In this document: positions 1-64,000 of the stretch, piece after piece | How the letters are laid out: each line of letters begins with the position of its first letter | Numbering within the stretch: the stretch's first letter is position 1 | Assembly: GCA_028715985.1 (NCBI GenBank) | Contig: JAQUQR010000001.1 | Coordinates: forward strand, 341,424 to 405,423 | Reading direction: 5' to 3' | DNA length: 64,000 nucleotides | Source: Methanocellales archaeon | GTDB lineage: Archaea > Halobacteriota > UBA148 | The notes under the pieces: model-generated | The model's database searches: none | Seen by the model: the letters and a program-made list of their open reading frames with translations, nothing else | What the model was told of the DNA's origin: nothing | Position numbers and translations under genes: made by a program

Positions 1-989
1 TTGAACTGGGTGGTCGCCTTCTGCTCGGAGTTAATCTCTCCTATGAAATATTCAGATGGATTGATGTCTCCATCCATCATGGGTACCACACGGACGCTCG
101 AAATGCTCTGGGACATCCTATTTGCGATATCCAGTTCGATATCGATCTTCTCCCCCTTCAATACTGAAGTCGGGCGATCTACTAATATTAGCTCTACACC
201 GGGATTTTCCTCCACATCGATGGATGACGCCAGTATCGTGGAGTGCATGTTATCCCCGTTTTTATATGTCAACTCGAAGGAGATATCCTTTCGATCCAGG
301 GATACCGGATGCAAGGTGAACTCGACCGTTGATGTCTCATCAGGCGTCATCGTGCCCAAGAAAATTTCATTTGGGGTGAACTCAATTCCCTCTGCCTTTG
401 GAGTGATGCTCACGCTGTTGATAGAATTCGGTCTTAGGTTTGCTATGCTCAGCTCTATCTCTGTCAAATCCCCTTTTGGAATCGCCAACGGGAGCTTCGA
501 GGCTAAAATATTCACGCTGGAATCATCCACTTTTATCGGGATTGGGTACTTGACACTTCCGCCCTCAAGAACGTCTATCAGGACCTCTGGGAAGTATGTG
601 CCTTCCTTAGTTGGAGCTTTTATCTCAAATGTGATCGTAGTACTTTGGCCCGGACCCAGTTCACCTGGGTGCCCATAGTCCCCACTGATCACCTCAATGC
701 CTTTCCCCGATAAATACACCCTCTCAATATCCGCGTTTATGCTTTTGGTGGTAGTTGTAGAAGTCGTGGTCCCTACAGATGTGTATGTGGTTGTATCTGT
801 CTGGGTCGCCGTTGTAGCTGTATTTTTTATGGTTATCGTGATAGTGCCCACATCGCCGGGCATCAGCACATCAGGATATACTTGATAATCTGTGATCACG
901 ATCGTTGGGTTGTCAGCCGCCCCTATTACCGGCATGAGAAGCATAACGGCCAAAAAAATGCACAGAATGTTAATTTTCATCATGTTCAT
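1..989 (-). CDS. Secreted COG1361/S-layer-like protein, C-terminus cut by window edge
   Basis: The reverse strand is open from the edge to an ATG at 989; in-frame ATGs at 983 and 980 are alternatives behind a GGGGGATAGG Shine-Dalgarno stretch. The product starts with a signal peptide (hydrophobic ILCIFLAVMLLMPVIGA), then beta-rich domains of the NEW3/COG1361 kind (GDVGTITITIKNTA, KGDLTEIELSIANLRP, KGEKIDIELDIAN) and a Thr/Ser-rich linker near residues 65-80. Such proteins are exported and in archaea often sit beside MacB-like or RND-like transporters; the gene that would follow lies outside the window. A DtxR-like palindrome lies 16-31 bases upstream of the start, so metal-dependent control is inferred. 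The binding partner is unknown. Confidence 0.75.
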   Translation of the reverse strand, partial: MNMMKINILCIFLAVMLLMPVIGAADNPTIVITDYQVYPDVLMPGDVGTITITIKNTATTATQTDTTTYTSVGTTTSTTTTKSINADIERVYLSGKGIEVISGDYGHPGELGPGQSTTITFEIKAPTKEGTYFPEVLIDVLEGGSVKYPIPIKVDDSSVNILASKLPLAIPKGDLTEIELSIANLRPNSINSVSITPKAEGIEFTPNEIFLGTMTPDETSTVEFTLHPVSLDRKDISFELTYKNGDNMHSTILASSIDVEENPGVELILVDRPTSVLKGEKIDIELDIANRMSQSISSVRVVPMMDGDINPSEYFIGEINSEQKATTQF

Positions 990-1004
990 CCTATCCCCCA
1001 AATA

Positions 1005-1020
1005 TTTAGGTATGCCTAAA
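1005..1020. promoter_or_regulatory. DtxR/IdeR-like operator in front of the COG1361 gene
   Basis: TTTAGGTATGCCTAAA is a near-perfect palindrome (one central mismatch). It matches the perfect palindrome at 63035-63050 in front of the DtxR-family gene except at one base. On the minus strand a TATA-like GGTATTTATACTG (1034-1046) lies just upstream, which places the operator over the expected transcription start, a repressing position. Confidence 0.6.
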
Positions 1021-1054
1021 TTTGTGGCATTAACAGTATAAATACCTTTTCACT

Positions 1055-1072
1055 CTTATATATATTATATAT
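1055..1072 (+). promoter_or_regulatory. TATA box for the Taw2-like gene
   Basis: An 18-base run of TTATATATATTATATAT type is centred about 25 bases upstream of the ATG at 1087. That spacing predicts transcription starting at or next to the start codon, so the message is probably leaderless; no Shine-Dalgarno sequence is visible. Confidence 0.45.
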
Positions 1073-1086
1073 GCTCTATCCTTGTC

Positions 1087-2076
1087 ATGAAAGCTTTACG
1101 AATTCCCAAAGAAGAAGCAGAGATGGTTAGGAAAAGATTGTTGAGTCTTGGCGTCTTTGATTCTTCCAGGAAGATCATTCAGAATGGAGAGTTCATCGAG
1201 TTGCCGATCACAAACACCACAGAATATGATGTGATCGAGCAAGATCAGCCGATAATGCGCAATACCAAAGCAACGCTCATCCAGCTTCTCGCCAATGTGC
1301 TCAGTAGGGAAGAGCTAGTGAAAATGCCGCATGGATGGCAGATCATTGGGGATATAATCATTGTGAATATCCCTACTGCATTACAAAAAAGAAAATACGA
1401 GATTGGAGGGGCACTTCTCGAATTACACCCCAGGTGCAAGACTGCATTGATGATAAAGGGTGTGACCGGCCAATATCGGGAGCCAGATGTTGAAATAATA
1501 GCTGGTGAGGACACACAAACCATCCATAAAGAGAATGGCTGCTTGTTTAAGTTGGATGCATCTAAAATAATGTTTTCCAAAGGAAATTTGGAAGAAAGGA
1601 GGAGGTTGAGCAGGTTTGGCCAGGGAATTGTTGTGGACATGTTTGCTGGAATCGGGTACTTCTCAATTCCCATGGCTGTCCACTCCAATCCAGAAAAGGT
1701 CCTTGCGATCGAGGTCAACCCCCTCGCTTACAATTATTTGTGCGAGAATATCGCACTTAACGGTGTGGAGGGCATAGTTCAACCGATATATGGGGATTGC
1801 CTGTCTGTGACGCCAGTTGGCGTAGCAAACCGTGTTATCATGGGCAGTTTTGAGGCTTTTCACTATCTGACGCAGGGAATTAATGCATTAAAGTCAGGCG
1901 GAATTCTTCACTATCATGAGACCACGCCGGAAAAGCTCGTTTTTGAACGTCCGGTCAGAAGGGTTGTGGAATCCGCTGAAAAATTGGGCCGATCAGCGGA
2001 GGTAATCGGACTGAACAAGATAAAGAAATATTCTCCTGGCGTTTGGCATGTGGTAGTCGATGCACAAGTATTTTAA
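1087..2076 (+). CDS. taw2: Trm5/Taw2-family tRNA methyltransferase-fold enzyme (probable wybutosine pathway)
   Basis: A class I SAM-binding protein of 329 residues. The SAM motif VVDMFAGIGYFSIP lies at about residues 182-195, preceded by the family segment with NGCLFKLDASKIMFSKGN (150-167) and followed by acidic IEVNPLAYNYL. The motif after the SAM core reads RVIMGSF rather than the NLP found in Trm5 m1G37 methyltransferases. This favours Taw2, which transfers the aminocarboxypropyl group of SAM to the wyosine precursor at position 37 of tRNA(Phe). The N-terminal 100 residues fit the RNA-binding part of the family. It stands alone with its own TATA box and is followed by the GTPase gene after 28 bases. 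A Trm5-type activity is the main alternative. Confidence 0.75.
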   Translation: MKALRIPKEEAEMVRKRLLSLGVFDSSRKIIQNGEFIELPITNTTEYDVIEQDQPIMRNTKATLIQLLANVLSREELVKMPHGWQIIGDIIIVNIPTALQKRKYEIGGALLELHPRCKTALMIKGVTGQYREPDVEIIAGEDTQTIHKENGCLFKLDASKIMFSKGNLEERRRLSRFGQGIVVDMFAGIGYFSIPMAVHSNPEKVLAIEVNPLAYNYLCENIALNGVEGIVQPIYGDCLSVTPVGVANRVIMGSFEAFHYLTQGINALKSGGILHYHETTPEKLVFERPVRRVVESAEKLGRSAEVIGLNKIKKYSPGVWHVVVDAQVF

Positions 2077-2104
2077 GCAGAAATTGGATGTATAAAATGA
2101 CACG

Positions 2105-3676
2105 ATGAACATAGCAACCATAGTTGACAACGGTGAAAGGGAGAACATCGAATTCAAGGAATTTCTGCTTGAAGATGTGCATCTCAGGGAGGATCGGAGG
2201 CAAAGTTTAGCCTGCCAGATGAAACACCGCATGATCATGGGGAGTGGCACGGCATTATACGTCATAGGGGTGACCGACGGGGGGGCCTTCAAGGGAATAT
2301 CCCGCAAAATGTTTGATGAGACCCTTTCTGTTTTGAATTGCATTGTCCTCGAAGTTGGTGCTGATATAGTGGATTGTAAGGAGTATGTGGTGGGCGATGG
2401 ATATGTTGGTCTGGTTACGATCAAAAATCGCTCTGTCATGAAGGAGCATATTCTAGTTGGAAGTGCCGGTCATGTGGACCATGGGAAGAGCACCCTGATC
2501 GGTTCCCTGATTACGGGCATGTGCGATGACGGCTCTGGCAAGACCCGCATATTTTTGGATGTGCAGCCCCATGAGATAGAGCGTGGATTATCTGCTGATC
2601 TATCCTACGGAGTTTACGGCTTCAAATCAGGCAATACTATCCACTTGAAAAACCCCTTGAGTAAAAAGGAAAAAGCCTCCATCGTTGAATCTGCTGAGAA
2701 ATTGGTTTCTTTTGTTGATACGGTAGGGCATGAACCCTGGTTGCGAACGACAATAAGAGGGATAGTAGGCCAGAAGCTGGACTACGGCCTCTTAACGGTA
2801 GCTGCAAACGATGGCGTCACTCACTCAACGAGGGAGCATCTTGGCATATTGCTTGCCATGGATTTGCCTACGATCATTGTCATAACAAAGGTAGATGAAG
2901 TGGAGGAAGGTCGAATAGCGGAAGCGGAAAAGCAGATATCAGATGTGCTGAGAACGGTGGGCAAGATACCCTTGCGCCTGAAGTCAACATCCGATCTGCA
3001 TATGGTGTCAAATAAATTAAGTGAAGGTGTCATCTCCCCCGTCCTGCGTACATCGGCGGTCACAAGAGAGGGCTTGGATATGCTGGATAAGCTCTTTTTC
3101 CATCTGCCCAAACGCAATCTTGAGAGTAAAAAGCCGTTCCAGCTCTACATAGACAACATATATCACATAGCGGGGACAGGCCTCGTGGTGAGCGGCTCTA
3201 TAAAGCAGGGAGAGGTTAGATCGGGTGATATGCTGCAATTGGGCCCCATGGCTGAGGGGGACTTCATATCCGTAAGGGCTCAGTCCATTGAAATGCATTA
3301 TTACAGGACTGATAAAGCCAGTTCGGGCGACATCGTCGGGATAGCTCTCAAGGGAGTCCCCCCAAAGGAAGTAAGGCGGGGAATGGTCCTGTGCAAGGGG
3401 CATCCCAAAGCGGTAAGAGAGTTTGAGGCAGAAATTTTCATCCTGAATCACCCTACCAGGATAAAAAAAGGCTATGAGCCGGTGACGCACCTGGAGACCA
3501 TAGCTGAAGCCACGGTATTCGAGCAGCTGGACAGGGATTACATGATGGCCGGGCAGAGTGGCCGAGTGCGGATGAGGTTCAAGTTCCATCCCTACTACAT
3601 CTACGAGGGCCAGAAGTTCATCTTCCGAGAGGGAAAGAGCAAGGGAATCGGGCAGGTTGTAAGGGTTTGTGGGTAG
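2105..3676 (+). CDS. GTPBP1/EF-Tu-like translational GTPase
   Basis: 523 residues. The G1 P-loop GHVDHGKST is at about residues 122-130, G3 is DTVGHEP, and the G4-like motif is TKVDEV. EF-Tu-like beta-barrel domains II and III follow (YIDNIYHIAGTGLVVSGSI, then a C-terminal RMRFKFHPYYIYEGQKFIFREG). The ~115-residue N-terminal extension before the G domain is typical of the GTPBP1/GTPBP2 group (COG5258), which binds RNA or ribosomes but has no settled role in archaea. SelB/EF1A-type factors are less likely because of this extension and the GH in G3. The start ATG at 2105 follows the upstream gene by 28 bases, so co-transcription with the tRNA enzyme is likely. Confidence 0.85.
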   Translation: MNIATIVDNGERENIEFKEFLLEDVHLREDRRQSLACQMKHRMIMGSGTALYVIGVTDGGAFKGISRKMFDETLSVLNCIVLEVGADIVDCKEYVVGDGYVGLVTIKNRSVMKEHILVGSAGHVDHGKSTLIGSLITGMCDDGSGKTRIFLDVQPHEIERGLSADLSYGVYGFKSGNTIHLKNPLSKKEKASIVESAEKLVSFVDTVGHEPWLRTTIRGIVGQKLDYGLLTVAANDGVTHSTREHLGILLAMDLPTIIVITKVDEVEEGRIAEAEKQISDVLRTVGKIPLRLKSTSDLHMVSNKLSEGVISPVLRTSAVTREGLDMLDKLFFHLPKRNLESKKPFQLYIDNIYHIAGTGLVVSGSIKQGEVRSGDMLQLGPMAEGDFISVRAQSIEMHYYRTDKASSGDIVGIALKGVPPKEVRRGMVLCKGHPKAVREFEAEIFILNHPTRIKKGYEPVTHLETIAEATVFEQLDRDYMMAGQSGRVRMRFKFHPYYIYEGQKFIFREGKSKGIGQVVRVCG

Positions 3677-3877
3677 GTCGTTTTAGAGAGTGGGGTTTTA
3701 TTTTTTATGGTCGATCAAACTTGCACTCTGATATTTTTCATTTTCAAAGTGAAACGTATCGTGTATAATATTTACGTTTAGCTGAAGTTCCGAGCGTAGC
3801 GATGAATTTGAGCGAAGCATAGCGAAGCCAGATAAGCTCTGTTAGGCGATGTTGTTCATTTTTCTTAAATTTATACG

Positions 3878-6202
3878 TTAATTACAATATCCTTTTATTA
3901 GATTGCTAAGAACCTCTCTTATTCGGATATCCGGAGCATTTCGAATAAAGTTTGCCAATTTTTCATCGAGCACTCCTTTAACATTTCCAAATTGTTGTGA
4001 AGGTAATTTAACCTTAAGAGCTACCAGTGACAGAACCAAGAGAGTAAGTCTTCTCTCTTCTTTAAGCTTCAAAAGCATTTGCTTAATTCTTGTAATGTTT
4101 GTCTCAAGTGATATATTGTGAATTACAAAATCACAGAGATGCAGAATACCTAGTAACGGCAAGAAAAACATTTCTTTTGGCTCTTCAATATACTTCTGAA
4201 GTAAAAAATCTCCTACACTATTTTTAACGATGCACTTTGCTTTGTTTGAACTATTTACATAAATGTTCCAAAGAAGCCAAAAACCTTGGTCATAGGATGC
4301 AGATTGAATAAGACGATACCACACATCATCACTGATATTGTCCACGATTCTTTTCCTATCATTGGGAGCGAACGAAAGCCATTTTGATAAAAAGTAATTT
4401 ATATTTTCTACCTTGGTATATCTCTTTTCTTCAGCTATTGAATCCTTTCGAGAAATCAAATCACTTAAATCTATTTCACTCAATTTTTCAACAAATCTTT
4501 TAGCCTCTAAAAGATCAACCTGCATAACATTTCCAATAAGTCCACCAAGCCTATAAAGAGAAGCATTTTCTTGAGATATTAATCGAGCTAAATCGGCCTC
4601 AGACAATGCCTTTGCCATTTTCTCTGCAGCAGAAGGAACATTCCAGTTTTGCTTCTGAAAACTGAAAAATAATCTACGAATGGTACTTATAGTGGAGAGA
4701 TTTATGATACTTTTATAATCAGAGATTTCAAAGACATCGAAAAATTTATTTAGTTCAACAATACGACTCAATAAAGGCAGATAACGCTCTATAGTTCTGG
4801 CAGATGAAGATTTCATTTTGTCTTGTATGTTTTTGTAGTTATCCTTGAGATAAAGTGACCTAATTTCCTGTGCTTTTGGACTTTCCATCCAAGAGTTCTT
4901 TCCTTCAACCCATAGCAAGCCATTAATCAAAGAGTGTATTTGTCCTAATGTCCTGTCTTTCACATTTTCTTTTACGATTCTCTGGATATCAATATCATTC
5001 CAAAGAGAGGTCAGAACTTCTTTTGCAAAGTTAGACTTTTCAGTTTCTCTTATCAAATAGGGGTAATAGAAAACACTATACCAGTTAGGCGGTTTCGGTT
5101 TTGACTTTAGATAATCTTTGAATATTTTTATTTGCTCAGATAACTCATTTTCTCTATAAGATGTGACTTTTTGTGACATAGTTTTTAAAATAAGTTCAGC
5201 AAAATTTTCTGGAATGCTTACAAAATCATGCCCTCTCCAACTGGATAACCCTACAAGCCCCTCATCAATTAACTCATATAATGTTTCTCTATTGTCTTCT
5301 AAAAAATTTGTAAGATCATAAACCTTCAAATATTCAAACTGACAAAGTGCTGATAAAGGGAACAAGACTTTTCTACGTTTTGGTATGGATAATCTTATTT
5401 CACCCTTATGATACCATATAAAATTACACACGTGATCATCAGTAATATCGGATAATCTCTGACCTTCAGAATAGTTCCATGAAATAAGACGCAACCAACA
5501 CCAGAAGAGATCGGTGCCCCATCTTTCGGCTACGTCATCTAATTCTGTTTCTGATATTTCATAACGTATTTCTTCTACTTTTATAAACTTCTTGATAATA
5601 TTTTTGACGTGTTCTCTACTCATTTCATCTGGTAATAAATGTACTACACACTCTCGTTTAGTCCCTTCATTGTAGAAGATATCCTCGTCCTCTATATCCT
5701 CTAAAAAAACTTTACCAGTCTTTCGCATAGTAAACAAAAATCTGAGATTTTGTTCACCCTCATCTAAAATTTTCTGAAAAAAAGTTTCGCTTTCTTCACG
5801 ATTTATATGACAATCATCAATGATAATATATCTCAGCGGTCCTTTTTCGAATCTTACTTCTCTAAGAACGATTTCGCTCCAAGCAGTATCTGCTTCAAAG
5901 TTATCATCTACATTAGAATACAATACCTCTTTCTCGTTTTTTACAAGATTATATCCTACTGCATAAGATAACCACGTTTTCCCTGTATTCTTGTCCCCTA
6001 TAAGTATTACAAAATGTTTTTGTTCAAGGTAGTCTAATATGTCTTTAAGTAGATGACTAGGAACATCAATACGTTCATCGGTAAGATCTTTCCAGCTTGG
6101 TTTTAACTCTCGTTCTTTAATTCTCCTAGTAGTCCATTTATACTCTGACTCTTTTGGGATTACTTCCTTCTCAAATATTTTAAACACTTTTAGGGATACC
6201 AT
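3878..6202 (-). CDS. STAND-like P-loop NTPase, 774 residues
   Basis: Walker A GDKNTGKT lies at residues 69-76 and Walker B YIIIDDCH at 125-132, followed by an arginine-bearing FTMRK segment near 155. A basic N-terminal lead (TTRRIKERELKPSW) and a long alpha-helical C-terminal half without recognisable catalytic motifs complete the STAND-type plan of ATPase plus helical repeats. The start follows a GAGGAT Shine-Dalgarno sequence. Base composition is clearly AT-richer than the flanking housekeeping genes, suggesting transfer. A membrane protein gene lies 12 bases upstream in the same direction. Many STAND NTPases are signalling or antiviral switches; that role here is inference from architecture only. 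Confidence 0.6.
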   Translation of the reverse strand: MVSLKVFKIFEKEVIPKESEYKWTTRRIKERELKPSWKDLTDERIDVPSHLLKDILDYLEQKHFVILIGDKNTGKTWLSYAVGYNLVKNEKEVLYSNVDDNFEADTAWSEIVLREVRFEKGPLRYIIIDDCHINREESETFFQKILDEGEQNLRFLFTMRKTGKVFLEDIEDEDIFYNEGTKRECVVHLLPDEMSREHVKNIIKKFIKVEEIRYEISETELDDVAERWGTDLFWCWLRLISWNYSEGQRLSDITDDHVCNFIWYHKGEIRLSIPKRRKVLFPLSALCQFEYLKVYDLTNFLEDNRETLYELIDEGLVGLSSWRGHDFVSIPENFAELILKTMSQKVTSYRENELSEQIKIFKDYLKSKPKPPNWYSVFYYPYLIRETEKSNFAKEVLTSLWNDIDIQRIVKENVKDRTLGQIHSLINGLLWVEGKNSWMESPKAQEIRSLYLKDNYKNIQDKMKSSSARTIERYLPLLSRIVELNKFFDVFEISDYKSIINLSTISTIRRLFFSFQKQNWNVPSAAEKMAKALSEADLARLISQENASLYRLGGLIGNVMQVDLLEAKRFVEKLSEIDLSDLISRKDSIAEEKRYTKVENINYFLSKWLSFAPNDRKRIVDNISDDVWYRLIQSASYDQGFWLLWNIYVNSSNKAKCIVKNSVGDFLLQKYIEEPKEMFFLPLLGILHLCDFVIHNISLETNITRIKQMLLKLKEERRLTLLVLSLVALKVKLPSQQFGNVKGVLDEKLANFIRNAPDIRIREVLSNLIKGYCN

Positions 6203-6214
6203 TTTCCATCCTCA

Positions 6215-6586
6215 TTAATCTATAAATCCTAAAATATTTATTAGTAAACATACACTAACTAGCAGAAAAGTAAAACCCATAATGGCTATTGGATAAAGTT
6301 TTATTCGTCGATGAAGAACCATACGTCGTAAAGAATCAGTATCTTCCCCAACTTTGCTGCGCAAGTCTTCAAGAATAAGACCTATATAAGCCAATAATCC
6401 CGAAGAGCCTAGCAGAAAAGTAATTACCAATTTTACATATATTGATGAGACTTCTTTTGTAAAGATTAGACCAGTTAGCAAATTTATCGATGCACCAATC
6501 AAAGCTCCTGAAAGAATTATATAGAAGGAAGGAGAGAGTAAAAATAATTGGTCCATTTTATTAAACCACGCATTTATATGTCTCAT
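6215..6586 (-). CDS. Small multi-pass membrane protein paired with the STAND-like NTPase
   Basis: 123 residues with three hydrophobic segments long enough to span the membrane (about 17-38, 50-70 and 96-118). A charged loop between the second and third (LRSKVGEDTDSLRRMVLHRRIK) carries many Arg/Lys and is probably cytoplasmic. There is no signal peptide and no motif I recognise. It is 12 bases upstream of the NTPase gene on the same strand, so the two are probably one transcript and may act together, for example as a membrane effector or anchor. That function is not shown by the sequence. Confidence 0.55.
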   Translation of the reverse strand: MRHINAWFNKMDQLFLLSPSFYIILSGALIGASINLLTGLIFTKEVSSIYVKLVITFLLGSSGLLAYIGLILEDLRSKVGEDTDSLRRMVLHRRIKLYPIAIMGFTFLLVSVCLLINILGFID

Positions 6587-6600
6587 TTTTTCATCTCTTT

Positions 6601-6693
6601 TTATTGAGTTTTGGATGAATAATGTCGCCCACCTCGTTTATATCTGACATTATTATCGTTACTTACTTTTAGTAGGTCTTTGTTTGTTCTCAT
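6601..6693 (-). CDS. Micro-ORF (30 residues) heading the NTPase/membrane protein unit
   Basis: ATG at 6693 is preceded by GGGGGAAAAG. The 30-codon frame gives a basic peptide starting MRTNKDLLKVSND and rich in Arg, Lys, Gly and Ser. It stops 14 bases before the membrane protein gene. The good Shine-Dalgarno sequence and position support translation, but a frame this short can arise by chance. Confidence 0.3.
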   Translation of the reverse strand: MRTNKDLLKVSNDNNVRYKRGGRHYSSKTQ

Positions 6694-6893
6694 CTTTTCC
6701 CCCTTTAAGCACAGAGAATTCGGAGGATTTTTTTTGTCTTGCTCAGTTCTTTATTGCTTACATGAGCATAGGTCTCATTGATATTAATATATTTTCTATT
6801 ACGATACTTCTCGAATATATCAGAGATCATTTCTGACCTCTAATAAAAGCTATCATAGAGCTATTTAGAACCGAATACAAATAATCCCAGACA
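6694..6893. other. AT-rich non-coding gap
   Basis: Together with the doubtful micro-ORF this is about 300 bases without a secure gene. It holds several AT-rich runs (for example TTGATATTAATATATTTTC near 6778) that could be the promoter of the island genes on the minus strand. I see no RNA gene or repeat. Confidence 0.4.
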
Positions 6894-7523
6894 TCATCCT
6901 ACTATCCCGCTCACATCATCCCAGTCATACTCATATATGTGCGCTGAGACGCTTACCGAGGTTATCTTTCCAGGAGTTACACCAACTTGCTTTGAAACAT
7001 GCTCCAGCAATCTTGCAAGGGCATACCAGTTGGCAGCTGCTGCACCGTAGAAGTCATGCGATCGGAACACCGCTGTTAAATTCAGCTCGCCCCGAAGCTT
7101 GAAATCCAGTACGACCATGCAGGGCACTTCCTCTGCCTTGGTGTCCTTTGACGGCATCCAGGTGACACAGGTTGCCCTCCTCGAGTTCGGGCTTTCCTTG
7201 AGCTTCCTGATCACGAAATCGATCTGATCTATTCCATTCCAATTACGCAGGCGTTGACCGTAGGTATACACGAAGTCCTGCTCGGTGCCAAAAATTAACT
7301 GCTTAGAGTATTCCTCCAGGCGCTCTGCGTTCCATGCGGTATCCTTTGGGATCTGATCCGCATAGGGATTCTGGATTACGATCATCAGATCAAGCAGCTC
7401 CTTGATCCTGCTGCTTCTTTCATCCGTTATCTCTTCGCCGTTGTTCCAGATCAGGTTTAATCCCCTGTACCAGGCATCGCTGATCGTGTCAGCTCTGATA
7501 AACCTTCCAATTTTCATCACCAT
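6894..7523 (-). CDS. thyA: Archaeal thymidylate synthase (ThyA-type)
   Basis: 209 residues, the short archaeal form. The phosphate-binding Arg cluster SPNSRRATCVTW and the catalytic cysteine in EEVPCMVVLDFK are visible, followed by the nucleotide/folate-site segment RSHDFYGAAAANWYALARLLEHV. It would methylate dUMP to dTMP; in methanogen relatives the one-carbon donor is thought to be a tetrahydromethanopterin derivative rather than folate, which is family knowledge. ATG at 7523 has AGGAG five bases upstream; an in-frame ATG at 7517 is the alternative. It begins 1 base after the marker-14-like gene, so the two are co-transcribed. A dCMP deaminase supplying dUMP is at 55125-55571. Confidence 0.88.
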   Translation of the reverse strand: MVMKIGRFIRADTISDAWYRGLNLIWNNGEEITDERSSRIKELLDLMIVIQNPYADQIPKDTAWNAERLEEYSKQLIFGTEQDFVYTYGQRLRNWNGIDQIDFVIRKLKESPNSRRATCVTWMPSKDTKAEEVPCMVVLDFKLRGELNLTAVFRSHDFYGAAAANWYALARLLEHVSKQVGVTPGKITSVSVSAHIYEYDWDDVSGIVG

Positions 7524-7524
7524 A

Positions 7525-8829
7525 TCATCTCCTCATGCTCATCACGCATTTCCCCCCTCTTATGCCGCCGATGGGCGATTTTGGGGTGCCCAGTGAATGC
7601 AGACACCTTGCAAGCACAGCCGCCCCTCTGGCCAGTCCATCGTCCACGAAGACTAAATCTTGTATACCCAGCTTCTCTCGGATCATTGCGGGTTTGGCAC
7701 CGGTGATGGCACCCCTCCCGGTAATTCCGATCGCTCCTTTGAGCCCATAATCCCATGAAATTTCAATGAGGCTCTTCACCAATTCTGAGGAGACCTTGTC
7801 TATAAGTCCGCCGATATTTCGGCGATCCTCCTCCAACAGCTCGGCGCTTATTTCACTCAGCTCGTTTAATCGGTCTCCGTTCGTTCCGACATCCACTCCG
7901 AGGAGGACGATGCCGGACTCTTTGAGCCCTTTTGGGTTGACCGGGACGGTGCCAAATCTCTTTTCAGAGGTTACCCGTTTGATCTTGATCAGGCGCATCA
8001 CATCCTCTACGTAGCTCTCTGGAATGTTCCCCTCAGAGGAACCTAACAACTGGAGTGCCGTATCTGCAACTGGCTGGGCAAGGGCATCGAATATCGCGCC
8101 AGCCAATCCGCAGTAGCTCCCGACAACGCTCGCATACGGGACCTCAGCGTTGGTGGCTCTTCCTGCCAGCGTCGTCCCGAAGTCGAGCCCTATGCAGGGA
8201 CTCCGGAAGTCCACATGGGTCCACTTAGCTCCCTCTTTGATTCCCGCCAGCACCAGTTCGCTCTCCATCTCATTGGCAACGATCGGCATGGTGCATTCCA
8301 CACCAGCTACCGCACCGTCAAATATTATGTCGTCCATGAATGAGAATCTTTGCAGCGATTCCGGCAAATCGACCTTTCTCATCGCTCCTGTCATCTTTCG
8401 TGGTGGCACTCCTGCTTTCAGGCAACCATCAGCCAGTGCCTTGATGATCTCGCCCACCTCCTCTGGGGTCTCAAATCCTGCTACCACTCCTGTAGACCTC
8501 ACGACGAAGTCCAGATCATTCACGCTGATCATCGCCTTCGTCATGGATCGTAGGAGTATGTTTTTGATGGCTTCGGATATAGCCTCTCTTGACAGTGGTT
8601 GTCCTCTAACCGTTCTCCCGAAAACGTATTCGTTTTCCTTGGGTGGTCTGAGGGATTTGGTCAGTTCAACCGTCTTGTCAAGGAAGTATGTTCTCCCTTC
8701 GATCAGATCGGTGGCAGTTAATATCGATTTGATCGTAGTATTTCCAAGCTCGACGGACGCAACCACATATACGTTATCTCTCAGGATAAATGACGCATCC
8801 ACGAATCTGCTTTTTGCAATTTCTATCAA
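7525..8829 (-). CDS. Methanogenesis marker 14-like protein
   Basis: 434 residues. It resembles the conserved methanogen protein called methanogenesis marker 14, with an actin/hexokinase-like (ASKHA) look: phosphate-loop-like VASVELGNTTIKSILTATDL near the N-terminus, then IGLDFGTTLAGRA, and GAIGITGRGAITGAKPAMI near the C-terminus. Marker proteins of this set occur almost only in archaea with methyl-coenzyme M reductase; the biochemical role of number 14 is not settled to my knowledge. The start is TTG at 8829 with GGAGTGA four bases before it. A TATA-like GGTATAATCC lies upstream near 8857. It heads a two-gene unit with thyA. Confidence 0.75.
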   Translation of the reverse strand: MIEIAKSRFVDASFILRDNVYVVASVELGNTTIKSILTATDLIEGRTYFLDKTVELTKSLRPPKENEYVFGRTVRGQPLSREAISEAIKNILLRSMTKAMISVNDLDFVVRSTGVVAGFETPEEVGEIIKALADGCLKAGVPPRKMTGAMRKVDLPESLQRFSFMDDIIFDGAVAGVECTMPIVANEMESELVLAGIKEGAKWTHVDFRSPCIGLDFGTTLAGRATNAEVPYASVVGSYCGLAGAIFDALAQPVADTALQLLGSSEGNIPESYVEDVMRLIKIKRVTSEKRFGTVPVNPKGLKESGIVLLGVDVGTNGDRLNELSEISAELLEEDRRNIGGLIDKVSSELVKSLIEISWDYGLKGAIGITGRGAITGAKPAMIREKLGIQDLVFVDDGLARGAAVLARCLHSLGTPKSPIGGIRGGKCVMSMRR

Positions 8830-9061
8830 TTTTCACTCCTAAGTATCTCAAAATATGGATTATACCTAATTAATTAATATGTAATCCAGCAAGGTATATC
8901 CTCTCTACCCTAAGCAGCTGAGATTCCCATGAAGCAAGCCAGTGAAGTTTTCACTGTTCCTTTAATTGTGGTTTGCAATTTTTTTTACAAAACTACAATA
9001 AAATAACTATGAACTAAAAAAACATGGATACCATTAGTCGTTGACTGGTCTTTTTTCTTTT
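8830..9061. other. Intergenic gap with the marker 14 promoter
   Basis: Near the left end is an AT-rich block (AATTAATTAATATG on the plus strand) with a TATA-like element facing the minus-strand gene to the left. No RNA gene or repeat is seen. The rest is the downstream region of the large surface-protein gene. Confidence 0.35.
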
Positions 9062-12000
9062 TTACTCTAACCTAATCGCAGGAATCCAGTCGTTGTAAGT
9101 GCGACCATTTGCATCGGTGAACTGCGCGCAGGTGATCGTTCCACCTGTCACTGCCTTACTGGTTGCATGTATTATCTGCGGATAGGAGCCCGTCCTGATC
9201 GTGTAGTTGTATGTCTCGCCTGCTCTGAGCACAAAGGAGGAATCAAAGGTTATGTTGTGATAATCTCCGCTGTAACCGCTCCAGGTTGCAGTCGTATTCC
9301 ACGTCGAATTCCATATTTTAACGTATCTAGTGTGTCCGCCTGTTCCATTACATGGATATGTGTACATGTAGGAAACGTCGATATCATGTGATGGGGTGAT
9401 CGTGCCGTTGTGAGTACCGGAGATGCTTGGATAAGTCCCCGGACCCGTATCAAAAAATTGATAGGGAATCGTATCGCTTGTATTTATCTGCCAGTATGGA
9501 TTATACTTTTGCTCAGCAAAGATGTACCAAGAAGTTGCTCCGATATGCAGCCTATTATTGTAAACTTCATCAAAACCTGTGGTGACTCCATCGTGACAAG
9601 CAGCTACGATCCCTTTTCCATTGCTATTATTGGCAGAGGTTTGGGCTTTGCGAATTTCTGAGATATAATCATCTGATTTATTTGTTTCATTCATGATCTG
9701 ATATGCGATGCACATGTGAGCAGTTCCCTCGAACCACACACCATCCTTGTCGTTATTGAAATCAAAACCTTTAAATCCACAACCCTCTGGACATGAAGTT
9801 ACCTTACAATTATCTTCAACCCATTTTACGCCAGCACCATACTCTTCACCCAAAACCATTACTCCCCAGGTATTTACATCGGCAGGCAGAACATCTTTGT
9901 TGATCGTTTCATCATCTTTTGTCCCAGTCCAAAAGTGCTCATCATCTTCATTCCACATAGACATTACAAAGTTTTTTGCGTGTATCGCTCTGCTTTGCCA
10001 CACAGAATCGTTTGTTGCATTATAAAGTTTCATAAAAGCAACATAGACATCAAGATTATGCTCAGTGGATTTCAATGATAGGTTCGTTTGATTAGCTCCC
10101 CACCCCTCGTAGCCGCCTGTGTACCCGCCATAGTATCTGGTATCATACGTGTTATTGTATATCCAGTCTCCCAACCGTTCAGCAGATTCTAAGTAGGTGG
10201 TATTGCCAGTAGCTTCGTAGTAACAAAGCAAGGCAATCATGGCCCATGCCATGTTGCCGGTGCCGGAGCCAACCGAACCAGTATCTTCAAACCATTTTTG
10301 TTCTGAGTCGTTCCACCAACCTGGCAGGCGTGCTTTTCCCTGATGATCAGCAATATCTCCTGCTTGGTATGCATTTCTTAAACGTCCGTCATTAAAGTAC
10401 CGGTCATGATTTTGGCAGTAAATAAAACTCTCCCCTAAAATTTTTGCCCTCCTCCAGTCTTCTTCCGAACCTCTTTCCATAAAGGCTAACATTACCAAAG
10501 CATTGTCGTATGTATAAGCAACATTTTTCATATACTTGTCTTCTGAAGCGGAGGTAGTTTCGTAACTCACTAAAAATCTTAACTCATCCAAACGTTGTTT
10601 GTTGTATTTTACATCATCCAAATAAAAAGTACAGCCATTAGGATTGAGGGTAGTATTGGTAACCCAACAAAATCCCCCTATAACATGGCTCAAATTTTTA
10701 CCTGTTAAATTAATAGTATACTGCTCCCATTCATTTGTTAGATTGATAATACCTGTTGAAACTGCCGGATGTAGCGAGTCGGGATATAGTGCGATTTGTT
10801 GATCGGTATCTGGATCCCGACCTATGCCACCAATTTTAAATTCTATTTTTTCTGTGCCGTTATCTCCTTTCGCCCAAAAACTCAAGTTAGTTGCATCTGT
10901 TAGATTGTATCCACCTGTAGAACAATTTCCCCAGTTGTTCTCTGGATCCTGCCAATAAACGCCAGCCCAGTTTTGTTGTGCATCGGTGTAGACATTAAAA
11001 TTTCTATCCTCATATTCATATTTTATATCATCTATGTAGAAAGTGCAACCATCTGGATTATTATCTTTGTTTGCAACCCAGCAGAATCCTCCTATTATAT
11101 GACTTAGATTTTCATCAGTCAAGTTAATGGCATACCGTGTCCAGCTATTGGCTAAAGTAATGAGTCCTGAACTCACTGGACCGCATGAGTCCTTATATGG
11201 TTTGTCGGGATCATAAAGTGTAACTTTGTCGTATTTTATGTCGTCCAAATAAAATGTACAGCCGTCGGGATCGGGATCATTCTCCATATTGAAAAGGAAA
11301 GCAAATCCTCCGGCAATATCTGATAGATCCCTACCTGATAAGTTAATCTCATACTCTGTCCAATTTGGATATAATTCAACCCACCCATCTGTTGTCTCAT
11401 TAATTAACACTACACCAGATGCATCGTTTTCATACCCCACTAAAAATTGCACCTTTAGTCCAGGCTCATCTGTTCTTGCCCAAAAGGTTAATTTTGTTGC
11501 ACCAGTTAAGTTATAACCATAACCCGGGGTGTCACCCCAATTGCCTTCAGGATGCTGCCACATAACACCATTCCACTTATAGCCATCGTTTCCTGCAGCT
11601 CCATTCCATGTAACCTTTATGCAACTTGTACCTGAGTGTGGATTATCCAGCCAGTTGTCATTGAATTCCATATTACTATCGCCGTTATAATAACCAGGCG
11701 TATAGTGATTGCCTGCTGCATCTCTATCAGTATATACATCAAAAAACTCGTTGTATTTATCCATTATCTCTTTTAGGTGTTCCAGAGCTAACTCTTTTGC
11801 AGAAGTCGCAGTTGGTGTTACAAGTGGCAAGTAATCCTTGTTTGTGCCACCTGGGATGTCGTAAGGTGTATCCCCCAGTCCATCTCCATCCAAATCCTCA
11901 CCAACATAATCGCTCCAGTGGTTCCCTCCAAGATAGGATTCTCCAATTATGTTTGTTCCCTCGGTTTTACTGATGTTCCAAGTGTTGTTTCCATCGTCAT

Positions 12001-13507
12001 AGGCATTGTTCGTGTTGTTTAGGTAGTTGTTGTAGATGGTGTTGCTGTTGCTGGAAATATAGAGGTAGATTCCATAGTCGTTGTCCGAGGCAGTGTTGTT
12101 TGATATGGTGTTGTTGCTGGAAGAGTATAGGTAGATTCCATAGTCGTTGTCCGAGGCAGTGTTGTTTGATATGGTGTTGTTGCTGGAAAACTCGAGGTAG
12201 ATTCCATAGTCGTTGTCCGAGGCAGTGTTGTTTGATATGGCGTTTTTGCCGAGATAGTAGAGGTAGATTCCATAGTCGTTGTCCGAGGCAGTGTTGTTTG
12301 ATATGGTGTTGTTGTAGGAAAGGATAAGCCAGATTCCATAGTAGCTGTTCGAGTTGGCGGTGTTGTTTGATATCGTGTTGTCGTTGCTGAAAAGGATGAG
12401 CCAGATCCCATAGCCGTTGTTCGAGGCAGTGTTGTTTGATAGGGTGTTGTTGCTGGAAGAGTAGAGGTAGATTCCGTAGTCACTGTTCGAGTTAGCGGTG
12501 TTGTTTGATATGGTGTTGTTGCTGGAAGAAGAGAGGACGATTCCATCGCCGTTGTTCGAGGCGTTGTTGCTTGATAGGGTGTTGCTACTGGAAAAGTAGA
12601 GATAGATGCCATTGTCGTTATTCGAGTTGGCGGTGTTGTTTGAGATGGTGCAACCAGAAGAATAGGCGAGCAAAACACCCACCGAACCATCGCTGACATT
12701 CTGACCAGATACCGTAACCCCCGTACTGTTGGCCAGTATCACCTGGCCGGCACCAGCTGGCACTGTTCCACCTACTTTATCCTTCCAGTAGTAGACCGGC
12801 TTGTCATTAACTTTATTAGATGTGTCGATTTCATGGCTGTTATAATCAGATACTGAGCCACCCCATATACCTATTCCATCGTCCCTCATGGTGTTGCCAG
12901 ACAAGGTGTTGTTGCGGGAAGAGTAGAGGTAGATTCCATAGTTGTTGTTCGAGGCGGTGTTGTTTGATAGGGTGTTGCTGCTGGAGGAGAGGCGGATTCC
13001 ATAGTAGTTGTTCGAGACATTGTTGCTCGAAATATTGCAGTAATTTGCTTCATCGAGGTATATACCTGCACTAATAACTCCAGTAGCACCTATTAAAGTG
13101 AATCCACTTAGGTTTACGTAATCTGCGGTTACGTCAAATACATGGTCATTTGAATTTTGAGCCTGAACTAGAGTAAAATCAGAACCATTCTCAGATTCTA
13201 TGGTTAAACGCTTGTCCACAACTATGTTTTCAGTGTAGGTCCCGTCCCTCACGATTATGGTGTCTCCATGACTTGCATTATCAATGGCCGCTTGGATCGT
13301 TGGATAATCATCAGGGACGTAGATTATAGATACTGAAGATGTCGTTAGGTCGGGTCTCTTATCATTCACCATTCCATTCTGGGTATCGCCTGTTGGACTC
13401 ACTGGATTATTCGCTGCGATAGCTATACCGTTAAGTGAACTGCCCACAACAGCCAAAATTATAAACAAAGCATAAAGCTTTGTGATTTTGTTTTTCATAG
13501 GCTGCAC
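9062..13507 (-). CDS. Giant secreted NosD-repeat/glycosidase-like surface protein
   Basis: 1481 residues. A signal peptide (LYALFIILAVVGSSLNGIAI) is followed by a right-handed beta-helix: DDYPTIQAAIDNASHGDTII, then about 17 repeats of ~22 residues of the NosD type (NNTASDNDYGIYLYSSSNN), residues ~60-505. Next come jelly-roll-like, probably carbohydrate-binding modules with the thrice-repeated signature GGFCWV...GCTFYLDDIKY (560-990). An (alpha/alpha) toroid resembling glycoside hydrolases of unsaturated-uronate type follows (roughly 1000-1370). A C-terminal beta domain (WNSTWNTTATWSGYSGD) ends in TYNDWIPAIRLE. Very many N-x-S/T sites suggest heavy N-glycosylation. It stands alone. Likely extracellular polysaccharide binding or trimming; catalysis is unproven. 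Confidence 0.75.
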   Translation of the reverse strand: MQPMKNKITKLYALFIILAVVGSSLNGIAIAANNPVSPTGDTQNGMVNDKRPDLTTSSVSIIYVPDDYPTIQAAIDNASHGDTIIVRDGTYTENIVVDKRLTIESENGSDFTLVQAQNSNDHVFDVTADYVNLSGFTLIGATGVISAGIYLDEANYCNISSNNVSNNYYGIRLSSSSNTLSNNTASNNNYGIYLYSSRNNTLSGNTMRDDGIGIWGGSVSDYNSHEIDTSNKVNDKPVYYWKDKVGGTVPAGAGQVILANSTGVTVSGQNVSDGSVGVLLAYSSGCTISNNTANSNNDNGIYLYFSSSNTLSSNNASNNGDGIVLSSSSNNTISNNTANSNSDYGIYLYSSSNNTLSNNTASNNGYGIWLILFSNDNTISNNTANSNSYYGIWLILSYNNTISNNTASDNDYGIYLYYLGKNAISNNTASDNDYGIYLEFSSNNTISNNTASDNDYGIYLYSSSNNTISNNTASDNDYGIYLYISSNSNTIYNNYLNNTNNAYDDGNNTWNISKTEGTNIIGESYLGGNHWSDYVGEDLDGDGLGDTPYDIPGGTNKDYLPLVTPTATSAKELALEHLKEIMDKYNEFFDVYTDRDAAGNHYTPGYYNGDSNMEFNDNWLDNPHSGTSCIKVTWNGAAGNDGYKWNGVMWQHPEGNWGDTPGYGYNLTGATKLTFWARTDEPGLKVQFLVGYENDASGVVLINETTDGWVELYPNWTEYEINLSGRDLSDIAGGFAFLFNMENDPDPDGCTFYLDDIKYDKVTLYDPDKPYKDSCGPVSSGLITLANSWTRYAINLTDENLSHIIGGFCWVANKDNNPDGCTFYIDDIKYEYEDRNFNVYTDAQQNWAGVYWQDPENNWGNCSTGGYNLTDATNLSFWAKGDNGTEKIEFKIGGIGRDPDTDQQIALYPDSLHPAVSTGIINLTNEWEQYTINLTGKNLSHVIGGFCWVTNTTLNPNGCTFYLDDVKYNKQRLDELRFLVSYETTSASEDKYMKNVAYTYDNALVMLAFMERGSEEDWRRAKILGESFIYCQNHDRYFNDGRLRNAYQAGDIADHQGKARLPGWWNDSEQKWFEDTGSVGSGTGNMAWAMIALLCYYEATGNTTYLESAERLGDWIYNNTYDTRYYGGYTGGYEGWGANQTNLSLKSTEHNLDVYVAFMKLYNATNDSVWQSRAIHAKNFVMSMWNEDDEHFWTGTKDDETINKDVLPADVNTWGVMVLGEEYGAGVKWVEDNCKVTSCPEGCGFKGFDFNNDKDGVWFEGTAHMCIAYQIMNETNKSDDYISEIRKAQTSANNSNGKGIVAACHDGVTTGFDEVYNNRLHIGATSWYIFAEQKYNPYWQINTSDTIPYQFFDTGPGTYPSISGTHNGTITPSHDIDVSYMYTYPCNGTGGHTRYVKIWNSTWNTTATWSGYSGDYHNITFDSSFVLRAGETYNYTIRTGSYPQIIHATSKAVTGGTITCAQFTDANGRTYNDWIPAIRLE
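12010..13050 (-). repeat. Tandem 66-bp coding repeats of the beta-helix
   Basis: Near-identical units of 66-69 bases carry TGTTGTTTGATATGGTGTTG on the plus strand and encode the NosD repeats. Repeats from about 12060 to 12330 are almost identical at DNA level, which suggests recent expansion or homogenisation. The array is interrupted by a non-repeat insert (about 12640-12890, with WGGSVSDYNSHEID and KPVYYWKDKVGG), as is common in NosD-type helices. Confidence 0.8.
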
Positions 13508-13906
13508 CCTTCAAAAGGACTTACCTTTTTTTAACATTCAACCTAATTTTATCACTGGTTGATTACGCGTCCGATAAATGTCATGTTTTCATGCGTTTAC
13601 TTAAATTTATCTTATTATTGTGACCAATGTGTCACATAAAAACCAGTATTAATTAATATCTTATCTTAGATGGAGAGTATATAAATAAACCCTGAACAGC
13701 TAGCCAAAGATTGTATTTAGCTTTGGATATATTACGCGCTTGTGCCTTAAGTTGATAATCTTGTTGAAATTAACAATCGAAAATTCGACGGTACACCTAG
13801 AGACGGCTCTAAAAAATGGTAATTAGTATCTACTAATTTTATTCTTGATGGTCTTCAGTTGTTATATATGAAAGGTATTATGTATGGATGAAGGTATTTC
13901 CGATTC
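13508..13906. other. Intergenic region with the surface-protein promoter
   Basis: On the minus strand a TATA-like TTTATTTATATAC (about 13680-13692) precedes the giant gene by some 170 bases, leaving a long 5' leader. Between them lies the inverted repeat at 13619-13636. I see no gene in this stretch. Confidence 0.4.
13619..13636. promoter_or_regulatory. Inverted repeat TGTGAC-N6-GTCACA in the leader
   Basis: TGTGAC (13619-13624) and GTCACA (13631-13636) are perfect inverted arms around a 6-base spacer. The site lies about 20-35 bases downstream of the expected transcription start of the surface-protein gene. It could be an operator or a small RNA hairpin. Confidence 0.35.
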
Positions 13907-15055
13907 TTACGGATGCATATAACTCCACGATTTCAATATTTGCTCTGCAGCAGTTACACCCATATCCTTTGTTTTCAATCCCTGCTCAGCCAAGACAGAC
14001 TCTACTGCCCTTATGGTGAACAAAATCTCTTTTTCGGATATAGAGCCCATATTCCCTATTCTGAATATCTTTCCTGATAACTGCCCTTGACCACCCGCGA
14101 TGAGCACTCCTTTTTCCTTCACGCCATCCCGCAGTTGCTTGTCGGTAATTCCCTCGGGCATATTCACTGCTGTGACCGTATTGGAATACTCGCTTATGTC
14201 ATTTAGGCGCGGAAACAGCTCCAATCTCATCGCCCTCATGGCATTTCGGACCGCCTCTGCGTATCGTCTATGCCGCTTTATTCTTTCCTCCATGCCCTCT
14301 TCTTTCAACATGCGTAGCGCCTCATGCAAAGCGAAAAACAGGGGTACAGCGGGCGTATACGGAGTCTGAGTGACCTCTTTATTCGCATATTTTTGATATT
14401 CTCTCAAGTCAAGGTAATAGGGAGCCCTGCTATCTTCCATGCGTTCCCACGCTCTCTCGCTGACAGAGATGGCAACCAGCCCGGGCGGTGCAGCGACGCA
14501 TTTCTGCGATCCGGCGATGGCGATGTCGATTCCCCACTTATCTATCGGAACGTCCACGCCGCCAATTGATGTAATGCCGTCCATGATGACCAGGGCATCG
14601 TACTTCCTAGCCAGAGTAGCGATTTCCTTAACAGGATTTAATATGCCAGTCGAAGTCTCATTATGGACCATCGTCACAACTTTTGCTCCGCCCTCCAACG
14701 CCACTTCGACATCATCAAGTTCTATGGAGTTACCCCACTGATACTCTACTGGTATCGCATTTCCATACAATTCAGCGATATCTTTGAACCTTTCGCCAAA
14801 TTTTCCGTTGACAATCGTGATGACATCGTCACCATCAACGACATTGCTGACAGCTGCCTCCATTCCAGCTGTTCCAGAGCCGCTGATGACGAATAAATCG
14901 TTTTTAGTGCTAAATACATCTTTTAGAATGGAAACGCATTCATCATATATCCCGGCAAATTCCTTGCTCCGGTGATTGATCATCGGCTTTGACATCGCGC
15001 TCAACACCCTCTGGTGTAGAGTCACAGGTCCAGGTATCATCAATAGTGGATTCAT
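13907..15055 (-). CDS. Class V PLP aminotransferase (alanine-glyoxylate/serine-pyruvate/aspartate type)
   Basis: 382 residues from ATG 15055. GAGGTGA lies five bases before it and contains the stop of thiC; an in-frame GTG at 15064 would give three more residues. The N-terminal MIPGPV motif is diagnostic of this family. SGSGTAGMEA binds the PLP phosphate, MDGITSIGG supplies the Asp, and GSQKCVAAPPG holds the Schiff-base Lys. Methanogen homologues are broad-specificity transaminases acting on alanine, aspartate, serine or glyoxylate; the substrate cannot be told here. Tight spacing with thiC indicates one transcript. Confidence 0.85.
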   Translation of the reverse strand: MNPLLMIPGPVTLHQRVLSAMSKPMINHRSKEFAGIYDECVSILKDVFSTKNDLFVISGSGTAGMEAAVSNVVDGDDVITIVNGKFGERFKDIAELYGNAIPVEYQWGNSIELDDVEVALEGGAKVVTMVHNETSTGILNPVKEIATLARKYDALVIMDGITSIGGVDVPIDKWGIDIAIAGSQKCVAAPPGLVAISVSERAWERMEDSRAPYYLDLREYQKYANKEVTQTPYTPAVPLFFALHEALRMLKEEGMEERIKRHRRYAEAVRNAMRAMRLELFPRLNDISEYSNTVTAVNMPEGITDKQLRDGVKEKGVLIAGGQGQLSGKIFRIGNMGSISEKEILFTIRAVESVLAEQGLKTKDMGVTAAEQILKSWSYMHP

Positions 15056-15060
15056 ATTTT

Positions 15061-16326
15061 TCACCTCAGTGCATCTTTTATGATCTTAATTGCGCACAAG
15101 TCCCCACACATGGAGCAGGCATCGCTTTTCGACTTGCGAGAGCATTTAATCCTTCTCGCTCTTTCCGAATCGATGGAGAGTTCGAATTGCTTCTCCCAGT
15201 CAAGATTTTTTCTGGCGATTGCCATTTGATCGTCCATTTTTTTAGCTCGATCTTTTATCCTAACCAGGTCTGCGATATGCGCTGCAATCTTTGTTACGAT
15301 GGTGCCCTCCTTGACATCTTCCACGGTGGGAAGGGATAAATGTTCTGACGGAGAGGTCATGCACAGAAAGTCCGCTCCGTGCATTCCTGCCACGGAACCC
15401 CCTATGGCGCCAGTTATATGGTCATAGCCTGGTGCTATATCTGTCACAAGAGGGCCGAGCAAATATACCGGGGCTCCATCTGTAAGGCTTTTCATCGTTC
15501 TTACGCTTAGATCGATATCCTCCAAGGGGACGTGTCCCGGCCCTTCGACCAGCGTTTGTACGCCTTTTCTGCGTGCTTCGCGTGTAAGCTCACCAAGCGT
15601 CATGAATTCCATGAACTCTGCTCTATCTGATGCATCAGCTATGCATCCAGGTCTCATGCCATCTCCCAAACTGATCGTAAGATCGTGTTCGTGCGCAATC
15701 TCTAACAGATAATCATATTCCTCATAAAAAGGATTCTCTTTTTCGTTGTGAATCATCCAGGCAATCGTAAAGGCACCGCCTCTACTCACGACGTTCAAGA
15801 TTCTGTCACTCTTCTTCAGTTGCTCAAGTGCATCCGACGTAACCCCCGCATGGATCGTTACAAAGTCAATACCGTCCTCTGCATGTTTTCGAACTGCGTT
15901 GAACATGTCGTCAGAGGTCATGTCAGCTATCGAGTCCTGCGCTGCCTGGTATATTGGGACGGAGCCAACTGGCACTTTTACGGACTCGAGGATGTTCCTT
16001 CGGATATCATCAAGGTCTCCTCCGGTGGAAAGGTCCATGATCGTGTCAGCACCATATTGCACTGCAATCAACGCTTTTTTCAACTCTTCTTGCATATCGA
16101 TGAAATCTTTTGAGGTGCCTACATTGACGTTTACTTTGACGCTCATGGATTCGCCGATACCCACAGGTATCGTGTTTCTAGATGCATTCTTCAGTATGAC
16201 GACCCTGCCAGATGCAACCAAGCTTCTGATTTTCTGGGGGTCGATTCCCTCCGCTTTGGCGACATGCTCCATTTCTGGCGTTATTAGTCCTTTACGTGCT
16301 GCTTCTATTATTGTCGAGCCCTCCAA
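15061..16326 (-). CDS. thiC: Phosphomethylpyrimidine synthase ThiC
   Basis: 421 residues, usual length for the archaeal/short form. Radical-SAM rearrangement of aminoimidazole ribotide to HMP-P for thiamine is the family reaction. Seen here: [36 protein letters not shown], and the C-terminal cluster motif CSMCGDLC (CxxCxxxxC) that binds the radical-SAM [4Fe-4S] cluster. The start is TTG at 16326 with GAGGTG ten bases upstream; no good ATG is near. The related benzimidazole synthase BzaF is less likely. Confidence 0.9.
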
Positions 16327-16360
16327 AGTTTAATGTGCCACCTCTTGATAAACATTTAAC

Positions 16361-16993
16361 GTGTCAATGGCTCAAGTGCATAAAATCGCCTACAATGCGA
16401 ATTCATATCTCATTGCCGCAAAACGACCGATCTTAGTGGACGTTGGAATGCATTGCGAGTTGGCACTTCGATCTATAGAGAAAATAATTGCACCGAATGC
16501 TCTTGAATATATCGTTTTAACGCACTGCCACTATGATCACACATTCGGAGCCTTAGAGCTGGCAGAGCAAACCGGTGCCAGAATAGCGATTCATGAGAAT
16601 GATGCTGAGCTACTGGGCGATGATCGTGCAACGGTTTCAGACCTTTTTGGCGTGCGATCGCCAAACATCAAGCCAGATGTGATATTGCAGGGCGGTGAAA
16701 TCTTAAATCTGGGTGATGTAGAGTTGGAGGTTATTCATACGCCCGGACACACTCCAGGAGGCATCTGTCTATATGGATCAAAGCAGTTGTTTTCCGGCGA
16801 CACCATTTTCCCAAATGGCAGTGTTGGGAGAACTGACTTAGAAGGAGGAGATTCAAATCAATTAATAAAATCGATCAAGCTGTTGACGACACTGGATGTT
16901 GAGACTCTATACCCTGGGCATGGTGATGTGACCAACAAAGATGTCAATGCCCAGATCAGGGATTCGCTCAGATTTGCGGAAGAGGTTTTATAG
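16361..16993 (+). CDS. MBL-fold metallo-hydrolase (glyoxalase II-like)
   Basis: 210 residues with the metal motif THCHYDH (HxHxDH) at about residues 54-60, HTPGHTPGG, SGDTIFPNGSVGRTDLEGGD and the terminal LYPGHGD. These ligands match the dinuclear-metal MBL superfamily, nearest to hydroxyacylglutathione hydrolase-like proteins. The real thioester or lactone substrate is unknown. The start is GTG 16361 or ATG 16367. It is divergent from thiC with only 34 bases between them. Confidence 0.8.
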   Translation: MSMAQVHKIAYNANSYLIAAKRPILVDVGMHCELALRSIEKIIAPNALEYIVLTHCHYDHTFGALELAEQTGARIAIHENDAELLGDDRATVSDLFGVRSPNIKPDVILQGGEILNLGDVELEVIHTPGHTPGGICLYGSKQLFSGDTIFPNGSVGRTDLEGGDSNQLIKSIKLLTTLDVETLYPGHGDVTNKDVNAQIRDSLRFAEEVL

Positions 16994-17225
16994 TATGGAT
17001 TTGTGAGTCTTTTCGGTCTTTTTGACTACTCTGAGATTTTAACCCTGTTAGCACCACTTTTTCTCCATTAAAAATTGAACTCATAACTCTACAAGAAAGC
17101 ATTAGCAGAAAGATCAAAGGTCGTCAAGTCAAAGGTGCCATATCAAGAGCGGTAAATAAATATTAAGTAATTAGGAATTATATCTTAAGATCGTTAATAC
17201 TATAAAAAATATAAGAGAGCTAACG

Positions 17226-17771
17226 ATGATATTAGATGTTAACACATGGGGGGATTCTGGTTATGATTTGCTAAAGAAATGGCTAATAACCATAGGTGTC
17301 AAAACAGATGATGGTATCAAAATATGGCATAGAAAGGATTATAATGGCGAAGAAAAGATGTTAAAGGATTTTCTTGAGTGGTTCGTGATAAATAAAGAGA
17401 GAGAAATCATTGGTTTTAACATTCTAAAATCTGATATGCCTCTTTTACTGCTTAAGTCACAATCAGTAGGTAAAACCAAAGAGCTATATCAAAGGCTTTT
17501 TAAATCTAATATTGTTGATTTGTTTTGTATTTTGACTTTTTTGAATAATGGTACTATGTGTTCATTAGAAATGTGGTGTAAAAAGCTTGATATAGTTTAC
17601 AAAGGAAAACCAAAACATCCGCAAACTACCTCTGGAAAAATTATATTTGGTACAGATCATTTGATTAACGACCAAGATACGTTAGAATATCAAAAAAGAG
17701 AACTTATTGCCACTGATGAGCTACATCAAAAAATAGTCGAATTAATAAAAGAGAGATATGCCATTCTATGA
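17226..17771 (+). CDS. Degenerate DnaQ/PolB-like 3'-5' exonuclease-fold protein (tentative)
   Basis: 181 residues from ATG 17226, AT-rich. The three exonuclease motifs can be traced: MILDVNTWG (Exo I, with Asn where Glu is expected after the first Asp), IIGFNILKSDMPLL (Exo II, N...D present) and YQKRELIATDEL (Exo III, with Glu in place of the usual Asp). Two of the four DEDD acids are therefore changed, so it may be inactive or use other residues. A strong terminator-like hairpin follows at 17833. I would not assert a function; it could be an unrelated hypothetical. Confidence 0.4.
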   Translation: MILDVNTWGDSGYDLLKKWLITIGVKTDDGIKIWHRKDYNGEEKMLKDFLEWFVINKEREIIGFNILKSDMPLLLLKSQSVGKTKELYQRLFKSNIVDLFCILTFLNNGTMCSLEMWCKKLDIVYKGKPKHPQTTSGKIIFGTDHLINDQDTLEYQKRELIATDELHQKIVELIKERYAIL

Positions 17772-17794
17772 AACCCCAAATATATCAAGAGACC

Positions 17795-17822
17795 TAAATA
17801 TCTAGGGACATAAATATCTAGG
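17795..17822. repeat. Direct repeat TAAATATCTAGG x2
   Basis: Two copies of TAAATATCTAGG at 17795-17806 and 17811-17822, 16 bases apart start to start, just after the stop of the DnaQ-like gene. No function is evident. Confidence 0.4.
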
Positions 17823-17832
17823 CAATTCATCT

Positions 17833-17884
17833 ATATGCGCTTACTTGATATTTCTTACAATGTAGGCGCATATCCTTCTTTTTT
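17833..17884 (+). terminator. Hairpin plus T-run terminator
   Basis: ATATGCGCTTAC (17833-17844) pairs with GTAGGCGCATAT (17862-17873) over 12 bases with one T-G wobble. The loop is 17 bases, and CCTTCTTTTTT follows. It lies 60 bases past the DnaQ-like gene and reads as its terminator. Confidence 0.5.
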
Positions 17885-17899
17885 CGTGAGAAATTATAT

Positions 17900-18319
17900 T
17901 TATTGTTTTGATTTTATGGATTTATATAACTTCTTAAACTCTGGAAAATTTTTAGGGTCCTCAATTTCTTCTTTTGAATAGTGTTCTAGATATATCTGTT
18001 CATACCACTTCACAACAGCATCATCAAAAAAACCTGATATCTTTTTATTTTTTATAAATCGCTCATTAACGAAAAACGCATATTCTTCGATGGAATTAAA
18101 TAATAAGCTATCCCACTCTCTTTTTGTTTCCTGATCTTTGTTTTTATAATCTTTGTAAAGCTCTAATTCTGTTTCTTTGATACTTCTAAAAACTTCATTT
18201 AATAATTGCAATTGTCTTGTTTTACTATTCTCTATTAAGGCAATCCCATTTAGGATAAGACCCAAACCTGCAACTGACGATGCAAAGACTACGGCAATTA
18301 AGGAAATATCCCAACTCAT
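17900..18319 (-). CDS. Membrane-anchored small hypothetical protein
   Basis: 139 residues. One N-terminal transmembrane helix (ISLIAVVFASSVAGLGLILNG) is followed by a charged, helical cytoplasmic part rich in Lys, Glu and aromatic residues, resembling the DUF4760 group of prokaryotic proteins of unknown role. It starts at ATG 18319, which overlaps the stop of the small upstream gene (ATGA), so translation is probably coupled. AT-rich, within an accessory island. Confidence 0.5.
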   Translation of the reverse strand: MSWDISLIAVVFASSVAGLGLILNGIALIENSKTRQLQLLNEVFRSIKETELELYKDYKNKDQETKREWDSLLFNSIEEYAFFVNERFIKNKKISGFFDDAVVKWYEQIYLEHYSKEEIEDPKNFPEFKKLYKSIKSKQ

Positions 18320-18444
18320 TTTTTACCATCTGAACTCTTATCAGGTTTGATTTTTTGAATATGCTGTTTTTCAGGTTTTTTATTTCTAATCCGAATCGTT
18401 TGGTCAGGATTATATTTTTTTACACTCTTTTTTTCTTCGGTCAT
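18316..18444 (-). CDS. Small basic protein, 42 residues, translationally coupled
   Basis: ATG at 18444 has AGAGGT six bases upstream; the 42-residue product begins MTEEKKSVKKYNPDQ and is rich in Lys. It ends in an ATGA overlap with the membrane-anchored gene. Coupling and the Shine-Dalgarno sequence support it as real. No domain is recognised. Confidence 0.5.
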   Translation of the reverse strand: MTEEKKSVKKYNPDQTIRIRNKKPEKQHIQKIKPDKSSDGKK

Positions 18445-18744
18445 TTTTAACCTCTGGTTAATATAAGTAGGTTTAAATAATCTTCTTTATAAAACTTTTG
18501 GTGCGCTCCTTTATCGTTGCACATAACAGCTTTTAAATAGAGAAATCAATCCCAAATTCGATTAATCCCCTTTAACTTTCGCTATGTAACATCTCCGAAA
18601 GTAAAGCAAGCAACTTACACAAAGCAATGTATATCTAAAGGGTTGAGGGCAGTACAGTAATATATAGTATAATATAGTAACATGACTATGTTAACATGAA
18701 AAATGGATTTGATAAGTAAAACGGCGCATTGAGAGAAGAAGGGG
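18445..18744. other. Divergent intergenic region with TATA and inverted repeats
   Basis: Three hundred bases without a gene. On the plus side an AT-rich TATA stretch (about 18658-18680) leads into the repeats at 18678-18697. On the minus side a TATA-like CTTATATT near 18462 would serve the 42-residue gene. No RNA gene is evident. Confidence 0.4.
18678..18697 (+). promoter_or_regulatory. TAACAT inverted/direct repeat at the TULIP unit promoter
   Basis: TAACAT (18678-18683) and ATGTTA (18688-18693) form an inverted repeat around GACT. A further TAACAT overlaps at 18692-18697. The site lies immediately downstream of a TATA-rich run and about 50 bases before the GTG at 18745, a good position for an operator. 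Confidence 0.35.
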
Positions 18745-19071
18745 GTGATTAAAACGAAAAAAGATGGAGAGAAAAAGCCCTTGACAAAAAAGGCTATGGA
18801 AGAACTTCATGAGAAAATAAAAAAGGACCCGAAATTGGCAGGAGAATTTGCGAGGGATTTTGAGGGGGGCTTGGCATCTCAGGGCTATTTTCTCACTGAA
18901 GAATTTCGGAAAAAGTTAGCTATGGAAGCTGAAAGCAAAATGAAAAATGCCCTGAAAAAAATTCCTGCAAGTGATAAAAAGCTCAACAAGAAAATAGAGA
19001 GCGGAGAGGAAATAAAAGTAAAAGTGAAAATTGACAGGGAAAAGAAAACTAAAGACATAAAAATAAAATAA
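18745..19071 (+). CDS. Small charged hypothetical protein upstream of the TULIP-like gene
   Basis: 108 residues from GTG 18745 behind GAAGAAGGGG; ATG 18796 is an in-frame alternative. Residues ~15-55 (EELHEKIKKDPKLAGEF, then SQGYFLTEEFRKKL) follow a pattern of KDP...L...F plus a G-hydrophobic-T/E turn, reminiscent of NHLP/Nif11-type leader domains of peptide natural products. The similarity is short. The tail is almost entirely Lys/Glu/Ile. It lies 17 bases before the next gene and is surely co-transcribed. A chaperone, leader-like or accessory role is speculative. Confidence 0.5.
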   Translation: MIKTKKDGEKKPLTKKAMEELHEKIKKDPKLAGEFARDFEGGLASQGYFLTEEFRKKLAMEAESKMKNALKKIPASDKKLNKKIESGEEIKVKVKIDREKKTKDIKIK

Positions 19072-19088
19072 GATGGGAGGTCAAAGCG

Positions 19089-20648
19089 ATGAGAACTGGT
19101 GGCTATGATTTGGTTCTGGAAACAAATGAAAGATTTGTTAATAAATTACTTCTGGCGGCCTATTGTATGGGTAAATTTCCAAAAAGCAAGTCCGGATCAT
19201 ATACCCTGCCCATTCCGAATGTTCCGGCATCCTTGGTTGAATTTATAACCGTCGATTATGACCTTGAATTCAAAGTGCCCACTATTGATTTTATCAGTAA
19301 GGATGCAACAAAAATATTACTTTCTGCGGAAACTTATCTCACTGTATTGGGTGGCATTGAGCTTAAATTGGATGTACTTTTTTCGATTGAAACCTCGGTG
19401 ACATATGATCAAACCACAAGACAGTTGTCCATCGATTTCGACCACCCTAATGTGGACATTGAAATAAATGATGCTCGTTTTCCCCAAAATGTACTGGATA
19501 AACTGAATGAAATACTTTCAATCGCGATTGACGAGTATCTGACTGAGGACGTATCAACCATATCCATCAGCCCTGTTCTTTATGCGTTATCATTGCCCCA
19601 CACCAGTAATGAGTTGACAATTGGCTTGGGCAATATAAAGACTACAAACGATATCGCTGCAGTGAGTTTTAACTTTTTAGGTTACAATGGCGGCAGTATC
19701 CATGATGTCGCTGATTTTACCGGTGGAAGCGATTTTTCGGCCGGAATTAGCGAAAGCGCAATGCATCAAGTCTTTGATTTTTGGTGGAAGCATACGACCT
19801 ATCCGAAAAGCATCGCCAAAGCTGAAAGCCAGTCTTTGGATACGTCAGAATATGATTTCTGGTTTGACTGGATTTTGACTACCATTGCTGTGTTATTTCC
19901 GGGCCTTGGCACCATCATATCTGCTGTAGCGAGTCAGATGATTGATATTGATGAATTAAGGGTAGAGTATGGTGGAAAAATTAATTTCGGGAAACCAGAA
20001 CTCGATTTGCTGAACGGGAATAAAATACGCGTTTCGGGTAAAGTTAGGGCAGATATTAGTGTTGGACTTTTCGTGAAAATTGTCATAAACTATCTATTTG
20101 GAAGTGATACCTACAACAAGAACATCGGAAGTTTTAGCGTTAGAAATATGTCGATAAACTATTCGGCACTGGGGACTGTATACCTCGATAATCAAAACAG
20201 GTTAATGGCGGATATTGAAGATATGGATATCTCGTTGGGAGTTATGGAGTGGCTCATGGGCGCTCCCGCGTTTTTAATTGAATTGGTACTGAAATGGTTA
20301 GCTGATAAAATGGTTGACGAATTGCCGCCAATAGTGTTATCGTCGTCGTTGGTTTCTTTAGACATTCCAGGTACTCAGTTGTCCTTGGGTATTGACTCAG
20401 CAAAACTTGAAGGAACTGATGATGAAGCCATCGTTAATGCCACTCTTAGAATCAAGGGGCTGGAGAACTATTGCAGTCCGCTATATATTGCAAATAGGAA
20501 CCGCGCATGTCTTGAAGTCCATAAAAGAGATTGTGCCTGGGTGGGCAAGATGTTGGAAAAGCATAAAGTCCCTTACTTTTTCTTAGACGAAGCTCGGAAA
20601 GATGGGTATGATAATTGCCATTATTGCCTGGGCGGTTCAGAAAGGTGA
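19089..20648 (+). CDS. Probable TULIP/P47-like protein with C-terminal Ada-like zinc module
   Basis: 519 residues, ATG 19089 after GGGAGGTC. No signal peptide. The opening MRTGGYDLVLETNERFVNKL resembles the start of P47/OrfX-type TULIP proteins, and the long alternating strands (IELKLDVLFSIETSVTYD) plus two hydrophobic helical stretches (ILTTIAVLFPGLGTIISAVA near 265; APAFLIELVLKWL near 395) fit a lipid-binding TULIP fold. Residues 461-516 form a separate module with H478, C482, C510 and C513 and the pattern NR..C.EVHKRDC.W...FFLDEA...GYD.C.YC, as in Ada-type metal-binding domains. The fusion is unusual. Function unknown; lipid or membrane interaction is inferred. Confidence 0.55.
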   Translation: MRTGGYDLVLETNERFVNKLLLAAYCMGKFPKSKSGSYTLPIPNVPASLVEFITVDYDLEFKVPTIDFISKDATKILLSAETYLTVLGGIELKLDVLFSIETSVTYDQTTRQLSIDFDHPNVDIEINDARFPQNVLDKLNEILSIAIDEYLTEDVSTISISPVLYALSLPHTSNELTIGLGNIKTTNDIAAVSFNFLGYNGGSIHDVADFTGGSDFSAGISESAMHQVFDFWWKHTTYPKSIAKAESQSLDTSEYDFWFDWILTTIAVLFPGLGTIISAVASQMIDIDELRVEYGGKINFGKPELDLLNGNKIRVSGKVRADISVGLFVKIVINYLFGSDTYNKNIGSFSVRNMSINYSALGTVYLDNQNRLMADIEDMDISLGVMEWLMGAPAFLIELVLKWLADKMVDELPPIVLSSSLVSLDIPGTQLSLGIDSAKLEGTDDEAIVNATLRIKGLENYCSPLYIANRNRACLEVHKRDCAWVGKMLEKHKVPYFFLDEARKDGYDNCHYCLGGSER

Positions 20649-20987
20649 TAAAATGATTTTTGGCTTTGGTTAATGGGTTAAAAGCGCCCAATTCGGTTAA
20701 AGCGTTTGGTGAATAATGCACACACGTTTGGCAGGGCTCTTTATCGATTTAACTTATTTGTACATCGCGGTACGAATGCATTTTGAGTTGAGAATGGTTG
20801 TTTTTAGATGACAAAGGCATCTTTCATTTATTTGCCAGCGACTTTATATATTATACTTAAAGCAAGCACCTACATCAAAAGTAAAAAATGATATTCCCTC
20901 TGGAAAAATTAAATCGCTCAAAACTTTGCTAATGTCTCAAAAGCTTTAAGTATATTCGAAATCAAGAGATTCAAAAATTGGCGCACT
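20649..20987. other. Intergenic region with the Mrp operon promoter
   Basis: About 340 bases without a gene. CTTTATATATTATACTT (20842-20858) is a good archaeal TATA box for the Mrp operon, which would leave a leader of roughly 110-120 bases. No stable RNA is recognised. Confidence 0.45.
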
Positions 20988-21527
20988 TTGGCGGAGATGA
21001 TAAATGTGGTCAGGAACTTGAAGCAAGATAAGGCAGGCATTCTGCTGACCTTCATCATCATGTTCGCACTTTGGGCGGTATTGTCAACGCTTTTTGATAT
21101 AGTCCATCTTTCCTTAGGCGTCCTCTGCTCCCTGCTTGTAGCTTACTTTTCTTATGATCTGCTGATGAGACCTAGTGGGAGTGTCAAACATGTCTCAGAT
21201 ATATTGAGAAATTCTCTCAGATTCTTCATGTATACTTTCTGGCTCCTAGGCCAGGTCATCCACTCCAACATCGATGTCGTGCGCATAGTGTTGGATCCAA
21301 AACTGCCGATATCCCCCCAGATCATAAAGTTTAACTCAGACCTTCCGCACGATGTTGCACTCGCCACGCTGGCAAACTCAATCACACTAACTCCAGGCAC
21401 TTTAACTATAGATATCGATGAAAATGGGACGTATTATATCCATTGTCTCACAAAAAGACAGGGAGACCAGCTTTTAGAAGGGGATATGCAGGCGAGGGTA
21501 GCCGCTATCTATGGTGGTGGATCCTAG
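20988..21527 (+). CDS. mrpE: Mrp antiporter subunit E
   Basis: 179 residues from TTG 20988, or 176 from ATG 20997. Two or three N-terminal membrane helices and the MnhE-type soluble tail with ATLANSITLTPGTLTIDIDE are diagnostic. First gene of a gap-free operon running to 30266. Mrp complexes exchange monovalent cations for protons across the membrane; E is needed for assembly. Confidence 0.9.
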   Translation: MAEMINVVRNLKQDKAGILLTFIIMFALWAVLSTLFDIVHLSLGVLCSLLVAYFSYDLLMRPSGSVKHVSDILRNSLRFFMYTFWLLGQVIHSNIDVVRIVLDPKLPISPQIIKFNSDLPHDVALATLANSITLTPGTLTIDIDENGTYYIHCLTKRQGDQLLEGDMQARVAAIYGGGS

Positions 21528-21800
21528 ATGATGATCGAGGCCTTTCAGTTGACAGGCCTGTTGCTATCCTTGGCAGCAGCTTTGTCCCTCTATAGGGTCC
21601 TAAATGGGCCGACCCTCGCAGATCGGATCGTTGCCGTGAATGTGATTGGCACTTATGCCTTGGTCTCGTTAGTTCTCGTTGCCTACATCAGTAATGCGCA
21701 GTTGTTTTTCATCGATATCGCACTAACCTATGCATTACTGAACTTCATGCTGTCGATTGTTGCCGCAAGATACCTGGGGACGGGGAGGGTATTTGGATGA
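21528..21800 (+). CDS. mrpF: Mrp antiporter subunit F
   Basis: 90 residues with three membrane helices and the MnhF signature LNGPTLADRIVAVNVIGTYALV. The ATG follows the mrpE stop directly. It overlaps mrpG by 4 bases. Confidence 0.9.
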   Translation: MMIEAFQLTGLLLSLAAALSLYRVLNGPTLADRIVAVNVIGTYALVSLVLVAYISNAQLFFIDIALTYALLNFMLSIVAARYLGTGRVFG

Positions 21801-22162
21801 TGCTGCCTGGCATCGTGTCGGTTATGTTTGACATCATGTCTATTATCTTCCTCTTCGCAGGGGTATTCTTCTTCATGGCCGGGTCGATAGGCCTGAATAG
21901 AATGGTAGACGTGTATACAAGACTACATGCTACTACCAAATGTGATACGCTGGGGCAGGCATTGGTCTTGATTGGGGTTATGTTATATGAGGGGTGGACG
22001 CTCGTAAGCATCAAGCTCTTCGTGATAATAGTATTCGTCTTAGTAACAAACCCAACCGCTGCACATGCTCTGGCGAAAGGTGCATACCTGTATGGGGTAA
22101 AACCATGTGACCAGACCTATCCAGACATGTACAAAGAAAAAGCAGAGGAGATGTTATCATGA
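21797..22162 (+). CDS. mrpG: Mrp antiporter subunit G
   Basis: 121 residues. MnhG family: SIGLNRMVDVYTRLHATTKCDTLGQALVLIG and the closing FVLVTNPTAAHALAKGAY are characteristic. Three helices. It overlaps the next gene by 4 bases (ATGA). Confidence 0.9.
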   Translation: MMLPGIVSVMFDIMSIIFLFAGVFFFMAGSIGLNRMVDVYTRLHATTKCDTLGQALVLIGVMLYEGWTLVSIKLFVIIVFVLVTNPTAAHALAKGAYLYGVKPCDQTYPDMYKEKAEEMLS

Positions 22163-22404
22163 TATGGGGGCCTGACCTCTTTATCCTGGCCATCTTAGTG
22201 GTCCTCGCTATGGCAGCAGTCATCAGCAAGGACTTGCTTGTCGCAACGGTCATCTTCTCTGGCTACAGTTTGCTCATGGCAGTGGCATACGTTCAGCTTA
22301 ATTCCCCTGATGTGGGTTTCACGGAGGCAGCGGTTGGGGCTGGGGTGACGACCGTCTTGTTTATCCTAACTATCGCTAGGACAGCTAGAATGGAGGAGGA
22401 CTGA
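22159..22404 (+). CDS. Mrp/Mbh subunit with DUF4040 (MbhD-like)
   Basis: 81 residues with three helices and the conserved VAYVQLNSPDVGFTEAAVGAG segment. In MrpA of bacteria this piece is part of the large A subunit C-terminus; here, as in Mbh hydrogenases and haloarchaeal Mrp, it is a free subunit. It faces the NuoJ-like part of the complex. Confidence 0.85.
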   Translation: MIWGPDLFILAILVVLAMAAVISKDLLVATVIFSGYSLLMAVAYVQLNSPDVGFTEAAVGAGVTTVLFILTIARTARMEED

Positions 22405-22406
22405 AG

Positions 22407-22673
22407 TTGAAAGTCATGCCGTCTATATTCATATTGCTCATCGGGGCAATGCTCGCGGTAGCTGTGGCAGGCATGCCAGAGTTTGGTGACCCTAATGCTC
22501 CAGCGAACACGCATGTCGTACCATATTATAAGGAGCATTGCCTCGAAGAGACGGGTGTCACTGAAATAGTGACAGCAATCGTTGTTTCCTACAGGGGATA
22601 CGATACATTCGGTGAGGTCACGGTGATATTTACAGCCGGAACGGGAGTTATAGCGCTCCTCGGGAGGAAGTAG
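22407..22673 (+). CDS. Mrp/Mbh subunit E-like protein (MbhE type)
   Basis: 88 residues from TTG 22407. One N-terminal helix, then EFGDPNAPANTHVVPYYKEH and the invariant ETGVTEIVTAIVVSYRGYDT, typical of MbhE/MnhB N-terminal pieces. It is separated from its neighbours by 1-2 bases. Confidence 0.85.
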   Translation: MKVMPSIFILLIGAMLAVAVAGMPEFGDPNAPANTHVVPYYKEHCLEETGVTEIVTAIVVSYRGYDTFGEVTVIFTAGTGVIALLGRK

Positions 22674-22674
22674 C

Positions 22675-23103
22675 TTGCCAGAGTCGCTTTTTGGAGAGGA
22701 TGTAATCGTTAGAACGATTGCAAGAATAGTGGCTCCCTTTATACAGTTGTTCGGACTCTATGTTCTCATGCATGGTCATGTATCTCCTGGAGGTGGCTTT
22801 CAGGCTGGCGTGATCATCGCATCCAGCTTCATCTTGCTCGCTCTGGCACTTGGCTTGCCTGAGTCGAAGGAGAGATTCAAAAAGACTGTACGGTTGCCCA
22901 TGGAGAGCTCTGGCCCTTTAATCTATGCATCGATTGGGGTAACATGCATTTTGGCCGGGGGATATTACTTGCAATATGGGATAGCGTTTCTGTTTCCCCC
23001 TCCTGTGGTCAGTGCGATACTGATCTCGGCAGTTGAGATCGGCATCGGAATCACTGTCATGGCAGTGATTGTAACGATTTTTTACTCGATGGCAGGTGAT
23101 TAG
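22675..23103 (+). CDS. mrpB: Mrp antiporter subunit B (MnhB domain)
   Basis: 142 residues from TTG 22675. IARIVAPFIQLFGLYVLMHGHVSPGGGFQAGVI is the MnhB hallmark. Four helices, no soluble domain. Confidence 0.9.
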   Translation: MPESLFGEDVIVRTIARIVAPFIQLFGLYVLMHGHVSPGGGFQAGVIIASSFILLALALGLPESKERFKKTVRLPMESSGPLIYASIGVTCILAGGYYLQYGIAFLFPPPVVSAILISAVEIGIGITVMAVIVTIFYSMAGD

Positions 23104-23466
23104 GTGGTCGACTTTGGGTTCTTGCTTGGACACTATAATTATTGGGCTGTGGTTGTCCTTTTCCTGATCGGGCTTTACGCGATGGTCGTGAAGAAGAATT
23201 TGATCAAGAAATTCATGGGACTAAACATCATGGACACGTCGATTTTCCTGTTTTACATCTCCATGGGGGATGTTGAAGGGGGGGTTTCGCCGATCATTGC
23301 ACATGAAGGTGCAGAGGCCATCTATGTGAATCCCTTGCCCTCCGTACTCATCCTCACTGCAATAGTGGTGGCCGTTAGCACGACAGCCCTTGCGCTTAGC
23401 CTAATAATCAGGATCTATGAGGAATATGGGACGCTTGACTCAGAGAGATTGGTGGAGTTGATGTGA
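23104..23466 (+). CDS. mrpC: Mrp antiporter subunit C (NuoK-like)
   Basis: 120 residues from GTG 23104. Three helices with LIKKFMGLNIMDTSIFLF and NPLPSVLILTAIVVAVSTTALAL, the NuoK/MrpC pattern. It overlaps the following antiporter gene by 4 bases. Confidence 0.9.
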   Translation: MVDFGFLLGHYNYWAVVVLFLIGLYAMVVKKNLIKKFMGLNIMDTSIFLFYISMGDVEGGVSPIIAHEGAEAIYVNPLPSVLILTAIVVAVSTTALALSLIIRIYEEYGTLDSERLVELM

Positions 23467-24974
23467 TGGTAGGGGCTTCACATCTACCAATACTTGTAGT
23501 TCTGCTGCCACTGGTAACAGCATACATAACTCCCATACTTGGATGGATGGACAAGAGGATCTGCAATCCACTGGTGATGGTTTCTATGACTCTCACATTT
23601 CTTGCATCCCTCTTCCTGGCAAGATCGGTGCTAACTGGGGGGGTAATCTCTTATCATATGGGTGGATTTATGCCTCCGTTTGGAATAGAGCTGGTCATTG
23701 ACTTCTTCGGCGTATACATGTGCATCGTAATCTCATTTATCACTTTGATGGCCACGATATACTCCAGGGAATATATTGCTAAGGAATTGCATGAATCCAA
23801 GACCACCCCCTATTACACTCTCTTGATGCTAATGACGGGCGGTATGATGGGTGCATCGGTCACTGGGGACTTGTTCAACCTATTCGTCTTCTTCGAGATA
23901 CTGTCGATATCCTCCTATGCATTGGTGGCGATCACGGGGAAAAAAGTTGCTATCCTGGCAAGTTATAAATACTTGCTATTAGGGGCAATAGGCACCAGTT
24001 TTACGCTGGTCGGCATCGCCTATTTATATATACTCACTGGCACGCTGAATATGGCAGATTTGTCAGTAAGGTTGCCAAGCGTATATGGCGTCGGTAGAAG
24101 TTCTTGGACCCTCCTAGTGGCGTTAGCCTTCTTCATGGTGGGCTACAGCATCAAAGCTGCACTGTTCCCACTACATACCTGGTTGCCAGATGCTCATTCC
24201 ATGGCGCCATCATCGATAAGCGCTGTTCTTTCAGGAGTATTAATAAAAGTGGGAGCCTTAGCCATCATTCGAGTGCTATTCAACATATTTCACCCAGAAT
24301 TTGTCGTCGAAACGATTCCTGTTACATCTATGCTCTCATGGATGGCTGCAGCAGCAATCATCGTGGGCTCATTGTTTGCGATATCTCAGGTTGACCTAAA
24401 GCGGATGTTGGCATACTCCAGCGTAGCCCACATAGGTTTCATAATATTGGGCATAGGATTGACTACAGGATATGGGACAACAGGAGGCATATTGCATATA
24501 TTTAATCACGCGATGGCGAAAGGATGTTTATTCCTTTGCGCTGGTGCAATCATCTACAAAACTGGGATAAGGAATATTGATGACCTTGCCGGGTTAGGGG
24601 AAAAAATGCCATTCACAATGGCTGCATTTACGATAGCTTCATTATCGATGATTGGAATTCCACCGACTGCAGGGTTTGTCAGTAAATTTTATCTCGGTCT
24701 GGGCGCTCTAGAAACCGGAACGCGGTCAGGATGGATGTTTATTGGGGCCATACTGCTTGGCAGCCTCTTGACTGCCGTGTTCTACATGAGGGTCATTAAC
24801 AACATATACTTCAAAGAACCCCTGCTCAAAGAAGAGATCCAAAGAGATGAAATCCCTCTTGGAATGCTCATACCTATCTTGATCTTAGCTGGGGGGTGCG
24901 TGGTCTTCGGCCTATTCCCAAGGATACCCTTGTCTTTGGCGGAGCCAGCAGCTAAATTGTTGTTGGGAATATGA
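23463..24974 (+). CDS. mrpD: NuoL/M-type antiporter subunit 1 (MrpD)
   Basis: 503 residues, about 14 membrane helices. Key channel residues are visible: the TM5 Glu in FNLFVFFEILSISSYAL, the TM7 Lys in GYSIKAALFPLHTWLPDAH, the TM8 Lys in GVLIKVGAL and a His in GGILHIFNHAMAK. These are the proton/cation path residues of complex I-like antiporters. The start is GTG 23463 or ATG 23466. It is followed after 65 bases by a second homologue. Confidence 0.92.
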   Translation: MMVGASHLPILVVLLPLVTAYITPILGWMDKRICNPLVMVSMTLTFLASLFLARSVLTGGVISYHMGGFMPPFGIELVIDFFGVYMCIVISFITLMATIYSREYIAKELHESKTTPYYTLLMLMTGGMMGASVTGDLFNLFVFFEILSISSYALVAITGKKVAILASYKYLLLGAIGTSFTLVGIAYLYILTGTLNMADLSVRLPSVYGVGRSSWTLLVALAFFMVGYSIKAALFPLHTWLPDAHSMAPSSISAVLSGVLIKVGALAIIRVLFNIFHPEFVVETIPVTSMLSWMAAAAIIVGSLFAISQVDLKRMLAYSSVAHIGFIILGIGLTTGYGTTGGILHIFNHAMAKGCLFLCAGAIIYKTGIRNIDDLAGLGEKMPFTMAAFTIASLSMIGIPPTAGFVSKFYLGLGALETGTRSGWMFIGAILLGSLLTAVFYMRVINNIYFKEPLLKEEIQRDEIPLGMLIPILILAGGCVVFGLFPRIPLSLAEPAAKLLLGI

Positions 24975-25039
24975 AAACAGAGGATATATATGCAAGCACA
25001 TCGTGTCATCTCGTACAAATTTGGGAGGAGGAATGAAAG

Positions 25040-26533
25040 ATGATTGTAATTTCTTGTTTACCTGTCATAGCTTTACTTTCACCGCTAATAGCAGGCATCA
25101 TAGCATATCAAGCAGGAAAGATATCTGAAACTGCCCGAGACCTTATCTCAGTCTCAGCAGCCATCATCTCCTTTATTGTTATCGTGGCAATGGCTCCTAC
25201 CATATTGGAGGGCAATACCATAGAATATATTTTCTCTTATAGTGCTGTCTCAACTTTACCCATGGCATTTAGGGTGGGCCCACTCCCTCTTTTTATAGGT
25301 TTGGTAATCTCTTTCGCTTGGATACTGTCTGCGGTCTACTCGCACAGGTACATGGAACATCTACATTCAAGAAACAGGTTCTCTCTCTTCATGTCTCTGA
25401 CGCTCAGTGCGGTGATAGGCACCCTGTTCGCAAAAAACATGTTGGTGTTGTTCATATTCTTTGAGATAACGCTTTTTACGTCCTATGTGCTCGTCATCCA
25501 TGAGGAAACACCTGAAGCCATGGCTGCAGGAAAGAAGTATCTGTTTTTGGGTCTTGCTACAGGCCTTGTCATGTTTGTTGGCATACTCCTCGTATACCTA
25601 CAAGTCGGCACCTTGGATCTTGGCAAAAGAGGAATACTTGACGGAGTCCAGGGCAACATTCTTTATGTCATGCTCTTCACTCTTTTGGTTGGTGCTCTGT
25701 TCAAAGCTGGCATGTTCCCCCTTCATGTATGGTTGCCTTCTGCGCATCCCATAGCGCCGTCTCCGGCTAGTGCGGTACTATCTGGTGTGGTGGTCAAAGA
25801 GGGTTGCTATGTCATGATAAGAATCCTGTATGATATATTTGGCGTGAATCTGCTGAAGACTATGTTGGTGAGCAATTGGTTGATTTTACTTGGCGGGTTA
25901 TCCATATTCTTCGGGTCAGCGATGGCAATCAGACAACACGACCTGAAAACGATGCTAGCTTATTCGACTGTCAGCAAGGTGGGTTACATCTTTCTGGGTG
26001 CAGCTTTGCTGACGCCAGCAGGCCTGCAGGGGGCGATGGTACACATCTTCCATCACTTGATGGCTAAAAGCGCCTTGTTCCTCTGTGCTGGTGCTTTTAT
26101 ATATAAGGCAGGTATCAGGGACATCGATCATCTGGCTGGGATAGGAAAGAAAATGCCGATTACGATGATGGTATTTACGATAGCTGCCTGCTCGATGATA
26201 GGGGTACCTCCACTAGTGGGTTTCGCTAGCAAGTGGTATATCGTCCTTGGTGCCCTTGAAGCAGGAAGACCAGTTGCCATTGGATTCGGGTTAGTCTTGA
26301 TGCTGAGCAGTTTGATGAACGCAATCTATTTTATACCGATAATCATCAACGCCTTCTTCACCAAGGAGTCTGAGCACGGTGAACACAAAGAAGTAAGGCC
26401 TGATGATGTTCCGCTATCCATGGCGGTGCCCATGGTGCTACTGGCGATAGGAATCATTGTATTTGGAGTAATTTCAGCTACAACCTCTGTGGTCATAATA
26501 AAACCAACGGTTAATGCGATGATAGGAGTGTGA
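25040..26533 (+). CDS. NuoL/M-type antiporter subunit 2
   Basis: 497 residues, ATG 25040 after GGGAGGAGGAATGAAAG. It keeps FFEITLFTSYVLV (TM5 Glu), FKAGMFPLHVWLPSAH (TM7 Lys), GVVVKEGCYVMIR (TM8 Lys) and MVHIFHHLMAKSALF. Probably a gene duplicate of MrpD forming an extra pumping unit in the same complex. Confidence 0.9.
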   Translation: MIVISCLPVIALLSPLIAGIIAYQAGKISETARDLISVSAAIISFIVIVAMAPTILEGNTIEYIFSYSAVSTLPMAFRVGPLPLFIGLVISFAWILSAVYSHRYMEHLHSRNRFSLFMSLTLSAVIGTLFAKNMLVLFIFFEITLFTSYVLVIHEETPEAMAAGKKYLFLGLATGLVMFVGILLVYLQVGTLDLGKRGILDGVQGNILYVMLFTLLVGALFKAGMFPLHVWLPSAHPIAPSPASAVLSGVVVKEGCYVMIRILYDIFGVNLLKTMLVSNWLILLGGLSIFFGSAMAIRQHDLKTMLAYSTVSKVGYIFLGAALLTPAGLQGAMVHIFHHLMAKSALFLCAGAFIYKAGIRDIDHLAGIGKKMPITMMVFTIAACSMIGVPPLVGFASKWYIVLGALEAGRPVAIGFGLVLMLSSLMNAIYFIPIIINAFFTKESEHGEHKEVRPDDVPLSMAVPMVLLAIGIIVFGVISATTSVVIIKPTVNAMIGV

Positions 26534-26544
26534 GGGAGCATCAC

Positions 26545-28017
26545 ATGGAATTATATTCAATAAAACCCATTCTTGCTGTAGTAATCCCATTTATATGTGC
26601 TCTTTTGATCGCCGTAACGGGCGAAAAGAATAGGAATTTGAGAGAGTTTTGGACTCTTGCTGCGTCTGTTCTTGGATGCATGATAGTCGTATCGATGTTT
26701 CCGCATATTTATAATGGGGGAAAATACGTCTTCACCATAACCCAAATCGTGCCGGGTGTAGAACTTGGCTTCAGGGTGGATGCTTTTGGTATGTTCTTCG
26801 CGTTTTTATCCTCTTTTCTATGGATCGTAACCTCTGTTTATTCCATAGGTTATATGAGGGCTCTAAAAGAGCATGCACAAACCAGATACTATTTTTGTTT
26901 TGCTGCATGCATTGCCTCTGCAGTGGGCATAGCGTTGGCAGGCAATCTCGTCACCTTATTTGTATTCTATGAGATATTGACGATGTCTGCCTTTCCACTG
27001 GTCATGCACGAGGAAACGTCAGATGCGTTGGAGGCCGGGAAGAAGTATTTGGCATATACGCTGAGTGGGGGTGCACTTGTCCTTTTTGGGGTGGCCATAA
27101 CGTTTACTCTAACAGGCACTCTCACCTTCGCCAGCCATGGATTCTTGGCAGGTCACGGCTCTGAGCAAATATTAAAGATGCTATTTGTGATATTTATCAT
27201 GGGATTTGGCGTCAAGTCGGCTATCATACCTTTACACTCTTGGTTGCCTAGCGCTATGGTTGCGCCTACACCAGTAAGCGCATTACTGCATGCCGTAGCA
27301 GTGGTTAACGCTGGCATATTCGGAATTGTGCGAGTAGTGACCAACGTCTATGGCATAGAGCTAGTGGCAGATCTCGGATTTTTACTGCCACTCGCAATAG
27401 TGGCCTCGATCACAATCATCTTTGGATCAATTTTTGCATTAGCGCAGGACAATCTCAAACGGATGCTGGCATATTCTACCGTAAGCCAACTATCCTATAT
27501 CATATTGGGCGCCGCATTGTTGAGTCCTAGCTCCCTCTCAGGGGGAGTTGCTCACATTGCTCATCAAGGGTTCATGAAGATTACACTATTCTTCTGTGCA
27601 GGCGCTATACTTGTTCAAACCGGCAAAAAGAATATGAGCGAGATGCACGGCATTGGTCGCAGGATGCCCCTAACGATGATTGGGTTCACCATAGGGGCGC
27701 TTGGAATGATAGGTGCACCCCCGATTTGCGGGTTCATATCTAAATGGTATCTTGGTCTGGGGGCTCTGGAAGCAGGGCATCCCATATTCATCGCAGTGCT
27801 AATGGCTAGTACACTGCTGAATACGGCATACTTCATACCACCGATATATAATGCCTTCTTCAAAGAGCCGGAGGGCGATCTGATCGAGAGCAAGGAAGCA
27901 TCTTGGTGGCTGTTGGGTCCGATATTGCTATGTGCGTTAATCTCTTTGATATTTGGCATGGTGTCGATGGTGCCCTATACGCCTTTGCAACTGGCTCGGA
28001 CTTTCTTGGGGGTATAA
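26545..28017 (+). CDS. NuoL/M-type antiporter subunit 3
   Basis: 490 residues from ATG 26545, chosen because GGGAG lies six bases before it; GTG 26530 upstream would overlap the preceding gene. It keeps FVFYEILTMSAFPLV (TM5 Glu) and GVKSAIIPLHSWLPSA (TM7 Lys), but the TM8 position reads AVAVVNAGIFGIV, with Asn in the place of the Lys seen in subunits 1 and 2. That resembles MrpA/NuoL-side subunits. Confidence 0.9.
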   Translation: MELYSIKPILAVVIPFICALLIAVTGEKNRNLREFWTLAASVLGCMIVVSMFPHIYNGGKYVFTITQIVPGVELGFRVDAFGMFFAFLSSFLWIVTSVYSIGYMRALKEHAQTRYYFCFAACIASAVGIALAGNLVTLFVFYEILTMSAFPLVMHEETSDALEAGKKYLAYTLSGGALVLFGVAITFTLTGTLTFASHGFLAGHGSEQILKMLFVIFIMGFGVKSAIIPLHSWLPSAMVAPTPVSALLHAVAVVNAGIFGIVRVVTNVYGIELVADLGFLLPLAIVASITIIFGSIFALAQDNLKRMLAYSTVSQLSYIILGAALLSPSSLSGGVAHIAHQGFMKITLFFCAGAILVQTGKKNMSEMHGIGRRMPLTMIGFTIGALGMIGAPPICGFISKWYLGLGALEAGHPIFIAVLMASTLLNTAYFIPPIYNAFFKEPEGDLIESKEASWWLLGPILLCALISLIFGMVSMVPYTPLQLARTFLGV

Positions 28018-28120
28018 AAGGGTCTTTAATCTCACTATAAAACTTAAGAAGGGTTTCACATGCACAAAAAAGAGTCGATTCATCAGAAACGTGATTTGGA
28101 ATCTAATTGGAGGACATGAT

Positions 28121-28354
28121 ATGGGATACTTGGATGATCCAGAGAACATAAAGAAGCTGAAAAAGGTGTTCTTTACCTGTCTTGCAATCCTAGTTCTTAT
28201 TGATTTTATCGTTCCTAAGCATCCTCATTTTTCATTGGAAAGGATTCCAGCATTTTATGCGATATATGGGTTTGTGGCATGTGTAAGCCTTGTTTTTATG
28301 GCAAAACTATTGCGCAAATTCATTAAAAGGAAGGAGGATTATTATGATTACTAG
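28121..28354 (+). CDS. Small two-helix Mrp-associated subunit
   Basis: 77 residues from ATG 28121 with GGAGG seven bases upstream. Two helices (FFTCLAILVLIDFIVP and IPAFYAIYGFVACVSLVFMAKLL). A like-sized protein with the IPAFYAIYGF segment accompanies the last NuoL-like gene in related Mrp clusters, as far as I recall. It overlaps the next gene by 11 bases. Confidence 0.7.
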   Translation: MGYLDDPENIKKLKKVFFTCLAILVLIDFIVPKHPHFSLERIPAFYAIYGFVACVSLVFMAKLLRKFIKRKEDYYDY

Positions 28355-30266
28355 TGTTCCGCCAGCAGCAATATTTATCATCGGTGCATTTCTCATCCCA
28401 TTTCTAAAAGGAAAGCTAAAAACAGCCTATTTGTTGCTCCTACCTATTATTGCCATCATAAATCTTCTTAATCTGTCGGAAGGCACAAGCTGGATAGTCG
28501 GTTTCTTAGATTATAATCTCATATTTTGCAGAGTTGATAAACTAAGTATGGTTTTCGGATACATTTTCGTTATAATGGGCTTTTTGGGCACTCTCTATGG
28601 CATTCATGTAAAGGAGGGGGGACATCATTTAGCCGTCTTCTTATACGTCGGGAGCTCTCTTGGCGTTGTCTTTTCTGGTGACCTCTTCTCTTTATTCATA
28701 TTCTGGGAGATTATGGCTTTTGCTTCTACTTTCCTTATCTGGTATAAAAAGGATAAGAGGGCATTAAAGGCGGGGTTGAGATATCTCTTAGTACATACGT
28801 TTGGTGGTACATGTCTATTGGCTGGTATTATGATGTACCTTTATACCACAGGGTCCCTTGAATTCAGTTTTATAGGCATTAATGGAATCGCCTCCAGACT
28901 AATCTTTCTTGGTTTTATTATTAATGCAGCAATTCCGCCACTACATGCATGGCTTCCAGATGCCTATCCTGAGTCAACTGTTACAGGTACAGTAATTTTG
29001 AGCATCTTTACCACCAAGACCGCAGTGTATGTTTTGGCGAGAGCTTTCCCAGGCACTGAGATTCTGATATTTCTGGGGGCAATAATGACGGTATTCCCCA
29101 TTTTCTATGCCGTCATTGAGAATGACACGAGGAGGGTACTTGCCTATAGTCTCATCGAGCAAGTTGGATTCATGATAGTAGGTATAGGTATAGGTACGGA
29201 GCTATCTCTGAATGGTGCCGTTTCTCACGCCTTCTGCAATATTCTTTTTGAGGGTCTTCTTTTCATGTGTACGGGGGCTGTGCTCTATGTGACGGGAACA
29301 AGCAAGTGCACAGAGCTTGGCGGACTATATAGGACTATGCCCATAACCCTTATGTTATGTCTTGTAGGCGCTGCCTCAATCTCTGCGTTCCCCCTCTTTA
29401 CGGGTTTTGTAAGTAAGTCAATGGTTATCCAGGCAGCCGCTGATGGGCATATGTTCATCATATGGCTGGCTTTATTATTTGCCTCGGCTGGTGTCTTCCA
29501 CTATGCTGGTATCAAAATCCCCTATTTCATATTTTTTGCCGAGGACTCTGGTAAAAGACCAGATGAGCCACCATTTAATATGCTCCTTTCTATGGGAATT
29601 GTTGCCTTTTTATGCATTCTTATTGGCATATTTCCTGGTGTACTTTATCGGATTCTTCCATATCCAGTTGATTTTGTTCCCTACACGTCAGGTCATGTTC
29701 TGAGTCAACTCCAGCTACTGTTCTTCGCTGGTTTGGCATTTCTGTTCCTCATAACATATGGTTTCTATCCTAAGGAAGAAAGGTCTACTAATCTCGATAC
29801 AGACTGGTTCTATAGGAAAGCTGGAAGGGGTTTCATGTGGTTCTGCAATCATCCTGCTGCGAAATTTAACATGTGGATAGATCAGGCTTTCTTAAAAGGA
29901 GCAAGGGGTTTTATATGGTTCTGCAGAAATCCAATCCCAACGCTTGGCCTGTGGATGGACACGGCATTCGTAATGTTTTACAATGGCTTTATCTGGTTCT
30001 CTGAGAATCCAGTTTCAATACTTGTTAGTGGGTTTTATGGTGGACTTCATCTAGCTTTTGCAATGGTTTCAAAGGGCTTACTCAAGATCTCCAGTGCAAT
30101 TGAAAAGGCAAGAGATAGGGCCGAGAAACAAAGAGTATTCTATAAGGAACTAATTGAGCATGGACCCCCCGGTGGAGACGCTAGAAGCATCAGCTCTGAC
30201 CTATTCATAGCATTTATAGTATTTGCAGTATTTCTTGTATATCTGGCTATAAGGTATTTCCTATGA
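28344..30266 (+). CDS. NuoL/M-type antiporter subunit 4 with a repeated lateral C-terminal helix
   Basis: 640 residues from ATG 28344 behind AAGGAGG. It keeps the TM5 Glu (FIFWEIMAFASTFLIWY), but TM7 reads INAAIPPLHAWLPDAYPEST (Asn for Lys) and is followed by the subgroup motif TTKTAVYVLARAFPG. A C-terminal extension (residues ~480-640) contains three copies of a 26-residue unit starting GFMWFCNHP, GFIWFCRNP and GFIWFSENP at nucleotides 29829, 29907 and 29985, then ends with a final membrane helix. By analogy with NuoL, the extension is likely a lateral amphipathic helix along the membrane arm. Its stop overlaps the convergent 30261-30626 gene by 6 bases. Confidence 0.88.
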   Translation: MITSVPPAAIFIIGAFLIPFLKGKLKTAYLLLLPIIAIINLLNLSEGTSWIVGFLDYNLIFCRVDKLSMVFGYIFVIMGFLGTLYGIHVKEGGHHLAVFLYVGSSLGVVFSGDLFSLFIFWEIMAFASTFLIWYKKDKRALKAGLRYLLVHTFGGTCLLAGIMMYLYTTGSLEFSFIGINGIASRLIFLGFIINAAIPPLHAWLPDAYPESTVTGTVILSIFTTKTAVYVLARAFPGTEILIFLGAIMTVFPIFYAVIENDTRRVLAYSLIEQVGFMIVGIGIGTELSLNGAVSHAFCNILFEGLLFMCTGAVLYVTGTSKCTELGGLYRTMPITLMLCLVGAASISAFPLFTGFVSKSMVIQAAADGHMFIIWLALLFASAGVFHYAGIKIPYFIFFAEDSGKRPDEPPFNMLLSMGIVAFLCILIGIFPGVLYRILPYPVDFVPYTSGHVLSQLQLLFFAGLAFLFLITYGFYPKEERSTNLDTDWFYRKAGRGFMWFCNHPAAKFNMWIDQAFLKGARGFIWFCRNPIPTLGLWMDTAFVMFYNGFIWFSENPVSILVSGFYGGLHLAFAMVSKGLLKISSAIEKARDRAEKQRVFYKELIEHGPPGGDARSISSDLFIAFIVFAVFLVYLAIRYFL

Positions 30267-30626
30267 TTCGATATGGGTATACAGCATAACAACGGCACCC
30301 ACTATCTCACCTATCTGTATCTTGCCGTCTGCGAATGCAGTAAATATTGCATCAGTTGCATGTCTTTTGAGTGCTACTGGCTTAGCAAATTTCTCTCCCA
30401 CACCGACGACTTTACCAAGTGGGTTTTGTATATACGAACAAGGAACAGCCAGCCACTCAGGAGGAATCGTGAAGGGCTTTATTTTGATATAATGTACATC
30501 GCCCTTCTTGACCTCTATATTTTCATCTGCGAAAACATATTCAACCTTTCCGACCATGTCCGATAGCTTGAAGTCGAAGCTCCTTTCTGGTTTTTTACTC
30601 CTCAATAAGTCCACGATATTTTTCAT
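30261..30626 (-). CDS. DUF22-like protein at the end of the ATP synthase operon
   Basis: 121 residues, soluble. The segments VKKGDVHYIKIKPFTIPPEWLAVPCSYIQNPLGKVVGVGE and DAIFTAFADGKIQIGEIVGAV fit the archaeal DUF22 pattern (all-beta, VPC near the centre, a final hydrophobic strand). It follows atpD by 3 bases, so it is a probable operon member. Role unknown; an ATPase accessory is inference from position. Confidence 0.6.
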   Translation of the reverse strand: MKNIVDLLRSKKPERSFDFKLSDMVGKVEYVFADENIEVKKGDVHYIKIKPFTIPPEWLAVPCSYIQNPLGKVVGVGEKFAKPVALKRHATDAIFTAFADGKIQIGEIVGAVVMLYTHIES

Positions 30627-30629
30627 ACA

Positions 30630-31247
30630 TCATACTTCCATGATTTCTTTTATCCTCATCAGATTACAGAAGTTCGACCTTTCCATTTCGTCCAGCTTCA
30701 TGCTGATGTATCTTGCAGCATCCTCCAGCTGCGGTATGAGCACATGTTCCAGTGCATTTACCCTTCTTCGGGTCTTACCTATCTCGAGCGCCAACAGCTC
30801 GACCGATTTCTGTATCTCTGCAAGCCGAATCATATCCACCAATGCCTCGTCAAAGAGCTCCAGTGAATGATCCAGCTCGCTTGTGGTGCTGACCAAGCTG
30901 TATGCACTATTCCTTTCTTTTTCAATCTGCGTCTTTATCTTAGGCACGTTCACGCCCATGATGTTCTGATAAGAGATGGCAAGTAGGGACTCTTTTTTTG
31001 GGTAAAAGATTGCCCCCTCAATCTCCTCAACGCTCATCATCGCCCTCGTCAGTAGAAAGCTCCTATGTGCCATATTGAGCTTACTATCAACACGTCTTCT
31101 TGTCTCCATACTTTCGTTTACAATGCTCAAAAACTGCTTCATGAGTCCGTCTCGTTTGTCTTTCAGCAGTTTGTGGCCTCTCTTCGCTATTTTTATCCTC
31201 TTTTTTATGTTGAGGAGTTCCATCCTTGTTGCTTTGACGTTGATCAT
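30630..31247 (-). CDS. atpD: A-type ATP synthase subunit D (central stalk)
   Basis: 205 residues, almost all coiled coil. The start MINVKATRMELLNIKKRIKIAKRGHKLLKDKRD and the late RRRVNALEHVLIPQLEDAARYI are diagnostic. It forms the rotating shaft inside the A3B3 head. Confidence 0.95.
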   Translation of the reverse strand: MINVKATRMELLNIKKRIKIAKRGHKLLKDKRDGLMKQFLSIVNESMETRRRVDSKLNMAHRSFLLTRAMMSVEEIEGAIFYPKKESLLAISYQNIMGVNVPKIKTQIEKERNSAYSLVSTTSELDHSLELFDEALVDMIRLAEIQKSVELLALEIGKTRRRVNALEHVLIPQLEDAARYISMKLDEMERSNFCNLMRIKEIMEV

Positions 31248-31283
31248 CCTTCAACCTTCAATTAAACAAATGTTCATTATTAA

Positions 31284-32666
31284 TCAGGTACTATAAGCCT
31301 TTCGCATGTATTTTTCGATATGCTCTGGTCTAACTCTCTTCAGCTCAGTCTCAGGAAGGGCGGCCATCAATTCCCAACCAATGTCCAGGGTTTTTCCTAT
31401 GCTTCTGTCCTCATTTTTCCCTTGGGATATGAACTTTCGTTCAAAAGTCTCTGCGAAATCAAGGAAGTTCTTATCGACATCTGTCAATGCCGCTTCCCCT
31501 AAGATTATCGCCAGCTCTCTGACCTCCTTTCCTCTGGCATAGGCTGCATAGAGCTGGTTTAGGACGCCAGCGTGATCCTCTCTTGTCTTGCCCTCTCCGA
31601 TTCCCTTGTCTTTGAGCCTTGATAAAGACGGCAAAACATCGATTGGGGGGTAGATTCCCTTTCGATGCAGCTCTCTGCTCAAAAATATTTGACCTTCGGT
31701 GATATAGCCAGTCAGATCCGGGATCGGGTGCGTTATATCATCCTCAGGCATGCTCAATATCGGAATTTGCGTTATTGAGCCTTTTTTACCTTTAACTCTC
31801 CCAGCTCGCTCATATATTGTCGCCAGGTCTGTGTACATGTAGCCCGGGTACCCTCTCCGCCCCGGAATCTCTTTTCGTGATGCTGAGACTTCTCTAAGCG
31901 CTTCGCAGTAATTTGTCATATCGGTCATGATGACAAGTATGTGCATATCATGCTCAAATGCCAAATATTCGGCAGCAGTCAGTGCAATTCTGGGAGTTGC
32001 AATCCGCTCTATTACTGGGTCATCAGCCAGGTTCATGAACAAAACCGCTTTCTCTATTGCACCAGTGCGGCGAAAATCAGATATGAAATAATTTGCCTCC
32101 TCGAAAGTAATGCCCATCGCAGCGAATATGACTGCAAACTCCTCTTCCTCTCGAATTAGCTTTGCTTGCCTGGCAATTTGGGCCCCTATGTCCGCATGGG
32201 GCAATCCTGCTCCAGAGAAGAGGGGCAGTTTCTGCCCCCTGATCAAGGGATTCATGCCATCTATTGCAGATATCCCGGTCTGGATGAAATCGAGTGGATA
32301 GTTCCTTGAGTAGGGATTGATCGGATTTCCGCCAATGTCGATTCTGTCCTCTGGCACTATTTTTGGTCCACCATCTATTGGATCTCCGAAACCATCAAAG
32401 ATCCTTCCAGTGATGTCCAATGATAACGGCAATTCGATCCCCTTGCCGAGGAATCTGACCCTGCTGGTGGAAACGTCTATTCCACTGGTGCCCTCGAAAA
32501 CTTGCAACAATGCCTTGTCGCTGGCTATCTCAAGAACCTTTCCTCGCCTTACCTCGCCGGTGGGAGTTTCTATCTCCACCAGTTCATCATACTTCACACC
32601 TTCCACGCCCTCAACGAACATGAGGGGTCCCGTAATTTCGGAAATCGTCAGATAATCTTTGAGCAT
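31284..32666 (-). CDS. atpB: A-type ATP synthase subunit B (non-catalytic)
   Basis: 460 residues from ATG 32666, preceded by GGTGAT at four bases; GTG 32675 is less likely. [19 protein letters not shown] stands where a P-loop would be, which marks the regulatory B chain. Also seen: [21 protein letters not shown] and [19 protein letters not shown]. It overlaps atpA slightly. Confidence 0.95.
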
Positions 32667-32667
32667 T

Positions 32668-34416
32668 CTAATCACCTAACTTTGTGAATTGAGCCTTCAT
32701 TCCATCCTCTATTTTGCCAAAAGTGATCTTGAATTCATCCTCGGGCACAAATCTTGCTTTTACTATGTCCCCCCGAATGGGTAGGGCTAGGATATCTTTT
32801 AGCTGGATGCCGTCATCAAGTGCCTTCATCGCCAACCCATGGAAATTCAGGATGAGTTTTAAGAGCGCATATTGCTTCTTGGCGGAAGAATACGTATCTA
32901 TTTCATGGTATGCATTTTGATAGAGGAAATCCTCCCTTATCGATTTTGTGGTCTCCAAAAGAAGCCTATCCTTGGAAGAGAGAGACTCCACCCCTACCAG
33001 ACGGACTATTTCCTCCAACTCCGACTCCTTTTGCAAGAGTTCCATGGCAGCATCCCTCATGCTGCGCCAATCATCCCCAACGTTGCTACGCCACCAATTT
33101 TCTACGTCATCTAGGTAGAGCGAGTAGCTAAGAAGCCAGTGAATGGCAGGAAAGTGTCTTCTATATGCTAAGGGGGCGTCCAGTGCCCAGAAAACCTTGG
33201 TTATACGGAGCGTTGCTTGTGTTACCGGCTCGGAGAAATCGCCCCCTGGGGGAGATACTGCCCCTATTACCGTTAATGAGCCCTCTCTCTTTTCTGATCC
33301 GAGGGTTATCACCCTGCCAGCTCTTTCATAGAACATTGCTGCTCTAGACGATAAATAGGCAGGATAACCTTCTTCGCCGGGCATTTCCTCCAATCTACCG
33401 GAGATCTCTCTTAGGGCTTCTGCCCATCTCGAGGTGGAGTCAGCCATCAAAGAGACGTTATATCCCATGTCCCTATAATATTCTGCTAACGTTATTCCAG
33501 TGTAGACGCTTGCCTCCCTCGCCGCGAATGGCATATTTGACGTATTGGCAACCAGAATGGTCCTATCCATCAGCGGAAGGCCTGAGCGAGGATCTTTGAG
33601 CTCTGGGAACTCCAGCAAAACCTCTGCCATTTCATTCCCCCTTTCACCGCATCCGATGAAAACGATGATGTCGGTGTCGCTCCACTTCGATAATTGGTGC
33701 TGAACGACGGTTTTTCCCGAGCCGAACGGGCCAGGCACGCAGGCTGTGCCACCCTTCGCGATGGGAAAGAACGTATCTAAAATCCTCTGACCGGTTATCA
33801 TGGGTATTTCTGGGTGGAGCTTCTCTTTGGAAGGTCTAGGAATGCGAACCGGCCACCGCTGAAGCATCGTTACCTCCTTGGGGCCATCTTTCGTTTTGAT
33901 CTTCGCAATGACGTCTTCAACTTTCGCTGGTCCCTCGTAAATATCGATTACCTCTCCCTCTAAACCAACTGGAACCATTACCCTGTGCTCCACTAGCTCA
34001 GTCTCCTTTACCACTCCCAGGATATCCCCTTGGGTTACTCTGCTTCCCTCCTTCAACTTAGGCTGAAAGTTCCATTCTTTTTTTCTATCAACTGCATCTG
34101 CCGAGATACCCCTTGTCATATAGTCACCTGCAATGCTGCTTATGACGTTCAATGGGCGCTGAATGCCATCGTATATCGCTCCCATTAGTCCTGGTGCCAG
34201 CTCGACGCTCAGCGGTTGACCCGTGGGAAAAACAGGCTCCCCGGGGCCTATGCCGGAGGTCTCCTCATATACCTGGATAGTTGACTTATCTTTTCGAAGC
34301 TCTATGATCTCCCCCACCAACTCTTTCTCTCCGACCTTCACGACATCGTACATCTTTTCATTGCTCAGCCCTTCTGCGATAACGACTGGGCCTGAGACCT
34401 TTATTATCTTCCCCAT
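32668..34416 (-). CDS. atpA: A-type ATP synthase catalytic subunit A
   Basis: 582 residues. Walker [20 protein letters not shown] with the catalytic Glu, [16 protein letters not shown] and the long non-homologous insert ([17 protein letters not shown]) typical of A/V-type A chains. No intein. It hydrolyses or makes ATP on the cytoplasmic face. Confidence 0.96.
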
Positions 34417-34731
34417 TTACTCACCTTTTTTAGACAATATATCAGTGCCGACCGCTTTTTCAACCGTTTTCCTAAGCTGTTCAATTCCAAATCCCGTGAT
34501 TCCCTTCTTGTCTGGAATCTCAATGATGATGGGCATTTCTATGCCTGAGATTTGCTCATCTAGATTTTTAGCAAAATATTCTGAGATGAATATGATGCCA
34601 AAATTCTCGTCACATGCTTTACTCAGCATGTTTGAAGCCTCCTCAACATCTTTGGCCCCATAGGTGACCACCCCTAACGCCTTGAAACATAAGATTTCAT
34701 CCTTATCGCCTATGATGCCTATTTTATACAT
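34417..34731 (-). CDS. atpF: A-type ATP synthase subunit F
   Basis: 104 residues from ATG 34731 (GTG 34740 possible). MYKIGIIGDKDEILCFKALGV is the Rossmann-like opening of subunit F, a central-stalk regulator that binds subunit D. Confidence 0.92.
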   Translation of the reverse strand: MYKIGIIGDKDEILCFKALGVVTYGAKDVEEASNMLSKACDENFGIIFISEYFAKNLDEQISGIEMPIIIEIPDKKGITGFGIEQLRKTVEKAVGTDILSKKGE

Positions 34732-35728
34732 ACCCCTCACGAACCATTTTTTTTATCTGTTCACTTGGAATTTCATTCAATTTTCCAATCAGTATCGTCC
34801 TGATCAGTTTTACCTCGTTTTCCTTTGCGATGATGTATCCAGCCAGGGGCTCCAGACCGAATGTTATATATTTAGCTTTTTTCACACGCTCTGTTATGAA
34901 GTCGTCAAACAATTTTTCAAACCAAAGCAAAGACCCCTCTTTTTTATAGTGCTCAGCCCCAGCAGCTATGATCTCGCCATATTCTGATTTGCAGAGCTCG
35001 CTTACCATGGCATCCAATGTTCCGTCATAAATCTTAAGCAGAACATCTTTGGGTAAACTGCCCCTCTCTAAAAGGGCATATCCCAGGAATTTTTTGCTCT
35101 TACCGAGCTTCTTCGACCTGATCAACATTTTTATATTAGCCAGATCGACATGCATCTGTAGCAGTTTTAGCAAAAACTCGCTCTTAGAAGCAAACTCAAA
35201 CATCAGATTAAACATTTCGACATCTAAACCCGCATCAATTACCTGTGGATCTTTTGAAATGTTAAACTCATTCAGCACCCTTTCGATCGCTCTTGCATAG
35301 CCTTCTGGTAATTTCTTTGGGATCTCAGCAAGGTCTTCTTTCATCAGCTCAGGAACCACGTCTGCGATCGCTCCGAGATCGATCATCTCTGCTCTCTGGT
35401 CACTCAATTTGGATTTGAGCAATACCTTTAGATTATGGAAATCGTACTTGAGCGTGAACAGGTCTACAAGTTCTGGATCAGGGTAGAATCTCTTGGCAAT
35501 CGCATATTTCCTCTTTAGCTCCCTGTATAAAGTCTCCTCAAACTCCTCGGCACTTTTGGCCTCTGCAATCATGTCTCCATATTCTGTTTCGCTCAATATG
35601 CGTAAAACGGCCTCTGCATCCTCAGCCTCGATCATCTTCTCTATCTTGTCTCCATCGAGGAGCTTCGTTTCTAATGCCCTGACCCTTCCTACTGAGTAGG
35701 CATATTTGCTGACCGCTTTGGCTTCCAT
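34724..35728 (-). CDS. atpC: A-type ATP synthase subunit C (rotor collar)
   Basis: 334 residues, all helical; KYAYSVGRVRALETKLL at the start and ELVDLFTLKYDFHNLKVLLKSK are family marks (V-ATPase d/C type). It joins the stalk to the K ring. Its first 40 bases overlap the end of atpE in another frame, an unusually long overlap for this operon. Confidence 0.93.
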   Translation of the reverse strand: MEAKAVSKYAYSVGRVRALETKLLDGDKIEKMIEAEDAEAVLRILSETEYGDMIAEAKSAEEFEETLYRELKRKYAIAKRFYPDPELVDLFTLKYDFHNLKVLLKSKLSDQRAEMIDLGAIADVVPELMKEDLAEIPKKLPEGYARAIERVLNEFNISKDPQVIDAGLDVEMFNLMFEFASKSEFLLKLLQMHVDLANIKMLIRSKKLGKSKKFLGYALLERGSLPKDVLLKIYDGTLDAMVSELCKSEYGEIIAAGAEHYKKEGSLLWFEKLFDDFITERVKKAKYITFGLEPLAGYIIAKENEVKLIRTILIGKLNEIPSEQIKKMVREGYV

Positions 35729-36333
35729 ACATCTTCACCGAATAATATTCTCGCTATTTCTGCCTCCCTCGCATCTCTTTGCGTTTTTATGAGGGCATCA
35801 AAGGAGTTGTTGAATTCAATCCTCCCTTTTCTGAGCACAAAACCGCCAGAGATGTCTCTGGTATCTTTGGATAACGTTAATTTCACTTTTTTACCTTTCA
35901 GGGCTAATTCTTTTTCAACATCTTTGAGAAACTTATTGCTCACTCTTTTTTTATCATTTGGGGAAAGAATTACCTCAACATCCCCCTCTGGCATGTCCAC
36001 TGAGAGAAACATCCCCTTTACGATCGCCAGATACTCCCCATCATCCAGTCCACTTAGCCTATTCACTGCCTCAACAAATGCCTCCTCTGTCATATCGTGC
36101 CTCGCCGCTAGTAAGCTTTTTCTCGCCTCTAGCCTAGCTAATGCAAGGATTCTTTTCTTTTTCGATTCAGCCTCTGATTCGGCTTTTTCTTTGGACTCCT
36201 TTTTGATTTGCTTAGCTTTATCCTCTGCCTCATCGACGATTGGCTTGACTTTTTTTTCAGCCTCTTCCACTATTTTTTTGGCTCTCTCGTTCGCATCAGC
36301 GAGGATCTTCTGTTTTATCTCTTCGATGCCCAA
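35689..36333 (-). CDS. atpE: A-type ATP synthase subunit E (peripheral stalk)
   Basis: 214 residues. The long N-terminal coiled coil (ANERAKKIVEEAEKKVKPIV) pairs with subunit H, and the C-terminal globular part contains ISGGFVLRKGRIEFNNSFDAL. Standard length. Confidence 0.93.
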   Translation of the reverse strand: MGIEEIKQKILADANERAKKIVEEAEKKVKPIVDEAEDKAKQIKKESKEKAESEAESKKKRILALARLEARKSLLAARHDMTEEAFVEAVNRLSGLDDGEYLAIVKGMFLSVDMPEGDVEVILSPNDKKRVSNKFLKDVEKELALKGKKVKLTLSKDTRDISGGFVLRKGRIEFNNSFDALIKTQRDAREAEIARILFGEDVWKPKRSANMPTQ

Positions 36334-36334
36334 C

Positions 36335-36811
36335 CTATAACACCCCTCTGAGCAGTAGAATCGAAGCTAGCAAGCCAAAAACTGCGAATGTTTCCACCAT
36401 GGCAGCAAATATGATCGCTTTTCCAACTTCTTCTGGTCTCTTTGCGATCAGGCTAACACCAGCAGCTGCAACCATTCCTTGTGCAGGCGCTGAAAGGCCA
36501 CCTGCTATTGCTACCGGTAAACACGCAAAAAGTATGGCTAACCCCTGCGCTGCTCCAACTGGTTGCAATCCCGAGAGCAGTCCGATGCCCATTATCACAA
36601 GGAAGCCTGTTAACAAGCCATATATGCCCTGCGTTCCTGGAAGCGCTTGTAGGAGCAGGATCATACCAAATTTTTCTGGGGACTCCGTTGCCACACCAGC
36701 GCCTGCCTGTCCTACTATGCGCGTTCCTATTGCTGAGCCAGTCCCAGGCAGAGCTACTGCCAAGGCGGCACCCAATGTCGCTAAAGCTAAACCCAATCCT
36801 ATCTCTACCAT
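36335..36811 (-). CDS. atpK: ATP synthase rotor subunit K, double hairpin with a sodium-type site
   Basis: 158 residues, four helices made of two fused hairpins; good GGAGG before ATG 36811. Hairpin 1 has LPGTQGIYG (L57, T60, Q61) and lacks a membrane carboxylate. Hairpin 2 has APAQGM (Q111) and AAMVETFAVFG with the ion-binding E140. These positions correspond to L61, T64, Q65, Q110 and E139 of the Enterococcus hirae Na+-V-ATPase K ring. I infer Na+ coupling and one site per four helices, as in bacterial V-type and Thermococcales rotors rather than the single-hairpin K of Methanosarcina. Confidence 0.92.
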   Translation of the reverse strand: MVEIGLGLALATLGAALAVALPGTGSAIGTRIVGQAGAGVATESPEKFGMILLLQALPGTQGIYGLLTGFLVIMGIGLLSGLQPVGAAQGLAILFACLPVAIAGGLSAPAQGMVAAAGVSLIAKRPEEVGKAIIFAAMVETFAVFGLLASILLLRGVL

Positions 36812-36814
36812 TCT

Positions 36815-38764
36815 TTATACCTCCTCTATTTCGACATATTTCGTACTAACTCTAAAGGGTGAAAACCTTTTCCCACCACCTTCATAAAACTTGCTGAAAA
36901 ACTCCACGTAGTTCAGCCTACAAGTATGAATAAATGCGCCTAGTGTGCTTACGAGCAAATTAAAAAGATGACCAACTATGAGCACTATCGCTGCAATAAG
37001 GACGCCGATAAGAGGTATGCCTCTTGTCATTAATGCCATATTGTTGAAGACCATGGCGATTACCCCTGTAGCCAATCCAAGTGCCATGAGCCTTGAGTAT
37101 GACAGCACATCGCCAAGATACCCAACCATCCCATAGAGGCTTGCCAGCCCGAAAACTAGTTTTTTCACCATCCCCTTTTGAGACCGACCATGCGTTAGAA
37201 CGAGGGTCATCGCACCCAATCCAGCCACACCATAGGGTATTTTGCCGAGGGATATGATATTCATCTCTGCCAAAATTATGAGCACCAATCCACTTAAGAG
37301 AGTGAACCATGTGAGTTGGTCAAAGACTGCATCTTTGATGTTCCCCCTTCGTATGTTATTATACATCTTCGCCCCTATGCCGACGAAGATGTGGGTTATA
37401 CCCAAAATTAGAGCGAATATCAGCATCGTCATCGGATCGTCTACAGGGTTTACCCATAGTGCTGGCATTTTCAATAAATCTCCAAACCAACTTCCACCCA
37501 ATACTCCGAAGAAGACGCTGGAAATACCGCAGATTGCCAACAACCTCAGAAATTTTTTACCTGTGGGCCCCATGACATATTTTTTCGTCATTAGTATTGA
37601 TAATATTGAGAGCATAATCCCGTAGCAAGCATCAGATAGACATACGCCAAAGAATACGATGAAAAAAGCTGTCACGAGTGGTGTGGGATCCATCTCGCTG
37701 TATTTTGGCAGACTATACATATCTATGATGGCCTCAAACGGATCTGCTAGGGTTGTATTTTCTAGAGCGATCGGGGGATTTTCACCATCTTCCGGATCTC
37801 TCGTAAATATCTCTACGGTATTTGATACGCTTTTCAGCAGGTTTCTTAAGGTCTCTATGTTTTTCTCCTTGATCCATCCCTCTATCAGGAATGATGTCTC
37901 AGTTTTTGCAAAGTTCTTTATTATCTCTTCTCGTTCTCTATCGATATGGATGTGGTCATACATTGCCAAAAGACCGGACTTATGCCTGAGCAGGTCTGAG
38001 ATCTCAGCTTTGATGTCTCCTTTTTCTTTCTCGATAATCGACAGCTCTTCATTTATTCTTGCTTGAACCTCTGAAGGCGTTCCGGTTAGTTCTGGAAATG
38101 TCACTCTAGCAAAATCATATTTTCTCATTGCTTGAGTGACCTCCTCCTCTTTGTCCTTCATATAGATTGCAAGGATGTGGTACCCCTCCTCACTTTCCGA
38201 CACAGCTTTGAGGTATGTTTCAGGTGCCAATTCTGTGAGGTCCTCCCTCATTTCCTCAAAAGCATTTACGGTCCCAAGCACTATGTTTGTCTTTTCCGTT
38301 CTCCCCATCTCTTCCAAGGGAATATCTAAGCCGGTCCAACCTGAAAGCTGATCTAATGTGCACAAAAGCTTATTTTTCTCATTTTTCAGCTCATTTAGCC
38401 TGCGTTCTAAGCTATTACATCTATCGCATATTTTTTTATACTCAGAAAAATCGCCAGCTCTCTCAAATTCTGTCCTTTTCATGGGCGTCTTTGAGCTAAA
38501 AAAACCATCGATGAAGCCCTTACCAGTTTCTTCAAAATTGGAAAGGAAATCTATTGCATGATCCAGCTCCAAGAGTTTTTGGTCCAACTCTCGAAGTTCT
38601 GGCTCTCTCCCCTCTTTTAACAGTAATCTCCAGTCAGTAGTAGCCAGTCTTTCACGTAGGTCGGTGACCTCTATGAGCCCAACTTTTTGTAGCTCGCTGA
38701 CGATCTTTTCTTTCTGGGATTCATGCGAAATAATATGGATTCTTTTAATATCGGCTACTGGCAT
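36815..38764 (-). CDS. atpI: A-type ATP synthase subunit I (a-type stator)
   Basis: 649 residues. The N-terminal ~340 residues are a soluble arm that docks the E/H stalks. The C-terminal half has eight membrane helices. YSRLMALGLATGVIAMVFN contains the essential Arg of the ion half-channel. It overlaps ahaH by the TAATG junction at 38764. Confidence 0.95.
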   Translation of the reverse strand: MPVADIKRIHIISHESQKEKIVSELQKVGLIEVTDLRERLATTDWRLLLKEGREPELRELDQKLLELDHAIDFLSNFEETGKGFIDGFFSSKTPMKRTEFERAGDFSEYKKICDRCNSLERRLNELKNEKNKLLCTLDQLSGWTGLDIPLEEMGRTEKTNIVLGTVNAFEEMREDLTELAPETYLKAVSESEEGYHILAIYMKDKEEEVTQAMRKYDFARVTFPELTGTPSEVQARINEELSIIEKEKGDIKAEISDLLRHKSGLLAMYDHIHIDREREEIIKNFAKTETSFLIEGWIKEKNIETLRNLLKSVSNTVEIFTRDPEDGENPPIALENTTLADPFEAIIDMYSLPKYSEMDPTPLVTAFFIVFFGVCLSDACYGIMLSILSILMTKKYVMGPTGKKFLRLLAICGISSVFFGVLGGSWFGDLLKMPALWVNPVDDPMTMLIFALILGITHIFVGIGAKMYNNIRRGNIKDAVFDQLTWFTLLSGLVLIILAEMNIISLGKIPYGVAGLGAMTLVLTHGRSQKGMVKKLVFGLASLYGMVGYLGDVLSYSRLMALGLATGVIAMVFNNMALMTRGIPLIGVLIAAIVLIVGHLFNLLVSTLGAFIHTCRLNYVEFFSKFYEGGGKRFSPFRVSTKYVEIEEV

Positions 38765-39075
38765 TAGGTTACCATCCTACTGACGATTAGGTTGACCGCT
38801 TTATCCATGTTTTCTTGGGCAACATGCTTTATGGCTTTGATATCCTTTTCATTATCCCTATTTATGGCAAGGGATTCCTCTCTTGCCTCCTCCTCTGCCT
38901 TGTTAATTATGGAAGTGTACTCTTTCTTAGCCTCTCCTTCAGCTTTTTCAAGAATTTTACTGGCTTTGAGTCTGGCATGTGACAAGATGCCCTCTGCCTC
39001 AAGTTGAGCCTGTTTTATAACTTCGTCCGCCTTTAGCTCAGATGCCCTTATTTCTTGTATTATCTTGATGGTCAT
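38764..39075 (-). CDS. ahaH: A-type ATP synthase subunit H
   Basis: 103 residues from ATG 39075 after GGGAAGGGAT; GTG 39087 is part of the Shine-Dalgarno region and is rejected. Nearly all heptad coiled coil (ELKADEVIKQAQLEAEGIL), the partner of subunit E in the peripheral stalk. First gene of the operon H-I-K-E-C-F-A-B-D-DUF22. Confidence 0.9.
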   Translation of the reverse strand: MTIKIIQEIRASELKADEVIKQAQLEAEGILSHARLKASKILEKAEGEAKKEYTSIINKAEEEAREESLAINRDNEKDIKAIKHVAQENMDKAVNLIVSRMVT

Positions 39076-39201
39076 ATCCCTTCCCACTGAATAAAACAGT
39101 TTAGGACTTAAAACTTTTTATCACCTCTTGAGGCTTGGCTTCACAATCACAAAAAGGCATAAAGAATAAGTGGTAATATGTCTCAATAGAAGACGATTCC
39201 G
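39076..39201. promoter_or_regulatory. Divergent promoter region, ATP synthase operon and CBS-ParB gene
   Basis: The 126 bases between two divergent starts contain AT-rich elements for both sides, including TTTTAAGTCC-like sequence about 30 bases upstream of ahaH on the minus strand. No clear operator is seen. Confidence 0.35.
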
Positions 39202-39942
39202 ATGGCAGACAAACTTAAGGTAGAGGACTATATGACCCAAGACGTCATTACAGTATCTCCAGAAGATACTATTGCGGAAGTCATAGATCTCATTCATAAA
39301 ACAGACCATGATGGCTTCCCAGTAGTCAAAAATGGCAAAGTAGAGGGGTATATAGCTTCGATGGACCTTTTATCTTCAGATCAGGCAGATCAGGTGTCAA
39401 AGGTCATGTCAAAAGACCTCGTGGTGGCACATCCAGACATGTATCTGACAGATGCAGCAAGAGTGATGTTCAGAAAGGGCGTTTCAAAGTTGATGGTTGT
39501 CAACGATGATGGGTACTTGGAAGGCATTCTTTCTAATGCGGATGTCATACGTTCCCAGATAGAGAGAGCGGACCCTCAAAAAGTGTGGAAGCTCAAAAAG
39601 ACATTAGAAATCATTCACGATATAAAGGTAAGCGTGAAACACGATAAGGTTCTCATCGACCAACTTGTTCCAACGCAGCCAAAAATACATTTGGATGAAC
39701 TGGAGGGTAGGATCTATGAACTAAAAAGAGGGCTGACGGAACCCATAGTAGTTATCAAAAAACCAAATAAAATGCTGCTTGTGGATGGACACCATCGGGT
39801 CATCGCGGCAAAAAGACTTGGTATAGATGCGATGGATGCATACATAATCGTAATGGAAAAGAACGTGCCCCTTGGAATGGAGAGAACCGCCAAAGATGCC
39901 GGTCTCCTTTCTTTGGATGATGTCAAAATATTGAATTATTGA
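39202..39942 (+). CDS. Two-CBS-domain protein with ParB-like domain
   Basis: 246 residues. Two CBS motifs span about residues 8-65 (VEDYMTQDVITVSPEDTIAEV) and 70-125 (VMSKDLVVAHPDMYLTDAA), forming a Bateman module that usually binds adenine nucleotides. A ParB/Srx-like domain follows with VDGHHRVIAAKRLG (about 190-203). The combination is known in archaea but its function is not settled. It is divergent from the ATP synthase operon. Confidence 0.8.
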   Translation: MADKLKVEDYMTQDVITVSPEDTIAEVIDLIHKTDHDGFPVVKNGKVEGYIASMDLLSSDQADQVSKVMSKDLVVAHPDMYLTDAARVMFRKGVSKLMVVNDDGYLEGILSNADVIRSQIERADPQKVWKLKKTLEIIHDIKVSVKHDKVLIDQLVPTQPKIHLDELEGRIYELKRGLTEPIVVIKKPNKMLLVDGHHRVIAAKRLGIDAMDAYIIVMEKNVPLGMERTAKDAGLLSLDDVKILNY

Positions 39943-39986
39943 TTGAAGAGCCAAGGTTTTTATATCCTTTTTTTCAATATCTTAGC

Positions 39987-41063
39987 ATGATGCATACCCT
40001 CATAATCTGTATTGATAGGGATGATGACATAGGACATAAAGTTGGAATCAAGGGTCCAGTTGTGGGTAGAGCTGATAATCTTGATGCTGCAACTAGGTTA
40101 GCATTATATGACCCAGAGGATTCTGATACCAACACCATCTTTGGTGCAATCCAGATTTATGATAAACTCAAGGCAGAGGGGGTTGATGTTGAGATCGTAT
40201 CCATTTGCGGTGATCAGGATATTGGAGTAAAGTCGGATACGTTCATAGCGGACCAGCTTGATGAACTCTCAAATAAATATGGTGTAAAAAATGCAATCGT
40301 CGTGACAGACGGAGCCGAGGACGAATTTGTGCTCCCTCTCATCGAATCCAGGTTCAAGGTTGACTCGGTGCGTAGAGTTGTAGTCAAACAGAGCCAGAAT
40401 CTGGAGAGCATTTATTACATCATCAAGGAGTTGTTCAGTGACCCCAAGATCTCCAGACCTTTTTTCATACCCCTTGGGCTCGCCTGTCTCATCTATGCCA
40501 TTTCGGTGTTTGCAGGATATCCCCAAGGGGCTATCATAGCCATCCTGGCTTTTGTCGGAGTTTATCTGCTATTTAGGGGGTTTGGGCTGGAGGATATAAT
40601 AGAGGATTTCACAGAAAATTTGAAACGGTCTTTCTATGGGGGGAGAATTTCGTTTGTTACCTATGTAGCTGCAGCGATCCTTGTCTTCATAGGCATCACC
40701 CAAGGACTGGCCAAATGTTGGGAGCTTGAATCTCAAGGGTTGTTGCTCGTCGTAATTTTCATCAATGCCTCAGTCTGGTGGTTTGTAGCCAGCGGGCTTC
40801 TCTCTTGGGTGGGGAGGATCATCGATTCATACCTAAGCAAAGAACGAGTCGGGCGATATTGGGTTCTACCATTTTTCCTATCAGCGGCAGGCGTGACTCT
40901 TTGGGGTGGATCTGCCTGTGCCTTATTGCTCAACCAGGGATTTCGCTCTGCTGCAATTCAATACCTTATGATCTCTATAGTTGGTGCAGTGATTATAGCC
41001 TTCATCGGAGTTGGACTATCTGCATACATAAGAATGCTGGAAGGCAAACAATCTCCAACCTAA
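39987..41063 (+). CDS. DUF373 family membrane protein
   Basis: 358 residues from ATG 39987, with TTTTATATCC about 25 bases upstream, so probably leaderless. The N-terminal soluble half (LIICIDRDDDIGHKVGIKGPVVGR...) is the DUF373 hallmark. The C-terminal half has about six membrane helices. Archaea-specific family with no known reaction. Confidence 0.8.
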   Translation: MMHTLIICIDRDDDIGHKVGIKGPVVGRADNLDAATRLALYDPEDSDTNTIFGAIQIYDKLKAEGVDVEIVSICGDQDIGVKSDTFIADQLDELSNKYGVKNAIVVTDGAEDEFVLPLIESRFKVDSVRRVVVKQSQNLESIYYIIKELFSDPKISRPFFIPLGLACLIYAISVFAGYPQGAIIAILAFVGVYLLFRGFGLEDIIEDFTENLKRSFYGGRISFVTYVAAAILVFIGITQGLAKCWELESQGLLLVVIFINASVWWFVASGLLSWVGRIIDSYLSKERVGRYWVLPFFLSAAGVTLWGGSACALLLNQGFRSAAIQYLMISIVGAVIIAFIGVGLSAYIRMLEGKQSPT

Positions 41064-41254
41064 TTTTTGATCTCATGTACTGCCTTGGCAGGCATTTTAA
41101 GGCTATTTCCAAAAATTTATGGGATTCCTTGATATAACATAACAATAACTACAGAGACATTATAACCCTGTTCATCTTTGGGGGCATCTAACCTAATAGA
41201 ACGAATGTAACATTACATTGCCCAAGAGCGGGCTGAGCAGAAACCTCTTTTATT

Positions 41255-42925
41255 TTATCTATCGACTCCGCGACCTTTCTGTTTTCCGTATAATTCTTGC
41301 ACTCTCCGCACGGAATCTACATCTTCCACTGATTTATCGCTTCTTATGCTGATCAGTCTTGGGAACCTAAGGGCAAAACCTGATTCGTAATTCTGGCTTT
41401 TCTGAATCTCCTCATAGGCTATTTCAAACACAATTTCTGGTTTGATATCGATTTCTTTTCCGATTTCTGATATTATAAGCTCCTTAAAAAGCTCGGTTAG
41501 TTCTGCTAGTTTTTCATCGGTAATTCCAGTTCCGACCCTCCCTATGCCGAGAAGCTCATTTGTGTCCTCATCCCTGCAAGCCAACGAATATGAGCCGATG
41601 AGGTTTGCCCTTCTGCCTTCCCCCCACCCAGCCCCTATCACAGCTAGATCTAATGTCTCCATTACTGGTTTTATTTTCAACCAATTTTTTCCTCTCTTGC
41701 CAGGAGTGTATGTTGATTTGGGGTTTTTGATCATCACGCCCTCGTGTCCAGCAGACAGTGCCTCTTGATAAATGCTCTCGATGACAGCGAGATCACTTGT
41801 GATGGTCTGCGGCGCTACGATGATCTTTGATGAGTGTTTCGTTTTTAGGCTACCCTCGAGGACTTTGCGCCTTTCGCTCAAAGTAAAATCGATCAAACCT
41901 TTGCCATCGTACAAAACATCAAATAAGCTCAGTAGAAATGGGATTTCCTTTGCCATTTGCTCCACGTCATATTTTCTTCTAAATCTCCTCAAAATATCCT
42001 GAAAAGGTCTCGGTTTACCATCTTCGCCTATTGCGATCACTTCCCCATCGAGAATGGCTCGTTTAAAGGTCACATCCTTTTTGATCAAATTCACAATGTC
42101 TGGTAGGGATTTGGTGATGTTTTCCAACTTCCTGGAGTATAGCTGTATCTCATCATCCATTTTATGAATCTGCATACGTGCCCCATCGTATTTCCATTCT
42201 ATGGCAGCTTCACCCATTTCTTCTATTGCCGCCTCTTTGCTCTCGGCCACTTGCGCCAGCATCATCTTGACTGGCCGACCGGGTTTTATGTCCAAGCACT
42301 CTAGCCCTTCCACTCCTTCTTTTGCGGTCACTGCAACCAGTCCGAAATCGTTTGTCAGCATATACCCTCTTTCCACTAAGCCAACAGGAATGCCAAACGC
42401 ATTTGCGATTGCATCCCGAACGGTGCCTTCCCCCACCCCTATGCGTAACTCCTCTAAAACTAGTCGGGCTATATATCGTGCCTCCTTTGGCTTTGCAGAA
42501 ATAAACAGCTCCGCTAGCATCCTAACTTTTCTTTTCTGAGACTTTTTGCCATCAAGTTGAGCAATGCTCTTGAAATTTCGGTAAACCTGCTTTACTGTCA
42601 ACTCACCGGAGAAAAGTGGTTGCTGCACTCTTCTTGCACATAGGTCCTCGCAGGCCATGCCAACATCACCCTTCTGCCTGACGACCCCTTTGATCTCCCC
42701 CCTCTTAGTGCCCGTTGCCATGGCTATGGCATCGTAGAGAAGACTGGGGCCCATGCCAAGCTCTTCGGCACTCCACGCTGGGAAGATGCGACCCATGATG
42801 AAACGGGGCACGATATCTAGCTCATCCGTATCCTGCAAAAGTTGGGAAACTACTTTGGTTATCTCCAGATTGCTCGTAATGCTTTCAAGCTTCTCGCATA
42901 TCTCAGCGAACTCGATAAATTTCAT
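41255..42925 (-). CDS. lig: ATP-dependent DNA ligase
   Basis: 556 residues from ATG 42925 (an in-frame TTG at 42937 is weaker). The adenylation motif EWKYDGARMQIHK (Lys nucleophile near residue 245), ILDGEVIAI, EGVMIKNPKSTY and NWLKIKP are ligase motifs I, IIIa, IV and V. The helical DNA-binding N-terminal domain is intact. Usual length for archaeal LigB-type replication ligases. Confidence 0.95.
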   Translation of the reverse strand: MKFIEFAEICEKLESITSNLEITKVVSQLLQDTDELDIVPRFIMGRIFPAWSAEELGMGPSLLYDAIAMATGTKRGEIKGVVRQKGDVGMACEDLCARRVQQPLFSGELTVKQVYRNFKSIAQLDGKKSQKRKVRMLAELFISAKPKEARYIARLVLEELRIGVGEGTVRDAIANAFGIPVGLVERGYMLTNDFGLVAVTAKEGVEGLECLDIKPGRPVKMMLAQVAESKEAAIEEMGEAAIEWKYDGARMQIHKMDDEIQLYSRKLENITKSLPDIVNLIKKDVTFKRAILDGEVIAIGEDGKPRPFQDILRRFRRKYDVEQMAKEIPFLLSLFDVLYDGKGLIDFTLSERRKVLEGSLKTKHSSKIIVAPQTITSDLAVIESIYQEALSAGHEGVMIKNPKSTYTPGKRGKNWLKIKPVMETLDLAVIGAGWGEGRRANLIGSYSLACRDEDTNELLGIGRVGTGITDEKLAELTELFKELIISEIGKEIDIKPEIVFEIAYEEIQKSQNYESGFALRFPRLISIRSDKSVEDVDSVRRVQELYGKQKGRGVDR

Positions 42926-43070
42926 GATGAGAGACAATTAGGTCTCTAAGGGTATTATTCTTGCGATTGCGATAATCAAAGGCCCCATTACATCATGATT
43001 TTTTTTGGAAAGGTTGATTAGCATATATGATTTAAAATATTTAGGAAGTTTACATAAAGGGGAAAAGTAG

Positions 43071-43895
43071 ATGGCAATTGGAATGGAAACATTAGTGCAA
43101 ATCATATCTTCAGTGATTATAGCTGCCGCTACTGTAACCTATGCAACTTTAACTTATTTTCTACTACGTGAACAACGAACAGAAAGAAATAAGAAACGTT
43201 TTCAGGAAATTGCAGACGTTTTAATTCGTCCATTATTTGAGCAGTTAGATGCTCAGAAAGAGTACCTAAAAAAGGTGGAAGTCGAATGGTCACGGGCAAT
43301 ACTACATCAACCACCCTGTTTAATATATCCTCAGAAGCTCATTGGAGATTGGGACTTAGTAAATAGAAAAATGAAATTAGTTTATAGTGATTTTAAGGAA
43401 AAATCTCCAAAGATAACTGAAAAAATAGAAAAGCATGACGAAGCAATGGAAAAGTTGGAAGAAAGCCTGAATACACTTGCAGATAAAATTAAGTCATTAC
43501 CGGATTTCGAAAAGAAGGTGTCAGAACAATTTGAGGAATACAAAAGAGTGACAAGCAGTTCAGATGCAAGTCATTTTGAACCAACGATTGAAAATTTAGT
43601 ATATATCCTAGAATGTATCGTAAGTAATAAACAAGATTTAGGCGGGGATAGTGTCTATCGGATTAATGTCTATCAGGATTTCTGGAATCAGAACGGAAAA
43701 GAGTTACTTGAGATAAGGGAAAGGCCAGAAATTAAAAATTATACCATTGCTGTTGAAACGAGCTGTAAAAAGTTACTTGAATTGACTGATGAGATTTTAG
43801 GAGACTTAGAGGGTGTTTGTAAGACATATAATAATAAATACGGAATCAGCTACGAAACAATGGAGGATAGACCCAAGCTAGAAGACTTAGCATGA
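43071..43895 (+). CDS. Membrane-anchored coiled-coil hypothetical protein
   Basis: 274 residues. One N-terminal helix (LVQIISSVIIAAATVTYATL) is followed by a charged cytoplasmic region with a coiled coil (EKIEKHDEAMEKLEESLNTL). AT-rich. No recognised domain. A decayed tandem copy lies immediately downstream (44026-44391). Similar single-helix plus helical-tail proteins are often of unknown, possibly stress or defence, role. Confidence 0.55.
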   Translation: MAIGMETLVQIISSVIIAAATVTYATLTYFLLREQRTERNKKRFQEIADVLIRPLFEQLDAQKEYLKKVEVEWSRAILHQPPCLIYPQKLIGDWDLVNRKMKLVYSDFKEKSPKITEKIEKHDEAMEKLEESLNTLADKIKSLPDFEKKVSEQFEEYKRVTSSSDASHFEPTIENLVYILECIVSNKQDLGGDSVYRINVYQDFWNQNGKELLEIRERPEIKNYTIAVETSCKKLLELTDEILGDLEGVCKTYNNKYGISYETMEDRPKLEDLA

Positions 43896-43983
43896 AAAAA
43901 TACTTAAAAAAGGAGAAGTAGTTTGGTGCTAAATAGAAAATCAAACATCTTCTTTACGTCATCCTACCAAGCTCACACTTATT

Positions 43984-44025
43984 AGTGACCCATCATATGG
44001 GAGAAGTGACCCATCGTATAGGAGA
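43984..44025 (+). repeat. 21-bp tandem duplication
   Basis: Two adjacent 21-base units (43984-44004 and 44005-44025), each starting AGTGACCCATC, differ at two positions. They sit at the left edge of the decayed gene copy and probably mark the rearrangement. Confidence 0.6.
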
Positions 44026-44391
44026 ACAAAGATCGTCTATGATGATTTTAAGAAACAATCTCCAAAGATAGCTGAAAAATAGAAAAGCATGACGAAGAAG
44101 TGGAAAAGCTGAAAGAAAGTCTGGATAAATTTGCAAATAATATTAAATCATTACCAGATTTCGAAAAGAAGGTTTCAGAAAAATTTGAAGAATATTAAGA
44201 GAGTAGCGAGCAATTCAGATACAAGTCATTTTGAACCAACGACTGTAATCTTAGGATATATCATCAGTAATAGACAAGAGTTAGACTATCATTATTCGGA
44301 TCATGATTTCTGGAATCAGAACGGGGAAGAGTTACTTGAATTTAGAGAAAGATTAGAGATTAAAAATTATAAAATTGATGTTGAAATTTGA
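44026..44391 (+). pseudogene. Decayed duplicate of the 43071-43895 gene
   Basis: The DNA follows the intact gene from its QSPKI...EK region to its NYTIAVE region, but carries a stop after AEK (about 44080), frameshifts near 44160-44200 and a shorter middle. Recognisable pieces: SDTSHFEPT (intact: SDASHFEPT), IISNRQEL (IVSNKQDL) and DFWNQNGEELLEFRERLEIKNY. A broken tandem paralogue. Confidence 0.75.
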
Positions 44392-44469
44392 AAAAGTCTT
44401 GGGGTTTTGATATTATTTTAAATCGACGAAGCCATTAAAGACTTAGCCCAAACCGCGGAATTTTCCCAT

Positions 44470-45840
44470 TCAAAGGTTATACTTTATCTCGCCTCGAATG
44501 CCCATGTCTGACCAGGGACAAGCCGCTATGCAATTGGCACAAGACGTACGGTTCATTTGCCAAAAGATGTGGCATTTTACAACGTCGACGGGCCATCTCA
44601 GTAGGCCTGTTCGATTAGAAATGGAAGTAGGTTCAGTGGTGCGCTCTCCGAACTTGATGGCTCCCATAGGGCAGCTTTTGGCGCAGAGGACACATGACTC
44701 GCAGAATCTTTGTATCCTGAATTCGATCGGCTTGTCCGGCTTCAAGGGCAAGTCGGTTAACACCTTGCAGAGCCTAACTCGTGGCCCGAACTCAGGAGTT
44801 ATGAGTAGACCGAGCCGCCCAAGTTCCCCCAGGCCGGCGTCAATGGCAAGTGGGATGCTCTGTGCCGTGTCGTTGCCGCTGGGTATGGCAGGGTATCCCA
44901 GTGAACGTATGTACCTGGCAAGTGAGGGCGCCACCTCAGCCATTTCGGAGTATCCAAGAGCTGTTGCTGCGGAGGCTTCATAGCCAGGAGACTTTTTGAT
45001 TCCTTCCCAGTCCATTTCGACCGCAAGCACTATCGCGTATTTATAGGGAATACCAAGTTCACCAAAGTTGCCAGTCGACCTATCGAAATAGTTGGAGTAC
45101 ACCCAGCGTTGGTCGAGCTCACATATTCCAACAAGGTCTGCTCCGTAAAATTTTGCTACCTTCTTGATTCTCTTGGACATCTCTACGGGATATAAAACAG
45201 GGAATTTTGTTTCAGCTACGGGCTCGTCCCTGTCGTATAGCCCGCCGAAACCCATCTGGTATCCTTGGTATCCGGAATAATTAGGGGCAAGACTGCCAGC
45301 CTTATCGTCCACGTATATGGCACCAGCACTGAGGGCATTTCCCTCCTGCCTCACCAGTTCATCAACCTCTATTAAAGGAGCCTCTGCACGTCTCTTTTTG
45401 TACTCCTCGTCCCACACAGATCTGCTAAACACTTCATTCTTCTGATCAAATTGCTCAATTGTCTCTACCACAAAATCATCATAGGTGGGTTTATCGACCT
45501 TATTGATGTAAGTGGGTCTGCCCTCACTCTCCCTTAGGGATGTCGGTGTGGATCGATGTTCTGAATCGACGTGGACTCTCAAGGCACCCAACGTACTGAA
45601 TGTCCCATCGCAGTATGGACAGGCGTATCTGTTTATTTCTACTTCCTTGACTGCTTCTGTTTCTTTTATTACTTCTACAGGTACCTCTACTATTTTTTGT
45701 ACCTCTACTTCTTTTGGGGGCAATAAGAGAGATACGCCTCCAGATCCGACAGCTACTCCAGCCACGAACCCGCCCGTACCCACAAGTAGTTCCCTTCTCG
45801 TTAACTTTTCAAATTTTTCTTCTTTCTGTTCCTCTGCCAT
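44470..45840 (-). CDS. Tat-exported reductive-dehalogenase-like iron-sulfur/corrinoid protein with C2H2 insert
   Basis: 456 residues from ATG 45840 after GAGGGAT. A twin-arginine signal TRRELLVG (14-21) plus hydrophobic stretch directs export. A C2H2-type finger CPYC...H90...H95 (residues 74-95) follows. Then the RdhA/QueG-like core with IPSGNDTAQSIPLAIDAGLGELGRLG. Two 4Fe-4S motifs close it: CESCVLCAKSCP and CANCIAACPW with an upstream CHIFW cysteine. RdhA proteins reduce organohalides using cobalamin; no RdhB anchor gene is adjacent. The substrate is unknown. The next gene in this direction is none; the pseudogene lies beyond. Confidence 0.75.
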   Translation of the reverse strand: MAEEQKEEKFEKLTRRELLVGTGGFVAGVAVGSGGVSLLLPPKEVEVQKIVEVPVEVIKETEAVKEVEINRYACPYCDGTFSTLGALRVHVDSEHRSTPTSLRESEGRPTYINKVDKPTYDDFVVETIEQFDQKNEVFSRSVWDEEYKKRRAEAPLIEVDELVRQEGNALSAGAIYVDDKAGSLAPNYSGYQGYQMGFGGLYDRDEPVAETKFPVLYPVEMSKRIKKVAKFYGADLVGICELDQRWVYSNYFDRSTGNFGELGIPYKYAIVLAVEMDWEGIKKSPGYEASAATALGYSEMAEVAPSLARYIRSLGYPAIPSGNDTAQSIPLAIDAGLGELGRLGLLITPEFGPRVRLCKVLTDLPLKPDKPIEFRIQRFCESCVLCAKSCPMGAIKFGERTTEPTSISNRTGLLRWPVDVVKCHIFWQMNRTSCANCIAACPWSDMGIRGEIKYNL

Positions 45841-45938
45841 GGTATCCCTCTATTTTAGATTGGGTGTAAAAAGAACATATATATGATTAACTGGCTCTGT
45901 AGAAAAACCTTCCCTCTCAACTCCACTAGCTGGTTCTG

Positions 45939-47097
45939 TTAACTTCTCGAGAGATGGGGATGAGTGTTAACTTGCGTGGGATAGGTGGCATTTTGGATTA
46001 ATGTTATCCACTTATTATCTCCTACAACATCTATTCCACAAGCTTCGGCGGGTGTTTTACCGTTTAACCCTTGATGACCTCTTATGTAATTGTGGAATAT
46101 CTGATAGCCACTGAGTATCACCGTATCTTTCTTCTTTAATCCATGCATTACTTTTTCCCTCTGTCTAACCTCTCCGTTTAGCCTTTCCATCTTGTTGTTA
46201 TTCTTGTCTCCCTTTAGTTTAATGGTGTTAATATGCTTGGATTGTGGGCTTGTATTCGTGTAAAACTAATGCATCGTGATATGCCCTTAATCCATCAGTT
46301 ATAAGGACATTCGGTCTTTTATCTGCTATCTCCTTACCTTTGTTGAATAAAGCCCTTGCATCGTGCTTATACTTGCTATCTGCAACTTCCTGAGCAATCC
46401 AATACCTTGTTTCATCATCCATCAATGCAAACAGATACTTCATATCACCGTTTATCTTTACTTAGAGTTCATCCGCTCTCCAAGTATCTGATACTTGGGG
46501 TTTTATCTGCTCTACATACTGTTTCATCAGATTGGTGTATTTTTCAATCCACTTATAAACAGCGACATGAGAGACTTTTACGTTTAAGAGCTTTAAGGAC
46601 TTGGCAACGCCTCTAAAGGATTCACCGCTGAAATACAGTTGCATTGCAGTTGTTACAATCTTTGAATTGTTTTTCATCCCTTCAAAACCGAGATTTGCGG
46701 TAAAGTGTTGTGAGCAACCTTTACAATAGAATATCTGAATATTGCCATATTTGTTATGTCTCAATCCATCCTTTACTATGCTTGATGAACCACAAAAGAC
46801 ACATTCAGTTGGATTTACATTTACGATAGGCTCAATCCTTACTCTCTCTACTTGCTTTCTTATAGCCGAGCTGAACTCGACAGCCCATATATGCTTACAT
46901 TTTGCACCACGACAAACATGGTCAGGGCATGAACACTTCCATCCTATTTCAGTTGATTTTAGGTTGTAAAAGTCCTTCTTGGATTGCGATTTTACCTTAT
47001 AAGTGAAGTCATCCACCCTTTTTATCTGACCTTCTACATTGGCGATTTCAAGCCCTCTTTCCTCTCTTGTGGTTGTGATTTGCATTTGTCTCACCAT
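45939..47097 (-). mobile_element. Degenerate insertion sequence (DDE transposase, IS6-like)
   Basis: A single transposase-like frame broken by mutations. I could not identify clean terminal inverted repeats or a target duplication; the true ends may lie some tens of bases outside these limits. Confidence 0.65.
45939..47097 (-). pseudogene. Broken DDE transposase with SWIM zinc finger
   Basis: Reading leftward from 47097: a SWIM-like finger (CSCPDHVCRGAKCKH), a CxxC finger (CVFCGSSSIVKDGLRHNKYG), an HTH, then DTWRADEL where the first catalytic Asp lies. An in-frame TAA follows at about 46460. The frame resumes with DMKYLFALMDDETRYWIAQ and ITDGLRAYHDA (second Asp). A frameshift near 46230 then moves the end (MERLNGEVRQREK, catalytic Glu) to another frame. 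All three DDE residues are present but not in one reading frame, so the element cannot make a full enzyme. Confidence 0.8.
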
Positions 47098-47102
47098 ATA
47101 TA

Positions 47103-47142
47103 TTAGGTACCTAAAGTATAATAAAGCTTTCGGTACCTAAAG
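47103..47142 (+). promoter_or_regulatory. Paired GGTACCTAAAG repeats before the AbrB-like gene
   Basis: GGTACCTAAAG occurs at 47106-47116 and 47132-47142, 26 bases apart. The first is embedded in the perfect palindrome TTAGGTACCTAA (47103-47114). A TATA-like TTTATAAGG follows. The arrangement suggests an operator pair for the downstream DNA-binding protein. Confidence 0.45.
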
Positions 47143-47175
47143 ATTTATAAGGGAGTAAGACAATATAGTAAAACC

Positions 47176-47346
47176 ATGCAATTACAAAGGCAACTATCAA
47201 GGAAACATAAAGGCAAAGAGTACCCTAAATATACGGTTGTCATCCCCCCAAAAAAGATAGAAAAATTAGGGTGGATGGAGGGACAAGAATTAAGTTCAGA
47301 GGCAAATGGTGGAAGATTAATTATTAGACCAAAAAAGAAGCTTTGA
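47176..47346 (+). CDS. AbrB/SpoVT-like small DNA-binding protein
   Basis: 56 residues from ATG 47176, starting MQLQRQLSRKHKGKEYPKY. The segment YTVVIPPKKIEKLGW plus GQELSSEANGGRLIIRPK is the swapped-hairpin AbrB pattern (T-V-I-P...L-G-W...G-x-x-L...L-I-I-x-P). Such proteins are repressors or antitoxins. No toxin-like gene is obvious on the same strand, since what follows is convergent. It lies just outside the dead IS. Confidence 0.65.
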   Translation: MQLQRQLSRKHKGKEYPKYTVVIPPKKIEKLGWMEGQELSSEANGGRLIIRPKKKL

Positions 47347-47349
47347 CCA

Positions 47350-47469
47350 TTATTTCTTGGGTTTACGCTTACTTTTCTGGGGTTTACATTCACCCTTAGC
47401 AATCATTGCGTCAATTCTCGCATCTAAGATTTCATCAGCATAACTTTTTTCTTTTTTTCCTACCAACAA
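47350..47469 (-). CDS. Possible small basic protein, 39 residues
   Basis: A frame from TTG 47469 (or 47466) to 47350 encodes a peptide containing KSYADEILDARIDAMIAKGE and a Lys/Pro-rich tail. It lies 22 bases downstream of the proteasome-like gene on the same strand. The amino-acid pattern looks coding, but the start codon is weak. Confidence 0.3.
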   Translation of the reverse strand: MLVGKKEKSYADEILDARIDAMIAKGECKPQKSKRKPKK

Positions 47470-47491
47470 TAATATTTTCCATCACGTATTT

Positions 47492-48241
47492 TTACTCCTT
47501 CTGTAGTTCTTTAACATCTAAGGAACTGATTGATGTTCGTAGCTCACTTTGTTTTGAATTATCCAATTCGAGGCTCTGTTTATATATCTCATCAAGTTCT
47601 TTCACTGTCTCATTTAAATGCGTTACACCCTCCTTGTCGATAACAATAATATCTGTAAAATTCTTTCCAACACCAACAGCAAGTTCCGCTTTCTTCTTCG
47701 CTTCATAGCATACATAAAGTGCATTCTTCAAAGAAAAAGAGGAGGTGTACCTACTAGCAACAAAAACCATATCTGAATGTCTATCGCCTGTCCCGACAGT
47801 ACAATAGCCCATCGAATCGTAACAACTATAGGTTCCCATCAATTCTTCCATATCAGGGGTGTGAACAAAGTAAATATGGGCTCCTTTTTGATCCACTCCA
47901 GCTATAATTAGAAATAAATCAAAGTCATATTCTTCTATCTTTCTATCCAGTGTTAGAGCTAAAGTTTCGTTTAAGATATTTTGATTTTCATAAAACCATT
48001 CCATGCTTAATCCTTTTGGTTTGAAAAATTCATCCTCAATCTTTTTTCCCCTCAACTCAAGATATTCTTCTTTGACTATTTCTGTCACTTCTAATATAGG
48101 TAATCTCGCTCTGAGGGGTATTTTGGTCATTACCTGCTCAAATAAATCTACATAATCTAAAGCGTCTCCTGCTGTTAGCACAATCAAATTCTCTGACAAT
48201 TCCCAGATTTTTGATTTATCATGTTCATACGCTACGCTCAA
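47492..48241 (-). CDS. Proteasome-like Ntn-hydrolase homologue, N-terminally short
   Basis: 249 residues from TTG 48241. Proteasome-beta-like order: KSKIWELSENLIVLTAGDALDY, FLIIAGVDQKGAHIYFVHTPD, MGYCTVGTGDRHSDMVFVASRY, SLKNALYVCYEAKKKAELAVGVGKNFTDIIVID, then a charged 45-residue tail. The first strand with the catalytic Thr1 and the DxR segment is missing: upstream in the same frame only KVTFGDL is readable before a stop near 48275. So it may be a truncated, inactive relic or use a non-standard start. Confidence 0.5.
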   Translation of the reverse strand: MSVAYEHDKSKIWELSENLIVLTAGDALDYVDLFEQVMTKIPLRARLPILEVTEIVKEEYLELRGKKIEDEFFKPKGLSMEWFYENQNILNETLALTLDRKIEEYDFDLFLIIAGVDQKGAHIYFVHTPDMEELMGTYSCYDSMGYCTVGTGDRHSDMVFVASRYTSSFSLKNALYVCYEAKKKAELAVGVGKNFTDIIVIDKEGVTHLNETVKELDEIYKQSLELDNSKQSELRTSISSLDVKELQKE

Positions 48242-48343
48242 ATCCCCAAAAGTTACCTTTTATTTCCAAAGTTAGGAGATTGACTCATCAAAAATTAAAT
48301 TCTAATTTACAAAAAAAAATAAAACCCATACGAAACGATATCG

Positions 48344-48925
48344 CTAACCGCAATTCTCCTCATCTGCCCCCAAGAACTCCTTTAATTTGCACATCGCCTC
48401 CTTTTCGCGCTCTCCGCCACATTTCACCACAATCTCCTCGCAGTGTTCGATCCACCGAAGATACTTTGGGTCTTTCATGGCCAGATATCGCGTGGCATAT
48501 ATCGTTGCCTCGATGACGGCGTTGAAACCCCGATTTACAGGCTGTACGGACCTTTTTAATATCTTTTTTTTCAGAGGTCTTAGGATCACAGTGGCACACT
48601 TTGGATCGTTCACTATACTACACTCAAATACAATCCATGCCTTTGCAGCCTTTAGCACTGGATATCCCCCATCCATGCGAATCTCATCCTGAAAGGGATG
48701 CATAAGTGCAGACGACACGAATAGCAGTGGGTCATCCACTATGTTTGCGACCATTTTTTTTGTGGCCTTGATGTTGGCATACGTTTGAGTGTTCGTATAT
48801 ATTCGGGCTGAAAGGTTGCCGTCAGAAATTATCCCGATGGGCGCAGCGTTTGGCTCTCCTGATTCGGATATCGTGGTAGCTATTACCTCAGATATACCCC
48901 GGAATCCAAACTCCTTTATCATCAC
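48344..48925 (-). CDS. DUF447 flavin-binding split-barrel protein
   Basis: 193 residues, GTG 48925 preceded by GGGAGTGA and overlapping the CitG-like gene. GEPNAAPIGIISDGNLSARIYTNTQTYANI and ALMHPFQDEI fit DUF447, an archaeal FMN-binding split-barrel group. In methanogens it often sits next to the CitG-like gene, as here. Its reaction is not established. Confidence 0.75.
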   Translation of the reverse strand: MMIKEFGFRGISEVIATTISESGEPNAAPIGIISDGNLSARIYTNTQTYANIKATKKMVANIVDDPLLFVSSALMHPFQDEIRMDGGYPVLKAAKAWIVFECSIVNDPKCATVILRPLKKKILKRSVQPVNRGFNAVIEATIYATRYLAMKDPKYLRWIEHCEEIVVKCGGEREKEAMCKLKEFLGADEENCG

Positions 48926-49758
48926 GGTTTCACTCCCCTTAGAAGAGCCATGAATAAGGACCCGATCACCATATCGGCGGTGGATCCTGGGTTGATTCCT
49001 TCTCGGATCAACTCCTCATCGAAATCACGTATTGCATCAAGGTCCCAAGTTTCCATCAGCCGAGATGCCTTATCAGAGACCTTTATTGCCTTCTCCACTC
49101 CGAACTTCCTCTGGATCAAGGTATCTGGTCGCTCTGAGAGCAATGTCAGGTATGTGAACACGATCGCATCGTTCATGCTCATCTGACCCAACTCCCCTTC
49201 TAGAACAGAGGCGCCTCTAAACGTCCTCTGAAAACCACTGACCCATTCACGAGCTATCGCATCATATTTGGCAGAGATGTGCATGAGATCATATAATGTC
49301 AATTCCCTTCTTTTAATCTCGTTGACCGAATTGGGATCATCTATGCTCAGTTCTTTTACGGAGCTTACGCGGACTTTGACGCAGCGAAATGCTTTGTAGA
49401 ACTCGACAGCATCTTCCACGGAGGTGTCTTGCACTACCTTAGTTACGCTTTTGGCACCATCGTTTCCAGCCGCCATCACCAAGGGAATCAAAAGCAGGAA
49501 TGCGCCAAAATGGGTGTTACCTCCGATCTGCCATCTAATACTCTCCTCGACCGACTCTCTGATGAAAGACCCGATGCCCTTTTTGGCTATCGCAGCCCTC
49601 TCAAATATGGGACCTACCCCAATAGCGGATGCCAGAAAGTGCTCATACTTAACATCATCAAAATCATGATTTCGGTCTACGTTCCCGGGCTTTGGCGTGG
49701 CAGAAACTTCTAAAAGCATTGCAAGCTGTGCGCATCGTGCGATATAAGTAGGATTCAT
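48922..49758 (-). CDS. Triphosphoribosyl-dephospho-CoA synthase (CitG)-like protein
   Basis: 278 residues. Family motifs: LLEVSATPKPGNVDRNHDFDD near the start, GGNTHFGAFLLLIPLV, and the end NPGSTADMVIGSLFMALL. COG1767 proteins use ATP and phosphoribosyl-type substrates; archaeal members lack citrate lyase and are thought to act in cofactor synthesis. Specific role unknown. Coupled with the DUF447 gene by a 4-base overlap. Confidence 0.75.
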   Translation of the reverse strand: MNPTYIARCAQLAMLLEVSATPKPGNVDRNHDFDDVKYEHFLASAIGVGPIFERAAIAKKGIGSFIRESVEESIRWQIGGNTHFGAFLLLIPLVMAAGNDGAKSVTKVVQDTSVEDAVEFYKAFRCVKVRVSSVKELSIDDPNSVNEIKRRELTLYDLMHISAKYDAIAREWVSGFQRTFRGASVLEGELGQMSMNDAIVFTYLTLLSERPDTLIQRKFGVEKAIKVSDKASRLMETWDLDAIRDFDEELIREGINPGSTADMVIGSLFMALLRGVKP

Positions 49759-49996
49759 ATTTAATTACGTCCAAGGTTAATAACACTTTCAAATCACAAA
49801 TAGCTTGCGTAGATATTTGTCTAATGCCAACAGGTTAACAGATGCATAGGACAAAACAAAAATAGGAATAAGTAAGGGGAAGATCAAAAAAGAACTTGGA
49901 CTAAATAGGACATCTTTGGTCATTCATTTCATTGATTAGTTAAGAACTTGTTGTCTCTTTGATATGTAGGTATATATTGCATAAAGCGACTATCGG
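49759..49996. other. Intergenic gap
   Basis: About 240 bases, AT-rich near the right of the CitG-like gene and with no gene, repeat or RNA that I recognise. It probably holds the promoter of the DUF447/CitG-like unit. Confidence 0.3.
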
Positions 49997-50335
49997 TCAG
50001 ACCATACTTTCAATACTAAGTACAATTAAAGCGCCTATAACAAGAGAGGAATAAGCATATCTAACAATAGAGTAGGGTCTAGATAATGGTCCCCTAAATC
50101 CACTTGGAAGAAGTTCAATAATGATAAAAATAAATCCAACGGTAAGATATATGGCTAAAAGTGGATGAATTGATGGCGAATAATAAAAATAAACATTGGC
50201 TGCCATAACATTGGAGAACGTGGCAACTCTCCCTACAAACTTTCTCTCTACGATCAAACCAATAAGAATCAAAGCACATGGTGCAATAAGATGGACGAGG
50301 GTTGGAGGTAACATTTTGAAGAGCATCAATTCCAT
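49997..50335 (-). CDS. Small membrane protein, unknown
   Basis: 112 residues from ATG 50335, with GGAAAGGA eight bases upstream (a longer frame starts at 50356). Four hydrophobic stretches: LVHLIAPCALILIGLIV, VMAANVYFYYSPSIHPLLA, YLTVGFIFIIIELLP and YSSLVIGALIVLSI. No family recognised. Confidence 0.5.
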   Translation of the reverse strand: MELMLFKMLPPTLVHLIAPCALILIGLIVERKFVGRVATFSNVMAANVYFYYSPSIHPLLAIYLTVGFIFIIIELLPSGFRGPLSRPYSIVRYAYSSLVIGALIVLSIESMV

Positions 50336-50472
50336 GGTATCATCCTTTCCTTTCAAGACCGCAACTTTCTATTTCACTTTTGTATCTTACCTAACTAGTT
50401 CAACTCTTTTCTTAATCTTTCCGTTTTTTATTGGAAAAAGTCTGCATAGGTTGAAGAAAAGGCCATGGTCGA

Positions 50473-50901
50473 TTAATGGGATTCCTGTCGCTTGGTGATT
50501 TGTTCCATGATATGACTACAACTACATAACTTGCCCGGATGAGACTCTTTTATGCGAACCACTTTTGCTTTTAGGCCCCTTTTATGCAACTGCCTCAACA
50601 ACTCGTCAGCATCAAAGCATTGGTCATATCCAAGAGCGATGATATCTGGCTTGATCTCATACAACGGCTCAAAGATGTCCCTCTCGCTACCCAGGATGGC
50701 CCTATCAACGATGCTCAACGATTGGACCATTTCAAGCCTCTGTTGCTCTGGAATCGTTGGTTCTCGTTTATGTTTCACCATTTTATCTCGAGCGACTATG
50801 ACGATTAATTCGTCTCCCAAGGATTTAGCACACCTAAGATATGTCAAGTGGCCTGGATGGAGTATCTCAAAAGTTCCTGTTGCAAGCACTCTTGTCATCA
50901 T
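50473..50901 (-). CDS. ribL: Archaeal FAD synthase RibL
   Basis: 142 residues. Nucleotidyltransferase motif GTFEILHPGHLTYLRCAK (HPGH), IVARDKMVKHKR and the ISSxxxR-equivalent ESHPGKLCSCSHI. It adenylates FMN to FAD. The C-terminal cysteine pair is a known feature of RibL. Last gene of the aIF5A operon, overlapping the JAMM gene by 4 bases. Confidence 0.88.
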   Translation of the reverse strand: MMTRVLATGTFEILHPGHLTYLRCAKSLGDELIVIVARDKMVKHKREPTIPEQQRLEMVQSLSIVDRAILGSERDIFEPLYEIKPDIIALGYDQCFDADELLRQLHKRGLKAKVVRIKESHPGKLCSCSHIMEQITKRQESH

Positions 50902-51293
50902 TCCTCCTCAAACTCGACATCTAACACGGGCAAATTCCTGACACGGCCGGCTGCATCGTAACAGGCCCAACTATTTTCATCGTAAGGATAAGCCGCTATT
51001 ATATGGTAGTCTCCTTTGCGCCCGAACATCATTAAATCCTCATTAGATGGATGCATATCAGCAGAGGGGTGACTATGTACCGACCCTACGCAATGTGAGA
51101 GGGGCATCATATGTAATTGCATGACTGCATTGGATGAAGAGGCCACAGTACCTGGAAGAACGATTACGTCAGTAATCACCCCTTCCTCAGCCCTCAACAA
51201 TCCTGCAAACTCATTTGGATGTGATGACTTGCTGACTTCGAGTAGGAAATGAAGGGTATCTCTCGCAATTCCCCTAATTTTTTGATGAAGCAT
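50898..51293 (-). CDS. JAMM/MPN-type zinc metalloprotease
   Basis: 131 residues. The complete JAMM+ motif: Glu in HPNEFAGLL, then VHSHPSADMHPSNEDL (HxH...S..D). Archaeal relatives remove SAMP/ubiquitin-like modifiers or process C-termini. Placed between DHS and RibL in a tight operon. Confidence 0.85.
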   Translation of the reverse strand: MLHQKIRGIARDTLHFLLEVSKSSHPNEFAGLLRAEEGVITDVIVLPGTVASSSNAVMQLHMMPLSHCVGSVHSHPSADMHPSNEDLMMFGRKGDYHIIAAYPYDENSWACYDAAGRVRNLPVLDVEFEEE

Positions 51294-51295
51294 TA

Positions 51296-52219
51296 CTACT
51301 GCCCCATTCGCTCCAGCACTGCAGCAACAATGATCGGTAGCAATATTGTCGCATCTCCATAGACTGTGACCTCTCTGGCCTCCTCAGCAACCTTGCCCCA
51401 GGATTTTGCCTCGCTGAGCGTCGCTCCAGAAAGACCGCCGGCCTCTGGACTATCTGTGGTGAGCTGTATCGCGTAGTCGAAGCTTTTTGGAGTTACAATC
51501 ATCGACTGGAGGATGAAATTCTTTGGAACGCCGCCCCCTATGAGCACCGCTCCAGTCTTTTGTGCGTTATAACAGATGTCCATGAACTCGCGCATATCCT
51601 TAAAGGTATCAACGCTTAGTTTCTGAGTTTGAGTGTATAGCCACGCCTGCAGCCCTATCGCTGAGTCTGAGATAGCGGGACAAAACACAGGCACGCCTTT
51701 TTTTGCTGCAACCCCCAGGATCGAATTTTCAACTCTCAGCCCAATTTCTGTCAAAAATTCCCTGATGCCCATGCCCTTTTTATCGATATCCGCCATTATA
51801 TCCAAAATCCTATTTTCAAAGATGGTGAAATGGTGCTCTGGCAAAAATACATCAAATATCCGATTGATTTCCTGGTGCCTCAGGTCTACATCATCTATTT
51901 CCGAAGTTCCCTTATAATGAAATCCGCCAAAAGCCTCGATTAGATCATGGACCAGATTCGCGCCTGTTGTGACAAGCACATCGATATAACCCGCCCGTAT
52001 CAGGTCTTGGATAATTAAGCGCATTCCCGCAGGAGTCATGGCACCAGAGAGACCAAAGAACTTTGTGGTTTCATCAAGTAGCATCGCCTCATAAATGTCA
52101 ACTGCTTCAGCCAGTCGTCCCGCACCTAGAGCAGCTCCACTCATTTCATTGACCAATTGGTTCACTGTCATGGTGGAGTTTATTTTCATATGTCTGATCG
52201 ATTGCTTTAGCTCATTCAT
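51296..52219 (-). CDS. dys: Deoxyhypusine synthase
   Basis: 307 residues from ATG 52219 with GGGGAG eight bases upstream. NAD-binding TTGANLVHDLIEAFGG, FCPAISDSAIG and the catalytic Lys in GGGVPKNFILQ. It transfers the aminobutyl group of spermidine (or an agmatine-derived group in archaea) to aIF5A. Confidence 0.93.
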   Translation of the reverse strand: MNELKQSIRHMKINSTMTVNQLVNEMSGAALGAGRLAEAVDIYEAMLLDETTKFFGLSGAMTPAGMRLIIQDLIRAGYIDVLVTTGANLVHDLIEAFGGFHYKGTSEIDDVDLRHQEINRIFDVFLPEHHFTIFENRILDIMADIDKKGMGIREFLTEIGLRVENSILGVAAKKGVPVFCPAISDSAIGLQAWLYTQTQKLSVDTFKDMREFMDICYNAQKTGAVLIGGGVPKNFILQSMIVTPKSFDYAIQLTTDSPEAGGLSGATLSEAKSWGKVAEEAREVTVYGDATILLPIIVAAVLERMGQ

Positions 52220-52220
52220 T

Positions 52221-53075
52221 TTAGACGCTCCCCTTTGCTGCAATAAACTCTCTAATCAATTTCGCACCCAATAAGGCAGTTTGCCCATGATCATATTCTG
52301 GAGATATCTCGACCAAATCGAACCCGGAGGCATATGGAGCCAGTGATTGAAGGACGTATTTGATGTCAATGGGATTCATCCCAAAGGGCTCTGGATTTCC
52401 AACAGCAGGCGCATATGCTGGATCGATCACATCTGCATCTATGGACAGATAGATTTGATCTGTGTTTAAATATTCAATTGCATCGCGCACGATTTGAGCA
52501 ATGCCCTCTGATCGTATCTGTTCCATGGTGTAAAAATGAATGTCATTCTCCTTGGCAAAATCATATTCCTCCTTGGCCCCACTTCTGATGCCGATCGAAA
52601 CATAGTTCATGGCGCCAACCACTTCAATGATGCGTCGCGAAACACAGGCATGGCTGTGTTTACAGCCTTCATATTCGTCCCTGAGATCAAGATGCGCATC
52701 CAAGACGACTGTGCCGATATCGTGAAACGCTTGGATGCACGGATATGTTAAAGAGTGTTCACCGCCCATCATTATCGGGATTTTGCCGTCATTTAAGATT
52801 CCCTCTACCACATTCCGAGTGGTTTTTAACATCTCGTCAACCGAGACGCTTCCATCGATATCGCCCAGATCGCAAAAAGCCACATCACATAAATCGACAT
52901 CATAATGAGGATCGTAGGTTTCAAAATTGTAAGATGCTTCTCTTATCGCTGATGATGCTCGCTTGGAGCCTTTCCGAAAACAGGACGTTTTATCGAATGG
53001 CACTCCAAAAATCACGAAATCTGCATCTGCATATTCAGAATTGGCATCAGCAAAGAGTTCGGTGGACAATAGCAT
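52221..53075 (-). CDS. speB: Agmatinase/ureohydrolase
   Basis: About 284 residues from ATG 53075 (GTG 53078 also possible). Mn-binding motifs MGGEHSLTYP, DAHLDLRDEY and SIDADVIDPAYAPAVGNPEP. It hydrolyses agmatine, or in archaea aminopropyl-agmatine, to putrescine or spermidine. It sits between its downstream user DHS and aIF5A, so it probably feeds hypusination. Confidence 0.9.
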   Translation of the reverse strand: MLLSTELFADANSEYADADFVIFGVPFDKTSCFRKGSKRASSAIREASYNFETYDPHYDVDLCDVAFCDLGDIDGSVSVDEMLKTTRNVVEGILNDGKIPIMMGGEHSLTYPCIQAFHDIGTVVLDAHLDLRDEYEGCKHSHACVSRRIIEVVGAMNYVSIGIRSGAKEEYDFAKENDIHFYTMEQIRSEGIAQIVRDAIEYLNTDQIYLSIDADVIDPAYAPAVGNPEPFGMNPIDIKYVLQSLAPYASGFDLVEISPEYDHGQTALLGAKLIREFIAAKGSV

Positions 53076-53458
53076 CACCGCATATCGATTTTCCTGCGAC
53101 CCATTGACTCGATATATGTGACCTCTTTTCCAATCTCTAACCTTTCCCTGAACTCAGCGGGAACCCCCATCTCAAAGGTGGAATAATCCACCGTATCCAT
53201 GAGTTGTACGGCCTCATTGGATAAAGATAGTACTTGCCCACTTTTTCTTTCCACGATGGGCACATATATCTTAGCGGTGACAGGCTGTGTTATCGATCTT
53301 TTCTGGGAGTCAAATATTCCGATTGCATCTATCCTTGCTTTAGCAGAACCATGTTTACCTGGTTTTGAGCTAGTAATGCCGATTATAGTACACGGCTCAT
53401 CATCGATGAGTACATAGCGCCCTTGTTTAAGGGATCGAACTTCAACTTGTTCTTTCAT
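53075..53458 (-). CDS. eif5A: Translation factor aIF5A
   Basis: 127 residues, GGAGGGTATT before ATG 53458. The hypusine loop is SSKPGKHGSAKARID with the modified Lys in PGKHG. First gene of the operon aIF5A-speB-dys-JAMM-ribL. Confidence 0.96.
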   Translation of the reverse strand: MKEQVEVRSLKQGRYVLIDDEPCTIIGITSSKPGKHGSAKARIDAIGIFDSQKRSITQPVTAKIYVPIVERKSGQVLSLSNEAVQLMDTVDYSTFEMGVPAEFRERLEIGKEVTYIESMGRRKIDMR

Positions 53459-53533
53459 TAAATACCCTCCACAAATTCAGTATTCTTAATAACACCATAG
53501 TTTAAATGTATCTCGATCAATAATTAATATAAG

Positions 53534-54301
53534 ATGGTATATATGAAAAAGTTGTGTGAGGATGTCTCAAATGCCGTCCAAGAGGCAGTTTCCAACATCG
53601 TCGGCAAAATAGAGAGTGGAACTGTTCTCTACATGGGTGCAGATGGGACGCCCACTACAAAGATCGATGATGTTGCAGAGAGGGCAGCTGTTCGAGTTTT
53701 AAAGGAGGATGGAAAACCATTTAATCTCATAAGCGAGGAAATGGGCAGCATGAACCTCGGAGAGGGAGCAGAATTCACCATCGTGCTTGATCCAGTGGAT
53801 GGGACGCATAATGCAATTCATGGCATACCCTTTTATTCTTTTTCGATGGCAATATGCGGAAACGATCTTTCGCAGACATACTATGGTTATATAAGAGATT
53901 TAGTGACAGGGGATGTGTACTTGGCGGAAAAAGCCAGAGGTGCATATCTAAATGGAAGGCGGATTCATGTCTCTAACAATACGAAGGAGTATTGCGTATC
54001 CACAAGCAGTCAAATTTCCCTAGAAAAAAACTGCAAAATTCGTCTTTTTGGTAGTGTAGCGCTTGAATTATGCTATGTAGCATCCCAAAAACTAGATGCA
54101 GTCATTGACAATAGAAACAATCTAAGAGTAACGGATATCGCAGCAGGAAAACTCATCGTTGAAGAAGCTGGCGGGATGGTAACGGACTGTATGAGTGAGA
54201 CACTGAAATTGCCGCTTGATGTAAGACAAAAAATGAGGATAATTGCATCCAATGGGCGCATACACGAAGAATTGCTTGGTAAATTGAAGGAGTGTAGATG
54301 A
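53534..54301 (+). CDS. suhB: Inositol-1-monophosphatase/fructose-1,6-bisphosphatase
   Basis: 255 residues, ATG 53534 (or 53543). Metal motifs: GTPTTKIDDVAE, LISEEMG and DPVDGTHNAI (DPxDGT), and RVTDIAAGKLIVEEAGG near the end. Archaeal members act on both inositol phosphate and FBP. It overlaps nadK by 4 bases. Confidence 0.9.
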   Translation: MVYMKKLCEDVSNAVQEAVSNIVGKIESGTVLYMGADGTPTTKIDDVAERAAVRVLKEDGKPFNLISEEMGSMNLGEGAEFTIVLDPVDGTHNAIHGIPFYSFSMAICGNDLSQTYYGYIRDLVTGDVYLAEKARGAYLNGRRIHVSNNTKEYCVSTSSQISLEKNCKIRLFGSVALELCYVASQKLDAVIDNRNNLRVTDIAAGKLIVEEAGGMVTDCMSETLKLPLDVRQKMRIIASNGRIHEELLGKLKECR

Positions 54302-55122
54302 AACCCAAGACTGTCGGTATTATCTCAAGATGTGATACGACTGATGCAATTGAAATAGTGGAAAAAGTCATGAAGCAGATTCAAGGCAAGGTTGAAGTCG
54401 TATTTGATCCGAGAAGCGCAACCGAACTCGGCATGCTAAAGTACTCCACCCCTACAGATAAAATGGATGTAGACCTGATCATCACGGTGGGGGGGGACGG
54501 CACAATACTGAGAGCGATCCAATTGTTAAGCAAGCCGACCCCCATTTTAGGAATAAACATTGGAGAGGTCGGATTTTTAGTAGAAGTGACCCCGGAAAAG
54601 GCGGAGACGGTCATATGTGAGGCACTGGAAGGATTTGAGGTAGACCGAAGAGCAAGGCTCGACGTAAGCGTTAATGGGGAAAAACTCCCAACTGCAACGA
54701 ATGAAGCAGCTATTATAACATCCAGACCAGCAAAAATTCTTCAATTTCAGATAATCATCGACGAAAATGAGCTGGATACCATAAGAGCAGATGGTTTGAT
54801 ATTGGCAACTCCCACTGGATCAACCGCTTATGCGATGAGTGCGGGAGGCCCCATCGTCGATCCAAAGGTGGACGCATTTGTGATAGTTCCTCTGGCGCCA
54901 TTTAAACTATCTGCCAGACCATGGGTTGTTCCGGCTAATAGTGAAATCGTGGTCAAATTATTGCGTCTAAAAAAGGAGGCGACGATTGTCATAGATGGGC
55001 AGTATAATAAAGTGGTCAAAAAGGGCGATGTCATCAAGTTCACAAAATCAAAGGAGCCAGCATTGTTCGTAAAAACCGGGGAGAGTTTTTATTCAAAGGT
55101 AAGAGGCAAATTGGTTATTTAG
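54298..55122 (+). CDS. nadK: NAD(P) kinase
   Basis: 274 residues. GGDGTILRA, INIGEVGFL, TNEAAI and the ATP-loop ATPTGSTAYAMSAGG are all present. Coupled to suhB; in some methanogens the two are fused, which supports a functional link. Confidence 0.93.
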   Translation: MKPKTVGIISRCDTTDAIEIVEKVMKQIQGKVEVVFDPRSATELGMLKYSTPTDKMDVDLIITVGGDGTILRAIQLLSKPTPILGINIGEVGFLVEVTPEKAETVICEALEGFEVDRRARLDVSVNGEKLPTATNEAAIITSRPAKILQFQIIIDENELDTIRADGLILATPTGSTAYAMSAGGPIVDPKVDAFVIVPLAPFKLSARPWVVPANSEIVVKLLRLKKEATIVIDGQYNKVVKKGDVIKFTKSKEPALFVKTGESFYSKVRGKLVI

Positions 55123-55124
55123 CT

Positions 55125-55571
55125 CTAATCAATCGCTTTTTGCTCTACTTCCACATTGGCTTGCCTCAAAAATTTCAGGGCGGCGTCGTCAGGATAAGAA
55201 TTTATAAATAACACTCTGCCAATCTTCGCATTAATGAGTATTTTGGCGCATAAAATACAAGGTTGATGCGTTGAATACAAGGTTGACCCCTCTATGGAAA
55301 CGCCATGAATGGCAGCTTGTATGATCGCATTTTGTTCTGCATGAACCCCCCTGCATAGTTCATGCCGCTCTCCTGACGGAATGTCGTTTTGTTTTCGGAT
55401 GCACCCTATATCCAAGCAATGTTCTAAACCACGAGGTGCACCATTATAACCAGTCGCCAAGATCCTTTTGTCTTTCACTATCACTGCACCAACCTGATTT
55501 CTCAAACAGGTTGACCTCTTGGCCACAACAGATGCTATTTCCAGGAAGTAGTCGTCGATCGAAGGTCTCAT
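55125..55571 (-). CDS. dCMP (deoxycytidylate) deaminase
   Basis: 148 residues from ATG 55571; a longer frame begins at 55649 but the family start [20 protein letters not shown] sits here. Zinc motif HAEQNAI (HAE) and PCILCAK (PCxxC). It yields dUMP for thymidylate synthase. Confidence 0.9.
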
Positions 55572-55647
55572 TTTTCCCGATTTGTTTAGTGTCTTCAGAA
55601 GTATTAAATCATATGTAAAGCAAACAAAGAAGTCGAGAGGATAAAAC

Positions 55648-56889
55648 ATGAAAATTCAAAGGCCCAGGGGTACGCAAGATTTTTTACCAGAGGAGATGGC
55701 AAAGAGGCGTTTTATCGAGAGCAAAATGCGAAAAACAGTGGAAAGCTGGGGCTATCAAGAGATTCAGACGCCCATTTTTGAGAGTTTATACTTATTCACG
55801 CTTAGATCAGGAGATACAATCATAGACCAGAGCTATATTTTTGATGATAAAGGTGGAAGGAAGCTGATACTTCGCCCCGAGTTAACCGAACCAGTTACGA
55901 GATTGTACGTGGAAAAACTGCAAGCAGACCCCAAGCCGCTAAAATTATATTATTTTTCTAATTGCTTCAGATACGAAAGGCCCCAGAAAGGACGCTTTAG
56001 AGAGTTCTGGCAGTTTGGGGTTGAGCTGATAGGCAGCGATAGACCTGAGGCAGAGGTGGAGGTCATCGCACTTGCATCATCTGTGCTTGATAATATTGGG
56101 CTAAAAGGTGACTTACATGTGGGGCATCTTGGCGCTCTCCGCTCACTTATAGGAGATCTAAGCGATGAACAGAAGAATGCGATCATTAGATCTATCGACA
56201 AAAGAGATTATGAAGGGCTAAGAACCTATTTAGATGAGATCGGAGCTACCGCACTGGAGGAAAACATACGTGCTTTGATCAAAAGCGAAGATATCAAGGA
56301 GGCACGTGAAACAGTTGGCGATGTTCCCGCGTTGGAGCGGCTGGAGGATATCTCGGACCAGTTGGATCTGTATGGCATATCACACAAAATAGATTTCTCT
56401 GTTGCCAGAGGCTTGGAGTATTATACAGGCATGGTTTTCGAGATCTATGCAGAGGGTTTAGGTACGGAAAATCAGATCTGCGGTGGGGGATCCTATCGAT
56501 TGGCACATCTGTTCGGGGGGGAGGACACCCCTTCCACGGGTTTTGCCTTTGGTTTCGATCGAGTGATCATGGCATTGGGAGATATAAAATTACCTCAGCA
56601 GACAAAAGTCATGATCGTTTCTACGAAGGAGCAGAGAGAGTGGGCGCGCACGAAGGTTGCACCCCGCATTAGAAAATACTTTCCCACAGAAGTAGACCTA
56701 ATGGATCGTGATATAAACGGTCAATTGTCACGCGCCAATGCAATCGGGGCTACCCATGTGGTCATAGTCGGAGAGAGAGAACTGCAAAAAGGAGAAGAAT
56801 TTGTAACCCTCAAAGGCATGAAGACGGGCGAACAGGAAACGCTCACAATGGAGGAGGCAATAAAGCGTATTAGGCTTGATGAGGTATAG
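55648..56889 (+). CDS. hisS: Histidyl-tRNA synthetase
   Basis: 413 residues. Class II motifs: [45 protein letters not shown], the histidine loop [13 protein letters not shown] and [19 protein letters not shown] precedes ATG 55648. Confidence 0.95.
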
Positions 56890-56992
56890 TACACCATTAA
56901 TGAGTAGACAGAACGTTATTTCAAGGTATATAAAAAATGAGAGGGGCTCAAATAACGCCATTATATTTATCTGCCACGGTTTTTATATAACT

Positions 56993-57583
56993 TCACATTA
57001 GATCAAATTGATCTCCCGCTATAGCTGTCACAGTGGTGTCTACAAACACGTGGCGGGTTGGCATATGCCTTACCACTACGCGGACCTCCTGGCCAGGGTC
57101 TATCGTAACTATGGGCTGTGGACAGCCGCATGCCGCAATCCTCTCAACACTGACGAGCAATACTTGCTCTCCTGGCTGTATAGGGGTTCCACCAGTGGAA
57201 CGAAGATAAGTTGCGATACCATCAACCGTAGCCACTACCTCTAACTGATTTACTGCTCCAACGCCAGTGACGTCCATAAGAGCGGTATCACGGCTCCGTT
57301 CTGTTGTACTTTGTTCACTTGCATATACCACCAGATTTTCAAAGCGTAGACTTTCTATTTCACCTGTCGTTGGTGGCGGTGTGGGCTTTGGGGTAGGTCT
57401 TGGGGTGGGCATGGGCGTCGGCTCTGGCACGAGCACATATGTTGCAACCATCGCCGCAAAAATCCCGACGAATGCAACCATTAGGAGGATGCTGATGACA
57501 GGTATCCTAGCTCCTTTATTCCCCCTGGATCTTGGGTTTGTTTCGCCAGTGCGATCTACTTTTTTATATCCTCTCATCTTCAT
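56993..57583 (-). CDS. Membrane-anchored secreted protein with Pro/Thr linker
   Basis: 196 residues. One helix (IPVISILLMVAFVGIFAAMV, residues ~27-48) preceded by a basic N-terminus, resembling archaeal pilin-type N-termini, then a (P-T-P) linker and an outside domain with a CGCP motif near 150. First after it in the same direction is a MacB-like pair. Likely the extracytoplasmic partner of that transporter. Confidence 0.55.
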   Translation of the reverse strand: MKMRGYKKVDRTGETNPRSRGNKGARIPVISILLMVAFVGIFAAMVATYVLVPEPTPMPTPRPTPKPTPPPTTGEIESLRFENLVVYASEQSTTERSRDTALMDVTGVGAVNQLEVVATVDGIATYLRSTGGTPIQPGEQVLLVSVERIAACGCPQPIVTIDPGQEVRVVVRHMPTRHVFVDTTVTAIAGDQFDLM

Positions 57584-58239
57584 ACGACCGTACCATCCAC
57601 TATTTTTATTTGTTTTTTTGCGACGCTTGCAACGTCTTTATCATGCGTTATTATGACGACACTGACATCCCCTTCACTATTTAACTCTCTCAGCAAATCA
57701 AGTATCTTTCTACCAGCCGCAGAATCCAAATTTCCTGTTGGCTCATCTGTTAAGAGATATTTTGGTTTGTTTGCCATGGCTCTGGCAATTACGACTCTCT
57801 GTCTTTCTCCTCCGGATAGTTCCGTGGGAAAGTTACGTAACTTGCCACCCAGCCCGACGGATTCCAGCAATTTAGTTGCCTCCTCTTTCTTATTGGAACG
57901 CCCACTGAACTCCAATGGCAACATGACGTTCTGCAATGCGTTCATGCTATCATTCAAATAATAATCCTGGAAAACAAAGCCTATTTTCTCCTTTCTTATT
58001 TTACTTAATTCAAAATCTCCGAGTTTTTCCGTAGGTTGGCCATCAACCAACACAGTGCCAGTAGTTGGTACATCCAGACAGCCCATTATGTTTAGTAAGG
58101 TGGTTTTCCCGGAACCAGAAGGACCAACGACAGAAATAAAATCCCCTTCATTTAACACTAGATTAACGTCTCTTAGGGCCAAGAAAGCAACGTTCCCTTC
58201 CCCATACTGTTTTGATACATCCTTTAATTCTATGGTCAT
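57580..58239 (-). CDS. MacB/LolD-type ABC transporter ATP-binding protein
   Basis: 219 residues from ATG 58239. Walker A GPSGSGKT, Q-loop FVFQDYYLNDSMNALQNVMLPLEF, signature LSGGERQRVVIARA and Walker B YLLTDEP with the H-loop ITHD. The ATG overlaps the permease stop by 4 bases. Confidence 0.92.
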   Translation of the reverse strand: MTIELKDVSKQYGEGNVAFLALRDVNLVLNEGDFISVVGPSGSGKTTLLNIMGCLDVPTTGTVLVDGQPTEKLGDFELSKIRKEKIGFVFQDYYLNDSMNALQNVMLPLEFSGRSNKKEEATKLLESVGLGGKLRNFPTELSGGERQRVVIARAMANKPKYLLTDEPTGNLDSAAGRKILDLLRELNSEGDVSVVIITHDKDVASVAKKQIKIVDGTVV

Positions 58240-59366
58240 AGTCCTCTCAAAGCATCTATTGGAGTTAATCTTGCAGCGCTTATGGCAGGATATATACCTG
58301 AAATAGTGCCCACACCATATGCAATGATAAAGCATAGCAAAACATTATGTGGCGAGTAATAGGGAGCAGATTGAATGCCACCGAGGGAAAGGGGGACTAT
58401 TAAAGGATAGACATTCAAAAACGCATAGCCTATTAAGATACCTAGGACACATGCGACTATCGAAAGGATGAGGGACTCAACCATGAATAGCGTGAATATA
58501 TCCATTTGAGTGGCCCCAACCGCCCTTGATAACCCTATGTCCTTTTTGCGCTCGTATACCGCCATCGTCATGGTATTTATCGTGGTAAATGCACCTGCAA
58601 CGATTGCTATTCCCGTGATTAGTATTATATTTGCCCTCGTAGTGGAAAACGTATTGAGGATTTCTTGGAAGACATCGTGTGCAAATACGGCTTCCACATT
58701 TTCTATTTGGTTAAGGGCAGCTACGGTTTCTGCTGCTTTTTCAGGATTCTCCATTGTCACAAATATTGCGCTTATGTTCCCCTCCTCGCCAAAAAGTTCT
58801 TGGGCAGAGGCCAACGGTATGAACACATAATGGTCATCGTGGGTTCCAGTCTCCTCCAATGTTTTTATTACTTCCAGTTCAATCGAATGCTGCGATTCCA
58901 ATAGGATAACATCCCCCTCCAAGATGCCCCTCCCAATGGATTCAAAAGATCCTAATACAGCTCCGTCAAAGTCTTCGATGTAGCCCCATTGTCTCAATTC
59001 AGCTATCTCTTTCGTCGTACCCATCACAGGTAACACTGTGAGGCCATTCATTTCGGCTTTTTTAAGAAGCACAGGTACCGCAAGCTTCACATTGTCTACC
59101 CCTTTTACTTGAGGATGCACGCTCGATGGTATGGTACCCTCTGCCTCGCCCTCCAATAGTCCCATGATACGATGATGCCTATGGCCAAAGGGAATGACGA
59201 ATATCTGTTCTCCCACATCTTGCATCTCTTGGTTTATGGATAGATCAATGCCATCGCTTATAGACAAAATGGTGAATAAAGTGGCAACACCAACAGCGAT
59301 TCCAAGCATGGTTAAAAAAACCCTTATTTTTCTTCTTTTTAGGTAAGCGTATATGATCCACCACAT
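58236..59366 (-). CDS. MacB/FtsX-type ABC permease
   Basis: 376 residues. One N-terminal helix (FLTMLGIAVGVATLFTILSI), a periplasm-like domain (~45-250) and three C-terminal helices with RAVGATQMDIFTLFMVESLIL, the FtsX mark. A short His-rich loop FGHRHHRIMG (about 59-68) is unusual. Forms a tripartite system with 57580 and 56993 products. Cargo unknown. Confidence 0.85.
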   Translation of the reverse strand: MWWIIYAYLKRRKIRVFLTMLGIAVGVATLFTILSISDGIDLSINQEMQDVGEQIFVIPFGHRHHRIMGLLEGEAEGTIPSSVHPQVKGVDNVKLAVPVLLKKAEMNGLTVLPVMGTTKEIAELRQWGYIEDFDGAVLGSFESIGRGILEGDVILLESQHSIELEVIKTLEETGTHDDHYVFIPLASAQELFGEEGNISAIFVTMENPEKAAETVAALNQIENVEAVFAHDVFQEILNTFSTTRANIILITGIAIVAGAFTTINTMTMAVYERKKDIGLSRAVGATQMDIFTLFMVESLILSIVACVLGILIGYAFLNVYPLIVPLSLGGIQSAPYYSPHNVLLCFIIAYGVGTISGIYPAISAARLTPIDALRGL

Positions 59367-59744
59367 GGTGCCCCCATAGCAAATTATTTTATGCGGTTGA
59401 TGAACTTTTATGTCTTTGATGGGAGATGAGTTTTTTCGTTTTGTATTTCATAAGCTAGTTTAATTATTCACTTGAATATCAGGGTGTTCCGATATAGTAT
59501 GGCCAATAGCCTGCAATCCCTAGCCCCGCCTCTTCCCATCATATATGCACATATGCGCTATGATGCTATATAAGCTTTTGCTCAAATGCGCCAAAACAAA
59601 AATCTGTCTATATATGGTTATTTCAGGGTGACATGCTAAAGGTGAAAGGCACAACAGGGACGAGTAAATAAATTAAAATGGATTAGGGAGTACGTTGCCT
59701 TTTCCTTGTTTTGTTTTGTTTAGGTATTAACCGAATTTAGCGTC
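59367..59744. other. Intergenic region between the ABC and iron operons
   Basis: About 380 bases without a convincing gene. GCTATATAAGC near 59567-59577 reads as a TATA box on either strand and could serve the ABC operon. A lone TTTAGGTA half-site at 59719 resembles the DtxR operator, but its partner half is missing. Confidence 0.4.
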
Positions 59745-59918
59745 CTAGTCGAGCGATAGGGCTTCTGCTGGACAAACTTCGACACACAGACCGCATTCAA
59801 CGCACAGATCGTCGTCTACTACTGCTATGTCATCTTCCAGAGAGAGGGCGTCGTTAGGACATTCCTCTACGCACGTTCCGCACCCTACACATTTTTCTGC
59901 ATCGATTTTTACTGACAT
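59745..59918 (-). CDS. Two-cluster [4Fe-4S] ferredoxin
   Basis: 57 residues from ATG 59918, with GGGAG 11 bases upstream. [12 protein letters not shown] and [12 protein letters not shown] each bind one 4Fe-4S cluster. It lies 31 bases after the His-rich membrane gene and is probably the last gene of the feo operon, where a reductant for iron would be useful. Confidence 0.93.
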
Positions 59919-59949
59919 ATGTATCAAATCTCCCTTCTGCCATGTTCAT

Positions 59950-60621
59950 TCATTCATGATATTTATAGATTTGGTCAACAATAGTTTTACTCAACAGCAG
60001 TGGGAATATTATATCACTTGTACAACAGGGGATCGTCACACCCAGAAATATGATGAGGAAAGTTTCCATAATATGAGGGATCCATTCTGTGAAACCAAAC
60101 GCCATTAGATAAAACATCGTTGCCATCGTGCTTATGAAAACGTGTGAGCTGTGGGAGAATATGGTGGGTCTTCTTCCATGAACCATGTTAGTAGATGCTA
60201 ATCCAATGAGCACGCCGAAAATTGCAAAGGGCAAAACGATCTGGGGATGTACAATCAAACACCAATGAAATTCCATTTCAATGCCAACGACCGTTCCACC
60301 AATAAATGGAAGAAATACGTCACTGATGCCGCAAATTCCAAGTGAGCCCACTAGACCAACGATTACCGCTTTGAAAACCCCCTTTTCATATCTCCAAAAC
60401 ATAGCAGTCGTGGCCGTAGCGCTAAACAGAATGTGCAACGGGTGGAATACGTGGAATAACTCATGACCATACCCAGACATTGTCGCTTTGCTCGGCGAGA
60501 GGGCCACCGTTAACATCCCCAATAAAATAAGCGCGATAGAGGTACTAAATGCTGTAAAAGGAACATGGTGCCTTAACTCCTCCCAGATGTGACCTAATTT
60601 ACTATTTTCGTCTATTTTCAA
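59950..60621 (-). CDS. His-rich multi-pass membrane protein in the feo operon
   Basis: 223 residues, about six helices. Conserved-looking His: HELFHVFHPLHILFSATATTAMFWRYE (residues ~53-80), HWCLIVHPQIV and MVHGRRPTIFSHSSHVFIS. No family I can name. Nine bases after feoB, so part of the iron operon; the His set suggests metal or haem contact (inference). Confidence 0.6.
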   Translation of the reverse strand: MKIDENSKLGHIWEELRHHVPFTAFSTSIALILLGMLTVALSPSKATMSGYGHELFHVFHPLHILFSATATTAMFWRYEKGVFKAVIVGLVGSLGICGISDVFLPFIGGTVVGIEMEFHWCLIVHPQIVLPFAIFGVLIGLASTNMVHGRRPTIFSHSSHVFISTMATMFYLMAFGFTEWIPHIMETFLIIFLGVTIPCCTSDIIFPLLLSKTIVDQIYKYHE

Positions 60622-60630
60622 ATTATCACC

Positions 60631-61857
60631 CTACAAAATTATATTGAGCAAACCTCCTACCAGTAAAGTAGAGGTGATCATGATCGCAACGGATTTTGTC
60701 ATATCCACTATACCTAATTCTTTAGTTAAAACGACAAACGTAGCAACACATGGGAAATACATCGCCAATACTACGCTAGCAACTATTGCTTGAGACATGG
60801 TCAAACCAAGGGGGAGAAGCATCCCTATAGCTACATCCTTACGCAGGAATCCAACCACGAGTGCTGCAGCTGCCTCAGCTGGCAATCCAAGCAACCCTAC
60901 CATTATGGGGGAGAGAATTTGGCCTATAAATTCGATGATTCCTAGCGTATAGAGAATATTTATGATAAATACCCCCAGCAACACATACGGAACTGCCTCT
61001 CTGATAAAAAATCTTATCCTCATCCACAACTTCTTCAGTAATGCGCCCCAATAAGGAACCCTATAGGGCGGAATTTCCATAAATATTTCGGGACTCTTGC
61101 CCTTCAAAATTTTATTTAGCAAATATCCAAGGACCACCCATACCATAAAAAGTGTGAAAAGAACGATTCCTAGACCTTTCGCACCATATTTGCCAACTAG
61201 TCCGACTATCATAGCGATTTGAGCCATACAAGGAACTGAAATCGCCATGAGAGTTGCAGCAATGAAAACCTGTTTTTTAGTATCCAAGATTCTAGTGGAC
61301 AGAGCTCCTGGGACGTTGCACCCCAAGCCTAGCAAGAATGAAACGATGGATAGACCGTGCAAACCTATTTTATGCATTAGGCTATCCATTAACACAGCCA
61401 ACCTAGGCAAATATCCACAATCTTCTAAAAAGCCCAGTACCAAATAAAACGCAAACACGTATGGCAAGACCATGGCAAATGGAACGAAGAGTCCGGTGGT
61501 CAACAGCCCCAGGGACTGCACATAATCTATTTCTCCCTCTATTAGCGTTCCGATCAAGATGTCATGAACAAAACCAGGACCGAGTAATTCGCTCAATTTC
61601 GTCACCAGGGGAGTGTAAGCATCAAAGATCGGCTCAAATACATAATTTATTAGGCCTTCCCCGACAAACCTTATGAGCTGAAAGCTAAAAAGCAGGATAA
61701 TCATAGCTATGAGAGATCCGGTCAAAGGTTTGATGCTCGCATCTCCTATTTTTTCTAGAAGGGTATGGTGACGATGGGTTATGGTTTGTACTTGGCTGAT
61801 TATCCTACCAATCTCAGCCCACCTTTGCTCGTCAGCGAGTTCATCATTGACCGGCAT
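60631..61857 (-). CDS. feoB: FeoB membrane domain as a separate protein
   Basis: 408 residues with the FeoB core: FLEDCGYLPRLAVLMD, FLLGLGCNVPGALSTRIL and FLRKDVAIGML. The Cys in GCN is the conserved Fe(II) pore residue. ATG 61857 has GGGAAGGT six bases upstream, so it is an independent gene; the G domain is encoded 11 bases upstream in another frame. Confidence 0.9.
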   Translation of the reverse strand: MPVNDELADEQRWAEIGRIISQVQTITHRHHTLLEKIGDASIKPLTGSLIAMIILLFSFQLIRFVGEGLINYVFEPIFDAYTPLVTKLSELLGPGFVHDILIGTLIEGEIDYVQSLGLLTTGLFVPFAMVLPYVFAFYLVLGFLEDCGYLPRLAVLMDSLMHKIGLHGLSIVSFLLGLGCNVPGALSTRILDTKKQVFIAATLMAISVPCMAQIAMIVGLVGKYGAKGLGIVLFTLFMVWVVLGYLLNKILKGKSPEIFMEIPPYRVPYWGALLKKLWMRIRFFIREAVPYVLLGVFIINILYTLGIIEFIGQILSPIMVGLLGLPAEAAAALVVGFLRKDVAIGMLLPLGLTMSQAIVASVVLAMYFPCVATFVVLTKELGIVDMTKSVAIMITSTLLVGGLLNIIL

Positions 61858-61868
61858 ATTGACCTTCC

Positions 61869-62360
61869 CTATGTGCTTTCACGATTTAGGACCTCTGACA
61901 ATCTGGACACGAGGTCCTTAATTCCTTCGCCGGTAATGGCAACTGTGGGTACAACAGGGGTGTTTAAAAGTTTTTCAAGCCTTTCAATATCGATAATAAT
62001 ACCTTTGTGCTTTGCATCATCCCAAACGTTAAGCGCGATTATCATCGGTATCTTCTTTTCTAGCAATTGAAGCGTCAGATAGAGGTTCCTCTCTAGGTTT
62101 GTTGCGTCTACTACGTTAATAATTACATCCCCCTCGTTCATCATGCCTGTTGCTATCTCTTCCGCCTTATTGGTGGGTTCCAATGTGTAAGCTCCCGGCA
62201 CATCAATTACTTCCGCCCACTGGTCACCAATCTTCATCGTGCCCTTCTTGAACTCCACAGTAGTACCAGGATAATTCGAAACTATGACGTTTACACCGGT
62301 CAGCCTGGAGAATAAAGCACTCTTCCCCACATTTGGGTTGCCCATTAGAAGTATCTTCAA
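61869..62360 (-). CDS. feoB: FeoB GTPase domain as a separate protein
   Basis: 163 residues. G1 GNPNVGKS, G2 T in YPGTTVE, G3 DVPGAY, G4 NVWD. It ends near the point where one-piece FeoB continues into the helical linker and membrane part, so the G domain acts here as a free partner of the 60631-61857 protein. Confidence 0.9.
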   Translation of the reverse strand: MKILLMGNPNVGKSALFSRLTGVNVIVSNYPGTTVEFKKGTMKIGDQWAEVIDVPGAYTLEPTNKAEEIATGMMNEGDVIINVVDATNLERNLYLTLQLLEKKIPMIIALNVWDDAKHKGIIIDIERLEKLLNTPVVPTVAITGEGIKDLVSRLSEVLNREST

Positions 62361-62375
62361 TTATTCACCACTACG

Positions 62376-62597
62376 CTACGCCACAAACACTTTCATCGCC
62401 ATCCCTCTTCCGATTGCAACTCTGGTACCGTCTACTTCGACGATTATCGGACCCCTGAGGGGTTCAGAAGCGATTCTCCGAACGGGCTTTCCGACCCTAA
62501 TGCCCAACGATGCCAAGCGCCTCTGAAATCCTGGCCCACCTTCCACATGTTGTACTATTGCTGCTTTTCTAGTATCCAGCTCAGATAACGGAATCAA
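62376..62597 (-). CDS. feoA: FeoA, iron transport accessory protein
   Basis: 73 residues, SH3-like fold with IPLSELDTRKAAIV, GFQRRLASLGIRVGKPVRRI and VAIGRGMAMKVFV. The 4-base overlap with dtxR-like stop shows translational coupling. Confidence 0.88.
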   Translation of the reverse strand: MIPLSELDTRKAAIVQHVEGGPGFQRRLASLGIRVGKPVRRIASEPLRGPIIVEVDGTRVAIGRGMAMKVFVA

Positions 62598-63022
62598 GGA
62601 AAGGTATCCTCCTCAAAGCAGCATGACGCTCGTTCAATTGGGTTCCCATCAGGGCATTTTTCAGGATGACCCATCATCGAACAAAATCGTCGTTCGATGT
62701 CATCAGATATTACATGCTCCAACTTGCAAGCCTCCCTGTGTGCATCATCTTTATTCATTTTCAAAAATTCTACGAGGAACGTCTCAAGCAACTGATGGCG
62801 GCGTTTTATTCTTGAAGCTTCCATATTTCCTTGTTGGGTCAGAGTAACACCGTAATAAGGGACATACTCTACATAGCCCCCCTCTGAAAGCTTTTGAATC
62901 ATCTCAGTAACGCTGGAGGGCGAAACGCCTAGCTCTTCAGCTATTTCAGATGTCTTTGCCATCCCACGTCCCTGGGTCAAGTACAATATCGTTTCTAGAT
63001 ATTCTTCAGATCTATCTTGCAT
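62594..63022 (-). CDS. DtxR/IdeR/MntR-family metal-dependent repressor
   Basis: 142 residues from ATG 63022; a longer frame to 63079 would run through the operator and is rejected. Winged HTH (KTSEIAEELGVSPSSVTEMI) then the dimer/metal domain HQLLETFLVEFL and EACKLEHVISDDIERR with Cys, Glu and His ligands. Feo genes follow, so Fe(II) is the probable co-repressor; Mn(II) is possible. Confidence 0.92.
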   Translation of the reverse strand: MQDRSEEYLETILYLTQGRGMAKTSEIAEELGVSPSSVTEMIQKLSEGGYVEYVPYYGVTLTQQGNMEASRIKRRHQLLETFLVEFLKMNKDDAHREACKLEHVISDDIERRFCSMMGHPEKCPDGNPIERASCCFEEDTFP

Positions 63023-63031
63023 GCCGATTAA

Positions 63032-63053
63032 ATATTTAGGCATGCCTAAATAT
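63032..63053. promoter_or_regulatory. DtxR-family operator, perfect 22-bp palindrome
   Basis: Core TTTAGGCATGCCTAAA (63035-63050) extended by ATA/TAT on each side to a perfect 22-base palindrome, 10 bases before the regulator's start. It overlaps a TATA element (63048-63060) that can face both ways, toward the feo operon and toward aroK. Matches the known DtxR/IdeR operator style TTAGG...CCTAA. Autoregulation is strongly suggested. Confidence 0.75.
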
Positions 63054-63098
63054 ATAAAGGTTTCTTTGATATATACCAAATTACAAACAAGGGTTCAA

Positions 63099-63956
63099 AT
63101 GACAAAAGGACGAGCATCTGCCTGTGGGGCTGGCACGATAATAAATGCCATTGCAACGTGGAACGGCTCAGCATTTGCCATTGACCTGCGTACGACAGCA
63201 GAGGTGGAGTTAAGTGAAGGAGCAAATAGCATTCGTGGTGAGATCCTAGGAGGCGACGTTGATACCACGCTGATCGAGCGTTGTGTAAAGCTCGTACTGG
63301 ACAGGTTTGATTATGATGGTGGTGCTCGTGTAAGGACGAGCAGCGAAATCCCCATTGCAAGAGGTTTAAAGAGTAGTAGCGCTGCCGCCAACGCCACAGT
63401 CCTAGCAACGCTGGATGCCTTGGGCGAAAAAATGGAGCCTTTAGAAACGATACGCCTAGGAGTTCAGGCCGCTTTTGATGCGGGAGTGACGATAACAGGC
63501 GCTTTTGACGATGCTGCAGCCTCATACCTTGGCGGCATAGTTGCCACAGATAACAGGGAGCAACTATTGGTAAAAAGGGTCGAGAGAGAGTCGGAGGTGC
63601 TGGTCTTCGTGCCAGAATCTCAGGCTTTCACTGCAGAAACCAACGTAGTTAGGTCAAGACTGATCGGCCCTTGGGTGGACATCGCATATGACCTGGCTTT
63701 GGGGGAGGAGTTTGAAAAGGCGATGACGCTAAACGGCTTTCTGTATTGCTCTGCGCTTGGCTTTGACCCTGAGCCGATGCTGTGCGCATTGGAAGCGGGA
63801 GCAACTGGAGTGAGCCTGTCTGGCACAGGACCAGCATTCACCGCCATAGTTTGTATAGATGATGTCGATGATGTTATCAAAGCATGGAAGCGTTTAAAAG
63901 GAAAAACCATAAGGACTGAGATCGATAATACTGGTGCGAGGGTGGAATCATGCTAA
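63099..63956 (+). CDS. aroK: Archaeal shikimate kinase (GHMP family)
   Basis: 285 residues from ATG 63099. GAGTIINAIATW start, ATP loop PIARGLKSSSAAANATVLA and late TGVSLSGTGPAFTAI. The GHMP-type replaces bacterial AroK in archaea: shikimate to shikimate-3-phosphate. Its promoter shares the iron operator at 63032-63053. Confidence 0.9.
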   Translation: MTKGRASACGAGTIINAIATWNGSAFAIDLRTTAEVELSEGANSIRGEILGGDVDTTLIERCVKLVLDRFDYDGGARVRTSSEIPIARGLKSSSAAANATVLATLDALGEKMEPLETIRLGVQAAFDAGVTITGAFDDAAASYLGGIVATDNREQLLVKRVERESEVLVFVPESQAFTAETNVVRSRLIGPWVDIAYDLALGEEFEKAMTLNGFLYCSALGFDPEPMLCALEAGATGVSLSGTGPAFTAIVCIDDVDDVIKAWKRLKGKTIRTEIDNTGARVESC

Positions 63957-64000
63957 GGGATGTTAGGGAAGAAATCCAGAAAATTGATGACCAAATCATC
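63950..64000 (+). CDS. Chorismate mutase AroQ-type, truncated by window end
   Basis: ATG 63950 overlaps the aroK stop. The 17 visible residues MLRDVREEIQKIDDQII match the AroQ helix-1 pattern (R..I..ID..I). The rest lies beyond the window. Confidence 0.75.
   Translation, partial: MLRDVREEIQKIDDQII

Follow-up and report, generated by a model that had tools for sequence, protein, structure and literature searches.

An archaeal protein family of predicted TULIP fold with an Ada-like C-terminal module and a small partner gene

TULIP proteins are known in several forms. They include the two-lobed eukaryotic proteins BPI, LBP and CETP, the clostridial proteins P47 (Clostridium_P47, PF06597) and OrfX2, which bring two TULIP lobes together in a prokaryotic protein (PMC6791001), and the bacterial YceB/DUF1439, DUF4403, DUF2140 and DUF2993 proteins, which are described as associated with membranes or secreted to the envelope (PMC6791001, PMC5507252). 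The parts of these two reviews drawn on here list eukaryotic and bacterial families, describe archaeal sequences as still to be mined and name no archaeal member, and no description of archaeal TULIP lipid carriers was found in the open-access literature. Two further elements of known kind are relevant, namely the Ada_Zn_binding (PF02805) module of thermonucleases and MBL hydrolases, and the leader domain shared by NHLP precursors, nitrile hydratase alpha and Os1348 (TIGR03793, PMC2887384, PMC7726476). The archaeal gene pair described in this work is made of parts of these known kinds. The open-access literature searched does not describe such parts in combination, in archaea or with a constant small partner. 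A preliminary description of this DNA had named no described system of such make-up.

The pair lies in a stretch of 64,000 nucleotides (the window) of the 1.5-Mb genome of a Methanocellales-type archaeon, the closest named relative of which is Methanocellaceae archaeon UBA148. It consists of two forward-strand ORFs, the first (positions 18745-19071, GTG start, 108 aa) coding for the small partner and the second (19089-20648, ATG start, 519 aa) for the TULIP-fold protein. In the 17-nt gap between them, a ribosome-binding-like sequence, GGGAGGTC (19074-19081, forward strand), is located 7 nt before the ATG; in several relatives stop and start codons overlap by 4 nt where the window has this gap. 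The GTG start of the small gene is uncertain and lies inside a GGGGGTGAT stretch that can itself be read as a ribosome-binding site. Ka/Ks values against the nearest relative were 0.27 for the small gene, 0.20 for the large gene and 0.14 for a neighbouring MBL gene. Both genes of the pair are under purifying selection, and on account of its value of 0.27 the small gene is considered real.

An AlphaFold model of the large protein was built from an alignment of eight sequences and is of moderate quality (mean pLDDT 65, pTM 0.51). In this model the features of a tubular TULIP lobe (helix, long strands forming a curved antiparallel sheet, long C-terminal helix) are predicted to occur twice. The first lobe (19089-19718, forward strand; residues ~1-210, boundary approximate) would comprise a helix at 14-26, long strands at 33-120 and a helix at 133-154, and the second (19734-20456, forward strand; residues ~216-456) long strands at 285-383 and a helix at 394-410. 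The second lobe begins with a conserved MH..FDFWW..TT..K signature (225-240) and carries a hydrophobic helical insert (252-279; hydrophobic helical segment 262-280). When the model was compared with the PDB, the best eleven matches were all TULIPs (probability 0.99-1.00), among them BPI (E = 2.0e-12), LBP (3.0e-11), CETP (8.2e-11), P47 (8.4e-10) and OrfX2 (1.1e-5); SPLUNC, YceB, Mdm12 and extended synaptotagmin were matched as well, while the best non-TULIP protein had a probability of 0.09. High-confidence matches to TULIPs only thus bear out the two TULIP lobes that had been suspected from the sequence. As TM-scores of the best matches were only 0.25-0.34 by query length, the model makes the fold class clear and not the packing of the lobes.

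The eukaryotic BPI, LBP and CETP gave the best full-length fold matches, yet the archaeal protein is only ~10-12% identical to them, lacks a signal peptide and has an extra zinc tail and a dedicated small partner gene. YceB was matched by one archaeal lobe (2.0e-3); in contrast to the bacterial YceB/DUF1439, DUF4403, DUF2140 and DUF2993 proteins, the present family is archaeal and without a signal peptide. By sequence, no TULIP family of Pfam matched the members, and neither protein of the pair produced a match above cut-off in Pfam, NCBIfam, PHROGs or PADLOC. A search of PDB sequences with profiles of the TULIP protein and of the small protein returned nothing convincing. Spec3, Hydantoinase_B and similar sub-threshold matches were dismissed as chance.

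A homologue search in 394 Halobacteriota genomes yielded eight full-length homologues, to which order-level searches added four further complete genes and a fifth that is truncated at the end of its contig. The family hence amounts to 13 loci (12 full length, one contig-end fragment) in the Halobacteriota genomes searched. Full-length homologues span several archaeal families with identities of 31-87%, and their distribution is patchy (2% of sampled genomes); a contig scan with the single protein as query found one near relative. The survey covered sampled genomes of one phylum plus viral contigs, phages and plasmids. Judged from sequence and model, the archaeal family is real and of TULIP fold class. 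The small gene had been predicted to be a constant neighbour; it proved a near-constant one, directly upstream in 10 of the 13 TULIP loci. The preliminary description thereby passed both of the checks it had set itself, on the fold and on this neighbour. All confident matches to the small-protein profile in the sampled genomes were directly upstream of a TULIP gene, with no confident copy elsewhere in the genomes searched. Since the flanking genes vary by lineage, the pair can be regarded as a unit. The three loci that lack the small gene (G452 and two from family f7) group in one clade (100/99 support), a pattern that points to one loss or one absence only; as this clade does without it, the small partner is not strictly required. 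A TFIIB-like gene precedes the TULIP gene in two genomes (G101 and G238).

Our main reading, to which we assign a probability of roughly one half, is that the TULIP protein is a soluble carrier of lipids or other hydrophobic ligands which is translationally linked to a dedicated partner. We infer the carrier or presenter role from the fold, and the chaperone or adaptor role of the partner from gene order. The large gene would give rise to a soluble, two-lobed protein of BPI/CETP shape, which most likely binds a long hydrophobic molecule, such as a lipid, in its tubular lobes and then carries or presents this ligand. Contact with the membrane would probably be made by the hydrophobic helical insert in its second lobe. 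One zinc ion would be held by the Ada-like module through H478, C482, C510 and C513, and the module would most likely act as a docking or stabilising end and have no catalytic part. The product of the small gene, which is translated immediately ahead of the TULIP gene, would be a dedicated partner that combines an NHLP-leader-like helical domain with a beta hairpin; most likely it binds to the TULIP protein and acts as its chaperone or adaptor.

The C-terminal module (20484-20645, forward strand; residues ~466-519) had been described as an Ada-type HxxxC...CxxC element, and its four ligands, H478, C482, C510 and C513, are present as claimed and do not vary among the 12 full-length homologues. 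Their spacing is Ada-like, and a short extension follows the CxxC. Ada_Zn_binding matched weakly in four of the eight tails scanned (best E = 0.0021, below the gathering cut-off) and did not match the window's own tail. The PF02805 module that occurs C-terminally in thermonucleases and MBL hydrolases shares this spacing and the GY.xCxxC ending with the archaeal tail, which differs from it in its sub-gathering score and its longer ending. With a profile of the tail, a strong group (E < 1e-25) consisting of the TULIP proteins and three other proteins was recovered in Halobacteriota, together with a weak group that represents the ordinary Ada-like module. According to Pfam the three other proteins are peptidases of types S8, C13 and, just under cut-off, M6. 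Their tails have the four ligands at the same kind of spacing and end, like those of the TULIP proteins, in EY(D/N)TG or GSxR, and upstream of the tail they are unrelated to the TULIP protein. Another peptidase-like C-terminus with the tail was found at a contig end in G441. No resemblance to the small partner was seen in the genes that lie upstream of the tailed peptidases. Being shared with peptidases and other proteins, the tail is a portable end-module which is not peculiar to TULIP proteins.

The S8, C13 and M6-type proteins (L025, L026 and L027) also share, by eye, the region before the tail, with an SPDI...NRG stretch; an IDLSxLP stretch is present in two of the three, and the region was left unnamed by the Pfam scan. 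The C13 peptidase with the zinc tail (L026) is encoded on the Methanomethylovorans hollandica plasmid NC_019972, where the gene pair occupies 5997-8411 and 8462-8836. The small gene preceding this peptidase shares the N-terminal FVDLAP..NWAHPC segment of the peptidase and may code for a pro-domain-like or inhibitor-like partner.

Because the tail is shared with peptidases lacking signal peptides, a sorting role is the main rival explanation for it. The tail would then be a sorting or anchoring end by which the TULIP protein is exported or attached to the envelope without an N-terminal signal peptide, the small protein would be an export chaperone, and signal-less peptidases would be marked for the same route. 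It fits this explanation that one long tail terminates an S8 subtilase, a C13 and an M6-type peptidase otherwise unlike the TULIP protein, and that no hydrophobic N-terminus of signal-peptide strength was detected in any TULIP member or in the peptidases bearing the long tail. The weak-group modules of related archaea are likewise C-terminal, on short proteins with strongly hydrophobic and in several cases lipobox-like N-termini where the frame could be followed. However, neither a sorting enzyme nor a secretion system was apparent next to these genes, the tailed peptidases come without the small gene, and the module could be a mere stabilising cap. We regard a sorting role as possible but rather unlikely, and retain the carrier with its dedicated partner as the preferred reading.

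The genomic setting of the pair bears on a different explanation. An AT-rich island had been noted around it, and GC content is indeed 31-40% at 17-21 kb versus about 45% on both flanks. By ORF reading, the island lies between the gene of an MBL-fold hydrolase (16361-16993) and an operon of several genes, from 20988 onwards, for an Mrp-type antiporter. The relative G001 has the pair in the equivalent position, with other filler around it. G045, a relative at family level, lacks the pair genome-wide, and the site between the MBL hydrolase gene and the Mrp operon is filled there by a TATA-binding-protein-like gene (L104, 2488-3030), indicating that the unit comes and goes. Upstream of the pair, two imperfect 13-nt direct repeats (18673-18699, forward strand) had been called operator-like; the copies exist (18673-18685 and 18687-18699, 85% alike), but they are missing from the same stretch of the closest relative, so that the term is unsupported. 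Two other ORFs of the island, at 17226-17771 (forward strand) and 17900-18319 (reverse strand), have no counterpart at the equivalent place in G001; one of them shows weak similarity to a DNA-polymerase exonuclease (PHROG 262, 0.0013), and the other has a hydrophobic N-terminus.

That the pair is mobile or phage-derived cargo without a lipid-specific role would agree with the AT-rich island, with the 2% occurrence and with the replacement seen in G045 between the same neighbours. Yet viral contigs, phages and plasmids contained no relatives of the TULIP or small protein, only tail-like matches; there was no viral structural match, and the genes have been under long-term purifying selection. 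This explanation is therefore judged improbable.

Other parts of the window hold features of their own. A reverse-strand gene at 3878-6202 codes for a protein of 774 aa in which Pfam recognises an nSTAND3 NTPase domain (9.3e-08, above cut-off). It is adjoined by a 123-aa ORF with hydrophobic stretches (6215-6586, reverse strand), and both lie in a separate island of 33% GC. These two genes possibly constitute a defence system; their PADLOC match was only weak (PD-T4-4_A, 3.2e-4). At 12046-12650, a 66-nt unit is repeated nine times in tandem (80% alike) with strong GC skew, and G001 has a gene for a 522-aa surface-like protein where the window holds these repeats.

In the preliminary description the large protein was assigned to the P47/OrfX kind. 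The TULIP fold and the likeness to P47 and OrfX2, which lies in the two TULIP lobes and gave significant fold matches, were upheld, whereas membership of P47 was not: PF06597 matched no family member and nothing else in the 394 genomes, and BPI, LBP and CETP ranked higher by fold. This comparison is one with Pfam and the fold library. The archaeal family further differs from P47/OrfX2 by its zinc tail and the absence of a toxin-cluster context. That the protein is a P47/OrfX-like accessory of a toxin or serves in inter-species conflict, which would also suit the missing signal peptide and the patchy distribution, is very improbable, given that no orfX-like or toxin-like gene was recognised at any locus when flanking ORFs were read by eye, that PADLOC gave no match and that BPI/CETP are closer in fold.

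The small protein is predicted to form helices at 15-27, 29-37, 39-45, 52-72 and 75-85 and a beta hairpin at 92-107. Its KDP-L-F segment, which had been noted as leader-like, is present and recurs as a DPxL-like form among homologues. The N-terminal half follows the pattern DP-x-L-xxx-F-xx-D-xxxx-L-xxx-G, in register with the DPxLxxx(F/L)xxDxxxxLxxxG motif of the NHLP, nitrile hydratase alpha and Os1348 leaders, and resembles these in its helical prediction, too. Comparison by hhalign with nine genuine sequences of NHLP and nitrile hydratase proteins, collected with a consensus query, gave a probability of 50% with six small proteins and 35% with ten. After shuffling of columns, the forward score was reached in none of 400 and none of 1000 cases and the reverse-order score in 2 of 1400. 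NCBIfam gave no NHLP match for the small protein. Fold matches were weak; Os1348 and the SonA borosin precursor (Foldseek E about 7-8) were the only leader-type precursors among 15. A remote relationship of the small protein to NHLP leaders is likely but unproved. The leader-like label thus holds as a modest statistical resemblance and does not extend to leader function, since the ten small proteins contain neither a Gly-Gly cleavage motif nor a Cys/Ser/Gly-rich core, and no maturation or modification enzyme or peptidase-transporter was recognised among the flanking ORFs read beside the pair. For these reasons, and because conservation across families extends to the C-terminal half, a RiPP-like precursor whose hydrophobic product is handled or stored by the TULIP protein is highly improbable, despite the hhalign scores above all 1400 forward shuffles and the weak matches to Os1348 and SonA. 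Unlike known NHLP and Os1348 leaders, the small protein is paired with a TULIP protein.

Archaeal membranes consist of ether lipids, and the presence of a BPI-type TULIP among archaea bears on the age of the fold and on its range of cargo. With the constant small partner there is a two-component system that lends itself to testing, and a clear localisation hypothesis follows from the shared zinc tail. In a broader and distinctly speculative version, the proteins would be BPI-shaped archaeal lipid carriers with an obligate adaptor, and the zinc tail a signal-peptide-independent sorting end shared with archaeal peptidases. If true, this would add a lipid-transfer system that serves ether-lipid membranes as well as a new export or anchoring tag.
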